A stretch of DNA of 64,000 nt, taken from the NCBI GenBank assembly GCA_033344815.1, contig JAWPMR010000001.1:1164136-1228135 (forward strand), in the 5' to 3' direction. How positions within the stretch are numbered: the first letter of the stretch is position 1; the number at the start of each line of letters is the position of its first letter. The notes under the pieces were generated by a model, which was not told the origin of the DNA, did no database searches, and saw only the letters and a program-made list of their open reading frames with translations. This DNA comes from Paracoccaceae bacterium. Its GTDB lineage: Bacteria; Pseudomonadota; Alphaproteobacteria; Rhodobacterales; Rhodobacteraceae. Shown here piece by piece: positions 1 through 64,000 of this stretch. The position numbers were made by a program, and so were the translations under genes.

Positions 1-1
1 C

Positions 2-205
2 CCGTCGATCTTTGGCGGCGCAATTATCACCGAGACCCTGTTCAAGGTGAACGGCATTGGGCAATTGCTGCTGACCGCGCTGTTTGCCAATGATCTGCCA
101 ATGGTGATGACCCTCACATTCATTTTTGCGATCCTGATCGTGTTTTTCAACCTGATCGCCGACGTGCTCTACGGCATCCTTGATCCGAGGATCCGCTATG
201 ACTGA
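2..205 (+). CDS. ABC transporter permease, DppB/OppB type (3' end only)
   Basis: Open frame from the window edge to TGA at 203-205; only the last 67 residues are present. They contain a final hydrophobic helix and end in the LDPRIR tail typical of the inner-membrane permeases of peptide/nickel ABC importers (DppB/OppB family). The last codons overlap the ATG of the next permease gene by 8 nt, so the two are translationally coupled and should form one heterodimeric channel. The binding protein and ATPases would have to lie upstream, because nothing downstream belongs to the transporter. Substrate cannot be told from this fragment. Confidence 0.85.
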   Translation, partial: PSIFGGAIITETLFKVNGIGQLLLTALFANDLPMVMTLTFIFAILIVFFNLIADVLYGILDPRIRYD

Positions 206-1184
206 CCCCGCAACACCCCTGTCGGATGACCAGCTCTATGGTGCTCTCAAAGACAAAGAGCCGCCCAAAGAGCCGCGCAGTCAGTGGAAAGATGTCTGGG
301 ATCAGTTCCGCAAACACAAGGGCGCGCTCTTTGGCGGCGGTTTCCTTCTCTTTATTACCCTCGCCGTTCTGATCGGCCCCTTGGTCTGGAATGTCGATCC
401 CAAGGCGCTGGACATCCGCAACAAGGACATGCGCCCGCTCTATACATTGCTTTGGGACGGGGATGCGCGCACCAGCTGGGCCAAACCACTCGGCTCGGAC
501 AATCTGGGCCGCGACATTCTGGCGACCCTGATCGCGGGTGGGCGTGCCTCCATGGCCGTTGGGTGGACCGCCATGATCCTGGCACTGTTGATCGGGACGG
601 CGGTTGGCGTGTGCTCGGGCTATTTCAAACGACTTGATGGCGCTTTGATGCGCTTGACGGATCTGTTCCTGTCCCTGCCGATCCTGCCGTTACTGTTGGT
701 CGCCGTGACCCTTTTCCGCCAACCCCTGCGCGCTGGTTTCGGCCCCGAAACGGGTATGTTCATCCTTATCGTGGGGGTCATCGGCATCACCTCCTGGATG
801 CAAACGGCGCGCATTGTGCGCGGTGAAATTCTCGCTCTCAAGGAGCGTGAGTTCATTCTTGCGGCGCGCTCCATTGGCACGAAACCCTTCGCCATCATTC
901 GACGGCATCTGCTGCCAAATGTTGTCTCACCCATCATGGTGTCTGCAACTTTGGGTCTGGCTACGGCGATTATCACGGAAAGCGCCCTCAGCTTTCTGGG
1001 TGTCGGTTTCCCGTCCGACTTCCCGACGTGGGGCAAGCTTCTGTCTGATGCTGTTCCGCGCATGGAAGAATTTCCCGAGCGCGTCGTGCTGCCGGGCATC
1101 TTGATATCCCTGACGGTGCTATCAGTGAATTACCTGGGTGATGGGCTAAGAGACGCGCTTGATCCTCGGATTCGAGGTCGCTGA
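198..1184 (+). CDS. ABC transporter permease, DppC/OppC type
   Basis: 328-residue inner-membrane permease, partner of the preceding gene. A cytoplasmic N-terminus of about 40 residues precedes the first membrane helix. The motif PLGSDNLGRDIL follows (about residues 96-107), as is usual in DppC/OppC proteins. The EAA-type loop that contacts the ATPase (AARSIGTKPFAIIRRHLLPN) is clear at about 217-236. The C-terminus repeats the LDPRIR tail of the partner. ATG 198 was chosen because it overlaps the upstream stop; a TTG at 180 is in frame but less likely. The gene appears to be the last of its operon. Transport of peptides, nickel or opines is possible, and the substrate is not deducible here. 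Confidence 0.9.
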   Translation: MTDPATPLSDDQLYGALKDKEPPKEPRSQWKDVWDQFRKHKGALFGGGFLLFITLAVLIGPLVWNVDPKALDIRNKDMRPLYTLLWDGDARTSWAKPLGSDNLGRDILATLIAGGRASMAVGWTAMILALLIGTAVGVCSGYFKRLDGALMRLTDLFLSLPILPLLLVAVTLFRQPLRAGFGPETGMFILIVGVIGITSWMQTARIVRGEILALKEREFILAARSIGTKPFAIIRRHLLPNVVSPIMVSATLGLATAIITESALSFLGVGFPSDFPTWGKLLSDAVPRMEEFPERVVLPGILISLTVLSVNYLGDGLRDALDPRIRGR

Positions 1185-1329
1185 CAAAGGGGAAAACTCT
1201 ATCTGCCGAACCCTAATGCCCTTTGAACCTGATGCATGACCAGGGACGGTGGGCGGGGCGTCTTTGGCGCAGCACAAAGAGCGCCGAACCGCTGTCTCCA
1301 TGATATCAGCACCGGGTGCCGGATCGCAG

Positions 1330-1344
1330 GTTTGCAGTGCAAAC
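1330..1344. repeat. 15-bp perfect palindrome (GTTTGCA-G-TGCAAAC)
   Basis: Two perfect 7-bp arms around one central base, in the 200-bp gap between the convergent permease and DUF3422 genes. A perfect DnaA-box sequence TTATCCACA lies 5 bp further on (1349-1357). There is no T-run, so it is not an obvious terminator. A regulator site without an obvious target gene, or chance, are both possible. Confidence 0.35.
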
Positions 1345-1386
1345 CCACTTATCCACAGGGCTCCGTTTTTCTGTGAAAAAGCCGAG

Positions 1387-2667
1387 CTACTCCACTTTTT
1401 TCCTTAACTGTCGCACCATCCACCACACAAACAAAACAACCGGCAATGTGGCGAAAGCCGTCAGCATACCCTTGCTCAGACCCGTCGCCTCGGCCAGCGG
1501 ATAGAGCAGATATCCCACCAATGACACTGCGTAATAACTAATCGCCACCACCGACAGACCTTCAACCGTGCGCTGCAGACGCAATTGCAAATCAGAGCGT
1601 CGATCCATGCTTTCCAACAAGGACTGGTTCTGCGCAGATCGCTCCACATCCACCCGTGTACGCAACAAATTGGAAGCTCGAATCGACCGGCTGGACATCG
1701 CTTCCAATCGACGCTCCGCGGAATTCACAGTGCGCATCGCGGGCGCGTAACGACGCATCATGAACTCTGCGAAATGCTGCCGCCCCTGGTACCGGCCCTC
1801 GCGCAACGCCTCAATCCGCTGATTGACCAAAGCCTCATAAGCCCCCGTAGCCCCAAATCGAAACGAGGATTGCGCCGCCAGCGTCTCTAATTCGGCCGAA
1901 ATCGCCAGCAGATTGTGCAAGGTCCATTCCGCAGGCGCATCCTCATCGGACATATCGCTCATCAGTCCGGTCAACTTGCTATCGAGGTCGTTCAATTTGG
2001 GTTGCAACGCGCGCGCGCGGGCAAATCCCAGCATCGACATTGTTTTGTAGGTTTCAATCTCGCACAACCGCTGCACGATGCGCCCGATACGACGGGTGCC
2101 GGTTTCTGGTCTGGCAAATATGGCAAATCGCAAATGCCCGTTGATATCAATCCTGAAATCACCGGCCACGATAGCCTCTTGATCAAGCACTTCAGACGCG
2201 GCCAGGCTTTCCGTCACAAACCAATCGTCGAGCTTTTGGTTGATATTGTCGTTCTGCGGTATCACATCGACGTTCAACAAGACGGATGTAATCCGCTGGC
2301 CCGGCGCGGCTTCAAGCCAGTCAGCGGGAAAAACATCGAATTGCGCGGGGTCAAAGGCACGCTCAACAGGTCCTTCATGAAAAGCCGTATAAGTCACGAA
2401 CTCGGTATGCTGCTCCCACTTCAACCAATACTTACCGATCTGACCGTAATAATGCGTGGCATTCGGTTGTGGATGCGCGGCTCCGTGACGGTCCAGCAGC
2501 GCGGTCAGATGTGCCAAATCATCACCGCGGTCGCGACTGACCGCATCATTCGGCTGTTTGATTGCGATGTAGACAGCCGAACAGGGCGCGCTCATGGAAG
2601 GAAATGGGCGCGCGTGTAACTCGTTGGCGAGTTTATACCGTAAGGGATGGTCTGTGATGGGCGACAT
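1387..2667 (-). CDS. DUF3422 family membrane-anchored protein
   Basis: 426 residues. The N-terminus (DHPLRYKLANELHARPFP) is the hallmark of the DUF3422 family, which is common in alpha- and betaproteobacteria and has no established function. The body is soluble with probable coiled-coil character around residues 230-370. Two hydrophobic segments at the C-terminus end in a basic tail, so it is probably a tail-anchored inner-membrane protein. ATG 2667 is preceded by a GGAG ribosome site; an in-frame codon 36 nt upstream lacks one. It is transcribed alone, convergent with the ABC permease. Function is unknown. Confidence 0.85.
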   Translation of the reverse strand: MSPITDHPLRYKLANELHARPFPSMSAPCSAVYIAIKQPNDAVSRDRGDDLAHLTALLDRHGAAHPQPNATHYYGQIGKYWLKWEQHTEFVTYTAFHEGPVERAFDPAQFDVFPADWLEAAPGQRITSVLLNVDVIPQNDNINQKLDDWFVTESLAASEVLDQEAIVAGDFRIDINGHLRFAIFARPETGTRRIGRIVQRLCEIETYKTMSMLGFARARALQPKLNDLDSKLTGLMSDMSDEDAPAEWTLHNLLAISAELETLAAQSSFRFGATGAYEALVNQRIEALREGRYQGRQHFAEFMMRRYAPAMRTVNSAERRLEAMSSRSIRASNLLRTRVDVERSAQNQSLLESMDRRSDLQLRLQRTVEGLSVVAISYYAVSLVGYLLYPLAEATGLSKGMLTAFATLPVVLFVWWMVRQLRKKVE

Positions 2668-2992
2668 GCCGCTACTCCGCGTAATTGAGGAAAGAAATAA
2701 CAAAAATTTTCACAATGTCAAATTTTTATATGTTTTCAATACGTTAAGAGAGTGCAATTGTATACCGTTGGTGGATTTCTCATCGCTTAGGGATCGTTTC
2801 AGACAGTGACGGTCTTTAAAAGACACTTGCGGCCTTACTGCGTTCCACCTCGCAACACGTTGAAAAAATTGCCGTAATGCCTGCGACACACCTTGTTTTC
2901 CGCGCGGTTATCTTTCCATCAATGTGGGTCTACGCAAAAAAGGACAAACCTTCTGTATGTAGATCTGCCCAGTATTTGAGCGGTCAGGCGCA
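2668..2992. other. gene-free stretch upstream of the DUF3422 gene
   Basis: About 325 bp with no credible coding frame. The first 100 bp next to the DUF3422 start are AT-rich and should hold its promoter. I saw no RNA gene here. It ends at the pntB terminator. Confidence 0.6.
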
Positions 2993-3033
2993 ATAAAAAG
3001 CGCCGGTCCCTGAGGACGGCGCTTTCTTTCTTT
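2993..3033 (-). terminator. bidirectional Rho-independent terminator after pntB
   Basis: GC-rich stem of about 10 bp with one bulged base and a 4-nt loop (arms at about 2999-3009 and 3014-3023). It has a T-rich tail on both strands: TTTCTTTCTTT on plus and TTTTTATTG on minus. It lies 50 bp past the pntB stop and should end the pntAB transcript. Confidence 0.85.
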
Positions 3034-3082
3034 ACTCAAAAACACGCAACATGATCCGTGTCAGAACCACGCAACCTGTGCG

Positions 3083-4579
3083 TCAGTCAATCATCGGCAG
3101 CAGCTTGTCTAGGCTCGCCTTGGCATCGCCGTAGAACATCCGCGTGTTGTCCTTAAAGAACAACGGATTTTCGATACCCGAATAGCCCGTGCCCTGCCCG
3201 CGTTTGGAAACAAACACCTGCTTGGCCTTCCAGCACTCCAAAACCGGCATCCCGGCAATTGGCGAGTTCGGATCATCCTGTGCAGCCGGGTTCACAATGT
3301 CATTGGAGCCGATCACGATGGCCACATCCGTATCCGGAAAGTCCTCGTTGATCTCGTCCATTTCCATCACGATGTCATAAGGTACCTTAGCCTCGGCCAG
3401 CAGAACATTCATGTGACCGGGCAAACGCCCCGCTACAGGATGGATCGCGAAACGAACATTCTTGCCCTGCGCACGCAGCTTGCGCACCAGTTCCGCCACA
3501 CCTTGCTGGGCCTGTGCCACGGCCATCCCGTAGCCCGGAATGATGATAACGCTGTCCGCTTCATTCAGCGCGGTCGCGACCCCGTCTGCCTCTATGGCGA
3601 TCTGTTCACCCTCAACGGCCATCTGCTCTCCCGCCGGGCCACCAAAGCCGCCGAGGATAACGGAAATGAACGAACGATTCATCGCCTTACACATGATGTA
3701 GCTCAGGATCGCACCAGAGGAGCCGACCAGCGCACCAACCACGATCAGCAGATCGTTGCCCAGCGAGAAACCAATCGCCGCCGCAGCCCAGCCGGAATAG
3801 CTGTTCAGCATGGAAACAACGACCGGCATGTCCGCGCCGCCAATGCCCATGATCAGGTGATACCCGATAAACAGCGCAAGCAACGTCAGCAGAACCAAGG
3901 TCCAGCTGCCCGAGCCCCCCAGATACATGATGGTGAACACAAGCGACAAGCCAGCCGCCCCGGCATTCAACAAATGTCCGCCGGGCAGTTTCGTGGCGGA
4001 ACTGTCCACCTTGCCCGCCAATTTGCCATAGGCAATAACCGAACCCGTGAATGTCACAGCGCCAATCCAGATGCCCAGAACAAGCTCAACCTTAAGGATG
4101 TTGATCTCGACAGTAGTTTTCTTGGCAATCAACTGTCCGAAAGAGGACAGGCCGTCATAGATCTCTTTGGGCAAACCAATGGCAGTATACCCATCCGCCC
4201 CCACAGCACCCAACGTCAGCGCGTTTTCGACAAACAGCGCCTCCATGTTGTTGATCATGATGTCAGCGTTAAAGCCCACAAAGACCGCCGCCAGACCAAC
4301 GAGGCTGTGCATGATAGCCACTAGCTCGGGCATCTGCGTCATTTGGACTTTGGTCGCCAGTTGGTATCCAACGGCCGCGCCCAGAGCGATCAGAACGATT
4401 GAGACGATGCCCAAGCCCTGACCCGGTCCGATCAGGGTGGCGACGACGGCGATGGCCATGCCGACGATCCCGTACCAGACCGCGCGCTTGGCGCTTTCCT
4501 GACCGCTGAGACCTCCAAGGCTGAGGATGAAAAGAACAGCCGCAACCGCATAGGCTGCAATAGTAAATCCGAATTCCAT
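3083..4579 (-). CDS. pntB: NAD(P) transhydrogenase subunit beta
   Basis: 498 residues. Beta subunit of the proton-translocating transhydrogenase, which couples proton re-entry to hydride transfer from NADH to NADP+. The first ~290 residues are a membrane domain of about nine helices. It includes the MHSLVG segment at about residue 89, where the proton-path histidine of this family sits. The C-terminal ~180 residues form the NADP(H)-binding domain III, with [29 protein letters not shown] and [10 protein letters not shown] motifs. It starts 12 nt after pntA and the two form an operon ending at the terminator at 2993-3033. Confidence 0.97.
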
Positions 4580-4591
4580 CTATCTGTCCCC

Positions 4592-6166
4592 TTACGATTT
4601 CTGGAACATGGCGAGCATGCGCCGTGTCACAAGAAAGCCGCCAAAAATATTGATCGAGGCCATAAAGACCGCCAACGCCGCGAGCAGCGTTATCAACAGC
4701 GAACTTGACCCAATCTGAATAAGCGCACCCAGAATGATGATCGACGAAATCGCATTCGTGACCGCCATCAGTGGCGTATGCAGCGAGTGCGCCACGTTCC
4801 AGATGACCTGAAACCCGATGAAGACGGACAGGATAAAAACGATGAAATGCTGCATGAAGCTGGCAGGCGCCACAAGCCCAACGGCCAGGAGCAAACCACC
4901 TCCGATCGCCAGCAGACCGATCTGATTGCGGGTCTGTTCCTTGAAGGCGGCGTTTTCAAGCTCGCGCTTTTCTTCTGGTGTCAGTTCCTTGACGGCAGCT
5001 TTCTTGGGTGCCGCCGCAATCGCTGCAACCTTGGGAGGTGGCGGCGGGAATGTGACCTCTTTGGCATGGGCGATGGTGGCACCACGGATCACGTCATCTT
5101 CCATATTATGATTGATCACACCATCTTTCTCCGGTGTGAGATCGGTCATCATGTGGCGAATGTTTGTCGAATAGAGCGTCGAGGCCTGCGCCGCCATCCG
5201 GCTTGGGAAATCCGTGTAGCCGATGATGGTAACACCATTGTCTGTCACGATTTTTTCATCCATGACCGTCAGTTTGCAGTTGCCGCCTTTCTCAGCGGCC
5301 AGATCGACGATGACCGAACCTGGCTTCATGGAATCAACCATGTCCTTGGTCCAAAGCTCCGGCGCTTCGCGGTTCGGGATCAGTGCAGTACAGATCACGA
5401 TGTCCATGTCTGGCGCCAGTTCGCGGAACTTGGCGAGCTGTGCTGCGGTGAACTCCGGGCTGGAGACGGCTGCATATCCACCTGTGGCGGAGCCGTCCTG
5501 CTGTTCCTCGTCAAAATCAAGGAACACGAATTCCGCGCCCATGGATTCAACCTGTTCCGCAACCTCAGGGCGCACGTCAAAGGCATAGGTGATCGCGCCG
5601 AGGGAGGTGGATGTCCCAATCGCGGCCAGACCGGCAACCCCGGCCCCTACAACCAGAACCTTCGCCGGGGGCACTTTGCCCGCCGCTGTCACCTGGCCTG
5701 TGAAAAAGCGGCCAAAGTTGTTGCCTGCTTCAATGACCGCGCGATAACCCGCGATATTGGCCATAGAGGACAACGCATCCATTTTCTGAGCGCGGCTGAT
5801 GCGGGGCACCATATCCATCGCAATCACGGTGGAGCCTTTCTTGGCAGCCGCTTCCATGAGATCGGTATTGCCCGCAGGATTGAAAAAGGAGATCAGTGTC
5901 TGACCATCGCGCAGACGTTTGACTTCGGCATCAGAGGGTGCCCGCACCTTGGCAACGACATCGGCGGCCTTCCACAAGGCCGCGGTGGTTTTGGCAACCG
6001 TTACGCCTGCGTCTTTGTAATCCGCATCCGAAAACCCAGCGGCCGCGCCGGCCCCGGTCTCAACAACACAGTCATGCCCCAGTTTTTGCAAATCCCTAGC
6101 CGAAGCGGGCGTCATTGCGACCCGTGCTTCACCGTCAAACGTTTCTTTTGGCGTCCCGATCTTCAA
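4592..6166 (-). CDS. pntA: NAD(P) transhydrogenase subunit alpha
   Basis: Alpha subunit, 524 residues from the start chosen here. The soluble N-terminal part is the NAD(H)-binding domain I, with KIGTPKE at the extreme N-terminus, the RISRAQKMDALSS loop, and the dinucleotide fold GAGVAGLAAIG. The last ~110 residues are membrane helices of domain II. Both parts are fused in one chain, not split into two genes. The family normally begins with MKIGTPKE. Here that start is TTG at 6164-6166, with GGGGGAG six bases upstream. An in-frame GTG at 6226 would add 20 atypical residues. A LacI-type palindrome lies about 100 bp upstream. Confidence 0.95.
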   Translation of the reverse strand: MKIGTPKETFDGEARVAMTPASARDLQKLGHDCVVETGAGAAAGFSDADYKDAGVTVAKTTAALWKAADVVAKVRAPSDAEVKRLRDGQTLISFFNPAGNTDLMEAAAKKGSTVIAMDMVPRISRAQKMDALSSMANIAGYRAVIEAGNNFGRFFTGQVTAAGKVPPAKVLVVGAGVAGLAAIGTSTSLGAITYAFDVRPEVAEQVESMGAEFVFLDFDEEQQDGSATGGYAAVSSPEFTAAQLAKFRELAPDMDIVICTALIPNREAPELWTKDMVDSMKPGSVIVDLAAEKGGNCKLTVMDEKIVTDNGVTIIGYTDFPSRMAAQASTLYSTNIRHMMTDLTPEKDGVINHNMEDDVIRGATIAHAKEVTFPPPPPKVAAIAAAPKKAAVKELTPEEKRELENAAFKEQTRNQIGLLAIGGGLLLAVGLVAPASFMQHFIVFILSVFIGFQVIWNVAHSLHTPLMAVTNAISSIIILGALIQIGSSSLLITLLAALAVFMASINIFGGFLVTRRMLAMFQKS

Positions 6167-6265
6167 TTTAAGCTCCCCCGTTTGGTCCTTTTTGCGCAAG
6201 ATGGTGCGCAGAACTGGCTTGTCCACTACCGTCTACAAGCACAAGGTACAAGCGCAGGAAAAAAT

Positions 6266-6277
6266 GTGAGCGCTCAC
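6266..6277. promoter_or_regulatory. LacI-family-like operator palindrome upstream of pntA
   Basis: Perfect 12-bp palindrome GTGAGCGCTCAC between the pntA start and the stop of the upstream methyltransferase gene. It matches the core of the symmetric operators bound by LacI-family repressors, including the ideal lac operator. No LacI-family gene is in the window. Its place suggests control of pntAB. If the GTG at 6226 were the pntA start, the site would lie only 40 bp upstream. Confidence 0.5.
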
Positions 6278-6290
6278 GGTTGCACAGAAC

Positions 6291-6740
6291 TCACACCCAT
6301 CTGCGTGTTTTCTGGGCGTATCGTGCAAACTCGGTGCGGAATTCCCGGCGCATACGGTTTTCTTCGGGGATGATGAAACGTCTTTCTAAAACCCAAACCA
6401 ACACAGGCACCAAAATCAGCGCCAAGATGGCATCCCACCACAAACACAGGCCTGCAAAGATCAATACATCCGCAAGATAAATCGGGTTCCGGGTACGTTT
6501 GAAGACACCTGATTGTATCAGATTTTCCGGGGTTTCATGCGGAATGATCGTCGTTTTGTGGCGTCTAAATTCCATCACGGCCAGAAGCGTCAAAACGATA
6601 CCTGCCCCAACGAGCAATCCCGCCAGCAACGACGTCACCGGATGGTCGAGGCTGAGATTTAACGGATACGCCTTCGCCTGGACCCAGGCGATCGTCGCAA
6701 ACAAAATCAACCAAACCGGGGGCATATCCAGCCACTTCAC
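6291..6740 (-). CDS. isoprenylcysteine/phospholipid methyltransferase-family membrane protein
   Basis: 149 residues with about four membrane helices. The motif RNPIYLADVLIFAG at mid-length and the E-x-R-containing C-terminus with FARYAQKTRRWV fit the ICMT/PEMT-like family of small membrane SAM-dependent methyltransferases. The substrate in bacteria is generally unknown. Its ATG overlaps the stop of the VOC gene (ATGA at 6737-6740), so the two are coupled. Confidence 0.8.
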   Translation of the reverse strand: MKWLDMPPVWLILFATIAWVQAKAYPLNLSLDHPVTSLLAGLLVGAGIVLTLLAVMEFRRHKTTIIPHETPENLIQSGVFKRTRNPIYLADVLIFAGLCLWWDAILALILVPVLVWVLERRFIIPEENRMRREFRTEFARYAQKTRRWV

Positions 6741-7117
6741 AAAGCACCAGAGGGGTCTTTTGGTTGCCAGAGTTGAATAGGATTGCCCTCAGGATCGACC
6801 AGACGTGCGAAGAAACCATTTGGATAGGTTTCGCCATCAACTTCGACCTTGATGCCCGCGGCTTCCAGTTGTGCCACCATTGCCTCCAGATCATCCACTC
6901 GAAAGTTGATCATCCAGCTTTTGGAAAAATCCCCGAAGTAAGCGCTGTCCTGGGTGAATGGTGCAAAAACCGTTGATCCACTGGCTTGTTGCCACACCTG
7001 CGCGTCGTAACTGTTAGGAACTTCGTCAATACCGAAGTGTTCGGAATACCACGCCGACAACTTCTTTGGCTCATGTGATCTGAAAAAGAAGCCGCCAATG
7101 CCTGTCACTTTCTGCAT
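6737..7117 (-). CDS. VOC (glyoxalase/bleomycin-resistance fold) family protein
   Basis: 126 residues with the vicinal-oxygen-chelate fold pattern: an N-terminal FFFRSHEPKKLSAWYSEHFG segment and a C-terminal FFARLVDPEGNPIQLWQP segment. These proteins bind a metal and act as dioxygenases, isomerases or resistance proteins; the substrate is not evident. ATG 7117 has AGGAGTG five to six bases upstream and was preferred over an in-frame start at 7159. It is first in a two-gene operon. The IS1595-like element begins only 46 bp upstream of the start, so the original promoter may have been displaced. Confidence 0.8.
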   Translation of the reverse strand: MQKVTGIGGFFFRSHEPKKLSAWYSEHFGIDEVPNSYDAQVWQQASGSTVFAPFTQDSAYFGDFSKSWMINFRVDDLEAMVAQLEAAGIKVEVDGETYPNGFFARLVDPEGNPIQLWQPKDPSGAL

Positions 7118-7163
7118 GATAACACTCCTATGTTGCACCGGTAAGTTTACCAATGACAATTTG

Positions 7164-7186
7164 GGGACCTATACACTGAACTAGCC
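7164..7186 (+). repeat. left terminal inverted repeat of the IS1595-like element
   Basis: Begins GGGACCTATACAC and ends AACTAGCC. It pairs with 9200-9222 at 20 of 23 positions. Just inside, CTAGCCAAAT (7181-7190) is repeated in inverted form at 7212-7221, which may be the transposase promoter/operator hairpin. Confidence 0.85.
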
Positions 7187-7248
7187 AAATATCTATTGGC
7201 GAGATTGACTAATTTGGCTAGCTCAATCCCAAAAACAGAGACTGGCCC

Positions 7249-8190
7249 ATGTCAGAGACACCTAGCACATTTGAGTTCTTCCAGGAATTCCCAAATGAGC
7301 AATCTGCGCGGAAGTTTTTGAGGCACGCCGTTGGGGTAATGCGCCTGTTTGCGACCACTGCGGTTCCGGTCATGTGTCCGAGCGCAAAGATCACAAGCCT
7401 ATGGCATACCGCTGCATATCTTGCCGTAAGTATTTCAGCGTTCGCACTGGCACAGTTCTTTCCGTAAGCCGCCAATCACTGCAAAAATGGTTGTTGGTTA
7501 TCCACATGCTTACCAGCGCGCGCAAGGGCATCCCAAGCACTCAGATGGCCCGCGAATTGGGCGTCACTCAGAAAACAGCATGGTTCCTTGCGCAGCGTCT
7601 CCGCGAAATGTGGCACAAGGATCAAGATGGTAGCGACATGGGTGAGCATACTCAGGTTGATGAAGCCTATATAGACAGCAAAGAAAGCAACAAGCACGCT
7701 GATAAGAAACTTCCTGCTGGCCGTGGCGCGGTAGGCAAGATTGCCGTTGTCGGGATGCGTGACCAGCACGACCAAGTTCGCGTAAAGCCTGTTGCTAGCA
7801 CAAGCGCCGCGTCTCTGGTGGGCTTTATCGACAACAATGTCCTAGAAGGCGGCACGGTCGTTACCGACGAGTTCTGCTCGTGCAAGGGTCTTGCGGCGCA
7901 GGGATATATGCACAAGACAGTCCGTCAGTCAGTTGGCGAGTATGCGCGCGATATGGCGTACACCAACGGCATTGAAAGCTTCTGGGCGCTGCTAAAACGC
8001 GGTCACTACGGCGTTTATTACCACATGAGCGTCAAGCACTTGCATCGCTAGGTAAACGAGTTCTCATTCCGCCATGACACTTCGGCGGTCTGGAACAATG
8101 GATTTCATCGAAATGATGATTGATCGCATGGTCGAAAAGCCTCTGACCTACAAGGAATTGATTAATGGCTCAGAAGTCCGAAACTATTGA
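7249..8190 (+). pseudogene. IS1595-family transposase (frameshifted)
   Basis: Reading through three frames gives a recognisable IS1595/ISXO2-type transposase. It has the N-terminal FEFFQEFPNEQSARKFL start, a zinc ribbon with CDHCGSGH and CISCRKYF, then the DDE core with QVDEAY, VVTDEF and TNGIESFWALLKRGHYGVYYHMSVKHLHR. Lesions: one base missing near 7320, so the ATG frame leaves the transposase frame; a TAG at 8049-8051 where the family has tyrosine; and a further shift near 8095, after which the C-terminus (MVEKPLTYKELIN) is read in another frame. It cannot make active enzyme. The P63C start at 8165 overlaps its end. Confidence 0.9.
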
Positions 8191-9150
8191 ACCTATTTCC
8201 GACGGTTCGTTTGTCGACGTTGTTGACGCTGTCTTTAGAGGGCAAAGCAGGCCGCGCCCAAAATCCGCGAAAAGCACTCATGAAGGAATACTTCCTCTGG
8301 GCAACATTGATCTCAATGTCGCCGTATTGGAGGACGGTGCAAGAGTCATAAATCAGTCAGCAGTTTTTAAGGCGTTTGGCCATACAAAAAGAGGTCGTGC
8401 GGCAAATGAAATGCGCGTGCCCAATAGGCCTGCGTTTTTGGGTGCAAACAACCTACAACCTATATAAATAAGGACTTAGAGGAGGTGCTCAATATCATCC
8501 CTTATGAAGACTTAAGCGGCTCAGGTGTTGAAGGATATAACACTCTAATCCTTCCTAGGATTTGTCGTGTGTACCTAGACGCCCGCTAAGACGGGAAGCT
8601 ATTGAAGCAACAAGCCCCACTCGCTAGAGCAAGCGAAGTATTGCTACCTGCTCTGGCTGACATCGGCATCACGGCCCTCGTAGATGAGGCTACTTGGTAT
8701 CAGTATGACGGAAATACAGACGCACTCAGACTGCTTCTTTCAAGATACATTGAAGAGGGCCTACAGCGATGGTTGAGAACCTTGCCTGATGATGTCTTTA
8801 AGGAATTAGCAAGACTGTACGGAAACGAAAGTAAGAAATCCCAAAAACGTCCTCAGTACTATGGGCACTTCATTAACAGACACATTTTCGATCCGATTGA
8901 AAGCGGCTTCGTCAAAAACAAGTCGAACGGGTGAATATTGACAACGATGGAAAGCGCAAGGCCCACTTTAACTAGTGGCTCGCTGAGGAAGACCGGACAA
9001 TACTCGTTCACCAAATTTGACGCGTTCAAGGCTTAGTGGAAATGTACTCCAGTATTGAAAATTTAAGAACGCGGCTGATAAGCAAAAGAAGGTGTCAATT
9101 GCGCCTGGTCTCTTTGACAACATGAACGACCCTATGCCATGCCGCTAAGC
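8165..9150 (+). pseudogene. P63C-domain passenger gene (degenerate)
   Basis: Conceptual translation across frames matches the P63C-domain family. Recognisable blocks are VAVLEDGARVINQSAVFKAFG and RPAFLGANNLQPI, then PRICRVYLDAR, LPALADIGITALVDEATWYQ, KRPQYYGHFINRHIF and KAHFN-stop-WLAEED. Stops or shifts occur at 8465 (TAA), 8587 (TAA), 8932 (TGA) and beyond. The ATG at 8165 overlaps the transposase C-terminus, so the two were probably coupled. P63C proteins are of unknown function and commonly associated with mobile elements. The 3' boundary is approximate because the last 200 bp are heavily eroded. Confidence 0.75.
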
Positions 9151-9199
9151 TCGATGCTGCCCGTGAGTTTTTTTGGATGCTCACCACCGTTTGCCCTAC

Positions 9200-9222
9200 G
9201 GCTAGTTACGTGTATCGGTCCC
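9200..9222 (-). repeat. right terminal inverted repeat of the IS1595-like element
   Basis: Ends GGTCCC and starts GGCTAGTT. It is the inverted partner of 7164-7186, with three mismatches, and is followed directly by the target-duplication copy ATAATTTG. Confidence 0.85.
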
Positions 9223-9307
9223 ATAATTTGGATAAACAATCACGGACGATCACTTGCACCTTGCCGCCCTGCGTTTAAGCTATTCTTGGAACGAATGGAG
9301 GAAAACC

Positions 9308-10060
9308 ATGTCGCTGAAAGGCAAACACGCGCTGGTCACAGGCGGTGGTACGGGGATCGGACTCGCGATTGCTAAGGATCTGGCCGCGCTCGGATGTACC
9401 GTGACCATAACAGGTCGGCGCCAAGACGTGCTGGATAGCGTGGCCAGTGATCGGATTTTTGGCATGACAATGGATGTACGTGATGAGGCAAGCGTTGTGA
9501 CCAGCATCGCGGCAGCGGTCGATGCCCACGGGCCGATTCAGATTTGCATCGCAAATGCCGGCATCGCGGAAGGGCGCGCAGTGCATAAAACCGACATGGA
9601 ATTCTGGCGCAATATGATGTCGACCAATCTGGATGGTGCTTTTCTGACCATCCGCGAAGCATTGAAATCCATGCGCCAGACGGATTGGGGCCGTGTTATC
9701 GCTGTGTCATCCATCGCAGGATTGCGTGGTTTGCAAGGTGCGGCCTGCTACTCCGCGTCCAAGCACGGCATGATCGGGCTCATCAGGGCTTTGAGCGAAG
9801 ACTATCTGGGCAAGTCCATCACTTTTAACGCACTCTGCCCTGCATATGTTGACACTGCAATTGTGGAGCGCAACACAAGCTCGATTTCGGCCCGCGCGGG
9901 CATTGACGCGGAAAAAGCAAAGGCGATCATGGTATCCGCCAACCGGCACAATCGTTTAATTGCGCCTGAAGAAGTCTCTGCCGCGGCGGTTTGGCTTGTC
10001 TCCAAAGGGTCTGAAAGCATCAACGGACAATCCATAGAAATTGCAGGTGGGCAAATGTAG
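9308..10060 (+). CDS. short-chain dehydrogenase/reductase
   Basis: 250-residue NAD(P)-dependent oxidoreductase of the classical SDR family. It has the cofactor motif GGGTGIGLA near residues 12-20, NAG in the IANAG segment near 87, the catalytic YSASK with an upstream serine (SSIAG), and an SDR C-terminus with INGQSIEIAGG. ATG 9308 follows a GGAGG ribosome site; the frame is open further upstream but without support. The pattern resembles 3-hydroxybutyrate/3-oxoacyl reductase-like SDRs, though the substrate cannot be assigned. It is a single gene, with the IS element just upstream and a REP-like palindrome 12 bp past its stop. Confidence 0.85.
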   Translation: MSLKGKHALVTGGGTGIGLAIAKDLAALGCTVTITGRRQDVLDSVASDRIFGMTMDVRDEASVVTSIAAAVDAHGPIQICIANAGIAEGRAVHKTDMEFWRNMMSTNLDGAFLTIREALKSMRQTDWGRVIAVSSIAGLRGLQGAACYSASKHGMIGLIRALSEDYLGKSITFNALCPAYVDTAIVERNTSSISARAGIDAEKAKAIMVSANRHNRLIAPEEVSAAAVWLVSKGSESINGQSIEIAGGQM

Positions 10061-10071
10061 CCGATCAAAAG

Positions 10072-10130
10072 GGTGGCCTGAAAGCCCACCCTACGGCGCG
10101 AACACAGGTAGGGTGGGCTTTCAGGCCACC
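10072..10130. repeat. perfect 23-bp inverted repeat, REP-like
   Basis: Arms 10072-10094 and 10108-10130 are perfectly complementary over 23 bp around a 13-nt loop. The right arm begins GTAGGGTGGGC, a sequence typical of dispersed REP-type palindromes in Proteobacteria. It lies 12 bp after the SDR stop and 43 bp before the RAYT-like gene. There is no T-run, so it is not a standard terminator, though it could stabilise the SDR transcript. Confidence 0.85.
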
Positions 10131-10173
10131 GTTGTTCAACATCCATTAACCACGGCTGCGCTACCATAAGGCT

Positions 10174-10719
10174 ATGTCGAACTACATCCGATCCAAAACG
10201 CCGGGCGCGACCTACTTCTTCACGGCATGTCTTGCTGATCGCAAAAGTACTTTGCTGACCGATCGGGTCGACTTGCTTCGCACGGCGACCCGCCTGACGC
10301 TGCAAAGATATCCCTTCTCCATCGACGCGATTATCATTTTACCAGCAAGCATTCAGACGATTTGGACGCTGCCCGAGGGAGATGCCGATTACAGCACAAG
10401 ATGGAGTTTTCTGAAAAGCACCTTTTCCAGAGCGCTTCCTGCATCGCAGACCCGAACTGCCGTGCAAACATGCAGAAAAGAAAAGGGGATTTGGCAGAGG
10501 CGCTTTTGGGAGCATCGGATCAGGTCTGCGCGGGATTTGGCTTTGTACCGTAACCTCATTCACACCGCGCCGGTTCAGGCAGGTTTGGTTGACGCGCCGT
10601 CGGATTGGGCATGGACGTCGCTACATCGCGAATTGTTGGCGTCACATCGGACAGCGAACCCGCTAGTTCCGAGACGCCTCAGTGCACTAAAACAGAATGT
10701 CAAAAATCCGGCGGTCTAA
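10174..10719 (+). CDS. REP-associated tyrosine transposase (RAYT) homolog lacking catalytic residues
   Basis: 181 residues with a clear RAYT/Y1-transposase scaffold: MSNY-RS-TPGATYFFT at the N-terminus, PEGDADYSTRW and IWQRRFWEHRIR in the middle. RAYTs cut REP hairpins with an HUH motif and a tyrosine. Here the usual PDHLH is PASIQ, so both histidines are Ser59 and Gln61. The usual YIHxNPVK is LIHTAPVQ, with Leu128 in place of tyrosine. The frame is intact throughout and sits beside a perfect REP-like palindrome. It is therefore either a domesticated protein or a very early pseudogene. Convergent with the amidotransferase gene, 12 bp apart. Confidence 0.85.
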   Translation: MSNYIRSKTPGATYFFTACLADRKSTLLTDRVDLLRTATRLTLQRYPFSIDAIIILPASIQTIWTLPEGDADYSTRWSFLKSTFSRALPASQTRTAVQTCRKEKGIWQRRFWEHRIRSARDLALYRNLIHTAPVQAGLVDAPSDWAWTSLHRELLASHRTANPLVPRRLSALKQNVKNPAV

Positions 10720-10731
10720 AAGGCGCGGTTG

Positions 10732-11508
10732 TTATGCAACCTGTGTGACAGGAAGCGTTTGTCCTTTGGACCACGCACGCGCCGCCTCGCCAAAAGCTGC
10801 AAAAAGAGGCTTGGACACGGGATCCCGGGCCGCAGCATACTCCGGATGCCACTGAACAGACAGGGTGAACCCCGGCGCTCCGTCTATGTAAATCGCTTCA
10901 GGGGTTCCATCTGGTGCCACACCATCCACAATGACTCGCGCGCCAGAGGATTTGATCCCCTGTCCGTGCAGCGTATTGGTCATCACCTCGCGCGCGCCCG
11001 TCAATTTGTGAAACACGCCATTGTCGGTAAAGGAGACCGTGTGGCGATGTTCGAATTTCTCTTCCAACGTACCATCCGGCGGCATTCGGTGGTTCATCCG
11101 GCCCGGCAAATCTCTGATCTCGGGATAGAGCGACCCACCCATCGCGACATTCACTTCTTGAAAACCACGGCAAATTCCCAAAAACGGTTGGCCTCGCTCC
11201 ACACATGCGCGTACCAGAGGCAGAGCGATGGCATCGCGCGCGCGGTCAAATTGACCGTGAGCGTCCGTCGCCGCCTCTCCATATTCCTCTGGATGAACAT
11301 TTGGACGCCCACCTGTAAACAAAAAACCGTCACAGGTGGTAAGCAATTCTTCAACTGACACATAGTCCGGATTCGTCGGTATCATTATTGGCAAACACTC
11401 TGAAACGTCGGCAATCGCTTCGGAGTTCATTGTGCCACCGGCATGCACGGGGTATTCATCGTTCAACAAATAGTGGTTGCATATTATACCAACAACGGGC
11501 CGCGCCAT
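10732..11508 (-). CDS. class-I glutamine amidotransferase, PuuD-like (peptidase C26)
   Basis: 258 residues. Gamma-glutamyl-gamma-aminobutyrate hydrolase/GATase1-like family. The nucleophile elbow GICRGFQEVNVAMGG and the SVQWHPEYA histidine-glutamate motif supply a Cys-His-Glu triad. The family hydrolyses gamma-glutamyl amides such as gamma-glutamyl-GABA in polyamine use, but no puu genes are adjacent, so the substrate is open. ATG 11508 has a GAGGGA site about six bases upstream and was preferred over an in-frame start at 11523. Confidence 0.85.
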   Translation of the reverse strand: MARPVVGIICNHYLLNDEYPVHAGGTMNSEAIADVSECLPIMIPTNPDYVSVEELLTTCDGFLFTGGRPNVHPEEYGEAATDAHGQFDRARDAIALPLVRACVERGQPFLGICRGFQEVNVAMGGSLYPEIRDLPGRMNHRMPPDGTLEEKFEHRHTVSFTDNGVFHKLTGAREVMTNTLHGQGIKSSGARVIVDGVAPDGTPEAIYIDGAPGFTLSVQWHPEYAAARDPVSKPLFAAFGEAARAWSKGQTLPVTQVA

Positions 11509-11623
11509 CTGTGTCCCTCTCAACCATCTTTTGTATCTCTATAACATGCACTCAATGGGTTAACAGCCCATGACCGCGCAGACGTCTGTGCGCAGACGCT
11601 CATTGCCTTCCAGTGCCCAGATT

Positions 11624-12049
11624 TTAGGCCTCAGCCACAAGTCCCGCAGCATCGATCCCCGCAAGCCCAGCAATGACGTCATTGTCCGACGTGTCACCAG
11701 TAATTCCCACCGCGCCAATCACCGCACCCTTTTTGTCGCGCAACAGGATGCCGCCTGGGACTGGTACCAGTTTACCGTCAAAGGCGGCGTTCACCGCGTT
11801 GATAAAATAGGCCTGGCTTTCTGCCCGCGCCATTTGGGCGGAACTGGGAATGCCCAACATGACGGCGCCATAGGCTTTGCCATGTGCTACAGCAAAGCGG
11901 CCAGGGGATGCCCCGTCTTCGCGTTCGAAAGCCTGCACGTGCCCACCTGCATCCAACACAACGACGGATAGCGGCTTCAATTCCAATTCGCGTCCTTTTG
12001 CGAGGGTTTTGCGGATGATCGTGCGGGCTTTGTTCAGTGAAATTGTCAT
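11624..12049 (-). CDS. GlcG/HbpS family protein (DUF336)
   Basis: 141 residues matching the GlcG/HbpS fold throughout: LSVVVLDAGGHVQAFERED, SPGRFAVAHGKAYGAV, and GGILLRDKKGAVIGAVGITG. Members bind haem or cobalamin-like ligands, or are encoded in glycolate operons without a defined reaction. It lies 57 bp downstream of malate synthase G on the same strand, the classical glcB-glcG association, so a role linked to glycolate/glyoxylate use is likely. Confidence 0.85.
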   Translation of the reverse strand: MTISLNKARTIIRKTLAKGRELELKPLSVVVLDAGGHVQAFEREDGASPGRFAVAHGKAYGAVMLGIPSSAQMARAESQAYFINAVNAAFDGKLVPVPGGILLRDKKGAVIGAVGITGDTSDNDVIAGLAGIDAAGLVAEA

Positions 12050-12106
12050 GTTTCGTCCCTATCGTTGATGCGCCATTTGGTGTTTGCAAATTCGCTGTTT
12101 GAGCGG

Positions 12107-14248
12107 TCACCGGGCCGCTTTAAGTTCCAATCGCCGCGCGTGCAAAACCGGCTCTGTATACCCCGAAGGCTGTGTGCGTCCCTTGAAAACAAGGTCGCAG
12201 GCCGCCTGAAACGCAATCCCGTCATATCCCGGTGCCATAGGCTGATAAAGCGGATCGCCCGCGTTCTGACCATCCACCACTTCGGCCATTTTACGCATAG
12301 CCTGCATGACGGCCTGCCCGTCCACCACACCGTGATGCAGCCAGTTGGCGATGTGTTGCGCGGAAATGCGGCACGTGGCGCGATCTTCCATCAGGCCGAC
12401 GTTATTCATGTCGAGCACTTTGGAACATCCAACGCCCTGATCCACCCATCGCACAACATACCCCAGAATCCCCTGCGCGTTATTTTCGACTTCACGCTGT
12501 TTCTGTGCGTCGGTCCACTTTTGGTATTCTGCCAGCGGAATATTCAGCACCGTATCGACATATGCGCGTCGCCCGCCTTTCTTGAGTTTCGCCTGCACAT
12601 CAAACACGTTGATCTTGTGGTAATGCAGCGCGTGCAGGGTGGCCGCGGTCGGACTTGGCACCCAAGCACAATTCGCACCCGATTTGGGGTGTTCGATTTT
12701 TTGTTCCAGCATGGCGGCCATCAGATCCGGCATGGCCCACATGCCTTTGCCGATCTGCGCGCGTCCCGACAACCCACATTCGAGCCCGATGTCCACGTTC
12801 TGATTCTCATATGCACCGATCCAGGTTTTGCGTTTGATGAAGTCTTTACGACTGAACGGTCCGGCTTCCATTGATGTGTGGATCTCATCGCCCGTGCGGT
12901 CCAGAAACCCTGTGTTGATGAAGGCCACGCGCGATTTCGCCGCCCGGATGCATTCCTTGAGATTAACCGATGTGCGGCGCTCTTCATCCATGATGCCCAA
13001 TTTTACAGTATACTGCGGCAGGCCCAGAATATCCTCGACGCGACCGAAAATGCGATCAGCAAAGGCAACTTCTTCCGGCCCGTGCATCTTGGGTTTTACA
13101 ACGTAAACCGATCCGGTCAGCGAATTGCCGCCATCCCGGGAAAGGTCATGCATCGCGATCAACGTAGTGATCATCGCATCCATCACACCTTCAAAAACCT
13201 CATTGCCGTCCTTATCGCGGATCGCCGGATTGGTCATCAGATGGCCAACATTGCGCACAAGCATCAGCGCGCGCCCTTTCAAGGTCACTTTCATCCCATC
13301 CGGGCCTGTGTACGCGCGGTCGGGATTGAGCGCACGCGTGATCTGCTTGCCAGCCTTTTCGAAACTGTCCTGCAGATCGCCTTTCATCAAACCGAGCCAA
13401 TTGGCATAAGCGACAACTTTGTCCTCAGCATCCACGCAGGCCACGGAATCCTCGCAGTCCATAATGGCAGAGATGGCGCTCTCCATCCGAACATCGGCCA
13501 GCCCGGCCTGATCCCGGCTGCCAATGGGATGCGTCCGGTCAAAAACCAGTTCCACATGCAACCCATTGTTGCACAAAACAATGCGCTCCGGCGCTTTCGG
13601 GTGACCCGTGTAGCCAACGAATTTTGCAGGATCGATCAGAGGCTGGTCATCCATCAGCAATGCGCCATTGTGCACATAATAACGCCGTGTGTCGGCATGG
13701 CTGGTTTTCACAATGGGGAAGGCTTCGTCCAGAAACACCCGCGCACGTGCGACGACCCGCGCACCACGACCCTGATCATACCCTCCCTTGGGCGGCGCGC
13801 TGCCCATCACGTCCGTGCCATAAAATCCGTCATAAAGGCTGCCCCAGCGCGCATTTGCCGCGTTCAACGCGTATCGCGCATTGGTAATCGGAACCACCAG
13901 CTGCGGGCCCGGCACCCGGGCGATTTCGTCATCCACGTTAGCGGTATCAATCTCAAATGCCTCCCCCTCGGGCACCAGATAGCCGATCTCGCGCAAGAAC
14001 GCGCAATAAGCTTCATGATCATGGGGGTGGCACCGGCGTTCGACGTGCCATGCGTCTATCTGCGCCTGAATGTCTTCACGCTGTTGCAACAAGGCGCGGT
14101 TTTCGGGTGCTGCATCGTTCACCAAAGCCGAGAAACCTGACCAGAACGTCGCGGGGTCGACCCCGGTGCCGTGCAAGGCCTCATTCTCAATGAAGTGCGC
14201 CAGGTTGTCCGCGACCTGAATATCATTTTTCTGAATAAACTCAGCCAT
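12107..14248 (-). CDS. glcB: malate synthase G
   Basis: 713 residues, close to the ~720 of malate synthase G. It condenses glyoxylate with acetyl-CoA to malate. The acidic catalytic/metal segment [16 protein letters not shown], the [20 protein letters not shown] block and the [10 protein letters not shown] segment are all characteristic. The long G-isoform insertion after the N-terminus is present. Expected to be cytosolic and induced on C2 substrates. It is followed by glcG in the same direction. No isocitrate lyase gene is in the window. Confidence 0.96.
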
Positions 14249-14501
14249 GCGGAATACCCCTTCTCTGCAACGCCATGATTTGCGAAGCAGGTGTAAGAAG
14301 TTTGTTTCCGATAGGCAACAAGCTGCGGGCGAACTATCCGATCAAATCCGATGCGGAACCGGATCGTCGCGCGCGGCGGCATCTTTCAGAGCAGTATTTC
14401 ACCTCATCCCAGACCTTTTCCCATTTCTTGCGCCAAGCAAAGGGCCGCCCGCAGTGGACGCAGGTCTTTTGTGGCAGGTCGCGTTTGCGGCGCATCCGCG
14501 T

Positions 14502-14672
14502 TCAAATCAAGTGCGGGAGAGAGGCAATAGCGACATCCTCTGCGCCAGAATTCATCAGGAACGCCACGACCGCTGATGCGATCAGCGCAAGAAAAACACC
14601 CAGCCAGACACCCCAGAGGACCGGACGGTGTTTGCGTTTTTGAGTTGCAAGATTCGTGTCAGGTGCGGACAT
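14502..14672 (-). CDS. small single-span membrane protein
   Basis: 56 residues: a hydrophilic, basic N-terminus (about 22 residues), one hydrophobic helix (GVWLGVFLALIASAVVAFLM), and a short tail. ATG 14672 is preceded by AAGGAGAGCCC, a strong ribosome site, which is the main support for its being real. It lies between the divergent glcB and pepN genes. I do not recognise a family. Confidence 0.55.
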   Translation of the reverse strand: MSAPDTNLATQKRKHRPVLWGVWLGVFLALIASAVVAFLMNSGAEDVAIASLPHLI

Positions 14673-14774
14673 GGGCTCTCCTTTGCGTTGTGTTGCCAAG
14701 CCGACTTGCGGCTAGGCTCTAGTGCACCTAACGTCTGAACAGTCTGATCCGTTCCAAACAAGATGTAGGTGAGT

Positions 14775-17330
14775 ATGCGCGACGCCGCCCCCAAAACCAT
14801 ATACCTGAGCGATTACAAGCCTTTTGGGTACAAAATTGAGACAGTCGAACTGACCTTCGATCTGCACCCGAACGCCACGCGGGTCAAAAGCCGCATTGCT
14901 TTTGTGCCTGTGGCAGGTGCCGATGACACGTTCTTTTTGCATGGGGAACAGTTGAAACTGATTTCCGCGCGTATTGATGGTGCGACTGTGACACCAGAGG
15001 TGACTGAGCAAGGGCTGACATGCCAGGTGCCAAAGGTGCCATTTCTCTGGGAAGCAGAGGTCGAGATTGACCCTGCCAACAACACCGCCCTCGAAGGGCT
15101 TTATATGTCAAACGGCATGTATTGTACGCAATGCGAGGCCGAAGGATTTCGCAAAATCACCTTTTATCCGGATCGCCCGGACGTGATGAGCGTCTTTACG
15201 GTGCGCATCAATGGCCCACTTCCGGTTTTACTGTCAAATGGCAATCCCGTATCGCAAAAGGACGGCTTTGCAGAATGGCATGATCCATGGCCGAAACCGG
15301 CCTACCTCTTTGCCTTGGTGGCAGGCGATCTTATCGCCCATCCGGGAGATTTCACCACAAAATCCGGGCGCAAGGTGGATTTGAACCTCTATGTACGGCC
15401 GGGCGATGAGGGTAAATGCGCTTTTGGGATGCAGGCGCTGAAGGATTCCATGAAATGGGATGAAGACGTCTATGGGCGGGAATACGACCTTGATATCTTC
15501 AACATCGTCGCCGTGGATGATTTCAACATGGGGGCCATGGAAAACAAGGGATTGAACGTCTTTAATTCCTCTGCCGTGCTGGCCTCGCCGGAAACCTCCA
15601 CAGACATGAATTTTCAACGCGTCGAGGCGATCATCGCCCATGAGTATTTCCACAACTGGACGGGTAATCGGATCACCTGCCGGGACTGGTTTCAACTCTG
15701 CCTCAAAGAAGGGCTGACCGTCTACCGCGACAGCCAGTTCACTTCTGATATGCGCTCGGCTGCTGTCAAACGCATTGGGGATGTGATTGACCTGCGCGGG
15801 CGCCAGTTCGCTGAGGACCAAGGCCCCCTTTCCCACCCGGTACGCCCTGAAAGCTTTCAGGAAATCAACAACTTCTACACCGCAACAGTGTACGAGAAAG
15901 GCGCTGAAGTCATTGGCATGCTGCGCCAGTTGGTCGGTGCGGAAGCCTATTCAAAAGCGCTGGATCTCTATTTTGATCGCCATGACGGTCAGGCCTGCAC
16001 AATTGAGGATTGGTTGCAGGTATTCGAAGACGCGACCGGGCGTGACCTTGGTCAGTTCAAGCGGTGGTACAGTCAGGCCGGAACGCCTCGCGTGACGGTA
16101 AAAGATCATTGGAGCGATGGGACCTACACGCTCACATTCACGCAAGACCTGAAACCATCCGCCACGACGCCGGACCCACAGCCGCAAGTCATCCCCATTG
16201 TCACAGGGTTGTTGTCGCCTGCGGGCGCGGAAATCGTACCGAGCCAGGTGCTGGAATTGAACGAAGCCTCTCAGTCTTTTACCTTTGAGGGTCTTTTCGA
16301 ACGCCCCGTCCCTTCGGTTTTGCGTGGTTTTTCGGCGCCTGTCGTTCTGGAAAAACACCTGTCTCAAGATCATTCGGCCTTTCTCCTCGCGCATGATACT
16401 GACCCCTTTAACCGCTGGGAGGCCGGACGCGGCCTGGCGCGCGCTAGTCTGCTTGACATGATCCGCACGGGGGCAGACCCGGATACCGCATATCTTGACG
16501 GGCTCAAAACGGTCCTGAGTGACAGGACGCTGGATGCTTCCTATCGCGCCCTGATGCTGGGCCTGCCGAGCCAGTCGGACCTTGCAACGGCGCTCCATGA
16601 TGCAGGCGACACGCCGGACCCGGATGCCATTTGGGCGGCCTGCGAAACCATGGCGCGGGCGCAGGCCGGGCATTTTCACGACCTCTTGCCGGATCTGTTT
16701 AATGAAAATCAGGTCTCTCAGGCCTATCAACCCGATGCAGATCAATCCGGACGCCGCAGCCTTGCCAATGCAGCGCTGAGCCTATTGTGTCTTAGGGATG
16801 GCCCTGCCCGTGCGGAAAAACAGTTCCAAGATGCTGATAACATGACCCAACAACTCGCAGCGCTCGCCGTTCTCTTGCGTATAGATACAGGGCAAAAAGA
16901 GCTGCAGTCTTTCGAAACGCAATGGAAGTCGGATCGGCTGGTCATGGACAAATGGTTTGGTTTGCAAGTGATGCAAGCACGGCCTGAAAAAGTGGCGAAG
17001 AGTGCTGAAAACCTGACCCGCCATCCGGATTTTACTTGGAAGAATCCAAATCGGTTTCGGTCCGTCTTTGGATCGCTGGCAACGCATCACGCTGGTTTTC
17101 ACGCTGCGGATGGTGCCGGATACAAGTTGCTGGCGGATTGGTTGATCCGGCTTGATCCGGTCAACCCGCAGACAACCGCCCGGATGTGTGCCGCTTTCCA
17201 GACATGGCGCCGGTATGATGCGGATCGCCAGATACACGCGGCGACCGCGCTTGACCGTATTCTGGCCGTGCCGGAGTTGTCGCGCGACACGAGCGAAATG
17301 ATTGAACGGATCAGAGGAGATCGCACATGA
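14775..17330 (+). CDS. pepN: aminopeptidase N (M1 family)
   Basis: 851 residues, the length of proteobacterial PepN. The substrate-binding GAMEN motif is at residues 253-257 and the zinc site HEYFH starts at His289, with the third ligand in KEGLTVYRD. The N-terminal beta domain and the long C-terminal helical domain are both complete. It removes N-terminal amino acids from peptides in the cytoplasm. ATG 14775 is used; a GTG two codons earlier is the alternative. The stop overlaps the ATG of the next SDR gene (17327-17330). Confidence 0.96.
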   Translation: MRDAAPKTIYLSDYKPFGYKIETVELTFDLHPNATRVKSRIAFVPVAGADDTFFLHGEQLKLISARIDGATVTPEVTEQGLTCQVPKVPFLWEAEVEIDPANNTALEGLYMSNGMYCTQCEAEGFRKITFYPDRPDVMSVFTVRINGPLPVLLSNGNPVSQKDGFAEWHDPWPKPAYLFALVAGDLIAHPGDFTTKSGRKVDLNLYVRPGDEGKCAFGMQALKDSMKWDEDVYGREYDLDIFNIVAVDDFNMGAMENKGLNVFNSSAVLASPETSTDMNFQRVEAIIAHEYFHNWTGNRITCRDWFQLCLKEGLTVYRDSQFTSDMRSAAVKRIGDVIDLRGRQFAEDQGPLSHPVRPESFQEINNFYTATVYEKGAEVIGMLRQLVGAEAYSKALDLYFDRHDGQACTIEDWLQVFEDATGRDLGQFKRWYSQAGTPRVTVKDHWSDGTYTLTFTQDLKPSATTPDPQPQVIPIVTGLLSPAGAEIVPSQVLELNEASQSFTFEGLFERPVPSVLRGFSAPVVLEKHLSQDHSAFLLAHDTDPFNRWEAGRGLARASLLDMIRTGADPDTAYLDGLKTVLSDRTLDASYRALMLGLPSQSDLATALHDAGDTPDPDAIWAACETMARAQAGHFHDLLPDLFNENQVSQAYQPDADQSGRRSLANAALSLLCLRDGPARAEKQFQDADNMTQQLAALAVLLRIDTGQKELQSFETQWKSDRLVMDKWFGLQVMQARPEKVAKSAENLTRHPDFTWKNPNRFRSVFGSLATHHAGFHAADGAGYKLLADWLIRLDPVNPQTTARMCAAFQTWRRYDADRQIHAATALDRILAVPELSRDTSEMIERIRGDRT

Positions 17331-18067
17331 AACCTGTCTTGTTGATTACAGGCGGCTCTGCAGGTATCGGCGCGGCCTGTGCCCGCCTTGCCGCAACACG
17401 TGGCTTTGATCTGGCACTGAATTTTCGTACCGACGTCGCAGGCGCAGAAGCGGTTGCAGCGGAGTGCCGAAACGCCGGAGCCAAAACCGTCCTTTGCCCG
17501 GGAGATGTGGCGGACCCGGATGCAATCGAAAGGATGTTTGGACAGGTCGATACAGAATTCGGCCGGATTGACGCATTGATCAATAACGCCGGTGTTGTGG
17601 ACACGACTGCAAAGGTGACAGACCTCGATCACGCACGTTTGCGGCGGATGTTCGATATCAACGTGATTGGCTCAATTCTGGTGGCAAAAGAGGCGATCAT
17701 CAGGATGCAGGCCCAGGGCGCGGGCGGAGTCATCGTAAATATCTCCTCCGCCGCTGCGCGCCTTGGATCGGGCAACCAATATGTGGATTACGCCGCCTCT
17801 AAGGCCGCAATCGACTGCTTTACCAAAGGCCTGTCTGATGAGGTTGCTGCGGATAATATCCGCGTTATGGCCGTTCGCCCAGGTCTGATTGAAACGGAGC
17901 TACACGCCAAAGGGGGTGAGCCCGGACGCGCCGACCGTCTTGCCCATATGGTGCCAATGAAACGCAAAGGATCTGCGGAGGAAATTGCGCAGGCGGTGGT
18001 CTGGCTGCTGTCCGACGAGGCGAGTTATGTTACGGGATCGACGCTGGACGTTACCGGTGGCCGCTGA
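17327..18067 (+). CDS. short-chain dehydrogenase/reductase
   Basis: 246-residue SDR with TGGSAGIGAA at residues 8-17, NNAG near 89-92, serine in NISSAAA, YAASK near 158, and the terminal VTGSTLDVTGG. The pattern resembles glucose-1-dehydrogenase/3-oxoacyl-ACP-reductase-like members; the substrate is unknown. It is translationally coupled to pepN by an ATGA overlap and to the next membrane-protein gene by an 11-nt overlap, so the three form one unit. Confidence 0.87.
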   Translation: MKPVLLITGGSAGIGAACARLAATRGFDLALNFRTDVAGAEAVAAECRNAGAKTVLCPGDVADPDAIERMFGQVDTEFGRIDALINNAGVVDTTAKVTDLDHARLRRMFDINVIGSILVAKEAIIRMQAQGAGGVIVNISSAAARLGSGNQYVDYAASKAAIDCFTKGLSDEVAADNIRVMAVRPGLIETELHAKGGEPGRADRLAHMVPMKRKGSAEEIAQAVVWLLSDEASYVTGSTLDVTGGR

Positions 18068-18494
18068 GCGTTTCAGCTACCACCGGCAGGGACGCAATCG
18101 TGCGACGCTTTGGGCCGTGCTTGGCCTTTGGGCCATTCTTATCTTGGCGGTCATCTGGGTCAATGCGGCCCCATGGCTGATGGGGATCATTGCGCTGTTC
18201 ACACTCCCGGCCCTGTGGGATCTATATGCCAATCCTGCAGCGGGCATGGAATTTGACGATCAACAGATCACCTGGTTCAGCGGCAAAAGACATGCTGAAC
18301 TGCCATGGTGCGAGGTGGATCATATGCGGCTGGATACGCGTTTGGATTTTTCCGTGCGCGCGACGGCTGTCCTGACATCAGGTCGCAAGGTCCGTTTGCC
18401 TTATGAGGCAACACCCCCGCATCAGATGCTCGAAAAGGCCTTGCACAGCCGCGAAATCCGAACACAAAGACACCACTTTACGCTTATCGGATGA
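18057..18494 (+). CDS. two-span membrane protein with PH-like cytoplasmic part
   Basis: 145 residues from a GTG at 18057 that overlaps the SDR stop. Two hydrophobic helices (about residues 17-56) are followed by a soluble beta-rich segment (EFDDQQITWFSGKRHAELPW). That segment looks like the bacterial PH-like domains of small membrane proteins. The exact family is not recognised. The frame is open upstream, so the start is inferred from the overlap and the lack of a better codon. It converges with the transglycosylase gene 10 bp away. Confidence 0.6.
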   Translation: MAAERFSYHRQGRNRATLWAVLGLWAILILAVIWVNAAPWLMGIIALFTLPALWDLYANPAAGMEFDDQQITWFSGKRHAELPWCEVDHMRLDTRLDFSVRATAVLTSGRKVRLPYEATPPHQMLEKALHSREIRTQRHHFTLIG

Positions 18495-18504
18495 GCCACA
18501 GGGC

Positions 18505-19155
18505 CTATCTGTTGGTTGGGCGATGCTTTCGCTTTGCGCGCACTGGTTTTGGCGGGGCCTTGCAATAGGGTTGCTCCAACAACCAGGCCGAAATATCTTG
18601 ACGCTTGGTGGAACTGCGCATCGGACCCCAGTCAGCCGCCACACCCCGCCAGTTGTTATCCTTGCCAAAAATCTTGCCGTCTCGCGGCACCGTCACCGCC
18701 ATGATACGAATGGCGCAACTGAGATTGTCCCCGCCGTCCTTGAGCGCCTCGCCGGACCCTGCGCGACACTCATATCCTCGCGCTGTCGCTGGCGCGATCT
18801 GCAAGAGCCCAAACCATTTGCCGCCGCCCCCTACGGCCCAAGGCTGATAAGTGCTCTCGTGCTTTGCCAGGGCAGACATAAAGCCAACCCAGAACGCCTG
18901 GCGCCCGATTTCGTCGGCCTCTTCGTAATAAGGACACCACTGTTCAATATCTTCGGGCACCATGTCGGTAAGGGGTTGGCCATGATTGCGCAGAGCTTCC
19001 AGCGCAGCCTGATTCCAAAGAACATGGTTTGGCATATGGCTCCACCGCATTTGCGGTAGCGGTGCGATCTTTGACGGCGACTGCGCATCAGAGGCCAATA
19101 CGCCGTTAGCCGGCAGATACATCAGACAGGACAACAAAAACAAAAACATCTTCAT
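18505..19155 (-). CDS. lytic transglycosylase-like protein (SLT fold)
   Basis: 216 residues with a signal peptide (KMFLFLLSCLMYLPANGVLA). The core has the catalytic glutamate in ALAKHESTYQP, the GKWFGLLQIAPATARGY motif (GLLQ where most have GLMQ), and a C-terminal part with several cysteines that may form disulfides. Such enzymes cleave peptidoglycan glycan strands in the periplasm. ATG 19155 follows AAAGGCGGG; an upstream in-frame codon at 19173 is less likely. Confidence 0.8.
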   Translation of the reverse strand: MKMFLFLLSCLMYLPANGVLASDAQSPSKIAPLPQMRWSHMPNHVLWNQAALEALRNHGQPLTDMVPEDIEQWCPYYEEADEIGRQAFWVGFMSALAKHESTYQPWAVGGGGKWFGLLQIAPATARGYECRAGSGEALKDGGDNLSCAIRIMAVTVPRDGKIFGKDNNWRGVAADWGPMRSSTKRQDISAWLLEQPYCKAPPKPVRAKRKHRPTNR

Positions 19156-19762
19156 CCCGCCTTTATGCGTCAATCGGATGCGTCATTTCAAGCATTTGTC
19201 GCGCTGCAGGATTTGGCCACGCGGCGGCACATCCGCTCACGCAGGCAGAGGCAAAAATGGCATTACGAAGACCAAACTCCAATCAGACATTTTCAAAAAG
19301 CCCAAAATACAAAACGGCAATTTTGCGCATGGGCTGTTTTTCAATCCCAAAGTACGCGGGTAAGCATGGCGCCGAACATACTCCGCAGCACGGTGTTAAG
19401 AAAACGCCACATTCCGTCAAAGTCACAGAGCGCACACGGCTGCAACAGACGTTGCTACGACGATCAGAGGAGAGCGACACAGCAATGTCATAGGGCTGAT
19501 CATGACGATAATTTACGTCTGAGAACGCCATCGAAAGCTGCGTTTTCGACTTATGAGTTTGCCTGATCGTTCTGCGCACCAACCACAGCCTCACCTTCGT
19601 GAGCAGGATCGCGTCGCACATAGCCCCATATGATCCCAACATCGATCCGTCTGAGAGACCTCGTGGCACGCAAACCAGCGCGCCTCTGCGAAGGGCTTGC
19701 AGCACATCGCGCACTGGCCTAAGACCTCTGGCACGATCAGACCTGCCTGATGAGGGACCGTA
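19156..19762. other. gene-free stretch upstream of gatB
   Basis: About 600 bp with no frame I can support as coding. Open frames on both strands have atypical, Arg/His/Cys-rich composition. It holds a nested stem-loop with T-runs on both sides (19299-19341) and should contain the gatB promoter. Confidence 0.55.
19299..19341. terminator. nested stem-loop with T-runs on both strands
   Basis: The outer stem is AGCCCA (19299-19304) with TGGGCT (19330-19335). An inner stem CAAAA/TTTTG lies inside it. GTTTTT follows on plus, and TTTTTG on minus. No coding gene obviously ends here on either strand, so it could end an unannotated short RNA or be a relic. Confidence 0.4.
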
Positions 19763-21289
19763 ATGCTTGATTTGACCTATGAAACGCCGACACCAAAGAC
19801 CATTTCAGGCGCAAAGCACGATTGGGAACTAGTGATCGGCATGGAAGTGCATGCACAGGTCTCCTCCAACGCCAAACTGTTTTCCGCCGCCTCAACGAAG
19901 TTCGGCGCAGAGCCCAACAGCAACGTATCCTTTGTCGATGCGGCGATGCCCGGCATGTTGCCCACAATCAATGAATATTGTGTCGAGCAAGCCGTGCGCA
20001 CAGGGCTGGGCCTCAAGGCGCAAATCCATCTGGAAAGCGCCTTTGATCGTAAGAACTATTTCTACCCCGATCTCCCGCAGGGCTATCAGATCTCGCAGCT
20101 TTACCATCCTATTGTGGGCGAGGGCGAAGTTTTGGTCGAAATGGGGGCGGGGGCCGGTGAAAAACCAAGCGCCCGTCTGGTGCGGGTTGAACGCATCCAT
20201 CTGGAACAGGACGCGGGCAAATCCATCCACGACATGGATCCCAACATGTCCTTTGTCGATCTGAACCGCACCGGTGTGGCGTTGATGGAAATCGTCTCGC
20301 GCCCCGACATTCGGGGGCCCGAAGAGGCCGCCGCCTATCTCGCCAAGTTGCGTCAGATCCTGCGATATCTGGGCACCTGCAATGGCGATATGCAATCTGG
20401 CGCGATGCGCGCGGATGTGAACGTGTCGATCTGCCGACCCGGCCAATATGAAAAATATCAGGCGACACAGGATTTCAGCCATTTGGGCACGCGTTGCGAG
20501 ATCAAGAATATGAACTCCATGCGCTTCATTCAGGCGGCCATCGATGTCGAAGCCAAACGCCAGATCGCGATCGTTGAAGCCGGCGGTTCCGTTGATCAGG
20601 AAACCCGTCTCTATGATCCGGACAAGAATGAAACACGCTCGATGCGGTCCAAGGAGGAGGCGCATGATTATCGCTACTTCCCCGATCCTGATCTTTTGCC
20701 ATTGGTGATCGAACAGGCGTGGGTAGATGACATCGGCGCCAATCTGCCCGAACTGCCAGATGCCAAGAAAGCCCGTTTCATGGGTGACTTTGGCCTGTCT
20801 GATTATGATGCATCGGTCCTAACCGCTGATCTGGACTCCGCCGGTTATTTTGAAGCTGTTGCGGCAGGACGCGATGGCAAGATGGCCGCGAACTGGGTGA
20901 TTAACGAGCTTTTTGGACGCCTTAAAAAAGACGATTCTGATATCACAGACAGCCCGGTTTCCCCGGACCAACTGGGTGGCGTTCTTGATCTGATCGCATC
21001 GGATGCAATTTCGGGCAAGATCGCCAAAGAGCTTTTCGAAATTGTCTATACAGAGGGCGGAGATCCCGCCGAGATCGTCGAGGCGCGTGGCATGAAACAG
21101 GTCACAGATACCGGCGCGATTGAGGCCGCTGTAGACGAGATTATTGCTGCCAACCCCGATCAAGTCGCCAAAGCACGCGAAAACCCGAAACTTGCCGGGT
21201 GGTTTGTGGGACAGGTCATGAAAGCTACGGGCGGCAAAGCCAACCCCAAGGCCGTGAATCAGTTGGTGGCGCAAAAACTGAAGGGTTGA
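19763..21289 (+). CDS. gatB: aspartyl/glutamyl-tRNA amidotransferase subunit B
   Basis: 508 residues. GatB carries the kinase/transamidase site that converts Glu-tRNA(Gln) and Asp-tRNA(Asn) to the amidated forms, using ammonia from GatA. It has the family signatures IGMEVHAQV near the N-terminus and [20 protein letters not shown], plus the C-terminal YqeY-like tail domain binding tRNA ([23 protein letters not shown]). gatA and gatC are not adjacent, as in many alphaproteobacteria. Confidence 0.97.
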
Positions 21290-21388
21290 ACGCGTAAGCA
21301 CAGACCTGCATTGATCGCGAAAACCGACCGCAGACGGCAAGGGTCAATGCACCAAAGCACCTTGGGCGCGCAAAATTGGAGACGTGGG

Positions 21389-21862
21389 ATGGCAAATTAC
21401 GAATACCGGGTGATCACTGCCCCGACACGCGGTGTGAAAGCCAAAGGCATCAAAACACCAGAGGATCGCTTTTCACACACGCTCGAAGAAGTGATGAACG
21501 AGATGGCGGCAGAGGGTTGGGAGTATCAGCGCGCCGAAACGCTTCCCTCGATAGAAAGGTCCGGGTTGACCTCCTCTGCGACCAACTGGCGCAATGTGTT
21601 GGTTTTTCGTCGCGCGAAAGAAGAAGCGCAGCCGCAACTCGTTTTGGCGGACGGTGCGACGGCGTCAAAAGAGGAAATCGACATCCGGCAGGACCCCGTC
21701 ATTGCTACTCCCCAAACACCCGATGATGATGCCTCGCAAAGTGAAGGTGCGACCAGAATGCTGAGCGACAACGGTGTGGAAGAGCCCAGCGATGTCGCAG
21801 GTATGACAAATTCCTTAAAACAACTCGCAGCAAGCCGAAACACTGAGAAATCAAATGACTAG
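21389..21862 (+). CDS. DUF4177 domain protein with acidic tail
   Basis: 157 residues. The first ~75 match the DUF4177 pattern: YEYRVITAP at the start, then LNEMAAEGWEYQRAETLP-like (here VMNEMAAEGWEYQ) and NVLVFRR. The rest is low-complexity, acidic and probably disordered. Function is unknown. ATG 21389 has a GGAGACG ribosome site; an in-frame start at 21311 adds an atypical segment. Convergent with the BolA-family gene. Confidence 0.75.
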   Translation: MANYEYRVITAPTRGVKAKGIKTPEDRFSHTLEEVMNEMAAEGWEYQRAETLPSIERSGLTSSATNWRNVLVFRRAKEEAQPQLVLADGATASKEEIDIRQDPVIATPQTPDDDASQSEGATRMLSDNGVEEPSDVAGMTNSLKQLAASRNTEKSND

Positions 21863-21871
21863 AAGTCGACC

Positions 21872-22129
21872 TTAAACGTCCAGATCAAGAGAGAGCGCAT
21901 GAATGCGAGCGATCAAATCAGGCCCAAGTGCGGCGTGGACGGCTCGGTGGCGCGCAACCCTGTTCATGCTCTTGAATTGCTCAGCACGGATCGCCACGTT
22001 AAAATGACTTTCACCTCCCTCAGGATATCCTGCATGTCCGCGATGGCTTTCGCTGTCATCGACCACTTCTAGCTCGCGGGGCGCAAATGCATTCCGCAAC
22101 CGATCTTCAATCTCTTGGCGTTTCGACAT
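21872..22129 (-). CDS. BolA family protein
   Basis: 85 residues with the BolA/IbaG pattern: VVDDSESHRGHAG, GGESHFNVAI, and RVARHRAVHAALG. These small proteins partner monothiol glutaredoxins in [2Fe-2S] handling; the histidines in the HRGHAG and RHR segments are the usual ligand candidates. It is divergent from the J-domain gene, with a shared 74-bp promoter region. Confidence 0.92.
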   Translation of the reverse strand: MSKRQEIEDRLRNAFAPRELEVVDDSESHRGHAGYPEGGESHFNVAIRAEQFKSMNRVARHRAVHAALGPDLIARIHALSLDLDV

Positions 22130-22203
22130 TTTTTTGTCTTTGCCCCTTCCCTCTTTTCACACGCAGTCTAAACTAAGCGGCCTCGACTCGTATAGGTGCC
22201 AAT

Positions 22204-22830
22204 ATGCCAAAAAGTGATCCATTCGGATTCGATATGTCCGTCTCTTCCTCCAAGAAGAAAAACCCACGCGGTCGGCGTGGCATGTCCGGGGCGTCCGAAA
22301 CGTCCACGCGGGTGTGTGATCATGACGGGTGTGAGGAGGCCGGGAAATACCGCGCACCGAAAGCGCCGGATGTGTTGGATGATTTCTTCTGGTTCTGTCA
22401 GGCGCATGTGCGCGAATACAATTTGAAGTGGAACTTCTTTGATGGAACTACTGAGGCGGAACTGAACGCGCAGATGTCCAAGGACAAGGTCTGGGAACGC
22501 AATACAAAACCGATGGGGGATCCCGAAGCACGCGCATGGGCCCGTCTGGGCATCGAGGACCCACATCAGGTGCTGGGTGCGAATGCCACGCAAAACCCCG
22601 GCAAGGGACCGCAGGCCGGTCGTCGCCTGCCCCCGACCGAACGCCGCGCGCTTGAAATCCTGGAAGCCAAGGACACCTGGACGAAACCGGAAGTACGCAA
22701 GACCTACAAAGCTCTGATCAAAGTTTTGCACCCGGACATGAATGGCGGAGATCGCAGCCAGGAAGAGCAATTGCAGGAAGTTGTCTGGGCCTGGGATCAG
22801 ATTAAAGGCAGCCGTAATTTCAAGGATTGA
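22204..22830 (+). CDS. J-domain (DnaJ-like) protein
   Basis: 208 residues. The C-terminal ~65 residues are a J-domain: LEAKDTWTKPEVRKTYKALIKVLHPDMNGGD holds the HPD motif that stimulates Hsp70 ATPase. The N-terminal half has CDHDGC and, about 30 residues on, FCQAH, which could form a small zinc site. This arrangement with a terminal J-domain is found in Rhodobacterales proteins of unknown client. Cytosolic. It lies upstream of cobS on the same strand, 123 bp apart. Confidence 0.85.
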   Translation: MPKSDPFGFDMSVSSSKKKNPRGRRGMSGASETSTRVCDHDGCEEAGKYRAPKAPDVLDDFFWFCQAHVREYNLKWNFFDGTTEAELNAQMSKDKVWERNTKPMGDPEARAWARLGIEDPHQVLGANATQNPGKGPQAGRRLPPTERRALEILEAKDTWTKPEVRKTYKALIKVLHPDMNGGDRSQEEQLQEVVWAWDQIKGSRNFKD

Positions 22831-22953
22831 TGGCGCTACGGAATTGCGTCAACTGGACCGCCCTTCCCCTTGCACCTTCGCGATATATGTTGCACCAGAG
22901 GGCCGGGTCAAAACGGCCTCTGATTTCATATTCTTACGATAGGGTGACACCTC

Positions 22954-23940
22954 ATGGCCGACGGCGCACTGGACATCAACACAAAGCCAACCGAAGAAAT
23001 CCACGTCCGCGACGTCTTTGGCATCGATACCGATATGGTTGTCAAAGGCTTCGCTGATCGCAGCGATCGTGTGCCGGAACTGGACACCACCTATAAGTTC
23101 GACCCTGATACGACGCTGGCGATTCTGGCGGGTTTTTCCCACAACCGGCGGGTGATGATTCAAGGCTATCACGGCACGGGGAAATCAACTCACATCGAAC
23201 AGGTCGCCGCGCGGTTGAATTGGCCCACAGTGCGGGTCAACCTCGACAGCCATATTTCCCGGATCGATTTGATTGGCAAGGACGCTATCAAACTGAAAGA
23301 CGGCAAGCAGGTCACAGATTTTCAGGAAGGCATTTTGCCATGGGCGCTGCGCAACCCAACGGCTATTGTGTTTGATGAATATGACGCGGGTCGTGCAGAT
23401 GTGATGTTTGTGATCCAACGCGTTCTGGAAGTGGATGGCAAACTGACTCTTCTCGATCAAAATCAAGTCATTGAGCCACACCCGTTTTTCCGTATTTTTG
23501 CGACGGCGAACACGGTGGGTTTGGGTGATACGACGGGCCTTTATCACGGGACGCAGCAGATCAACCAAGGCCAGATGGACCGTTGGTCACTGGTTGCGAC
23601 GCTGAATTACCTGAGCATTGATGCGGAAACGGCAATCGTTTTGTCCAAAAACCCGCATTACAACACCGAAAAAGGCCGCAAGATCGTCAAGCAGATGGTG
23701 ACCGTTGCGGACCTGACGCGCACGGCCTTCATGAACGGTGATCTGTCGACCGTCATGTCACCGCGTACGGTCATTGCCTGGGCGCAAAACGCTGAGATTT
23801 TCCGCAACGTGGGCTATGCTTTCCGCCTGTCGTTTCTTAACAAATGCGACGAACTGGAACGTCAGACTGTAGCGGAGTTTTACCAGCGTCTGTTTGACGA
23901 GGAACTGCCAGAAAGCGCTGCAAGCGTGAGTTTAGGATAG
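22954..23940 (+). CDS. cobS: cobaltochelatase subunit CobS
   Basis: 328 residues. AAA+ ATPase subunit of the aerobic CobNST cobaltochelatase, which inserts cobalt into hydrogenobyrinic acid a,c-diamide. Walker A is [10 protein letters not shown], Walker B is [11 protein letters not shown], and sensor/arginine elements follow ([18 protein letters not shown]). The length matches CobS. It is followed by a racemase-like gene and then cobT, all in one direction with 4-nt spacing or overlap, so they form one operon. The large subunit cobN is not in the window. Confidence 0.96.
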
Positions 23941-23944
23941 GCAC

Positions 23945-24652
23945 ATGCACATCGGGTTGATCGGCGGTATCGGCCCAGCAGCCACGGTGGTTTATTACCA
24001 GCGGCTGACTGCGTTGATGCGGGAACGCAAAAAGAAACTGGAACTAACGATCGTTCACGCGAGCGCCGATGAGCTTGTCGCCAACAATTTGTCAGATAAT
24101 CGGGCAGCACAAGCATCGACATACGCCGACTTGATTGGCCGTCTGAAAGCTGCTGGCGCCGAGTGTGCCGCCATAACTTCGTTAGGCGGGCACTTCTGCT
24201 ATAAGGAAACGGAAGAGATCAGCTCCTTACCACTGGTGAGCGGTGTTGCGCCACTGGATAGCTATTTCAAAGCGCAAGGTATGCGCTCTGTTGGTTTACT
24301 GGGCACGGGCGTCGTCATGCGCACCGGGCTTTATGGTCAATTGACGCATACCCGCGCCGTTGCACCCGACAGAAGTCTGGATCTTGTGGCCAGCACGTAT
24401 CTCGACATGGCGTTGCGCGGTGCCTGCACGGATGCGGACCGCTCGTTTTTTTTCGAGACCGGTCAACGTATGATCGAGGAACAAGGCGTGGATGCCATCG
24501 TTCTTGCAGGTACGGACCTGGGACTGGCATTTGACGGATACGATCCGGGCTTTAAAGTGGTCGATGCGCTGGATGCGCATATTGTGCTTCTGGCAGATTT
24601 GGCGGAGGGCAAAGCGACGGTGCCGCAAGCGGTGAAAGGCAAAGAGATATGA
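23945..24652 (+). CDS. aspartate/glutamate racemase-superfamily protein lacking both catalytic cysteines
   Basis: 235 residues with the fold signatures [19 protein letters not shown] at the N-terminus and [17 protein letters not shown] in the middle. Active racemases use two cysteines, in CNTAH and GCTE motifs. Here these read TSLGGH (Ser79 where Cys is expected) and AGTD (Gly189 where Cys is expected). It is therefore unlikely to racemise amino acids by the usual two-base route. A nearby Cys85 might act in another reaction. It is sandwiched between cobS and cobT and overlaps cobT by ATGA, so it is co-translated with the chelatase. Confidence 0.8.
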
Positions 24653-26526
24653 GCAAACCCTCTGACAACCCCGCTGACGCATTCAAAAAGGCGCTTTCCG
24701 AGGCGACCAAAGTCATGGCGCATGACCCGGAGCTGACCGTATCTTATTCAGTAGATCCTGCGGGTATGTCCGGCGATTCCATGCGTTTGCCGCAAGTCAG
24801 CCGACGCATGACACGTGACGAGGTGATGTTGGCGCGGGGCACGGCGGATGCCTTGGCGCTGAACCGGCGCTATCACAATGGGCAGACCCACTCCAAGTAC
24901 CAGCCACAGGGCGAGATGGCGCGCGACCTTTATGAGGCCATGGAAACCGCGCGCTGCGAGGCGATGGGCGCGCGGGACATGCCCGGTACGGCAGGCAACA
25001 TTGACGCCAAGATCGCCCATGAGGCGATGCGCAAGGGTTATGATCAAGTCAGTCAAGCCTCGGATGCGCCATTGGCCACGGCCGCCGGTTATTTGATCCG
25101 GCATCTGGCGACAGGGCGCGCATTGCCGTCCGGTGCGCAGAACGTGATGGAGTTGTGGCGCGGGTTCATTGAGGATCAATGCGGCGGTACGCTGGAAAAC
25201 CTTGATGATACGCTCAGCGATCAGGCGACATTTGCCAAACTGGCACGTCAATTGATTTCTGATCTGGGATATGGCGATCAGTTGGGCGATGACCCCGATC
25301 AGTTTGACGAGGATCAGGAAGACGAGGCCGAAGAGGGCGCGGACGAGCAGGACGATCCCGACAGCACCGGTCAGGATGATCAGGACGACGAGGAATCCGA
25401 GGGCTCCCCCGAGCAGTCGCAGGAAGAGCAGCAGGACGCGGCACAAGCTCAGGTCTCCATGGACGACATGGCGGATCAGGAGATGGGCGAGGAAGCGGAG
25501 ATGCCGGATGGGGAGGCCCCGATGGAGCCACCTGCCCCGCCCCAAGCCTCCGATGCAGACCCCAATTACCTTGTGTACATGAGCGATCATGACGAGGAAA
25601 TCGGTGCGGAGGACCTTGCCGATCCCATTGAGTTGGAACGCCTGCGCGCCTATTTGGATCAACAGTTGGAGCCTTTGAAGGGCGCGGTCAGCCGGTTGGC
25701 GAACAAGCTGCAACGCCGCCTTCAGGCGCAACAAAACCGATCCTGGGAATTTGACCTCGAAGAAGGCATGCTGGACGCCGGGCGTTTGGCGCGCGTTGTG
25801 GCCAACCCGACAACACCGCTTTCTTTCAAGGTCGAAAAGGACACTGAGTTTCGCGACACAGTCGTGACTTTGCTGCTGGATAATTCCGGCTCCATGCGCG
25901 GCCGGCCCATTTCGATTGCCGCAATATGCGCGGACGTTCTGGCGCGCACGCTGGAGCGGTGCAATGTGAAGGTCGAGATCCTTGGCTTTACCACGCGGGC
26001 CTGGAAGGGTGGTCAGGCGCGCGAGGCATGGCTGAATGATGGGCGGCCACAACAGCCCGGGCGTCTGAACGATCTGCGCCACATCATCTATAAATCAGCC
26101 GACGCCCCGTGGCGCCGGACGCGCCCTAATCTGGGCCTGATGATGAAAGAAGGCCTGCTCAAGGAAAACATTGATGGCGAAGCCCTGGAATGGGCGCATC
26201 GCCGCATGCTGATGCGCCATGAGGCGCGCAAAATCCTGATGGTGATTTCTGATGGCGCGCCCGTGGATGACAGCACGCTGTCGGTGAATCCGGCCAATTA
26301 TTTGGAAAAACACTTGCGCGATGTGATCGCCATGGTCGAAAAACGCCGCGCTGTGGAATTGCTGGCGATCGGGATCGGGCATGATGTGACGCGGTACTAT
26401 GACCGCGCGGTGACGATCACCGATGTGGATCAGCTGGCTGGCGCTATGACCGAACAACTCGCCGCACTCTTTGACAATGATCCTCGCGCGCGGGCCCGTG
26501 TGATGGGCATGAAACGCGCGGGGTAA
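24649..26526 (+). CDS. cobT: cobaltochelatase subunit CobT
   Basis: 625 residues. VWA-domain partner of CobS. The domain order is an N-terminal helical domain, a very acidic low-complexity linker at about residues 215-300, then a C-terminal von Willebrand A domain. The MIDAS metal motif DNSGS starts at about residue 411 ([11 protein letters not shown]). The CobS/CobT rings power the CobN chelatase in B12 synthesis. The start overlaps the racemase-like stop. Confidence 0.96.
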
Positions 26527-26575
26527 TGCATTCCAGACGTTGGGTTTTGATGAATACAAAAAGGGCGCACGATCT

Positions 26576-28366
26576 ATGTTTCAATCCTTTGAGGTAACGG
26601 CGCGCCCCGAACAGGGCCCACCCCGATTGGCTGCTTTGCGTGATGAACTGGCCAAAGATGGATTGGACGGTTTTCTGATCCCACGCGCGGATGCGCATCA
26701 GGGTGAATATGTAGCACCGCGCGATGAACGCCTCGCCTGGTTGACCGGATTTACCGGCTCCGCCGGTTTTTGTGCCGCGCTCAAAGACATCGCAGGCGTA
26801 TTCATCGACGGGCGCTATCGCACGCAGGTCAAGGCACAGGTTGCCGCTGATTACACGCCGGTCCCATGGCCGGATGTGTCGCTGGCCGCATGGCTGGAAG
26901 AAAAACTGCCCAATGGCGGGCTGGTTGGCTTTGACCCGTGGCTGCACAGTGCAGGTCAGATCGAAACCCTTGAAAAAACTCTTTCAAAGACCGGCATTTC
27001 CATGCGTCCGCATGCCAATCTGGTGGATCGCATCTGGGCGGATCAGCCTGACACACCGATGGCCCCAGCAAAGGTGCATCCGCTTGAATTTGCAGGCGAA
27101 AGCCACGCAGACAAACGCGCACGCCTAGCGCAGGAATTGCGTGATGATGGACATAAGGCCGCGCTGATCACGCTGCCGGATTCACTTTGCTGGCTGCTCA
27201 ACATCAGAGGGGCAGACATTCCGCGCAACCCGATTGCACAGGGCTTCGCCATCTTGCATGACACCGGCGCCGTGGATCTGTTCATGGACACACAAAAGCT
27301 GACAGAAGTGCGGGACCATCTTGGTCCAGATGTGACGGTATATGCCCCGGATGATCTGGTGAGTGCGGTCAAGGACCTTGCAGGTCCAGTGCGCGTGGAC
27401 AAAGGTACTGTCCCCTTCCTCCTCTCGGAAACACTTGCGAACCGGGCGGCGTTTGACGGAGACCCGTGTGCCTTGCCAAAAGCACGCAAGAACGCCGCGG
27501 AAATCGAAGGGGCTGCCGCAGCGCATCTACGCGACGGTGCAGCCGTCGTGGAACTTTTGACATGGCTTGATGCTCAACCCGTAGGCAGCCTGCATGAAAC
27601 GCATGTCGTTTCAAAGCTTGAAGCCTTCAGGCGCAACGATAATGCGCTTCAGGACATCAGTTTTGAAACCATCGCTGGGACCGGCCCCAACGGCGCGATC
27701 ATGCATTATCGCGTAAGTGAGGAAACCGACAGCCCGCTGCAGGAGGGACAATTGATCGTGCTCGACAGTGGCGGTCAATATCTGGACGGTACGACGGACA
27801 TTACCCGCACCATTGCCATCGGCGCGCCGCCACAGGAGGCGGCTGAGGCATTTACCCGCGTGTTGCAAGGCATGATCGCGATGAGTCGCCTGCGCTGGCC
27901 ACAAGGTCTTGCCGGGCGTGATATCGAAGCCGTCGGGCGCATGCCGCTTTGGCTCGCCGGACAGGATTTCGATCATGGGTTGGGACACGGGGTCGGCGCG
28001 TATCTGAGCGTACATGAAGGACCACAAAGGCTCAGCCGGATCAGCCATGTCCCGTTTGAGGCCGGAATGATCCTGTCAAACGAGCCGGGCTATTACCGCG
28101 AAGGGGCCTTTGGCATTCGCATTGAAAACCTGATTGTGGCGCAGGACGCCCCGGATCTGCCCGGCGGAGACACGCATCGCAAAATGCTCAACTGGCGCAC
28201 GCTGACCTTTGCCCCCATTGACCGCCGTTTGATCGTAGTTGCCATGCTGACCTCACCTGAACGCGATTGGCTGAATGCCTATCACGCTGAGGTTGCAGAA
28301 AAAATCACTCCGCGCCTATCCCCCGCCGCCAAAACATGGTTGGATGCGGCGACCGCGCCGATCTGA
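26576..28366 (+). CDS. Xaa-Pro aminopeptidase (M24B)
   Basis: 596 residues with two N-terminal creatinase-like domains and a C-terminal pita-bread domain. The dimetal ligands are visible in order: LDSGGQYLDGTTDITRT (two Asp), GHGVGAYLSVHE (His), NEPGYY (Glu) and IRIENL (Glu). It removes an N-terminal residue preceding proline. The length fits the large, APP1-like class. ATG 26576 is used; a TTG at 26540 is the alternative. It is in the same direction as cobT, 50 bp downstream. Confidence 0.92.
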   Translation: MFQSFEVTARPEQGPPRLAALRDELAKDGLDGFLIPRADAHQGEYVAPRDERLAWLTGFTGSAGFCAALKDIAGVFIDGRYRTQVKAQVAADYTPVPWPDVSLAAWLEEKLPNGGLVGFDPWLHSAGQIETLEKTLSKTGISMRPHANLVDRIWADQPDTPMAPAKVHPLEFAGESHADKRARLAQELRDDGHKAALITLPDSLCWLLNIRGADIPRNPIAQGFAILHDTGAVDLFMDTQKLTEVRDHLGPDVTVYAPDDLVSAVKDLAGPVRVDKGTVPFLLSETLANRAAFDGDPCALPKARKNAAEIEGAAAAHLRDGAAVVELLTWLDAQPVGSLHETHVVSKLEAFRRNDNALQDISFETIAGTGPNGAIMHYRVSEETDSPLQEGQLIVLDSGGQYLDGTTDITRTIAIGAPPQEAAEAFTRVLQGMIAMSRLRWPQGLAGRDIEAVGRMPLWLAGQDFDHGLGHGVGAYLSVHEGPQRLSRISHVPFEAGMILSNEPGYYREGAFGIRIENLIVAQDAPDLPGGDTHRKMLNWRTLTFAPIDRRLIVVAMLTSPERDWLNAYHAEVAEKITPRLSPAAKTWLDAATAPI

Positions 28367-28440
28367 CCCCTTTTGGGCGTCATGAATATGTTACCAAACA
28401 TGCGCAGAGAGAATGAAACGTCATAGGGGAGACGCTTGTC

Positions 28441-28785
28441 ATGGCTGACCACATCACAATTCGCAAAGCCGATGGGACATGGAGCGTGCGCGCTGGTGGT
28501 GCCGTGTTGGGCGAAAGCGCGGCTGCGCTGGAGTTGATCGAAGGAGACTACCCGCCGGTAATCTATTTCCCGCGTGGTGACATCGCCATGGCGTTTCTGG
28601 ACCGCACCGATAAATCCACCCATTGCCCGCATAAAGGTGATGCCAATTACTTTTCGGTCGTCACAAAGAGCACAACACTGGCGAATGTGGTCTGGTCCTA
28701 TGAAGCCCCGAAAGAAGCTGTTGCGCGGATCAAGGATCATCTGGCTTTCTACAGCAATGGCGATGTGACCGTCGAACAGATTTAG
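28441..28785 (+). CDS. DUF427 domain protein
   Basis: 114 residues covering a single DUF427 domain, a small beta-tent fold. Diagnostic stretches are PPVIYFPRGDIAM, THCPHKGDANYFSV and NVVWSYEAP. The family has no proven function. It sits alone between the aminopeptidase gene and the convergent clc gene, 4 bp away. Confidence 0.88.
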   Translation: MADHITIRKADGTWSVRAGGAVLGESAAALELIEGDYPPVIYFPRGDIAMAFLDRTDKSTHCPHKGDANYFSVVTKSTTLANVVWSYEAPKEAVARIKDHLAFYSNGDVTVEQI

Positions 28786-28789
28786 CGCG

Positions 28790-30475
28790 TCATGAGTGTT
28801 CTTCGGCGGCGGTCGCAGCCAGCGCGCGATTATACACTTTAAGCGCATCCACGTGAAACAACGCGCCGTGCAACGCCGGGGGTGATGCATCCGCGCTGAG
28901 TGTGACGACGGGTATGAATCGCACACCCGTTTCGAACATCGGCATCGCGGATTCCAGTGTGGCATTGCTGTCAATGTAAATGCCATCACCGATCATTTCC
29001 CAGCATTCCTCTTCGCTGGCTGCGCGCGGGTCGTCCGTGGCGCGCATAACGGGACCCACACGGAACATCGCCAGGAGATAGGCCTGTGGTCCGGCTGCCA
29101 AATGCACCTTACGGCGCTCCAGTTGGGTCAGGAAAAAACTGCGATCCACCAGCCGCGACGCCAGTGCCGTCGACATCGATACGGCTACCATGACGGCAAG
29201 CCCGGTCTGCCAGTCCCCTGTCAGTTCAAACACAATCAACGTGGTTGAAATCGGCGCGCCGAGCACGGCAGCAGCAACCGCCCCCATGCCCGTCAACGCA
29301 TATAAAGTCAGTGAGCTGGAGACATCAGGGAAAACACTGGTTGCAATTAACCCGAAACTCAACCCAGACAGGGCCCCCACCATGAGGGAAGGCGAGAAAA
29401 TCCCACCACCCATACGGCCTGCCATGGTGATGGCGACGGCCACGGCCTTGAGGACGGCAAACACAATTGCGTTCCACAGCGCGAGTTGACCGGTCAATGC
29501 CAAAGAAGTCGTTTCATAGCCGACCCCGATAATATGCGGAAAATAGATCGCCAAACCACCCAGCATGGCCCCGGCAAGAGCAGGGCGTAGATACCGCGGT
29601 AATTTGGTCTTTTCCTGAACCATCGTGCCGAAATCATCCGCCCAGAAAACAGCTTTCATGAAGGCCACCGCAATGACCCCACAGACCAGACCCAGCAACA
29701 GATAAGCAGGCATTTCCTGATAAAACTGCACAGCCCCGGTGGTGGACAGCGTAAATTCGGTGACGTCCCCAAATTCGAGCCGGTTGATCACCGTACCCGC
29801 GGCACTGGCGATCACGATCGGAGCAAAGGCATGCACCGCGAAATGCCGCAACACCACCTCAAGCGCAAAGAGCGCGCCTGCAATCGGGGCGTTGAAACTG
29901 GCCGATACCGCTGCCGCGACGGCACAGCCCAACAGGTCACGCCCCGTGATCCCATCCGCGTGTATGCGCCGGTTCACCCACGTGGAAATCACGGCCGCCA
30001 GGTGAACGACCGGACCCTCCCGACCAGTAGATCCGCCGGTACCCAGCGTGATCAAGGAGGCAAGTGCAGATGCCAGGCCCGCCCGGGCCTCGACCCGCCC
30101 GTCGTGCATCGCTGCTCCGTGGATGACATCGGCCACAGATCTGGCACGCCCGTCATTTGTGAAAAAGTGCAGGATCAAACCCACGACCAATCCGCCGCAA
30201 ATCGGGATGATCAGGACCAGATACCACGGTAGAGACTCTGCAAAACTGTGCAGCAGGCGCACGTCTTCAGTGCCATAGAGATAGGTTTGTAGAGCATTGA
30301 CACCCTTGCGAAAAAATAATGCTGCAAAGCCGGCCGCAATCCCGACAACCAGGGCGATGAACCAAAACTGGATTTGATTAGGTCCGCGATGTCGGATCAC
30401 ACGTAACCCGTCGCGACAGGTGGTGAGCGCTAGGTCAAGCTGCTTTGACAGGATGGATCGCTTTGGGCTGGGCAT
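28790..30475 (-). CDS. CLC-family chloride channel/antiporter
   Basis: 561 residues. ~10-12 membrane segments of the CLC family (EriC-like). The gating-glutamate motif is GREGP with Glu153, and a conserved phase GAPISTTLIVFELTG follows. The usual GSGIP selectivity motif is replaced by ARSVADVIHG, as in a divergent subgroup. The last ~90 residues look like a CBS-type domain with YIDSNATLESAM and VRFIPVV. Exports or imports chloride across the inner membrane. ATG 30475 is preferred to a TTG one codon earlier. Confidence 0.88.
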   Translation of the reverse strand: MPSPKRSILSKQLDLALTTCRDGLRVIRHRGPNQIQFWFIALVVGIAAGFAALFFRKGVNALQTYLYGTEDVRLLHSFAESLPWYLVLIIPICGGLVVGLILHFFTNDGRARSVADVIHGAAMHDGRVEARAGLASALASLITLGTGGSTGREGPVVHLAAVISTWVNRRIHADGITGRDLLGCAVAAAVSASFNAPIAGALFALEVVLRHFAVHAFAPIVIASAAGTVINRLEFGDVTEFTLSTTGAVQFYQEMPAYLLLGLVCGVIAVAFMKAVFWADDFGTMVQEKTKLPRYLRPALAGAMLGGLAIYFPHIIGVGYETTSLALTGQLALWNAIVFAVLKAVAVAITMAGRMGGGIFSPSLMVGALSGLSFGLIATSVFPDVSSSLTLYALTGMGAVAAAVLGAPISTTLIVFELTGDWQTGLAVMVAVSMSTALASRLVDRSFFLTQLERRKVHLAAGPQAYLLAMFRVGPVMRATDDPRAASEEECWEMIGDGIYIDSNATLESAMPMFETGVRFIPVVTLSADASPPALHGALFHVDALKVYNRALAATAAEEHS

Positions 30476-30541
30476 CAATACGTACTCTGGCTGCTTCCTG
30501 TCTAGGCCAAGGGCGGATAGGTGGAAAGCCCCTTGGCGCGC

Positions 30542-32191
30542 TTATCCGGCCAGAAGTGCCCGCGCCGCGCCGCGTGCCTCTTCGGTAATCGTGTCGCCTG
30601 CAAGCATACGTGCGATTTCATCGACCCGGTCGCCAGACGGCAGTGGGGTCACGGTCGACGTGGTCATTCCGGCATCAACGCGTTTCTCGACCCGCCAATG
30701 GTGCGCGCCCAATGCAGCAACCTGTGGCGAGTGGGTGACAACCAACACCTGTCCTTCGCGCGCCAGCGCCGCCAATCTGCGCCCCACTGCATCGGCCGTC
30801 GCTCCCCCCACGCCCCGGTCAATTTCATCAAAAATCATCGTCAAACCGGTCTGGTTCTTGGTCAGGCAAACCTTTAACGCCAGCAGGAACCGGCTGAGTT
30901 CCCCCCCCGAAGCAATTTTATTCAAAGCACCCGAGGGCGCACCGGGATTAGTGGCAACCGTGAAGTCCACGGCATCCGCACCTTCGGGCCCCGGTGTGTC
31001 CGGGCGCACTTGCGTTTCAAAAACGGCCCGTTCCATTTTCAGCGGTGCCAGTTCCGCGCTGACGGCCTTATCAAGTGCGCGTGCCGCTTTTTGGCGCGCG
31101 CGGGTGAGTTCAGTTGCTGCGTCGTGATAGACGACCTCCGCTGCCGTCAGGTCTTTACGCAGTTGCGCCAGATCAGCATCCCCTGCATCCAACGCCGCCA
31201 GCTTGTCGCGCAAGGTATCGGCAAACCCGGCCAGATCATCCGCCAAAACATCATACTTGCGCGCCATGGCTCGGATCGCGAATAACCGCTCTTCCGTATC
31301 TTCGAGTTCAGCGGGATCGAACGACAGAGCTTCGATCGCACCCGAAATGCCGTCAACGGCTTCATCCAGTTCAACCATGGCCCGAGACAACGCGGCCATT
31401 GGAGCCTCCAACACACCTTCGGATTGTTCTGCCGCGCCGTCCAGCCAACGCAGCGCATCACTCAGCGCGGTTTCAGCCCCCTTGCCGCTTAGAATTTCAT
31501 GTGCCCGCACCACATCACTGCGGATTGTTTCGGCGCCCTGCATTGCACGCCGCCGCGTATCCAAAGTTTCCTCTTCGCCCGTTTGCGGATGAAGCGCATC
31601 CAATTCGGCCATAGCGTGACGGAGGAACTCCTCCTCATCGCGAATGGCCGCCATCACCTTTTCCGCAGCGGCCAGCGCTTTAGCCGCCTGCCCCTTTATC
31701 GACCATGCTGTCCGACATTTGGACTTGGCATCCTCCAAACCTGCGAATTCATCCAGGATCAATCGATGCCCGCGGGGATTGAGAAGTCCTCGATCATCGT
31801 GCTGCCCGTGCAGTTCCACAAGTGTTTCGGACAGCTGGCGCAACACTTCGCCTGAACACCGCCGATCATTGATCCATGCGGTTTTGCGCCCTTCCACCGT
31901 GTTGATCCTTCGCAGGATCAACTCATCTCCACCCGGTAACCCCGCGTCCTTCAGGATCTCGTGAGCCAGATGGTTTGGGCCCAGATCAAACCACGCCGTA
32001 ACCTCGCCCTGCGCCGCCCCTTGACGCACAAGATCTGCACGGCCCCGCCAGCCCAAGACAAACCCCAATGAATCCAGTAAGATAGATTTCCCTGCGCCGG
32101 TTTCACCCGTCAGAACATTGAGACCGGGTTGAAAGGCAAGCTCCAACCGATCAATGATCAGCATGTCCGAGATATCAAGTCCGCGCAGCAT
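30542..32191 (-). CDS. recN: DNA repair protein RecN
   Basis: 549 residues. SMC-like ATPase acting at double-strand breaks. Walker A GETGAGKSILLDSL is at about residue 31, followed by a long coiled-coil middle. The signature near the C-terminus is GGELSRFLLALK, and Walker B is LTMIFDEIDRGVGG. It follows bamD by 26 bp on the same strand, the usual alphaproteobacterial order lpxC-bamD-recN. Confidence 0.96.
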   Translation of the reverse strand: MLRGLDISDMLIIDRLELAFQPGLNVLTGETGAGKSILLDSLGFVLGWRGRADLVRQGAAQGEVTAWFDLGPNHLAHEILKDAGLPGGDELILRRINTVEGRKTAWINDRRCSGEVLRQLSETLVELHGQHDDRGLLNPRGHRLILDEFAGLEDAKSKCRTAWSIKGQAAKALAAAEKVMAAIRDEEEFLRHAMAELDALHPQTGEEETLDTRRRAMQGAETIRSDVVRAHEILSGKGAETALSDALRWLDGAAEQSEGVLEAPMAALSRAMVELDEAVDGISGAIEALSFDPAELEDTEERLFAIRAMARKYDVLADDLAGFADTLRDKLAALDAGDADLAQLRKDLTAAEVVYHDAATELTRARQKAARALDKAVSAELAPLKMERAVFETQVRPDTPGPEGADAVDFTVATNPGAPSGALNKIASGGELSRFLLALKVCLTKNQTGLTMIFDEIDRGVGGATADAVGRRLAALAREGQVLVVTHSPQVAALGAHHWRVEKRVDAGMTTSTVTPLPSGDRVDEIARMLAGDTITEEARGAARALLAG

Positions 32192-32217
32192 TCGCTCTTT
32201 CCGTCATCCCCGCCGGG

Positions 32218-33087
32218 TCAGAGCCAGTTGCCCTTGACCGTTTGGCGGTACACCTGACGCAACCAACCATCACCCGCAGCTTCCAGCGTGAGCCCCTGCC
32301 CTGTCAGCAGTGCAAAGCTGTCCTCATACCAGTCTGTCGAGCGATAATTGAACCCAAGGATCGCGCCCGCTGTTTGTGCCTGATCGGTCAGGCCCAGTGA
32401 CAAATAGGCCTCAACCAGACGATGCAACGCTTCGGGCGTATGACTTGTTGTCTGGAAATCTTCCACAACCACACGGAAACGGTTAATCGCCGCTGTGTAA
32501 TGATTGCGGCGCAGATAATAGCGTCCGATTTCCATTTCCTTTCCAGCCAGATGATTGAAAGCCAGATCGAATTTCAAGACAGCGGCCCGGGCGTATTCAC
32601 TTTCGGGATAACGCTCGATGACTTCACGCAACGACTGTAGTGCCTGAAAGGTCAGCCCCTGATCACGCCCGACTTCATCGATCTGATCATAGTAACTCAG
32701 CGCCAAAAGATATTGTGCATAAGCGGCGTCTTCGTCATCCGGGTAAAAGTCAATGAAACGTTGTGAAGCGGATCGACTGTTTGGGTAATCCTGATCGCGA
32801 TGATAGGAAAACGCCTGCATGATCAGCGCCCGACGCGCCCAGTCGGAATACGGATAAAGCCGTTCAATCTCCGCAAAGTAGAATGCTGCGTCATCCGGGC
32901 GGCTGCGATTCAATTCAAACTCGCCACGCTCAAAAATCTGCTCAGCGGAATAGGTTTCAAGCGGTATCTCCTGCGGATTGAAGAAATTCCCCGTTGTACG
33001 GCCGGAATTGCGATCTCCACATGCCGCTAGCGTTGCTGCCACCAGCACCACTGCCACCACCCGCTTGCGCGACCCAAGCCTACTCAT
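32218..33087 (-). CDS. bamD: outer membrane assembly lipoprotein BamD
   Basis: 289 residues with a lipoprotein signal: basic N-terminus, hydrophobic run and lipobox LAAC with Cys23. The mature part has TPR repeats (QIFERGEFELN..., ALIMQAFSYHRDQDYPNS..., AQYLLALSYYDQIDEVGRDQG). BamD is the essential lipoprotein of the BAM complex that inserts outer-membrane beta-barrels. ATG 33087 gives the correct lipoprotein start; an in-frame ATG at 33153 would bury it. Confidence 0.94.
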   Translation of the reverse strand: MSRLGSRKRVVAVVLVAATLAACGDRNSGRTTGNFFNPQEIPLETYSAEQIFERGEFELNRSRPDDAAFYFAEIERLYPYSDWARRALIMQAFSYHRDQDYPNSRSASQRFIDFYPDDEDAAYAQYLLALSYYDQIDEVGRDQGLTFQALQSLREVIERYPESEYARAAVLKFDLAFNHLAGKEMEIGRYYLRRNHYTAAINRFRVVVEDFQTTSHTPEALHRLVEAYLSLGLTDQAQTAGAILGFNYRSTDWYEDSFALLTGQGLTLEAAGDGWLRQVYRQTVKGNWL

Positions 33088-33255
33088 GCTTTGCCACCAT
33101 TGCTCCGTACCCCTGTGAGCCGCAATTATCTCTGCTCTTGGAGGTCCTAGCATAGAAATTTGACATGCAAAACGCCCATTGCGCCCTTTGTGAACACAGT
33201 TGTTAGAAAGCTTGCTGAATTGAGGGGCTCGTCGCCGGCCAAACCCGGCATAATC

Positions 33256-34179
33256 CTACGCGACCGCCGGAATCTCATCCCAGACGAGGCCATAACCTGG
33301 CAGGCGGGAGGCAGTACTTTTTTCGCATACAATCATGCGGACCGCGTCCGGTGTCGCGAACAATTCCCGCAAGAGCGTGTTTGTCAGGGAATGCCCCGCT
33401 CGTACGCCGGTGTAATGACCAATCAAGGGGGCACCAACCAACGCCAGATCGCCCAACGCATCCAACATCTTATGGCGCACAGGCTCGTCGCTGTGGCGCA
33501 AGCCCCCGGGGCTCACTACTTTACCGCCATCAAACACAACCGCATTCTCACCCGACGTCCCGCCCAATGCGAGACCTTTCTCGCGCATCACATCCACATC
33601 CGACTGGCGGCAGAATGTACGGCTGTCGCAGAGTTCTCGTGCAAAACTGCCGTTGTTCATCACCAGTGACTTGCTCTGGCGTCCAATGGCCGCATCCTCG
33701 AAATCAATCTCGAAATCAATCCTCAGAGTATCCGAAGGCGCGAGTGTCGCAGACGCCAGACCGTCGGTGACTGTGACCGTTTTCAAAACCTCAAATGCTC
33801 TTACAGCTGCTGTAAGTGTCCGGAGCCCACGCTGCATGATACCACGCACGAAAGGTGCAGCAGAACCGTCAAGGATCGGCACCTCGGGCCCATCTATCTC
33901 GACCAGAGCGTTATGCACACCGCAACCCGCCAGAGCGGCCATGATATGCTCGATCGTGGAAACCTGAAGACCCGCACTATTTTCGATCTTTGTGCACAGC
34001 GGTGAGCGCAACACGTTGTCCCAGCGCGCCTGAATCAAGCGGTCACCAACTGCAACGTCGGTGCGGGAGAACCATATGCCATGCTCGGCGGCTGCCGGAC
34101 GGATCGTCACCGTCGCATTGTGCCCCGTGTGAAGGCCACAGCCGGAAAAGCTGATCGCTGATTTAATCGTTGTTTGCAC
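33256..34179 (-). CDS. lpxC: UDP-3-O-acyl-N-acetylglucosamine deacetylase
   Basis: 307 residues from a GTG start. Zinc deacetylase committing UDP-GlcNAc to lipid A synthesis. The zinc ligands fall exactly at His78 (STIEHIMAAL), His236 and Asp240 (RHKMLDALGD), matching the E. coli enzyme. The family start is QTTIKSAISFSG; GTG at 34177-34179 gives this and is preceded by a GGGG ribosome site. The ATG at 34221 has no such site. The gene lies downstream of ftsZ, separated by a terminator, so it probably has its own promoter. Confidence 0.95.
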   Translation of the reverse strand: MQTTIKSAISFSGCGLHTGHNATVTIRPAAAEHGIWFSRTDVAVGDRLIQARWDNVLRSPLCTKIENSAGLQVSTIEHIMAALAGCGVHNALVEIDGPEVPILDGSAAPFVRGIMQRGLRTLTAAVRAFEVLKTVTVTDGLASATLAPSDTLRIDFEIDFEDAAIGRQSKSLVMNNGSFARELCDSRTFCRQSDVDVMREKGLALGGTSGENAVVFDGGKVVSPGGLRHSDEPVRHKMLDALGDLALVGAPLIGHYTGVRAGHSLTNTLLRELFATPDAVRMIVCEKSTASRLPGYGLVWDEIPAVA

Positions 34180-34337
34180 AAGTGCCCCATAATTTTTCGA
34201 GCCTTTTGGCCCGGTTAGCATCTTAACTAAGGTTGACAGGGGTCAGCCTCAACTCAAACTTTGCAACCGACTGAAACACATCTGTTACAATTGAGCGCAA
34301 AGACGCCTGCCCAACAGTAAAGCATTGAAATACAAAG

Positions 34338-34367
34338 CAAAAGGGCCGCAACAATGCGGCCCTTTTG
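34338..34367 (-). terminator. Rho-independent terminator after ftsZ
   Basis: Perfect 13-bp inverted repeat with a 4-nt loop. On minus the stem runs into TTTTGCTTTG. It lies 19 bp after the ftsZ stop and separates the division cluster from lpxC-bamD-recN. Confidence 0.92.
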
Positions 34368-34385
34368 CAAGACTTTGTGATAAAT

Positions 34386-36017
34386 TTAATTGGCTTGGCG
34401 GCGCAAAAATGCAGGTATTTCGATCCGCTCCTGATCAGGGTCTGCTGGCTCCTGCGGCATTGGCGCTGGTTCTGCCGTGCGGTGCTGTACCGGAGGCTGC
34501 TGGCGCGGTGCAGATTGCGCCGGACCCTCTGCGTGACCGGTCATGCGGTTGATCAGAGAGTTTATGCCAAAGCGGGGGCGCTCGCCCTGTACCTCTTCGC
34601 GCGGCGCGGCAGCTTCCCGTTGCTCGGATCGGGGCGCTGCTTTTTGCGCCGCGGCGCGCAGACGCATCATGGCCTCGGGCGATGGCGTTCCAGGTGTCGG
34701 AGCGCGCGGTGCGACAAAACTATCAGGCTCGACGTCCGCATCGACCCGGCTCGGTTCAAAAGCTGCAACTCTGGGCTGATAGGCGGGCGCTGGCAAACCA
34801 TCATCCATAGCCGCAGGGATTTCCTGCTCGAAGGTATCTTCTGTGACATTCGTCACCGAAGCGGGCTGCTCGTCCAGTGATTCAAACAGGCTTGGCTCTT
34901 CTACAGCCTCAGCAACGACACTTTCCAGATCTTCCGGCTCTGCCGCACGCGCGGCAGCCGCAACTTCTGGAACGACCTCTTCGGCCGTCACGGTCGGTTT
35001 CAACGGCTGGGAAAGCGGGCGACGCGGCACCGGCATCTCTGTGTTCACATCTGTTGCATCGATTCCGGTTGCAACGACACTGACCCGCATGAGACCGCCC
35101 ATATCGGTATCCAATGTGGAACCAACGATGATGTTGGCCTCTGGATCCACCTCTTCACGAATGCGGTTCGCCGCCTCATCCAGTTCAAACAGAGTCAGAT
35201 CATGACCGCCAGTGATGTTGATCAGGACACCTTTAGCACCGCGCAAACTGATTTCGTCCAGCAACGGATTGGCAATCGCCTTTTCGGCCGCCTGGATCGC
35301 ACGATCTTCGCCGTCCGCCTCGCCTGTGCCCATCATCGCCTTGCCCATTTCGTCCATAACGGCGCGGACATCAGCAAAATCAAGATTGATAAGCCCAGGG
35401 CGCACCATCAGGTCGGTTACGCCCTTAACACCTTGATACAAAACATCATCCGCCATGGAAAAGGCTTCGGTGAAGGTGGTTTTTTCATTCGCCAGACGGA
35501 ACAGGTTCTGGTTTGGAATGATGATCAGCGTATCCACAACCTTTTGCAGCGCCTCAACACCGTCTTCAGCCTGACGCATCCGCTTTGCGCCCTCAAACTG
35601 GAACGGCTTGGTGACAACACCTACCGTCAAAACACCCAATTCCCGTGCGGCTTGCGCAATGATCGGCGCGGCACCTGTACCGGTGCCACCGCCCATGCCC
35701 GCCGTGATGAAACACATGTGCGCGCCAGCCAGATGATCGACGATTTGCTCAATGCTCTCTTCAGCGGCGGCAGCACCAACTGTGGCACGAGCGCCAGCGC
35801 CCAGACCTTCTGTAACCTTGATCCCCAATTGCACCCGGTTGTCCGACTTGGCTTGTTGCAGCGCTTGCGCATCCGTGTTGGCCACAACGAACTCAACCCC
35901 ATCAAGCTCTTTGTCGATCATATTATTGACCGCGTTGCCGCCAGCACCCCCCACGCCAAATACAGTGATACGAGGTCTCAGGTCTGCCTGTCCCGGCATA
36001 GTAAGGGTAAGTGTCAT
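34386..36017 (-). CDS. ftsZ: cell division protein FtsZ
   Basis: 543 residues. Tubulin-like GTPase forming the Z-ring. The N-terminal GTPase has [12 protein letters not shown], the tubulin signature GGGTGTGAA, and the T7 loop [11 protein letters not shown]. After residue ~320 comes a ~200-residue acidic/proline-rich linker, long even for alphaproteobacteria. It ends with the conserved tail [13 protein letters not shown] that binds FtsA. ATG 36017 has an AGGCGGAT ribosome site; an in-frame start at 36047 is unlikely. Last gene of the division cluster, with a 360-bp upstream gap that probably holds its own promoter. Confidence 0.97.
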
Positions 36018-36379
36018 GGGTATATCCGCCTGTGCTCTGCCCCGCATTCGCGAGTGTTTTTAATGCCTGTTCAGGGTTTACCCTATCTGCTGCATGTCCA
36101 CGGGTCACGCAAAAAACGCAATTTCAACACAAAATATGGGCTATTTTCATGGATAAACCGCTCTGGAGAGGCTGGATGGGCAAGATGTTGCGCAAATCCG
36201 CACGGCAGACGCTAGAAACCGCGCAAATCATTCGCGCAGACGAATGTCGCCTGCTGCGCATCACTGTGCGCTTTACCGATTTTAGGACGACTGCTCGGTC
36301 GCCTGCAGGCCTCTGACGGGCCTTATCGAAACAGTATCACACTCGCCGGGATGCGTCACCCCGGACCGTTGGAATTTCA
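36018..36379. other. ftsA-ftsZ intergenic region
   Basis: About 360 bp without a coding frame. The part near ftsZ is AT-rich (around 36115-36150) and is the likely place for an ftsZ promoter, allowing ftsZ to be expressed separately from ftsQA. I did not find a convincing -35/-10 pair or terminator. Confidence 0.5.
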
Positions 36380-37711
36380 CTACCAGTTATCACGAAACCA
36401 CCGCACTGCGCGCTTGAGAGAGCGGTTCGGATAGCGATCTGCCGGGATATCGAAGTCCCACCATTCATCTTGTGGATGAGCCGCAAAAAGCGACAGCCCG
36501 ACAACGGAGGCAAAAGCTGGGCCCGTTGCGGCTTGTGGCAAACCATGAACGCGCAGCGGCCGCCCCAAGCGTACCTGCTGGCCCAGAATTTTGCTGGCAA
36601 GCCCGTCCAACCCCGGAATTTGACTGCCGCCGCCGGTCAATACAATCTGCTGGCTTGAGAGATGATCAAACCCAGCTGCATCCAGCCTTGCACGCACTTC
36701 TTCCAGTATTTCCTCAACTCGCGGACGCATGATGCCGATTACTTCAGCCCGGCTGGCCGTGCGGCGATCATGCTCAAAATCACCTGTATCGCCGCCGATC
36801 TCAATCATCTCGCGGTCATCCACGCCCGTGGCATGTACGCCGCCATGCATGGTTTTGATCCTCTCCGCCATCGCCATAGGCACTTGAAGCCCCATGGAAA
36901 TATCACCCGTGACATGTTCACCACCCATGCGCACCGTGTCGGCATAAATCATGTGTTTCTTGATGAAAATGGACACGCCCGTGGTGCCCCCCCCCAGATC
37001 AATGCACGCCGATCCCAGTTCCTGTTCATCCTCAACCAGTGCCGCGATCCCGCTGACATAGGCCGATGAGGCAATCCCCGCCAACTCCAGATCGCAACGC
37101 TTGATGCAATGCGCCAAATGCTGGACCGCATCGCCATCAATGGTCAGCATATGCATGTCGACCGACAGCGTATTGCCCAATTGCCCGCGCGGATCGCTCA
37201 GACCGGAACGGTGATCAATCGCGAAATTCACAGGTTGCGCATGCAAAACGTCGCGCCCCGCGCCATAATCAGGCACATCGCAGGCGGCCAGAACCCGGGC
37301 CACGTCCTGTTCGTCAACGGTCTGACCCTCCAGCGGAATTTGCGCATCAAGCCCATAAGAGCGCGGCTCGGCCCCGGCGAAGCAAGCGATGACATGATCC
37401 ACGCGGATACCTGCCATTTTCTGCGCTCCCTGCAAGGCCGTGCGAATGGCCCGTTCGGTTTCCTGCATCGCACTTATTTCACCAAAATGGACACCGCGCG
37501 AGCGTGTGGTCGCGGCGCCAATCACACGAAAGCCGGACTGACCTGCCAGCGAGCCGATCTCACCCTCTTCACCCAAATCCCCGGTGCCATCAAAACGCAG
37601 CACAAGACAGGATATTTTCGAGCTGCCCACATCCAGAATAGCCATCACACCGCGCTGCATGGCCGCCTTGCGCATGTTACGCATCTGGCGTTGGCTGTCG
37701 TATAAATCCAT
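36380..37711 (-). CDS. ftsA: cell division protein FtsA
   Basis: 443 residues. Actin-like ATPase that tethers FtsZ to the membrane. Nucleotide motifs: ILDVGSSKISCLVLR near the N-terminus, IDLGGGTTGVSIF in mid-protein, and VLTGGGSQIPGL late. The SHS2/1C domain segment (RVDHVIACFAGAEP) is present. The amphipathic C-terminal helix (LKRAVRWFRDNW) should insert in the membrane. ATG 37711 lies 5 nt after the ftsQ stop; the longer in-frame version starting at 37750 would overlap ftsQ. Confidence 0.96.
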   Translation of the reverse strand: MDLYDSQRQMRNMRKAAMQRGVMAILDVGSSKISCLVLRFDGTGDLGEEGEIGSLAGQSGFRVIGAATTRSRGVHFGEISAMQETERAIRTALQGAQKMAGIRVDHVIACFAGAEPRSYGLDAQIPLEGQTVDEQDVARVLAACDVPDYGAGRDVLHAQPVNFAIDHRSGLSDPRGQLGNTLSVDMHMLTIDGDAVQHLAHCIKRCDLELAGIASSAYVSGIAALVEDEQELGSACIDLGGGTTGVSIFIKKHMIYADTVRMGGEHVTGDISMGLQVPMAMAERIKTMHGGVHATGVDDREMIEIGGDTGDFEHDRRTASRAEVIGIMRPRVEEILEEVRARLDAAGFDHLSSQQIVLTGGGSQIPGLDGLASKILGQQVRLGRPLRVHGLPQAATGPAFASVVGLSLFAAHPQDEWWDFDIPADRYPNRSLKRAVRWFRDNW

Positions 37712-37716
37712 TGTCG

Positions 37717-38592
37717 TTACTGCCCCGAAAACTGTTTGATATTCCACCATAATGTGGTGGCTTGTTCGCTCATCTGCACGGTGGGCCGCGCGCCCAGCCG
37801 TAAATCCACCCGCACCACATCACGGGCCAGAATGTCTTGCGCACCATCCAGCGCGATGACGCGGTCCAGCGCCTCAACCGGGTTCTGTTCGGGAAGTAGA
37901 ATGCGTTGCTCCCGATCCAAAACGACATCCCAGCGCCGTTCGCCCATGCGCACGATGCCACGCAATCGGGTCCCCAAAGGAGCGGCCGCGCGGTACAGAT
38001 CCAGTGCTTCTTTCACACGCGTTTGCGCGCCCTTGCCCGCGATCACCATCAAATCAGGCCGATCCATGCGTTTGCTCACCTGGCCCACGTGGGTTCCAGT
38101 GATATCAACAAGGCTCAGACCGCTGCGGCCGCGCCAAATCGCAACAGGTGTGCGCGGGGTCACTTCCACTTGCAAAACGCCACCGGGCCGGATGCGCACG
38201 CCAACCGTTTTGACGGGCGCCAGTTCCGTGATCGTGCCGCGTATTTCTTCGAGGTTCAGATCAAACGAGCTGATCGGAAAATCCAAGGGCACGACTTCGC
38301 GTATGTCCCCCGCCAGAGCGTCATCAGCACCGTCAATGGCCATCAATTGCACCATGAACTCCGGACGTGTCTCAAAATTCGCACGGACTTCGGATACGGT
38401 GTCCTGTATCGCCTGCCTGCGGCCCTCATCGGCCACGTACCAAGCACCAGCTGCCACGGTCAATGCAACCGGAATTCCGGCGCGCAGCGTCAATAAAAAC
38501 GCCGGCGTCAGCATCAGCCGTTGCATCCGCCAAGCCCAACGTGAAGGCGCGGGATCACTGGCGCGGGCTTTGCGCGAGATCAACGATCGCAT
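37717..38592 (-). CDS. ftsQ: cell division protein FtsQ
   Basis: 291 residues. Bitopic divisome protein: a cytoplasmic basic N-terminus (~40), one membrane helix (LTLRAGIPVALTVAAGAWYVA), a POTRA domain (MVQLMAIDGADDALAGDIREVV...), and the periplasmic FtsQ domain. It recruits FtsB/FtsL. The start at 38592 overlaps the end of ddl by 13 nt, so it is translationally coupled; an in-frame ATG at 38643 is disfavoured. Confidence 0.94.
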   Translation of the reverse strand: MRSLISRKARASDPAPSRWAWRMQRLMLTPAFLLTLRAGIPVALTVAAGAWYVADEGRRQAIQDTVSEVRANFETRPEFMVQLMAIDGADDALAGDIREVVPLDFPISSFDLNLEEIRGTITELAPVKTVGVRIRPGGVLQVEVTPRTPVAIWRGRSGLSLVDITGTHVGQVSKRMDRPDLMVIAGKGAQTRVKEALDLYRAAAPLGTRLRGIVRMGERRWDVVLDREQRILLPEQNPVEALDRVIALDGAQDILARDVVRVDLRLGARPTVQMSEQATTLWWNIKQFSGQ

Positions 38593-39500
38593 GATGCGTC
38601 CTCCACCATCCAGGCACAAAGTTGTCCAAGGCTCATGCCGCACTTCTGTGCCTGTTCTGGCGTCAGAGACGTTGCGGTCATTCCGGGCTGGGTGTTTGTT
38701 TCGAGCAAGATCAGACCCTCTGAACCTTTGCTCTCATCCCAACGGAAATCGGTTCTGGTGACGCCACGACACCCGAGCGTTTCATGCGCGCGCAGGGCAT
38801 ACTCCATGCACAGATCAAAAATCTCTGATGGCACATCCGCTGGCACCACATGGCGCGACCCGCCGGGCTTGTATTTTGCGTCATAATCGTACCAGCCGTC
38901 GGTCAGGATATCCGTCACTGTTAGCGCGCGATCCCCAACAACCGTTGTGGTCAATTCACGCCCCGGAGCGAAGGCCTCCACCATGACTTCATCCGGCATA
39001 TTGGCAGAGAGTTGCGGCGGACCGTTACTGGCCTCATGCACCAAGTAAACGCCAACAGAAGACCCTTCGTTGTTGGGCTTGACCACATAGGGCGGCGGCA
39101 TCACATGGCGCACCCGCACGTCACTCGCAGGGGCAAGAACGCTGGCAACAACGGGCAAACCGGCCGCGACGAAAGCTTCTTTGCTGCGCTGTTTATCCAT
39201 CGCCAGAGCCGAGGACAAAACGCCAGAATGCGAATAAGGAACCCCTTGCCATTCCAGCAAACCCTGCACGCAGCCATCTTCGCCCCAACGTCCATGAAGG
39301 CAATTCAGAACAGCATCTGGCGCGACGTCATCGAGCACGGAACAGATATCGCGGCCTGCATCGACCTCAATCACTTCAAATCCCTCTTCCCGCAGCGCGG
39401 CTGCACAGGCTTGCCCGCTTGACAGAGACACTTCGCGCTCAGCCGAAGGGCCGCCCATCAATACCGCCACACGCTGGGGTGTCCTGCTCGACTGACCCAC
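38580..39500 (-). CDS. ddl: D-alanine--D-alanine ligase
   Basis: 306 residues, ATP-grasp ligase forming D-Ala-D-Ala for the peptidoglycan stem. Features: VLMGGPSAEREVSLSSG at the N-terminus, YVVKPNNEGSSVGV for ATP binding, and the C-terminal LLETNTQPGMTATSLTP with the metal-binding acidic/Asn pair. Lies between murB and ftsQ in the cluster. Confidence 0.96.
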   Translation of the reverse strand: MGQSSRTPQRVAVLMGGPSAEREVSLSSGQACAAALREEGFEVIEVDAGRDICSVLDDVAPDAVLNCLHGRWGEDGCVQGLLEWQGVPYSHSGVLSSALAMDKQRSKEAFVAAGLPVVASVLAPASDVRVRHVMPPPYVVKPNNEGSSVGVYLVHEASNGPPQLSANMPDEVMVEAFAPGRELTTTVVGDRALTVTDILTDGWYDYDAKYKPGGSRHVVPADVPSEIFDLCMEYALRAHETLGCRGVTRTDFRWDESKGSEGLILLETNTQPGMTATSLTPEQAQKCGMSLGQLCAWMVEDASCDR

Positions 39501-39618
39501 TTTGGTGCCTCATATCAGGCCGTTTCGGCCCATTATTTGTTGTTTTCGCCCGACTTTTGCGTCGGTTCACCGTCTTTTATTCTAAACACATCTTGGCGAG
39601 TTCTTGGTTAACGCGCCC

Positions 39619-40536
39619 TTAATTCTCGCCGATGCGCATAATTTCCCATTCTAGCGTGATACCGCTTTGGGCGTAAACCTTTTTCCGCACTTCTTCGCCT
39701 AAACCCTCAAGATCCGCCGCCGTAGCGCCGCCTGTATTGATCAAAAAGTTGGAGTGTTTCTCGCTCATTTGCGCGCCACCCAACCGTGCGCCGCGCATAC
39801 CGGCATCATCGATGACCTTCCACGCTTTCAGATCATGCACGTCATCATCACGTCCGGTGGAGGAAAACCCTGCCGGATTGCGAAATGTAGACCCCGCGCT
39901 GCGGTCTTTGGTGGGCTGAGTTGCATCGCGTTTGGCAATCTGACCGGCCATGCGGGCATGCAGCGTCGCGCTCTCATCTTTGGGTGCTTTAAAGGTCGCT
40001 TGGGTCAGAACCCACCCTTCCGGCAATTGGCTGTGCCGATACGCAAATTGCAAATCCTGCGGAGTGAGCATGACGATCTCACCACTGCGGGTCACCGCCT
40101 GCGCCTCAACCAGAACATCCGCTGTGTAGCTTCCGTAACACCCCGCGTTCATCCGCACCGCGCCGCCTATACTGCCCGGTATGGTTCGCAGAAATGTCAG
40201 ATCAAGACCCGCGTCCGCCGCTTTCCTGGCGACATGGGCATCCAGTGCCGCAGCACCGGCGATCACGTGCGTGCCGTTACATTCAATTGTGTTGAACCCA
40301 CGGCCCAAACGGATCACCACGGCGCGCATGCCGCCGTCCCGCACAATCAGGTTTGAGCCGACGCCCATCGGGAATACAGCCACATCAAGGGGCAAAGCCC
40401 GCAGGAAACTGGAAAGGTCCTCAAGATCAGCAGGTTGAAACAGCCAATCTGCCGTCCCGCCAACCCGCAGCCATGTCAGATCGCCTAGAGTGCGGTCCGG
40501 CGTCAGCCGTCCTCGGACGTCGGGCATGCCAGTCAT
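39619..40536 (-). CDS. murB: UDP-N-acetylenolpyruvoylglucosamine reductase
   Basis: 305 residues. FAD enzyme reducing the enolpyruvyl group to give UDP-MurNAc. Motifs: [22 protein letters not shown] (FAD binding), [14 protein letters not shown], and the C-terminal GSTFRNPAG and [10 protein letters not shown] segments, which carry catalytic residues. ATG 40536 has GGGGG four bases upstream; the frame continues 264 nt further upstream without support. Confidence 0.95.
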
Positions 40537-40544
40537 AAAGCCCC

Positions 40545-40793
40545 CTAACGCAGGGTGACGCGCTTGATCCAGCGTCCGAGATAGATCACCGGCCAGCGCA
40601 GAACCGACATACCACCCGCCATAATCAGCATGCCGATCCAAGGACCGTGTTGCCATGTCACCAGACCAACGATGGGAATGCCCAAGGCTATCAGGACATA
40701 AGCGTTTCGCCAATGATTGTCCTTGCTGGGTGTCATCGCCAGGATATTTGCCACCAAAGCCCAAAGCGCGGCCAGAATGAGAGGCAAGCTCAT
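40545..40793 (-). CDS. DUF2484 family small membrane protein
   Basis: 82 residues with about three hydrophobic helices and the start [21 protein letters not shown], matching the DUF2484 family. Its position between murC and murB is the recurring one in Rhodobacterales, so it is a lineage marker and possibly linked to envelope synthesis. Function unknown. ATG 40793 was chosen over a longer in-frame version that lacks family similarity. Confidence 0.8.
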
Positions 40794-41028
40794 AGCGCAA
40801 ACTCCAAAATCTTCCTGCGCGCGCCGGTCAGAAAAGCTAACATCGAGATGCGTAAATTTGGACAGGCAACCGATTGGAACCATTGTGGCGCAACCGACGG
40901 GAACCGCGCTGTTTTGCGCACCATGCATTCCAAAACCAGCACCTCAATTGGACTTTGTTGCTGCCGTCCTTGCAATGCCAAAGGAACAGATACGACCTTC
41001 GCATATTGGGATCCGTTTTCGCCGCGCA

Positions 41029-42435
41029 TCACGCAGCCCCTTTGCGCAAGCGCGCAGGCAGCCCATTTGCCCAAGTGCTGATCGTACCTGCACCAAGGCA
41101 AACTACCATATCGCCTGGACGCGCCTGTTCCCGCACAAGGCGTTCCAGATCATCCTCGCCGACCACAGCACGGGCATGACGATGACCATGTCGGATGAGA
41201 CCTGCAACCAGATCGTCCCGACTGGCCCCTTCAATCGGGTCTTCGCCCGCAGCATAGACCTCCGCAATTCCCACAACATCTGCGTCGTTAAAACAGGCGC
41301 AGAAGTCTTCAAACAGGTCAGACAGGCGCGAGTATCGATGTGGTTGATGCACAGCAATCACGCGCCCCTCTGTGGCCTGACGCGCAGCCTTGAGCACAGC
41401 GGCAATTTCAACCGGATGGTGGCCATAATCATCAATGATCGTCACCCCATCAATGTCGCCCACGCGGGTAAAGCGTCTGTTAACACCGCCAAAGTTCGCC
41501 AAAGCCTCGCGGATCTGTTCGCCTTTCATGCCCAGATGACGCGCAACCGCAATCGCAGAAAGCGCGTTGGACACGTTGTGATCACCGGGCATCGGCAGGC
41601 TGCATCCTTCGATCAGGATACCTTCGGCCTGCAGGGCAACATCAAAATGGGCAACGCCATTTTTATAGGTCAGGTTAACCGCGCGCACATCGGCCTGCGC
41701 ATTGAAGCCATAGGTCACAATGCGACGATCGGTGATCTTGCCGACGAGCGCCTGCACCTCACTATGGTCCGTGTTACAAACGGCCACCCCGTAAAACGGG
41801 ATGTTGGAGACAAAATCGAGGAATCCTTGCCGTAACGTGTCAAAATCACCCCAATGTTCCATATGTTCAGGATCGATATTGGTGACAATCGCAATGGTTG
41901 CCGGCAGGCGATTAAACGTGCCGTCGCTCTCATCCGCCTCCACCACCATCCATTCACCTTCGCCGGCGCGGGCATTCGAGCCATAGGCATGAATGATACC
42001 GCCATTCACCACTGTGGGATCAAACTCCCCTGCGTCCAGCAAAGTTGCGACCATGGTCGTTGTGGTCGTTTTGCCGTGGGTGCCTGCCACCGCAATGTTG
42101 GATTTCAACCGCATCAGTTCGGCAAGCATTTCCGCACGACGTACAATCGGCAAGCCGTTCAACCGCGCCGCGTCCAATTCCGCATTCCCCGGCTTGATCG
42201 CGCTTGAAATCACCACAACCTCGGCATTGGTGATGTTTTCAGCGCGCTGGCCTTCGTAAACATGCGCGCCCAATTCTTCGAGACGCTTGGTAATGGGCGA
42301 GGATTTGAGATCGGACCCCTGCACGGTGTAGCCATGGTTCAATAAGACCTCGGCGATACCTGACATGCCAATCCCGCCGATGCCAACAAAGTGAATTGGG
42401 CCGACATCGCCGGGCAGTTTCGTCGCAGCATTCAT
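41029..42435 (-). CDS. murC: UDP-N-acetylmuramate--L-alanine ligase
   Basis: 468 residues. Mur ligase adding L-Ala to UDP-MurNAc. Rossmann start [16 protein letters not shown]-loop [16 protein letters not shown], and the C-terminal domain with YGHHPVEI. The ATG overlaps the murG stop by 4 nt. Confidence 0.97.
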
Positions 42436-43535
42436 TGGTCTTGCCCCTTCATTGCCAGCCCTTCCACCATTTCCGCCAGAGCCTCTGTCGCATCTGGCTT
42501 GCCGAATTGCGCGGCAGAGCGGGCCATTTGCATCGCGCCTTCGGGATTGTCCAGTACTGAAAAGATCTGCTCGGTTACCGAGTCCACATTCAGCCTGCTT
42601 TCAGGCACCATGATCGCCCCGCCGGCTTCAACCAGGCCGCGCGCGTTGGCAGTCTGGTGGTCCCCGGTCGCGGCCGCATAAGGGATCAAGATCGAGGGCC
42701 GTCCGATCACCGATAGGTCCGCAACAGACGACGCCCCGGCGCGGCTGATGACCAACTGGGCCTCCGTCATGCGGCGTGGTACATCGTGAAAAAACGTCTC
42801 CACGTCCGCGCTTATGCCATTCTGGGCATAAAACGTGGCAACCCGATCCTGATCCTCCTCGCGCGCCTGGTGGCTTACGCGGATATTGCGCAACATGTCC
42901 ATCGGCAGGCCGGCAATCGCCGGGGGGATCACGTCGCTCAGTATGCTGGCCCCCTGGCTGCCACCAATGACCAATAGCTCCATCGGGTAATCTCCCGGAG
43001 AGATATAACCTGCCTCAGCGCGTTCCAGAATAGCCTTGCGCACCGGGTTACCGGTGTGATGCCCCTGGATTGCATCGGGCAGGTCGGTAGGCCATGTGCC
43101 GCATGCAATGGCATCAACCCGACTGACAAAGGCTTTGTTGACGCGGCCCAAAATACCGTTTTGCTCGTGGATCATACGCGGCAGCTTCAGAACACAGGCC
43201 GCAGAGAGTGCCGGGATGGTCGGATAGCCGCCAAATCCGACAACCACCGAAGGTTTGTCGCGCAAGAAGGCCCACAAGGCCGTGGCTGCGCCAGCCAAAA
43301 GTTGTGGCCCGACCAGCGCCTTGGACAAAAACCCTCCGCGTGCAAAAGTTGCGCTGCGGATTTCTGTGATCTCAGTTGCGGCCGGGAAGCCCTGTGTATA
43401 CCGCGCACCGCGCGCGTCCGTGGACAGCTTGACCCGCCAGCCGCGGGTCAGCATGGTTTCGGCAAGGGCTTGGGCTGGAAACATATGCCCTCCCGTACCT
43501 CCCGCTGCGATCAGAAGGAGAGGTTGCTGGCTCAT
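42432..43535 (-). CDS. murG: UDP-GlcNAc:lipid I GlcNAc transferase
   Basis: 367 residues. GT28 enzyme making lipid II from lipid I at the inner face of the membrane. [13 protein letters not shown]-terminal G-loop, [16 protein letters not shown], and [12 protein letters not shown] near mid-length. Overlaps both neighbours (ftsW upstream, murC downstream) by 4 nt. Confidence 0.96.
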
Positions 43536-44701
43536 TTCACACGTCCGCGCGCCAAAAGATCACTGATTTCACCCTGAGGCCGGGAACGCGAAAAAGCAAG
43601 AAGCATCCCAACGGCGATCCCGCTGGCAATGATGGATGAGCCACCATAACTTACAAATGGCAAGGTCATGCCCTTGGCCGGTAAAAGCCGCACAGCAACA
43701 CCCATGTTGATCATCGCCTGCACCCCAAGCGTACACACCAGACCAGTTCCCGCCAGCCGAATAAACGGATCGCGTTCCCGCATCAATCGCAATAGCGAGC
43801 GCACTACAATCGTTGCATAGAGTGCGATGATCACCAGCACGAGAACCAAACCATATTCTTCCGCAGCCACGGCAATGATGAAATCCGTATGCGCATCCGG
43901 CAGGGACCATTTGACTTGCCCCTCACCCACACCTACACCGAAAAACCCGCCCTCCTGAATGGCATTGGTGGCGTAACCCAGTTGTGTGCGCGGATCGATT
44001 TCGGGACTGAGGAACCCATCAATCCGGCGCGCGAAATGCTCGGAATTCGAATAGGCAATCGTGCCACCAAAAACCACCAGAAGCGCCATACCGACAAGCA
44101 GAACCATTGGCGCACCTGCCACAAAATACATCACGCCCCATGAAAACAACACCAGACAGGCTTGCCCGAAATCCGGTTGCAGGATCAGCATCATGACGAT
44201 CGCCATGCACAACGCAAAGGACCAAGTCTTGCCCGGCGGCCCATGCAGGTCAGAGGCCGCCGCCATCATCCATGCAGCAACAACAATAAACCCTGGTTTC
44301 AAGAATTCAGATGGTTGCAACGAGGCAAAGCCCAAACCATACCAACGCACTGCACCCTTGCCAAAGTCTGTGCCGAAAAACGGCAGCAGCGCCAGAGCGA
44401 TAAAGGAAACGACGAAGCCCAGAACCGCCAAGCGTCGCACCAGAACCGGCGACATCATCGATGTCATGATCATTGCAACAAGTGCGATGCTCCCAAAAAA
44501 CGCCTGTCTCTGGACATAGTGAAACGCTTCGAAACCATTTTTCGCCGCCAAGGGTGGTGAGGCCGCAAGCCCCAACAAAAGACCAATAGCAAACAGGATC
44601 AAGATGCAGGACATCGCCCATTTGTCTATGGTCCGCCACCATTTGGGGAGGATCGGTTCACCATCACGAACCGGAACTGCGCCATAGACCATTTCTGTCA
44701 T
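43532..44701 (-). CDS. ftsW: lipid II polymerase / division protein FtsW
   Basis: 389 residues, ~10 membrane helices, SEDS family. Conserved stretches: [33 protein letters not shown], and [16 protein letters not shown]. It polymerises septal glycan together with FtsI. ATG 44701 begins [11 protein letters not shown]; the frame runs far upstream but into the divergent gene's promoter. Divergent from the flavoprotein gene 135 bp away. Confidence 0.95.
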
Positions 44702-44836
44702 GGGTGCCTGCCTTGGATAACTACACTGCCTCGATGCGCCCCTTTTCGGGGTCTGCTGAGCGCACAGTAGCGTGAAAACAACCATAACGCTAGCCTGAGA
44801 CTTGCCATTTTGTGTAAATCGCGCCAGTTGGCGGGC

Positions 44837-46012
44837 ATGCGAGTGGATATTGCGATCATTGGTGCGGGTGCCGCCGGTATGATGTGTGCAGCCCATGCCA
44901 AGGGGCGCATATTGATTATCGATCATGCACGCGCACCCGGCGAAAAGATTCGTATTTCTGGCGGAGGGCGTTGCAACTTCACCAATCTTTACACCGACGC
45001 CGATGCATTCCTGTCAGGCAATCCGCATTTTGCGAAATCCGCCCTCGCCCGCTACACGCAGTGGGATTTCATAGAGCTTGTGGATCGCCACCAGATCGCA
45101 TGGCATGAAAAGACATTGGGTCAACTCTTCTGTGACACCTCAGCCAAAGACATTATCGGGATGTTACGAGAGCTCATGCGGCAAAACGGCGTCGATTTGC
45201 GTTTGCAAACCTCCGCACACAGCTTTGCAAAATCTCCGGATGGGTTTACCTTCACGCTCACGGACGCCGGTAAAACCACACAAGTGATAGCCAAAAACCT
45301 TATTGTTGCCAGTGGGGGGAAATCCATACCCAAAATGGGTGCGACCGGGCTTGCCTATGACATCGCATCGCAGTTTGGTTTGACAGTCAGGCCCACAAGA
45401 CCCGCGCTTGTGCCCTTTACCTTTGCAAAGGAGCATTTCGAAGGCCTAGCGGGCGTTGCGACAGATGCGCGTGTCAGAGCTGGCAACACCAGCTTTGATG
45501 AAGCACTGCTTTTCACGCACCGCGGCCTTTCTGGCCCTGCCGTCTTGCAAGCCTCGTCCTACTGGCAAGAGGGAGAACCGATTTTCGTAAACCTGGCGCC
45601 TCATTCTGACCTCTATGAGACACTACGAGATCAGCGCGCGACTTCAGGTCGACGAAACCTGACCACTGAGTTGTCCCATCACCTGCCCAGCCGACTGGTG
45701 GAGTTTTTGGCACGCCAGATGGACCTAGCGGGCAACCTAGCGGACCAGTCGGACGCGAAGCTTTCTCAAACTTGCAAAAGCCTTTCCGAATGGCGTCTGA
45801 CACCAACCGGAACCGAAGGTTACCGTACCGCCGAAGTCACGCTTGGCGGTATTGATACCGAAACGCTCTCGGCCAAAACGATGCAGGCGAAATCCGTCCC
45901 CGGTCTGTATTTCATAGGCGAAGCGGTGGATGTGACGGGCTGGCTGGGCGGATATAATTTCCAATGGGCGTGGTCTTCGGCCATGGCGGCGGCGCATGCC
46001 CTCAACGCCTAA
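44837..46012 (+). CDS. BaiN/HI0933-family FAD-dependent oxidoreductase
   Basis: 391 residues. FAD motif DIAIIGAGAAGMMCA at the N-terminus, then the family mark GEKIRISGGGRCNFTN, and a C-terminal FIGEAVDVTGWLGGYNFQWAW. The family is of uncertain physiological role; some members reduce bile-acid or flavin-linked substrates. It is on the opposite strand to all surrounding division genes and splits murD from ftsW. ATG 44837 gives the motif at residue 3; an earlier in-frame start exists at 44810. Confidence 0.88.
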   Translation: MRVDIAIIGAGAAGMMCAAHAKGRILIIDHARAPGEKIRISGGGRCNFTNLYTDADAFLSGNPHFAKSALARYTQWDFIELVDRHQIAWHEKTLGQLFCDTSAKDIIGMLRELMRQNGVDLRLQTSAHSFAKSPDGFTFTLTDAGKTTQVIAKNLIVASGGKSIPKMGATGLAYDIASQFGLTVRPTRPALVPFTFAKEHFEGLAGVATDARVRAGNTSFDEALLFTHRGLSGPAVLQASSYWQEGEPIFVNLAPHSDLYETLRDQRATSGRRNLTTELSHHLPSRLVEFLARQMDLAGNLADQSDAKLSQTCKSLSEWRLTPTGTEGYRTAEVTLGGIDTETLSAKTMQAKSVPGLYFIGEAVDVTGWLGGYNFQWAWSSAMAAAHALNA

Positions 46013-46033
46013 CCGACACCACTAAATGCGTGT

Positions 46034-47425
46034 TCAGGTGTATTTTTCGACTTCCGCCACAAATGCGTCCCCGCGTTTTTCGAAGTTGTCATATTGATCA
46101 AAACTTGCGGCGGCGGGGGCCAAAAGGATGACATCGCCTGGTTCCGCCTCGGACACAGCCTGCGCCACTGCCCTTTCCATTGTCGTGCAAACCTCGGCTT
46201 CCATCGGCAATTGCATTGCAAATTTCGCGGCCTCACGGCCAATCACATAGGCCTTGAGCACGGTTGTGGCCTTCCCCAGATCCGCCAAGCCCCCGTCTTT
46301 TTCCAAGCCACCGCAGATCCAGCGCACCCGCTTAAAGGCCGCCAGCGCTTTTGCTGCGGCGTCGACATTGGTCGCTTTGCTATCGTTCACATACCGCACG
46401 CCGTCTTTTTCACCGACCATCTGGCTGCGATGAGGAAGACCTTTGAAACTGTGGAATGCTGTTTCGATCACGCGCGGTGCCAGCCCCAACGCACGGCAGG
46501 CCGCATAGGCAGCGCAGGCGTTTTGATGATTATGTTCGCCGGGCAGCCCGGGCACGTCACGCAAGTCAATGGAGGCGATTTGTTTCCCCTTACGATACTC
46601 GGACAGGAAGCCCTTTCGCGCGAAAACCTGCCAGCCCGGTCCGGTCAGCTTTTCGACAACCGAGATACGGATCACCCGGTCATCTGCCCGACCTTCCGCC
46701 AATTGTCCGGCAAGAAATCTGCCTTCATCTTCGTCTACGCCAATGATCGCGCGGTCCGGACCGCCTTCCGCAAAGAGTCGTCGTTTCGCTGAAAAGTAAC
46801 CTCCCATGCCCGCATGACGGTCCAGATGATCCGGCGAGAGATTGGTGAATAGTGCGATATCCGGGGTCAGGCTGCGCGCGAGATCCGTTTGATAGCTGGA
46901 GAGTTCCAACACAATAACCTCCCCGTCAATTGCCGGGTCAATGTCCAGCACGCCCCGGCCGATATTCCCAGCCAACTGGCACGGGCGTTTGACCTCCGTG
47001 AGGATGTGGTGGATGAGCGCGGACGTCGTGGATTTACCATTGGATCCGGTAACCGCAACCACGCGCGGGGCGATGTCGAAAATGTCCCATTCCGGGGTCG
47101 CAAAGGATTGAAAAAACAACCCAATGTCGTTGTCCACCGGTACGCCTGCCTTCAGGGCCGCGGCGACAACGGGGTTCGGTGTGGGGTAAAGATGCGGGAT
47201 GCCCGGGCTGACGATAAGGCGAGCGATGTCTTGGAAATCGCGTGCATTTTGTAACGGCTGGCAGATGAAGCCCTCGGCCTCCGCTTTTTGACGCGCCGCA
47301 GAGGTATCATCCCAGCAGATCGGATCCGCCCCGCCGGCCTTGAGGGCGCGCGCGGCGCTCAGACCCGAACGACCAAGACCCAGAACGGCGATTTTATGGC
47401 CTTGCAATCCTCTGACGGGAATCAC
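46034..47425 (-). CDS. murD: UDP-N-acetylmuramoyl-L-alanine--D-glutamate ligase
   Basis: 463 residues. Adds D-Glu to UDP-MurNAc-L-Ala. [18 protein letters not shown] near the start, P-loop [18 protein letters not shown], and the C-terminal [15 protein letters not shown]. The GTG at 47425 has GAGGAG seven bases upstream; an ATG at 47482 is in frame but lacks a ribosome site. Converges with the flavoprotein gene. Confidence 0.95.
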
Positions 47426-48127
47426 GGTCGTCTCCTCATATTGGCTGGCGCGGACCCTGCCGCTCCAATGTATCGGACGCAAGCCAGTTCATTTCGAGTT
47501 TCAGGGATGTTGATATAAAAAAGACAACGCATTATCCATTTTTGGCACGCAGACTGGCGCGGCTCTCGCGCGGGCTTTGCTGTGTGTGGCGATCATCAGG
47601 CAAGGTCGCACCCCATGACTGACGTAGTTTGATAAACACTTGTTTTGCTTCTTCGTACCACTGATCTTGAACTGGCTAAGGAAGACCGCTTAAACGGTCA
47701 GAAAATACCGGGTGACCTGGCTAAACCCGTGCGCGGGAATTCTCGAGCGTTTTGCGGCGACGTCGTTATACTTCGACATACCGCCCAAGCGAACGCGATT
47801 GAAAACTGGTTACATTGTAAGCAGATGAAATTCTCTCTTTGGTTTTTCTGTTCCGGGCAAACCCGACAAGGGCACCATTGCTTCGCAGCGCAGATTGATA
47901 TTCACGCCCACGTTAGGCGTATCAACTGGCTTCAAAGCAAGCGCAACGGTTGCGACAAGCGTCGCGGGGTTTCCAATCGTTGTTCAGTGTCATGCAGCAC
48001 GCTCCCGAGGATCTCTCCCAAAGCGGTGTTCCTGCGAAAATTCCAACGCAACGCCAGGATATTTGCGGAAAACATACAGATAAGTTCGCGCGCCTCGACA
48101 GATCACAAACCTGCCCGTCCCGAGTGG
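47426..48127. other. gene-free stretch between mraY and murD
   Basis: About 700 bp inside an otherwise tightly packed cluster. No open frame on either strand resembles a known protein, and the long ones run into mraY in antisense. I see no tRNA, no T-run hairpin and no terminal repeats. It probably contains a murD promoter; it may also be the eroded remains of an insertion. Confidence 0.5.
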
Positions 48128-49210
48128 TCACCGAACCTTCAACGTCGCCAGCCCAATCATCGCCAGGATCAGCGAGATGATCCAGAAGCGGATGACGATG
48201 GTGCTCTCTGCCCAGCCCTTTTTCTCGTAGTGATGGTGAATCGGGGCCATCAGGAACACCCGTTTGCCGGTGCGTTTGAAATAGAGGACCTGAATGATTA
48301 CCGACAGGGCCTCGACGACGAACAAACCGCCGACGATGGCCAGTACGATCTCGTGCTTTGTGCTGACTGCGATGGCACCCAAAGCCCCACCCAAAGCAAG
48401 TGATCCGGTATCCCCCATGAAGACCGCAGCAGGGGGCGCATTGTACCATAAGAATCCCAGCCCACCGCCAAAGATCCCGGCGGTAAAAATCAGGATCTCG
48501 CCGGTGCCAGCCACGTAATGCACATCCAGGTATTCGGTGAAATCGACTCGGCCCACGGCATAGGCGATCACGCCCAAAGTCCCCGCAGCAATCATCACCG
48601 GCATGATTGCAAGCCCGTCCAGACCATCCGTCAGATTTACCGCATTTGCCGACCCGACAATTACAACGATACAGAACGGCACAAAGAGGTAGCCCAAATT
48701 GATCAGAGTGTCTTTGAAAACCGGCAGTGCAAGCCTGTTTTGCAAGGCTTCCGGATGGTATTGCGCCGCCCAATAGGCTGCGATGGCCGCGATGAGCAAT
48801 CCCAACAGCAGACGCACCCGACCAGGGACACCGGCAGAGGTCTGTTTGGACACTTTGGCGTAATCATCCATGAAACCAATGGCCGCAAAAGACATGGTGA
48901 CGAACAGCACGATCCAGACGAATGGGTTGTCCAGCCGCGCCCACAGGAGCGTTGACGTCAGCAGGGCCCCTACAATCAGCAAGCCGCCCATGGTGGGTGT
49001 GCCTGCTTTGATGAAATGGCTCTCTGGACCGTCATCGCGAATGGGCTGGCCTTTGCCCTGTCGTTTTCGCAGCACAGAGATCAGCGGCTTTCCAAAAAGG
49101 AAACCAAAAACCAGCGCTGTCAGAAAAGCCCCACCCGCGCGGAAGGTAATATAGCGAAAGAGATTGAAAAAATCCCCTCCGTCCGACAGCAGCGTGAGCC
49201 AGTAAAGCAT
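48128..49210 (-). CDS. mraY: phospho-N-acetylmuramoyl-pentapeptide transferase
   Basis: 360 residues, ~10 membrane helices. Makes lipid I from UDP-MurNAc-pentapeptide and undecaprenyl phosphate. Catalytic motifs: GFMDDYAKV (DD), [34 protein letters not shown], and MAPIHHHYE. The start is 3 nt after the murF stop. Confidence 0.97.
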
Positions 49211-49213
49211 CCG

Positions 49214-50650
49214 TTATCCTTCTTCGACGTTGAGCGGGGCATGTCCCATTTTTCGGATCGCGTCAACGATCAGGCCAAGTTTCATGCTGAGAGAGCCCTT
49301 GGCCAGAACAACATCACCACTGTCCAGCGTGCGTTTGAGTTTCGGCAGGGCTTCCTCTGCGGTTTCAAACCAATCGCCGCGCTGCGCATCCGGCAACAGG
49401 TCAAAAAGTGCGCGCATCAAGGGTCCAATGCAGTGAACCACGTCGAGGCTTTGTACAGAAGGCAGATGCGCGAGGCCCGCATGCAGGGCAATCTCATCTG
49501 TACCAAGCTCTTTCATATCCCCCAAGAACGCGATACGCCGCCCTTTCGAAACGCGCCCCATGTCGTTCATCACCGGCGCTGCAGCTAAAACCTCCAAGGC
49601 CGCCGCCATCGACGTCGGATTGGCATTGTAGCTGTCATCAATCAGATCAAGCGTCAGGCTCGTGTCTACCACATCCAGATAGATGCGTTCGCGTTGCCCG
49701 CGCCCTTTGAATGGCCGCCAGCGTCCCAAGGCCCCCACCGCCAGTGCCATATCAGCACGCAAGGCCGCCATGACAGCCAGCGCACCAAGGGCGTTCATGG
49801 CAAAATGCCGACCCGGCGACGCAATCTTGAACAGCAGCGGATCGGCGCCCATTTGCGCCTGAACGACAGTCATGTCGTCGCGCAGATCGGCACGGATCAG
49901 TTTGAAGTCATAACCTTCTGCGCCAAAACTGATATCACGCAGTTTGCAATCCAGCGCTTTGGCCATGAGGATGGCAGAGGTTTCGACATCCGCGTTCAAC
50001 ACGGCAATGCCACCCGGTTCAACCCCCTCGAAAATAGAGGCTTTTTCCACAGCGATGCCGGTTATGTCGTCGAAGGCCTCCAGATGCGCCGCTGCCACTG
50101 TCGTCACAAGAGCCACATGGGGGCGTGCCATTTTTGCCAAGGGCGCGATTTCACCGGGGTGGTTCATGCCGATTTCAATGACGGCAAACTCGGTATCTTG
50201 TGGCATGCGTGCCAGTGTCAGAGGCACGCCCCAATGGTTGTTGTAGCTGGCCACAGAAGCATGGGTACGCCCCTGCGCAGACAGCATTTCCAGCAACATT
50301 TCCTTGGTCGAGGTTTTGCCGACACTGCCAGTAACCGCAACGACCTTACCGCTCGTGCGCGCGCGCGCGGCGGCGCCCAACGCCTCCAAGCCGCTCAGCA
50401 CGTCATCCACGATCAACAAAGGGGCATTGCTTGGCACGCCCTCGGGAATACGATCCACCAGCGCCGCGGCCGCGCCTGCTTCCAGCGCCTGAGCCACAAA
50501 TTCATGCCCGTCCCGTTGGTCTTTGAGAGCTACAAACAGATCACCCGCTGCGAGTGTACGCGTATCGATTGAAACGCCCGATGCGCTCCAATCGCCCTCT
50601 GTTTTACCGCCTGTGGCAATGGCGGCATCTTTGGCGATCCAGAGTGTCAC
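49214..50650 (-). CDS. murF: UDP-N-acetylmuramoyl-tripeptide--D-Ala-D-Ala ligase
   Basis: 478 residues. Mur ligase adding D-Ala-D-Ala. P-loop VTGSVGKTSTKEML, the EIGMNHPGEI segment, and the DDSYNANPTSM motif. The gap to murE upstream is ~230 bp, unusually long for this cluster, and shows no gene. Confidence 0.96.
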   Translation of the reverse strand: MTLWIAKDAAIATGGKTEGDWSASGVSIDTRTLAAGDLFVALKDQRDGHEFVAQALEAGAAAALVDRIPEGVPSNAPLLIVDDVLSGLEALGAAARARTSGKVVAVTGSVGKTSTKEMLLEMLSAQGRTHASVASYNNHWGVPLTLARMPQDTEFAVIEIGMNHPGEIAPLAKMARPHVALVTTVAAAHLEAFDDITGIAVEKASIFEGVEPGGIAVLNADVETSAILMAKALDCKLRDISFGAEGYDFKLIRADLRDDMTVVQAQMGADPLLFKIASPGRHFAMNALGALAVMAALRADMALAVGALGRWRPFKGRGQRERIYLDVVDTSLTLDLIDDSYNANPTSMAAALEVLAAAPVMNDMGRVSKGRRIAFLGDMKELGTDEIALHAGLAHLPSVQSLDVVHCIGPLMRALFDLLPDAQRGDWFETAEEALPKLKRTLDSGDVVLAKGSLSMKLGLIVDAIRKMGHAPLNVEEG

Positions 50651-50884
50651 AGCGCACCCCTCTGTATGGTCATTGCCAGCACCCTTCTGACAGAAAGCCT
50701 GCCTTTATCAAAAGCGCCAAGTACAAGGCGATCAGGAATTTGACACTGCAAACAACGACGCAAATCGCGCCGTAGTCTTTTGCTTCTCCCCGTGAATCTG
50801 AGATGGCGCAAGGTTCGTGGTCGGTTTGAGACACACCCGCAAGTGCCCTGCAATCCGTTACAACCGATCTCAAACGCGCAACTG

Positions 50885-52366
50885 TCATGTGAGCGTCCCG
50901 TCCAATGCCGCAACTGCGATACTGGCCTGTTCCACATCATCAAAGGGCAAGACATCATCCCCGACCGTCTGTCCGGTTTCATGCCCCTTGCCGGCGATTA
51001 ACAATGCATCACCGGGGCCCAGAGCGTCCACCCCGCGCAAGATGGCCTCCGCCCGGTCTCCGACTTCCTGCGCCTCAGGCGCCCCGAGCATGACTGCCGC
51101 CCGTATGGTGGCAGGGTCTTCCGAGCGTGGATTGTCATCTGATACAATGACCAGATCCGCATTCTCAGCGGCCGCCTGACCCATCAAAGGACGCTTGGTG
51201 GCGTCGCGGTCCCCCCCCGCGCCGACAATCGCGATCAAACGGCCCATCACATGCGGACGCAACGCCTTGAGCGCCGTAGCCACCGCATCCGGTGTATGTG
51301 CATAGTCTACAAATACGGTCGCACCATTGTCCCGGGTTGCCGCCAGTTGCATACGACCTCTGACGGTTGTCAGATCTTCAATCGTATCAAAGACGTGATT
51401 TGGTTTTTCGCCACAGGCCACCGCCAAAGCCGCCGCCAGCATTACGTTTTCGGCTTGAAAGTCGCCAATCAGATTCAATCGCCGCACATAGGATTTGCCC
51501 AAATGCAGAAATTGAACGGTCTGCCCGGTCGGATCAACCTGCACATTGCCGATGTGAAAATCTCCGATGTCGCGCCCCACCGATACCACCGGACATCCGC
51601 GCGCATTTGCGATGGCCGCCATATCGACACCACGTTCTTCTTCGATATTGATCACCGCTTTGGCCTCTTCGGGCAGGACCCGCGCGAATAACCCGGCCTT
51701 GGCGTCAAAATAGGCCTCAAAACTGGCGTGATAATCAAGGTGGTCCTGCGTGAAATTGGTGAACGCCGCCGCCTTGAGCGTCACCCCATCCAGGCGGCGT
51801 TGATCGAGCCCATGGCTAGAGGCTTCCATCGCCGCATGGGTCACGCCGTTTTCCGCCGCTTGCGCCAGAGCGCGGTGCAACGTGATCGGTTCAGGTGTCG
51901 TGTGCATGAGGGGAGCAGACCACGCGCCTTCCACCCCGGTGGTGCCAAGGTTGATCGCGTGATGACCCAAAAGGGTCCAGATTTGCCGGGTAAAAGTAGC
52001 CACCGAGGTTTTACCATTGGTGCCGGTCACAGCCACCACGACCGGGGGCTGGCGTTCAAACCAAAGAGAGGCCGTGCGCGCCAGGGTTTCGCGCGGCTCT
52101 GAGGTAATCACGACCGCCGCATCACTTTGCGCTAATGCCTCTGCCGCGATTTTGGCGCCTTCAACGTCCGTCAGGATCGCTGCCGCACCCATACGCAAGG
52201 CATATTGAATGAAATCGGCGCCGTGCATTTTGACACCTGGGAGCGCTGCAAACAAAAAGCCTTCCTGAACATCGCGGCTGTCAACTGCCAACCCAGTGAT
52301 GTGCGGATTGCATCCCGCCTTGGCCGTCAGTCCCAGCGAAGAAAGTGTTTTCACGTGTCCATTCAT
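50885..52366 (-). CDS. murE: UDP-MurNAc-tripeptide ligase (meso-diaminopimelate-adding)
   Basis: 493 residues. P-loop VTGTNGKTSVATFTRQI. The DNPR motif (SDDNPRSEDPATI), which in the family marks meso-diaminopimelate as the added residue, is present. The start is 18 nt after the ftsI stop. Confidence 0.97.
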   Translation of the reverse strand: MNGHVKTLSSLGLTAKAGCNPHITGLAVDSRDVQEGFLFAALPGVKMHGADFIQYALRMGAAAILTDVEGAKIAAEALAQSDAAVVITSEPRETLARTASLWFERQPPVVVAVTGTNGKTSVATFTRQIWTLLGHHAINLGTTGVEGAWSAPLMHTTPEPITLHRALAQAAENGVTHAAMEASSHGLDQRRLDGVTLKAAAFTNFTQDHLDYHASFEAYFDAKAGLFARVLPEEAKAVINIEEERGVDMAAIANARGCPVVSVGRDIGDFHIGNVQVDPTGQTVQFLHLGKSYVRRLNLIGDFQAENVMLAAALAVACGEKPNHVFDTIEDLTTVRGRMQLAATRDNGATVFVDYAHTPDAVATALKALRPHVMGRLIAIVGAGGDRDATKRPLMGQAAAENADLVIVSDDNPRSEDPATIRAAVMLGAPEAQEVGDRAEAILRGVDALGPGDALLIAGKGHETGQTVGDDVLPFDDVEQASIAVAALDGTLT

Positions 52367-52384
52367 GCCCGGGGCCCCATCGGC

Positions 52385-54166
52385 TCAATTCTGTGAAAGG
52401 CTTATATCGGTCAATTCCACAGGTTCAACGTTCGGTCGCAGCCCCAACAAGGGCGCAATGCGTTTTATCATCTCTGCTGCAACTGGCACAGCAGTCCATC
52501 CCGCCGTGCGGCGCGGCTCATCCCCGATTGTGTCAACAGGTTCGTCCAGAGTAACAATCAAGACGTAGCGCGGATCATGAGACGGAAAGATTGAGGCAAA
52601 AGTCGCGATGACCTTGTCCTCATAGTATCCCCCTTGCGGGCGCGGTTTATCCGCTGTGCCGGTCTTGCCGCCTACAGCGTAACCCGGCACCTCACCGAAA
52701 CTTGCCGTCCCTTCCGTCACGACGCGGCGCAGCATTTTGCGCGCTGCCGCAGACGAGGCCTCTGAAAAGACCCGCTCGCCCAATCGGGGGGCGTCTTGTT
52801 TCAGGATTGTCGGCTGAACCTTTAACCCACCATTTGCGATCGCGGCATAGCCGGCGGCAAGATGCATCGGCGAGGTCGAAAGCCCGTGCCCATAGGAAAT
52901 CGTCATGGTGCTCAACTCGGACCATTTTTTCGGCAAAAGCGGCTTACCCGTGGCCGCCTCAACGATTTCGAAATCCGTGGCGTCAAGCATGCCCAGTTCC
53001 TTGAGAAAAGCGCGTTGGCGCTTGGTTCCAATCTGCTGGGCCAATCGGGCCGTGCCAATGTTAGAGCTCTTCTCGATGATCTTTGACACCGTCAACGTGT
53101 CGCCGTAATTGCGGAAATCCCGGATACGGAATTTACCCCAGCGCAGCGGCCCTTTGGTGTCGATCATTGTCGAGGGATTCGCCAACCCCAGGTCCATCGC
53201 CTGCGCCACGGTGAAAATCTTGAACGTCGACCCCAATTCATACACGCCTTGAACCGAGCGGTTGAACAACGGACTGTCAGAGGCATCCCCCTTGGTGCCC
53301 GGACGTGGGCGGTTGTTGGGATCAAAACTGGGCAGGGAAACAACGCTGACCACTTCGCCTGTGTAGACGTCCATCAGGATCGACGTGGCACCTTTGGCGT
53401 TCATCAGCTTCATACCGCCATAGAGCACCCGTTCCGCCGCCGCCTGAACCGTCAGATCCAGCGATAATTCCAACGGTGCGTTGCCATTGGCCGGATCGCG
53501 CAAATAATCGTCAAAATACTTCTCAACGCCTGCCACGCCAATAACCTCGGCGGCATGCACACCCTCACGGCCATAGCTTGCGCCGCCCATGATATGTGCC
53601 GCCAGACGCCCGTTCGGATAAAGGCGCATGTCGCGTGATCCAAACAACAATCCGGGATCGCCGATTTCATGCACAGCCTGCATCTGTTCAGGGCTGATCT
53701 TGCGCTTGATCCAGATGAATTTGCGGGTGCTGGTAAAGTCCTTCAACAGCTTTTGGGCATCAAGATCCGGGAAAATCAGTGCCAGACTTTCGGCAGAATG
53801 CGCCGGGTCAATCATCTGGGGTGGTTGGGCGTAAAGAGAATGCGTTTCAAAATTCGTCGCCAGAAGCCGCCCATGGCGGTCCACAATATCCGCACGGCTG
53901 GCGTGAATGCGCGCGCCAGGTGCTTCGGCCTGTGGTTCGCTGGGCTCCGATGTTGCCAAAAGACCCATGCGCCCGCCCACGATGCTGAAAGCAACCACAA
54001 AGAACAACCCCAGGACCAAAAGCCGACCTTCGGCGCGTTGGCGCGCCTGATCGCGCATTTGCTCGTGGCGGATGCGGATATTTTCGCGTTCGATTGCGTC
54101 CGGGTTTTCGCCTTTTTCACGCGCGTCCAGAATGCGCGCCAAGGGGCGTAGCGGGGTGCGGATCAT
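52385..54166 (-). CDS. ftsI: division-specific penicillin-binding protein 3 (FtsI)
   Basis: 593 residues. Class B transpeptidase cross-linking septal peptidoglycan. A cytoplasmic N-terminus of ~48 is followed by one membrane helix (LLVLGLFFVVAFSIVGG). The active-site serine is Ser313 in STFK, then SSN at 367-369 and KTG at 501-503. The ATG overlaps the ftsL stop by 4 nt. Confidence 0.97.
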   Translation of the reverse strand: MIRTPLRPLARILDAREKGENPDAIERENIRIRHEQMRDQARQRAEGRLLVLGLFFVVAFSIVGGRMGLLATSEPSEPQAEAPGARIHASRADIVDRHGRLLATNFETHSLYAQPPQMIDPAHSAESLALIFPDLDAQKLLKDFTSTRKFIWIKRKISPEQMQAVHEIGDPGLLFGSRDMRLYPNGRLAAHIMGGASYGREGVHAAEVIGVAGVEKYFDDYLRDPANGNAPLELSLDLTVQAAAERVLYGGMKLMNAKGATSILMDVYTGEVVSVVSLPSFDPNNRPRPGTKGDASDSPLFNRSVQGVYELGSTFKIFTVAQAMDLGLANPSTMIDTKGPLRWGKFRIRDFRNYGDTLTVSKIIEKSSNIGTARLAQQIGTKRQRAFLKELGMLDATDFEIVEAATGKPLLPKKWSELSTMTISYGHGLSTSPMHLAAGYAAIANGGLKVQPTILKQDAPRLGERVFSEASSAAARKMLRRVVTEGTASFGEVPGYAVGGKTGTADKPRPQGGYYEDKVIATFASIFPSHDPRYVLIVTLDEPVDTIGDEPRRTAGWTAVPVAAEMIKRIAPLLGLRPNVEPVELTDISLSQN

Positions 54167-54519
54167 GGCCGGGCCTCCTCTTGGGGTGCGTCGGTGGAGT
54201 TTTCAACAAGGCGCATCTCCGTCAAAACCGGGGCTGGCGGGTAAGCCACCTGGTCAACAAATCCAAACTGGTCCGGATGCAGCTCCAGCAGTCCCAATCG
54301 ATCAAAATTGATTTCAGCCAGATCCCGTAGTCGGTCAGGGCGGTTCAGATATGCCCATTCCGCGCGCAAAACCGCCAGGCGGTCGTGTGCGTTTCTGATG
54401 TCTTGTCGCAGTTTTCGGGCTTCGCTTAGGGCGGCCTGCGTGGCGTAGTTTTCGCGGTAGGCCCAGAACGCCAGACCAATAACGGCCAGTGTTGTTAGGA
54501 TGTAAAATACGGTTCTCAT
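54163..54519 (-). CDS. ftsL: cell division protein FtsL
   Basis: 118 residues. Short bitopic protein: an N-terminal membrane helix (VFYILTTLAVIGLAFWAY) then a heptad-rich periplasmic coiled coil (AALSEARKLRQDIRNAHDRLAVLRAEWAYLNRPDRL). It connects FtsQ/FtsB with FtsW/FtsI. Directly abuts rsmH with no spacer and overlaps ftsI by 4 nt. Confidence 0.88.
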   Translation of the reverse strand: MRTVFYILTTLAVIGLAFWAYRENYATQAALSEARKLRQDIRNAHDRLAVLRAEWAYLNRPDRLRDLAEINFDRLGLLELHPDQFGFVDQVAYPPAPVLTEMRLVENSTDAPQEEARP

Positions 54520-55512
54520 CTAAAATACCTCCTTCACCAACGGCATGCCGATGGTTTTGGCGTCAATCTCTCGTGCGGGAGCGTCTGTCCGTGTGGCAAC
54601 CCGCAACTTGGCGGATCGCGCGCGCGGGTTTACGGCGATTTCATCCGCCTCAGCAGCGATGGCCTTGCGCGATTTCAATGTGAACCCCGGCGCCTCGCGT
54701 TCGATCTGCGGCGCATAGCGATTGGCATTGCCCCCTACCCCCGCCCGCGCCGTCAGGAAACGTTTCACCATACGGTCTTCAACCGAATGAAACGTCACCA
54801 CGGCAAATTGCCCACCCGGCTTCAAAGCACGCTCCGCCGCCATAAGGCCCTGAAAAAGCTCACCATATTCGTCATTTACCGCGATACGAAGCGCCTGAAA
54901 GCTGCGCGTGGCCGGATGCGATTGTCCGGGCTTAGCGCGCGGCAAACAACCCTCGATGATGGAGGCCAACCGTAGCGTAGTGGTGATGGGTTCCATGGCG
55001 CGTTCGCGCAGAATGGCTTTGGCGATGCGTCTGCTGGCGCGTTCCTCGCCGTATTGGAACAGTAAGTTTGCAATGGTTTCTTCAGAAGCATCATTCACGA
55101 TATCCGCCGCTGAGAGGCCATCTTGGCTCATTCTCATGTCGAGCGGCCCGTCCCGCATGAAAGAAAAACCACGTTCTGCCAGATCAAGCTGCATGGATGA
55201 AACGCCCAAATCCAACACCACCCCATCGAGGTCGCGCGCATAGTCATCCATCTTGGAAAAAACGCCCTGCTGTTGGACAAGACGCGGGCCAAAATCCCCT
55301 GCCCATTTTGCCGCCATCTCAAACGCCAAAGGATCGCGGTCCACCGCCACGACCTTTTCAGCTCCCGCCTCCAGCAACCCGCGTGAGTACCCACCCGCAC
55401 CAAAAGTACCGTCCAGCCAGACTCCCTGAACCGGTGCCACAGCACTCAAAATGGAAGTCAATAGTACCGGAATATGAGGCGAAGACATGTCAGAGGGGGC
55501 CACAGCAGCCAT
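54520..55512 (-). CDS. rsmH: 16S rRNA (cytosine1402-N4)-methyltransferase
   Basis: 330 residues. SAM-dependent enzyme; [13 protein letters not shown] near the start, [17 protein letters not shown] for cofactor binding, [15 protein letters not shown], and the C-terminal [18 protein letters not shown] 55512 has AAGGAGG nine bases upstream. Lies 3 nt after mraZ. Confidence 0.96.
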
Positions 55513-55515
55513 GTG

Positions 55516-56019
55516 TCACGCCTCCTTTTTGGAATCCAACAAGATCAGCGGGTCAAAATCATCTGGCAGTTCGTCGAGGTAAGCCTCGGTTTTGGCCACC
55601 TCGTCGGTTTGATAGGTATCCGGATGCCAAATCTGAAAAGTGTCGCCCATGGCCAGAAAGAAAGCTTCGCCCTCGAGGCCGATTTTCTGACGCAACTTGG
55701 CAGGCAAAACGAGGCGGCCCGTTTCATCCACAGATGTTGGAAAAGATTGCCCCTGAAATAGAGTATGCAGGAGTTTGCGCTCGCGCGATCCACGCGGCAA
55801 GGCGTCAATCTGATCATCCACCTCGTTGATGGCGTCCATCGTGTAGCATTCTAAGTAGTTGCGCCGATGATCGCCGTAAACGATAACAAGTTCCGGATTT
55901 TCCCCGGAGGTCCAGTTTGGGTCAGCGGCCTCGATCACACGGCGAAAAGAGGCCGGTATGGATACCCGCCCCTTTGCATCGACCTTGTGATGGCTTTCGC
56001 CTCTGAACCTGCGGCTCAC
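55516..56019 (-). CDS. mraZ: transcriptional regulator MraZ
   Basis: 167 residues, two AbrB-like DNA-binding halves: VDAKGRVSIPASFR and VDETGRLVLPAKLRQ. MraZ forms rings that bind TGGGN repeats and repress its own operon. It starts with GTG at 56017-56019, with the AAGG ribosome site inside GGGATAAGG. It is the first gene of the division cluster. Its leader holds a strong terminator-like hairpin (56085-56120) and repeats expected to be its own operator. Confidence 0.96.
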   Translation of the reverse strand: MSRRFRGESHHKVDAKGRVSIPASFRRVIEAADPNWTSGENPELVIVYGDHRRNYLECYTMDAINEVDDQIDALPRGSRERKLLHTLFQGQSFPTSVDETGRLVLPAKLRQKIGLEGEAFFLAMGDTFQIWHPDTYQTDEVAKTEAYLDELPDDFDPLILLDSKKEA

Positions 56020-56022
56020 TGC

Positions 56023-56066
56023 CTTATCCCAATCTCATGCGTCACTTTAAGGTTGACGCTTATCCC
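56023..56066 (-). repeat. two direct copies of GGGATAAG flanking a 6-bp hairpin, mraZ leader
   Basis: On minus GGGATAAG occurs at 56023-56030 (overlapping the mraZ ribosome site) and at 56059-56066. Between them GCGTCA/TGACGC (56039-56044, 56054-56059) forms a small stem. Occlusion of the ribosome site by structure or protein is possible. Confidence 0.4.
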
Positions 56067-56084
56067 CCTGCCGTGAAATGGAAA

Positions 56085-56120
56085 CGGCGAGTTGATCTGC
56101 TGCCACTGATCAACTCGCCG
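56085..56120 (-). terminator. leader terminator upstream of mraZ (UpsM-like)
   Basis: Perfect 13-bp inverted repeat, arms 56085-56097 and 56108-56120, loop of 10 nt. On minus it is followed by TTTCCATTTC, so it should terminate transcription 66 nt before the mraZ start codon. Read-through would be needed to express the division cluster. Confidence 0.75.
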
Positions 56121-56290
56121 CCCTCGTCCCGCTTTGCGGGGAAGTCCAGTCACGCGCGCCACCTGGGGGGATGTCTGCTCGCTCGCGCGCCGGATCTCTT
56201 GGTCAGTTGAAAGCGAGGGCCTGTATGAACCTGCTAGAGTTTTTATTTTGTGGGGTCGTTTAGCGCCCCGGTCTCGATCTCATCTGATGC
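56085..56290 (-). ncRNA. upsM: UpsM-like sRNA in the mraZ 5' leader (inferred)
   Basis: In Rhodobacter sphaeroides the mraZ leader is released as the abundant ~206-nt sRNA UpsM, ended by a Rho-independent terminator before mraZ. Here the same layout is seen: a long non-coding leader, several GC-rich hairpins (for example CCCGC/GCGGG at 56128-56140), and a strong terminator at 56085-56120. The 5' end at about 56290 is inferred by length and by the operator-like repeats that would overlay its promoter. Sequence identity to UpsM was not tested. Confidence 0.5.
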
Positions 56291-56293
56291 AAT

Positions 56294-56328
56294 AGGGATA
56301 CAATGGGAAACTATGGGATAGCAAGGCA
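56294..56328 (+). promoter_or_regulatory. MraZ-operator-like repeat cluster (a)
   Basis: AGGGA, TGGGA, TGGGA and AGGCA start at 56294, 56304, 56314 and 56324: exact 10-bp spacing with 5-bp spacers, as in characterised MraZ operators (TGGGN separated by 5 nt). It lies where the promoter of the mraZ leader transcript is expected. Confidence 0.65.
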
Positions 56329-56462
56329 TTTTTAGTTACTGGAATCTTACCTATAGACTGTAGGATTAACGAGTAATCCGTATTTTGAGAGATTTTTGAG
56401 AATATTCTCCATAAATTGCGATGAAATTCTTAAAAGGCACAACATATTGATCGGCGGATTTT

Positions 56463-56477
56463 TCCCATAAATTCCCA
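56463..56477 (-). promoter_or_regulatory. MraZ-operator-like repeat cluster (b)
   Basis: On minus: TGGGA, AATTTA as spacer context, TGGGA, at 56473-56477 and 56463-56467; 10-bp period. Member of a family of TGGGAATTTRTGGGA repeats in this gap. Confidence 0.55.
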
Positions 56478-56545
56478 AAAATCTAAAAATACTTGATGCA
56501 GGGTCAAATGTTCACTTTTTGTTTCGATGGGCCTGGCATCTGTTA

Positions 56546-56560
56546 CACCATAAAAACCCA
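56546..56560 (-). promoter_or_regulatory. MraZ-operator-like repeat cluster (c)
   Basis: On minus: TGGGT at 56556-56560 and TGGTG at 56546-56550, 10-bp period. Degenerate second unit. Confidence 0.4.
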
Positions 56561-56586
56561 TAAATATTGGGCTTTGTTGATTCGAA

Positions 56587-56612
56587 TTCCATTTCACTCC
56601 CACAAATTCCCA
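56587..56612 (-). promoter_or_regulatory. MraZ-operator-like repeat cluster (d)
   Basis: On minus: TGGGA at 56608-56612 and 56598-56602 (10-bp period), then TGGAA at 56587-56591 (11-bp). Two perfect and one degenerate unit. Confidence 0.55.
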
Positions 56613-56638
56613 GCACGTATGGCCGCATCCGGTATCTG

Positions 56639-56653
56639 TCCCACAAAGTCCCA
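56639..56653 (-). promoter_or_regulatory. MraZ-operator-like repeat cluster (e)
   Basis: On minus: TGGGA at 56649-56653 and 56639-56643, 10-bp period, with a GGGGA just before. About 75 bp upstream of the plus-strand membrane-protein gene. Confidence 0.55.
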
Positions 56654-56725
56654 TATCCCCTCAACCGCACCACCGCTTGCGGCCGACATGGGGGTTGTCT
56701 AGGATACTCTGACATCAGAGCCCAA

Positions 56726-57514
56726 GTGAAAAGTAAGCGTGTGAATGTTCCAGTAAGTATCCTTGGCCGTTCGTTTCGGCTGATCTTCGCACAACCACTG
56801 GAGACCCTGAAAGTCATTGCTCCCGGAATAATTGCGGCAGGGCTCGCAAGCATACTCGTGATGATGGCTTTAGTCCTGTGGATCGTTTCAGATGAACGCT
56901 CACTACTTGGCTACACGGCACTGGCGCTATTGGTAGCCCTCGGGGTGATTGTGGGTTTGGCTGGAATTGTTGCCTTCGCAGTGCTTTGGCATAGACATGC
57001 GCTCTTGGACGATACCGCCCGCGATAGCGTCATGCGCCCAGCCGGCCACATCCTGAGCCGGTATCTTGGAGAGGCCGTACTGGTACTCATGATCACCTTT
57101 GCCGCCGCATTTCCTGTCGGTTCGATCTTCGGGATCGTCATTGCGGTCATGGACCATCAGGGTTTGGAGACGAAAACAGCAGAGATCCTTATCACAATAC
57201 CCTTAACTGTTTTTTTGTTGTGGGTTGCGATCCGTGTGAGCTTGACCCTTCCAGCGGCATCAATTGGTCAAAAGCTTAGCATATCGGAGAGCTGGGTAGC
57301 GACGGGGAAGATATCTGGGGATATCTTCTGGACAGCAGTTCTGCTTACGATTGTAAACGTCACTATCTTCTCGTTGACCAACGGTCTGGCGACCGCCCTG
57401 CCCAAACTGGAGATCGCCTTCAGTCTGCTACAAATTGTAATTCAATCGCTTATCCACATCAGCTTGCTAAGCACACTATACGGACACCTCATACAAGGTC
57501 GGTCTCTTACCTAG
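56726..57514 (+). CDS. polytopic membrane protein, unknown function
   Basis: 262 residues from GTG 56726; a GTG at 56741 is an alternative. About six hydrophobic helices (for example IIAAGLASILVMMALVLWIV, ALALLVALGVIVGLAGIVAF, AVLVLMITFAAAFPVGSIFGIVIAV, ILITIPLTVFLLWVAI). A cytoplasmic-looking loop HRHALLDDTARDS lies between helices two and three. I do not recognise the family. The frame is open upstream to 56567, but this stretch is made of the TGGGA repeats, so it is not coding. The gene is divergent from mraZ and overlaps the stop of the Mrp gene tail-to-tail by 4 nt. Confidence 0.7.
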   Translation: MKSKRVNVPVSILGRSFRLIFAQPLETLKVIAPGIIAAGLASILVMMALVLWIVSDERSLLGYTALALLVALGVIVGLAGIVAFAVLWHRHALLDDTARDSVMRPAGHILSRYLGEAVLVLMITFAAAFPVGSIFGIVIAVMDHQGLETKTAEILITIPLTVFLLWVAIRVSLTLPAASIGQKLSISESWVATGKISGDIFWTAVLLTIVNVTIFSLTNGLATALPKLEIAFSLLQIVIQSLIHISLLSTLYGHLIQGRSLT

Positions 57515-58584
57515 GCCATACCCCCCTTAATCAAGCCTTCAGCGATGCGGGCATAAACCTCAGCCATTGGGCCTTCCTTTGCCGCGATGGGCGTACCGCC
57601 GTCCCCTGCCAACCGCGTATCGAGATCAATCGGGAGAGTACCCAACAACGGGACCCCTAGTTTCGTCGCCTCAGCGGCAACACCCCCCTGCCCGAAAATC
57701 TGATGTTCTGATCCGCAATCCGGGCAGACAAACATCGACATGTTCTCAATCAAACCCAACACAGGCGTTTTCAGCGTATCAAACATGTCGAGCGCCTTGC
57801 GGGCATCAATCAGCGCCACATCCTGCGGCGTGGAGACAACAATCGCGCCGGTCAACTCAGACTTGGTACATAGTGTCAGCTGAACATCCCCCGTTCCGGG
57901 CGGCAGATCAACCAACAAGACATCCAACTCGCCCCACTGCACCTGCCCCAACATCTGTTGCAACGCGCCCATCAACATGGGACCACGCCAGACCACCGCT
58001 TTGCCCTCCTCCATCATGAAGCCAATAGACATCAATGTGACACCATGCGCCTGCAGGGGAATGATCGTCTTGCCATCAGGTGACGCTGGGCGCTTGTTGA
58101 CCCCCATCATGCGCGGCTGGCTGGGACCGTATATATCCGCGTCCAACAAACCCACCTTGCGCCCCGCCTTGGCCAGCGCCACTGCGAGATTAGACGATAC
58201 TGTCGATTTACCGACGCCACCCTTGCCAGACCCAATGGCCAGAATGCGTTGAACGCCACTGGGTTTGCTTGGACCTTCCTGCGGCTTCGGGTGTCCGCCT
58301 ATTTTGAGACTGGGGGGAGCCGCCTTCTTTTCTGCGGGACCATGTGCGGTCAACGCAACCGAAACGGCTTCAACGCCTGGGAGTTCAGCCACGATGTTTT
58401 CTGCAGCGTCTCGCAATGGTCCCATCTGGCGCGCAACTTCCGGGCTTGGCGCTTCGATTACAAACCGTACAGATGTGCCGTCAATTGCCAAGGCACGAAT
58501 CAAATCATGCTCGATCAGGTTTTTGCCGTCCGGAAGCGCGACCCGCGCCAGGGCCTCTTCGATTTCGGCTTTTGTTATCGACAT
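57511..58584 (-). CDS. apbC: Mrp/NBP35-type Fe-S cluster carrier ATPase
   Basis: 357 residues. An N-terminal DUF59/MIP18-like domain (~1-80) is joined to a deviant-Walker P-loop ATPase (IGSGKGGVGKSTVSSNLA). The CPDC motif near residue 270 binds the bridging [4Fe-4S] cluster. It delivers Fe-S clusters to apo-proteins. ATG 58584 is used; a TTG two codons upstream is in frame. Confidence 0.93.
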   Translation of the reverse strand: MSITKAEIEEALARVALPDGKNLIEHDLIRALAIDGTSVRFVIEAPSPEVARQMGPLRDAAENIVAELPGVEAVSVALTAHGPAEKKAAPPSLKIGGHPKPQEGPSKPSGVQRILAIGSGKGGVGKSTVSSNLAVALAKAGRKVGLLDADIYGPSQPRMMGVNKRPASPDGKTIIPLQAHGVTLMSIGFMMEEGKAVVWRGPMLMGALQQMLGQVQWGELDVLLVDLPPGTGDVQLTLCTKSELTGAIVVSTPQDVALIDARKALDMFDTLKTPVLGLIENMSMFVCPDCGSEHQIFGQGGVAAEATKLGVPLLGTLPIDLDTRLAGDGGTPIAAKEGPMAEVYARIAEGLIKGGMA

Positions 58585-58699
58585 GCCCAAATTCTCCTCA
58601 TCAGCGCTACATTCTTAAGCGCCTGTTTCCGCTAACATTATGTCCGGTGTTTATCTGCTTAACCCTATAGCACTACGCATAAAATTACGCTAGGCCGCC

Positions 58700-58754
58700 T
58701 ATGCAATTGCTGCATGGCAGCATTGAAAATCTGTGTATTGTGCAATTGCAGCAT
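58700..58754. promoter_or_regulatory. near-direct repeat in the DUF1127 promoter region
   Basis: TATGCAATTGCTGCAT (58700-58715) and TGTGCAATTGCAGCAT (58739-58754) match at 14 of 16 positions, 39 bp apart; the second contains the palindrome TGCAATTGCA. A possible promoter, TTGTGC (58738-58743) with TAAATAT (58760-58766) at 16-bp spacing, overlaps the second copy and fits the looser heat-shock-type promoters of Rhodobacterales. Confidence 0.45.
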
Positions 58755-58807
58755 TTTCCTAAATATAGGTCACAAGACGTGATATAAATGATCGAGAGGC
58801 AAAAGAG

Positions 58808-59050
58808 ATGGCCTACTACACACACACAAACGCGCGGCCCAACAGCCTGATTGAGAGGGCGTTGATATCCTCCGCAAACATGCTTCAGGTATTGTCCGCC
58901 CGGTATGCGCGCTATCGCGTATACCGCGAAACCTACATCGAATTGTCCAGACTGGGCGATCGGGAACTGAATGACCTGGGCATGTCCCGGTCAATGATCC
59001 GTGGCCTGGCTTGGGAAACGGCTGAAAATTACACAGGCCTCAAAACCTGA
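58808..59050 (+). CDS. DUF1127 small basic protein (CcaF1-like)
   Basis: 80 residues with the C-terminal DUF1127 motif YIELSRLGDRELNDLGMSRSMIRGLA. In Rhodobacter sphaeroides the DUF1127 protein upstream of the CcsR sRNAs (CcaF1) binds RNA and affects their maturation. The same gene order here, with the hairpin array starting 8 bp after the stop, supports the same role. It starts at ATG 58808 after a GAGAGG-AAAAGAG purine stretch. Possibly under a stress sigma factor. Confidence 0.85.
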   Translation: MAYYTHTNARPNSLIERALISSANMLQVLSARYARYRVYRETYIELSRLGDRELNDLGMSRSMIRGLAWETAENYTGLKT

Positions 59051-59057
59051 TCGAAAT

Positions 59058-59390
59058 CAGGCGTCCGTCTCCTCCCTAGGGCGCCTGTACCAAAGCGGCG
59101 GCATCACTCCTCCCCGATGCCGCCGTACTGAACAAAGCGCGAAACAGCGCGCCACCCCTCTTCTGCAAACAGCAGTCGCGGGATGGTTATCGGATCAGGC
59201 GCACCAATCCTCCTCCCTGGGGCGTCTGTAACTTGGCAGCGGCATTCATCCTCCTCCCGGATGCCGCTGTCCCTAATTGAGCAAGCCAGAATGGCTTGTT
59301 GTCATATGCGTCGGAAGCAATCTCCTCCCTGATCTTCCGGGGCAGACAAAGAAGACGGTTCCCACCTCCTCCCGGGAACCGTCTTTTTTT
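59058..59390 (+). ncRNA. ccsR: CcsR/'cuckoo' sRNA array: six hairpins with anti-SD loops
   Basis: Six tandem hairpins, each with CCTCC or CCTCCTCCC in the loop: 59058-59087, 59096-59125, 59196-59228, 59237-59269, 59312-59339 and 59352-59385. Stems are 6-12 bp, two of them perfect over 9-10 bp. Hairpins 1+2 and 3+4 are two copies of a ~75-85-bp unit (59057-59131, 59195-59280), so the array grew by duplication. The last is followed by TTTTTTT and acts as terminator. In Rhodobacter, such RNAs are stress-induced, co-transcribed with a DUF1127 gene and processed. The C-rich loop is complementary to Shine-Dalgarno sequences. Confidence 0.85.
59352..59390 (+). terminator. Rho-independent terminator, last hairpin of the sRNA array
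   Basis: 12-bp stem (AAGACGGTTCCC with GGGAACCGTCTT), loop ACCTCCTCCC, then a run of T. It ends the DUF1127-sRNA transcript and also presents the anti-SD motif. Confidence 0.9.
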
Positions 59391-60259
59391 GCCCGCTGAG
59401 ATCCTAATCTCCGCCGTCGAAAGCACGAAATAAGAGCACTGATAAACCACGGCCCTCGATACGATGGGAGTCGCCCCGATTGTGAAAGGTTAGTTGTTCC
59501 TGACTTTGCATGCGACAAACCCGGCACGCTGCGCCCCATGGCCCTGCGGTATCGCCCTACCCTGTATTCATGAAGTGCACATCGCATGCGCAGGGTCACA
59601 GCACATTTATCTTGTACCACAGCCGTTGTCGGGTCGGCCAAAAGGGGGCATCAAGGTCAACACACGCAGTAAAAAGGCGCTACTCGCTCGAGCCGCGCGC
59701 AGATTAGATTGCCGCTATTGGACGGGTTACTCCAGATCAGATGCATGCTTGCGTGGATCTTACCAAGGCAAACTGCTGCCTGTCGCGCACTGTGCGTGAA
59801 ACGGCGGCGTTTTCACCGTAGTGTCCCGATCTGACCTGCGGCGTGAACGGCGCTCGAATCTAGCTGCACAACTCCAAGAAAACGAATGCGGCGAACTACC
59901 CGCCGCACCGAAATCGAAACAAAAAAACGCAGGTGATGAAACCGCGTGGAGCATTATTCAAACAGACATTTTGCCCCGGTAGGACACGCCTTGGAGGTGG
60001 TTGGAAACAGAGTTTGCGGACTTCTGTTTCTGAAGTGAAACGCACGGCACAATTTCGGCATTTCATCAGTCGCAATGGTTAAAAAGAGGCGAGATAACAG
60101 CTTCCCTTGCCGAGGCTTCAGAAGAAAGACACTCTCAGCCTTAACCTGTATGCGAGACTGGCCAACGGAAGATGCCATTGTTCAAACGCCGAAACGCAAG
60201 CATGTTAAAAACATGCCGCTTGGAAAGGGCTTGCCTACCGGTGCATTGGAGCTGCGGGT
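59391..60259. other. gene-free stretch between the sRNA array and uvrD
   Basis: About 870 bp. Short frames on both strands have atypical composition and no recognised similarity. A 6-bp GC hairpin (GCGGCG, around 59891) is present but lacks a T-run. I saw no tRNA or repeat family here. Confidence 0.5.
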
Positions 60260-62602
60260 TCAAAATGGAACATCGTCACAACCGGTGATGAACTTTGCGA
60301 CGACTTTCTTGATGCCGGCTTTTTCAAAGGCGATCTCCAGCTTATCCCCTTCGACGCCCTGAATGGCACCATAACCGAACTTCTGATGAAATACCCGTTC
60401 GCCCACGGTAAAGCTCGATACGGCAGCCATGTCGATCACCGTGTTTTTGCTTTCGCGTGGTTGGCTGACACCCCGGTCCTGACTGCGCGCCTGCAGCCGC
60501 CGCCACCCCGGTGAATTATAGACATTCGCCTCTGCCGCCGCTTCATGCAGGTTCGATTTGGGGGCCGCCGCTCCATATCCGCCACCGTAAAGCCCCGGTG
60601 GTGTCAGCACTTCTACGTGCTCTTCGGGCAATTCGTCGATGAACCGCGAAGGCATCGCGCTTTGCCATTGGCCGTGAATCTGGCGATTGCCAACAAAGGA
60701 AATCGTGCAGACCTGTTCCGCGCGCGTGATCCCCACATAGGCCAGCCTGCGCTCTTCTTCGAGCCCTTGCAATCCGCTTTCGTCCATGGACCGCTGCGAC
60801 GGAAATAGGCCATCTTCCCATCCCGGCAGGAAAACAATCGGGAATTCCAAGCCTTTGGCACCATGCAAAGTCATGATGCTGACCTTCTCCTCTTCGGCCG
60901 AGCTTTCATTGTCCATGTTCAAAGTAACTTCTTCGAGGAACCCCTGAAGGTTATTATAGCCTTCGAGCCCGCCCACCAGTTCTTTCAGGTTTTCAAGCCG
61001 ACCTGGCGCTTCGGGCGTTTTTTCATTTTGCCAGAACGTGGTGTAACCACTTTCCTCAAGGATGGTTTCGGCAATCTCAATATGACTTACCGTTTCGTCT
61101 TTGAGCAGGTTATGCCACCGGGAAACGGCCGCAACAAACTGTTTGAGCTCGATTCCACCTTTGCCTTTGATCAATCCGCTTTCTACGGCCAGTCGGGCGC
61201 CCTCGATCAGACTGACGCCATTCTGCCGAGCCGTCACTTGGATCGTTTGTTGCGCCTTCGGGCCCAGACCGCGTTTGGGAACATTTACGATCCTCTCGAA
61301 GGCCAGATCGTCTTCCGCACTGATGACCAGCCGGAAATAGGCAATCGCATCCCGGCATTCCAACCGCTCAAAGAAACGCGGGCCGCCTATGACCCGGTAG
61401 GGCAGTCCAATGCTAAGAAATCGGTTCTCAAGCACGCGCATTTGATGGGACGCGCGCACCAGAATGGCCATGCTGTCCAGCCCAAATTTCTGCATGCCCC
61501 GCGTACCACGCTGTGCGGCCTCGATCTCTTCGCCGATCCAGCGCGCCTCTTCTTCGCCGTCCCAATGACCGATCAGGCGAACCTTCTCGCCCTCAGACAG
61601 GTCGGTGAAAAGGGTCTTGCCCAAACGTCCCTGATTGCCCTCGATGACGCCCGAAGCCGCGGCCAGGATATGCGGGGTAGAGCGGTAGTTCTGCTCCAGC
61701 CGCACCACATGCGCGCCGGGAAAATCCTTTTCAAACCGCAGGATATTGCCGACCTCAGCACCGCGCCACCCATAGATTGACTGATCATCATCCCCGACAC
61801 AGCATATGTTCTTATGCCCACCCGCCAACAAACGCAGCCAAAGATATTGGGCAACGTTGGTATCTTGATACTCATCCACCAGAATATAGGCGAACCAGCG
61901 CTGATATTGCGCTAATACATCCGGGTAATTTTGGAAAATCGTGACCATATGCAGGAGCAGGTCACCAAAATCCGTGGCGTTCAATTCGCGCAATCGCGTT
62001 TGATACTGGGCGTAGATTTCGGGACCACGATTATTATAGGCCCCGGCATCGCTGCTGGGAATTTTGTCCGGGGTCAGCGCGCGGTTTTTCCAGCTGTCAA
62101 TGATGCCCGCCAGTTGCCGCGCGGGCCAACGTTTGTCGTCAATTCCTTCAGCGCGCACCAATTGCTTTAACAGCCGCAGTTGATCGTCCGTATCCAAAAT
62201 GGTGAAGTTCGACTTTAATCCCACCAGTTCCGCGTGGCGCCGCAGAAGTTTTACGCAGATGGCATGAAACGTGCCCAACCATGGCATCCCCTCAATCTGC
62301 TGACCCAACATTGTGCCGACGCGGATTTTCATCTCCCGGGCGGCCTTGTTTGTAAAGGTGACCGCGAGCACTTCGTTTGGTCGCGCCCTGCCCGTGCTCA
62401 GCAAATGTACGATCCGCGCCGTCAAGGCACGTGTCTTGCCGGTACCTGCACCGGCCAGCATCAGAACCGGACCATCCAGCCTTTCAACGGCAGTGCGCTG
62501 CGCCGGGTTCAACCCATCGAGATAAGGCTGCGGGCGCGCGGCCATGGCACGTGCGGACAAGGATGCGCCATCAAAGGCGTCCATTTCATCAAAATCGCTC
62601 AT
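60260..62602 (-). CDS. uvrD: UvrD/PcrA-type DNA helicase II
   Basis: 780 residues. SF1A 3'-5' helicase of mismatch and nucleotide-excision repair. Motif I AGAGTGKTRAL, motif II VDEYQDTN, motif III GDDDQSIYGWRGA, motif V TLHGAKGLEFPIVFLPGWEDG, motif VI EEERRLAYVGITRA. The C-terminal ~50 residues are the PcrA/UvrD Tudor-like domain. ATG 62602 begins MSDFDEMDAF; an in-frame longer version starts at 62710 without similarity. Confidence 0.96.
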   Translation of the reverse strand: MSDFDEMDAFDGASLSARAMAARPQPYLDGLNPAQRTAVERLDGPVLMLAGAGTGKTRALTARIVHLLSTGRARPNEVLAVTFTNKAAREMKIRVGTMLGQQIEGMPWLGTFHAICVKLLRRHAELVGLKSNFTILDTDDQLRLLKQLVRAEGIDDKRWPARQLAGIIDSWKNRALTPDKIPSSDAGAYNNRGPEIYAQYQTRLRELNATDFGDLLLHMVTIFQNYPDVLAQYQRWFAYILVDEYQDTNVAQYLWLRLLAGGHKNICCVGDDDQSIYGWRGAEVGNILRFEKDFPGAHVVRLEQNYRSTPHILAAASGVIEGNQGRLGKTLFTDLSEGEKVRLIGHWDGEEEARWIGEEIEAAQRGTRGMQKFGLDSMAILVRASHQMRVLENRFLSIGLPYRVIGGPRFFERLECRDAIAYFRLVISAEDDLAFERIVNVPKRGLGPKAQQTIQVTARQNGVSLIEGARLAVESGLIKGKGGIELKQFVAAVSRWHNLLKDETVSHIEIAETILEESGYTTFWQNEKTPEAPGRLENLKELVGGLEGYNNLQGFLEEVTLNMDNESSAEEEKVSIMTLHGAKGLEFPIVFLPGWEDGLFPSQRSMDESGLQGLEEERRLAYVGITRAEQVCTISFVGNRQIHGQWQSAMPSRFIDELPEEHVEVLTPPGLYGGGYGAAAPKSNLHEAAAEANVYNSPGWRRLQARSQDRGVSQPRESKNTVIDMAAVSSFTVGERVFHQKFGYGAIQGVEGDKLEIAFEKAGIKKVVAKFITGCDDVPF

Positions 62603-62994
62603 GGGGTCAATGTATCGACTGAAACGCCAGAGGAAAAGAACTGTTCTTGATGCGTTCTGCTTTTTTCGATCGCGGCGAGTGCAACCCACGGGGCATACGC
62701 TTTGGCACATAAGATACCTTTTGCTCGATGCGCCTGCATAGCTGAAATCGCAGCGGGAGTGTCATCTTTTCAAGTGATTTTCGGCGAAACAGATCTGCAT
62801 CAGACCCTTGATCTTTGACACCCAGCCAGCAATTTCAAGCGCGGTTTTCGGAATTTGCCGGTCCCCACATCCGATGATGGAGCTTCATTGTGCGCCGGAA
62901 TGTTGCTCTGAGCGTTCTGACAACCACAACCATCCACACCCATGATCCGCAAGGGCGTGGCCAGCGGCAAAGAAGTCATGCATAGAGGGTCGAT
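62603..62994. other. uvrD to alpha-hydroxy-acid dehydrogenase intergenic region
   Basis: About 390 bp between divergent genes. No frame or RNA that I can support; it should contain both promoters. Confidence 0.5.
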
Positions 62995-64000
62995 ATGACG
63001 GACTTACACGCCAAATACCCCGCGATCAGCGATTTACGGCATAAAGCGCGCAGCAGGCTTCCTAAATTTGTTTGGGAATATCTCGATTCCGCGACCGGAG
63101 ATGAGGCAACAAAAAGGCGAAACCGGACCAGTCTGGACTGCATTGGGCTTATGCCTTCGATCCTGCATGGCGAATTCGAGCCGGACCTCGGCACGTCGTT
63201 TTTGGGGCGTGATTTGCCTTTGCCCTTCGGAATAGCGCCTCTGGGAATGTCTGGGCTGATGTGGGCAGACGCGGAGGGTGATCTGGCCCGCAGCGCCGCG
63301 CGCGCAGGAATTCCCTATGCGCTTTCAACTGTTGCCACGCAGTCACCTGAAGATCTGGCACCTCATTTGGGCACGGATGCCTGGTTTCAGATGTATCCAC
63401 CCCGAGATGAGGCCATCCGCACCGACATGCTTTTGCGCGCGAAATCATCGGGATTTTCGACACTTATCCTCACCGTTGATGTACCCGTGGCGTCGCGACG
63501 CGAGCGTCAGACACGCTCGGGTCTGACCTTACCGCCGCGCCTGACACCGCGTTTGTTGGCACAGGTGGCGATGCGACCTGCATGGGCGTCCGCCATGGCG
63601 CGCCGCGGCATGCCCCGCATGCGCACGCTGGAAAAATACGCTGCCGAAACCAACAGTGCACTCTCCTCAACAGCGCATGTTGGGTATCTTTTGCGCACAT
63701 CGCCGGATTGGGAGTATGTGCGTTGGTTGCGTGACGCTTGGGACGGTCCTTTCATACTCAAAGGGGTCTTGCGGGCCCAAGATGCGCAACAAGCCGAAGC
63801 GCTCGGTATTGATGCGATTTGGGTTTCCAATCACGCTGGCCGTCAGTTTGATGCAGCGCCCGCCAGCATCGACGCGTTGCCCGATATGCGCGCCGCGACG
63901 AAATTGCCGCTGATTTTTGATTCTGGTGTCGAGGGCGGCTTGGACATTCTGCGCGCCATGGCGTTGGGTGCCGATTTCATCATGCTCGGACGCGCGTTCC
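62995..64000 (+). CDS. FMN-dependent alpha-hydroxy-acid dehydrogenase (5' part, runs off the window)
   Basis: 335 residues to the window edge, with no stop. FMN-binding TIM-barrel family that includes L-lactate dehydrogenase (LldD) and glycolate oxidase. Landmarks: LPKFVWEYLDSATGDE at about 22-37, FGIAPLGMSGLMWADAEGD, ALSTVATQSPED, and WFQMYPPRDE. The catalytic-histidine motif reads SNHAGRQFD where most family members have SNHGGRQLD. ATG 62995 has GAGGG upstream. The change of Gly to Ala and Leu to Phe next to the catalytic His is unusual but the His itself is kept. Confidence 0.88.
   Translation, partial: MTDLHAKYPAISDLRHKARSRLPKFVWEYLDSATGDEATKRRNRTSLDCIGLMPSILHGEFEPDLGTSFLGRDLPLPFGIAPLGMSGLMWADAEGDLARSAARAGIPYALSTVATQSPEDLAPHLGTDAWFQMYPPRDEAIRTDMLLRAKSSGFSTLILTVDVPVASRRERQTRSGLTLPPRLTPRLLAQVAMRPAWASAMARRGMPRMRTLEKYAAETNSALSSTAHVGYLLRTSPDWEYVRWLRDAWDGPFILKGVLRAQDAQQAEALGIDAIWVSNHAGRQFDAAPASIDALPDMRAATKLPLIFDSGVEGGLDILRAMALGADFIMLGRAF

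Follow-up and report, generated by a model that had tools for sequence, protein, structure and literature searches.

A catalytically disarmed REP-associated tyrosine transposase kept under selection in Roseobacter and related genera

Why do bacteria keep REP-associated tyrosine transposases (RAYTs) and the REPs that go with them? In one model, described in the accessible part of PMC8049555, REPINs persist through rare copying by an active RAYT together with a host benefit that is small and discounting. Sequences without the core motifs were set aside as probably non-functional in a superfamily survey, as far as the available text of PMC6006769 goes. The locus described here, in a 64,000-nucleotide stretch of DNA (the window), bears on this question: copying is apparently off, while the protein and the REPs are both kept in several species, and a host benefit can therefore be tested without transposition.

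The window gene and its REPIN

The features of the locus are as follows.

9308..10060, + strand: SDR-family gene, conserved upstream neighbour, with its stop just before the REPIN
10072..10130, no strand assigned: REPIN of two inverted REPs (arms 10072-10094 and 10108-10130, loop 10095-10107), from repeat search and folding
10174..10719, + strand: catalytically disarmed RAYT, 181 aa, APVxAG subfamily
10348..10356, + strand: former HUH motif, Ser59-Ile60-Gln61, from alignments
10555..10569, + strand: stretch from the former nucleophile Tyr (Leu128) to the third metal ligand Asn (Ala132), from alignments
10732..11508, - strand: C26-type gene, presumably gamma-glutamyl-GABA hydrolase-like, conserved downstream neighbour
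11624..12049, - strand: gene that we take to be GlcG-like (weak NCBIfam match), conserved locus
12107..14248, - strand: malate synthase G gene, conserved locus

The frame at 10174-10719 is open throughout, with zero internal stops, and its 181-residue product matches the NCBIfam profile REP_Tyr_transpos (NF047646) over residues 3-147 with 144.8 bits, against a cut-off of 80; Pfam gave no match to the protein. The predicted fold is that of TnpA-REP, and profile and fold together indicate that the frame encodes a RAYT. In the alignment with E. coli TnpA-REP (4er8), His59, His61, Tyr115 and Asn119, the last being the third metal ligand according to the relevant part of PMC6006769, are replaced by Ser59, Gln61, Leu128 and Ala132. 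The window protein accordingly lacks what marks an active Y1 HUH enzyme, namely the HUH histidines, the Tyr nucleophile and an Asn or Gln as third ligand. The first-pass annotation had described an intact RAYT scaffold with Ser59, Gln61 and Leu128 at the catalytic positions; the profile score and the alignment confirm this, and the loss of the third metal ligand comes in addition to its three replacements. The residues that line the tag region in E. coli (W94, Q95, E100, H101 and R104, as given in the same source) are mostly retained, their equivalents being W107, Q108, E113, H114 and R117.

The inverted repeat upstream, annotated earlier as perfect, proved exact on checking; it has a 13-nt loop and ends 43 bp before the RAYT ATG. 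As single-stranded DNA it folds with -29.7 kcal/mol, and 0 of 200 shuffles folded as well. A scan of the window's genome for copies, which the annotation had proposed, gave a genome-wide REP set: GTAGGGTGGGCTTTCAGGCC, with up to 3 mismatches, has 27 matches, both arms included, against 2 for the reversed control, so the repeat is not a product of chance. Each arm is itself a REP, with a tag and a hairpin that holds a G.G mismatch, and the palindrome is therefore a two-REP REPIN: two inverted REPs with a spacer, able to form a hairpin and repeated in the genome. The window RAYT is thus flanked by REPs that occur genome-wide. Because the REPIN starts right after the stop codon of the SDR gene (10060), it is also the 3' end of that gene. 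Rfam gave no match in window 9000-12000, and the Y1_Tnp profile gave none in the window's genome.

The protein encoded at 10732..11508 scores 133 bits, under the curated NCBIfam cut-off of 266. An IS1595-family transposase frame (window 7401-8051; NF033547, 146.1 bits) lies upstream of the locus.

Disarmed homologues in Roseobacter and other genera

Exactly one REP_Tyr_transpos match over the cut-off was found in 11 of 19 Roseobacter genomes, the window's included; 10 of the 18 others thus have one homologue each. No second RAYT reached the cut-off in these 11 carriers, G004 having eight weaker matches. The RAYT lies between the SDR and C26-type genes in 11/11 carriers, and a hairpin stands upstream of it in eight; at two loci (L034 and L035) the two REPIN arms are each a base shorter, in matching fashion, and still complementary to each other. 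The other eight Roseobacter genomes have the SDR and C26-type genes and no RAYT. The gap between the two genes in one of them (G010, locus L105) is 517 bp, longer than in the other RAYT-free genomes; it has no RAYT match, and inspection by eye did not identify a RAYT remnant there.

All 11 Roseobacter frames are open and without a stop. In every one of them Tyr is replaced by Leu, Asn by Ala, and the first HUH histidine (His1) by Ala, Ser or Thr. The second (His2) is retained in 10, and Gln61 occurs in the window alone. Our codon models gave an omega of 0.097 over the 11 genes (omega = 1 rejected, 2dlnL 797), compared with 0.065, 0.038 and 0.047 for three neighbouring genes; pairwise dS between the RAYTs exceeds 1 and, being saturated, was left unused. 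The annotation had asked for purifying selection and for conservation of the three replacements. Selection is evident, and Leu128 and the replacement of His1 are general, while Gln61 is not conserved. It had also called early decay unusual, and the gene is indeed not in early decay, since 11/11 homologues lack His1, Tyr and Asn under an omega far below 1. Frameshifted orthologs, a dN/dS near 1 and restored catalytic residues, the outcomes named as fatal to its reading, did not occur. The 11/11 homologues and the omega rule out recent decay or sequencing error.

Of 394 genomes of the family searched with the profile, 125 had RAYT matches. Our further loci are the best 30 of these 125 genomes' matches (the window and 29 others, one already in the set), and the counts that follow are not frequencies. 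We aligned 53 RAYT proteins, earlier loci included, with the fragments L054, L056 and L058 dropped. With the four motif columns masked, 26 RAYTs with the motif APVxAG or a near variant formed one clade (100/97, the bootstrap not having settled), which covers 16 genera in all and is made up of 11 Roseobacter and 15 other-genus proteins. The Asn position holds Ala in 25 members and Ser in one; the Tyr position holds L, M, F, V or Q in 25/26. Another residue stands at His1 in 22; the exceptions are L259, L265, L266 and L267, the last of which is the only member with Tyr and retains both histidines. His2 is kept in 25/26. The same SDR and/or C26-type neighbours flank seven of the 15 other-genus members (L255, L256, L257, L260, L261, L262 and L273) and none of the 14 other loci tested. 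Taken together, the clade and its common neighbours indicate that the disarmed RAYT is old and at least partly vertically inherited. The annotation's picture of three targeted substitutions in one gene does not hold, as the losses are old and clade-wide and Gln61 alone is particular to the window.

A disarmed RAYT clade under selection is thus well supported, and it means that at least some RAYTs without the core motifs are under strong selection. Outside the APVxAG clade, catalytic losses are sporadic: the motif reads QHIL in L272, where it was lost separately, HHHN in L280, HHWN in L053 and HHFD in L052.

REP sites, their position and their 5' context

A 20-mer REP search (up to 2 mismatches) gave 26-65 matches in each of eight RAYT-bearing Roseobacter genomes (G000, G002, G004, G006, G008, G012, G015 and G016), three in G014 and none in G005 or G007; the eight RAYT-free genomes had 0-1 each. 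With the generic REP pattern, G014 had two matches, one of them the REP consensus. The RAYT of G014, G005 and G007 nevertheless has an omega of 0.103 over the three. Its dependence on REPs is therefore not absolute, and the protein may serve a function that does not involve these REPs.

In all eight REP-rich genomes a REPIN stands at the 3' end of a gene that we take to be phosphatidylcholine synthase-like. It is missing at that site from G014, G005, G007 and G010 and from six of the remaining seven RAYT-free genomes; G013, in which the frame is broken, was left out of the count. Trees of one or two regions place G010 beside or inside clade II, and a single clade of REP-rich genomes was rejected (AU 9e-7, two regions only). 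Read against these trees, the 3'-end pattern suggests that in G010 the REPs seem to have gone along with the RAYT, whereas in G014 they seem nearly all gone, and in G005 and G007 wholly gone, with the RAYT retained.

Site orthology was compared in regions of 20 kb or less around the listed REPs of G000, G004 and G016, part of those of G008, and all listed sites of G002 except C4:238728 and C13:3511. With one-base loop variants allowed, 197 REPs made up 148 sites in 59 orthologous groups. Clade I (G000, G004) shares 23 of these groups with clade IIa (G002, G016, G008); a further 24 clade I groups and 12 clade IIa groups have no match in the other clade. G004 shares 21 of the 23 G000 sites. Most of the sites at which the two flanks could be located with no REP between them look as if they had been replaced or eroded. 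There is one clean difference, a 34-bp REP present in one and absent from the other of two alignable stretches (L138 ~9997 in G004, L157 4333-4399 in G000); this REP was gained or lost when the RAYT had already been disarmed. At 16 sites compared between G004 and G016, the 16-base core has an identity of 0.99, a value partly conditioned on the sites having been found through that core, and the ungapped flanks 0.29-0.45. The Roseobacter REPs look largely fixed and are probably not mobile.

Judged from one genome per group and from ORFs that a simple script called in place of a gene finder, 28 of the 59 groups lie between tandem genes, 22 between convergent and three between divergent ones, with four inside an ORF call and two at an edge. 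Among the tandem and convergent groups, a stop codon is no more than 30 bp away in 48/50 (median 7) and no more than 15 nt away in 39/50. Strand-specific RNA binding found no support: single REPs between tandem genes are sense in seven cases and antisense in 10.

The 5' context of the REPs differs by clade. CAG stands immediately 5' of the tag in 94/100 clade IIa REPs and in 1/96 of clade I. In the 23 shared groups every clade IIa copy has G at -5, and 18 of these groups lack it in all clade I copies. Clade IIb (G015, G006, G012), and it alone, has lost conservation at tag bases 3 and 4, and in 42/44 of its REPs position -1 pairs with +19 (expected 19.5; 0/5000 shuffles as high), an excess not seen in clade I (35/80, expected 30.3) or clade IIa (25/76, expected 24.7). 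These counts include related copies and both arms of single REPINs, which do not vary independently. We favour a changed preference of a trans-acting reader as the source of this concerted change. Another possibility would be that the copies correct one another, by gene conversion or palindrome correction, which could produce it without co-evolution with the protein.

A tag scan for GTAN with a perfect 6-bp stem, 250 bp each side of the RAYT genes, found GTAG 40 times and GTAA once beside intact RAYTs (18/23 loci), and GTAA 15 times and GTAG twice beside disarmed ones (8/26 loci, all outside Roseobacter), with about 0.5 matches in shuffled flanks; matches on one hairpin or array are not independent. 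As the disarmed side is one clade set against the rest, the difference may be a single event. In Roseobacter the stems hold a mismatch. When GT is required, the tags there are mixed (clade I: GTAA 52, GTAG 44; clade IIa: GTAG 76, GTAA 24), and the GTAA rule therefore fails in Roseobacter. The idea that every disarmed lineage has an eroded tag throughout was rejected for clades I and IIa, GTA being invariant in the REPs of clade I (80) and clade IIa (76), in a count whose two-mismatch matches were pre-filtered for GTA.

Among 13 other-genus genomes with a disarmed RAYT, only G399 had many generic-pattern matches: 32 exact ones, of which 21 are GTAAGGCGGGCGTGTCGCCCGCC, and a REPIN right upstream of the disarmed RAYT. 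This genome, rich in GTAA REPs, holds a second RAYT-like match with an internal stop (G399:C14:47282-47641), which may once have spread its REPs.

A putative reader of REP hairpins

On balance, we lean towards a non-cutting RAYT descendant that would still bind hairpins and has fixed REP sites at gene 3' ends. In an ancestor common to several genera of Roseobacter's family, a RAYT would have settled beside the SDR gene, lost the metal-binding Asn, then the Tyr nucleophile and then His1, in what appears to be the order, and been kept as a cell protein. Most likely it would still have a TnpA-REP-like fold and bind single-stranded REP hairpins at foot and stem while leaving them uncut. The Roseobacter REPs would have become largely fixed hairpins just past stop codons that may act on gene 3' ends (termination, the mRNA end or translation), with the disarmed RAYT as their reader or guard. 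The kept RAYT and the fixed hairpins suggest that a mobile system has become a lasting part of the cell. The annotation had imagined a DNA-binding, non-cutting regulator or chromosome-structuring protein; the protein may have such a role. The REP sites point to gene 3' ends, and three RAYT-bearing Roseobacter genomes have almost none of these REPs. Counting against our explanation, only 8/26 disarmed loci have a tagged perfect-stem hairpin, none of them in Roseobacter. We hold more tentatively, at somewhat less than even chances, a stronger form, in which a clade-wide, sequence-specific hairpin reader would co-evolve with the Roseobacter stop-codon REPs: the 5' end that is recognised would have slid outward (CCGTA, GCAGGTA, GCAGGT-NN) at tens of sites in concert, and the cutting tag GTAG of other genera would have become GTAA. 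If so, a tamed transposon would have given rise to a regulon of reader and sites that works post-transcriptionally or on the nucleoid.

The main alternative is that the RAYT is kept for a role unrelated to REPs, which persist independently as 3'-end hairpins (terminators, mRNA ends or regulators of translation). Selection on the RAYT in three genomes nearly without REPs fits this, as do the 39/50 sites close to the stop, given that E. coli REPs at less than 16 nt lower translation, according to the accessible part of PMC12306157. We regard it as rather unlikely, however, because REPs number 0-1 in all eight RAYT-free Roseobacter genomes, including G010 in or beside a REP-bearing clade, and because outside Roseobacter the REP tag varies with the type of RAYT. 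Mobility at a low rate, through residual RAYT activity or another enzyme, with copy turnover behind the 5' change, would account for the single clean REP difference and for the clade-specific 5' context, and G004 does carry 11 matches to Y1 transposases of a different type, 10 of them over the cut-off (G015 has one fragment). We think it improbable: nearly all G000 sites recur in G004, 23 groups span both clades, the metal ligands and the nucleophile are replaced, and the 11 carriers have no other RAYT over the cut-off. Hardest to credit is slow decay, with the RAYT on its way out and the REPs as fossils. The absence of the RAYT from 8/19 Roseobacter genomes, the near or complete lack of REPs in three RAYT-bearing ones and the sporadic Tyr losses elsewhere (L052, L053, L280) can be read that way, but the low omega without a stop in 11/11, an Asn loss common to 26 proteins of 16 genera, and REP cores intact amid diverged flanks all speak against it.

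We found no reports of catalytically dead RAYTs among the papers listed by searches of the open-licence literature. E. coli TnpA-REP, the closest solved relative, cuts with the four residues for which the window has Ser, Gln, Leu and Ala. Any change in its GTAG tag abolishes both binding and cleavage, as the available text of PMC8266576 reports. Roseobacter REP tags are GTAG or GTAA in a clade-specific 5' context. A likeness is offered by the S. maltophilia TnpA, whose binding, in the same partial account (PMC8266576), tolerates tag-base changes that cleavage does not: changes at tag bases 3 and 4 stop cleavage and leave binding. The S. maltophilia enzyme belongs to a different RAYT group and is an active nuclease, whereas here the changes in gene and REPs point to a loss of cutting. 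The REPIN-RAYT systems of Pseudomonas, as described in the accessible parts of PMC3116915 and PMC8049555, resemble ours in their hairpin-forming REP doublets, single-copy RAYT and vertical inheritance. Pseudomonas RAYTs, according to the same sources (PMC3116915, PMC8049555), actively replicate REPINs at very low rates; by contrast, no intact RAYT was found in the 11 Roseobacter carriers, and many of their REP sites are common to diverged species.
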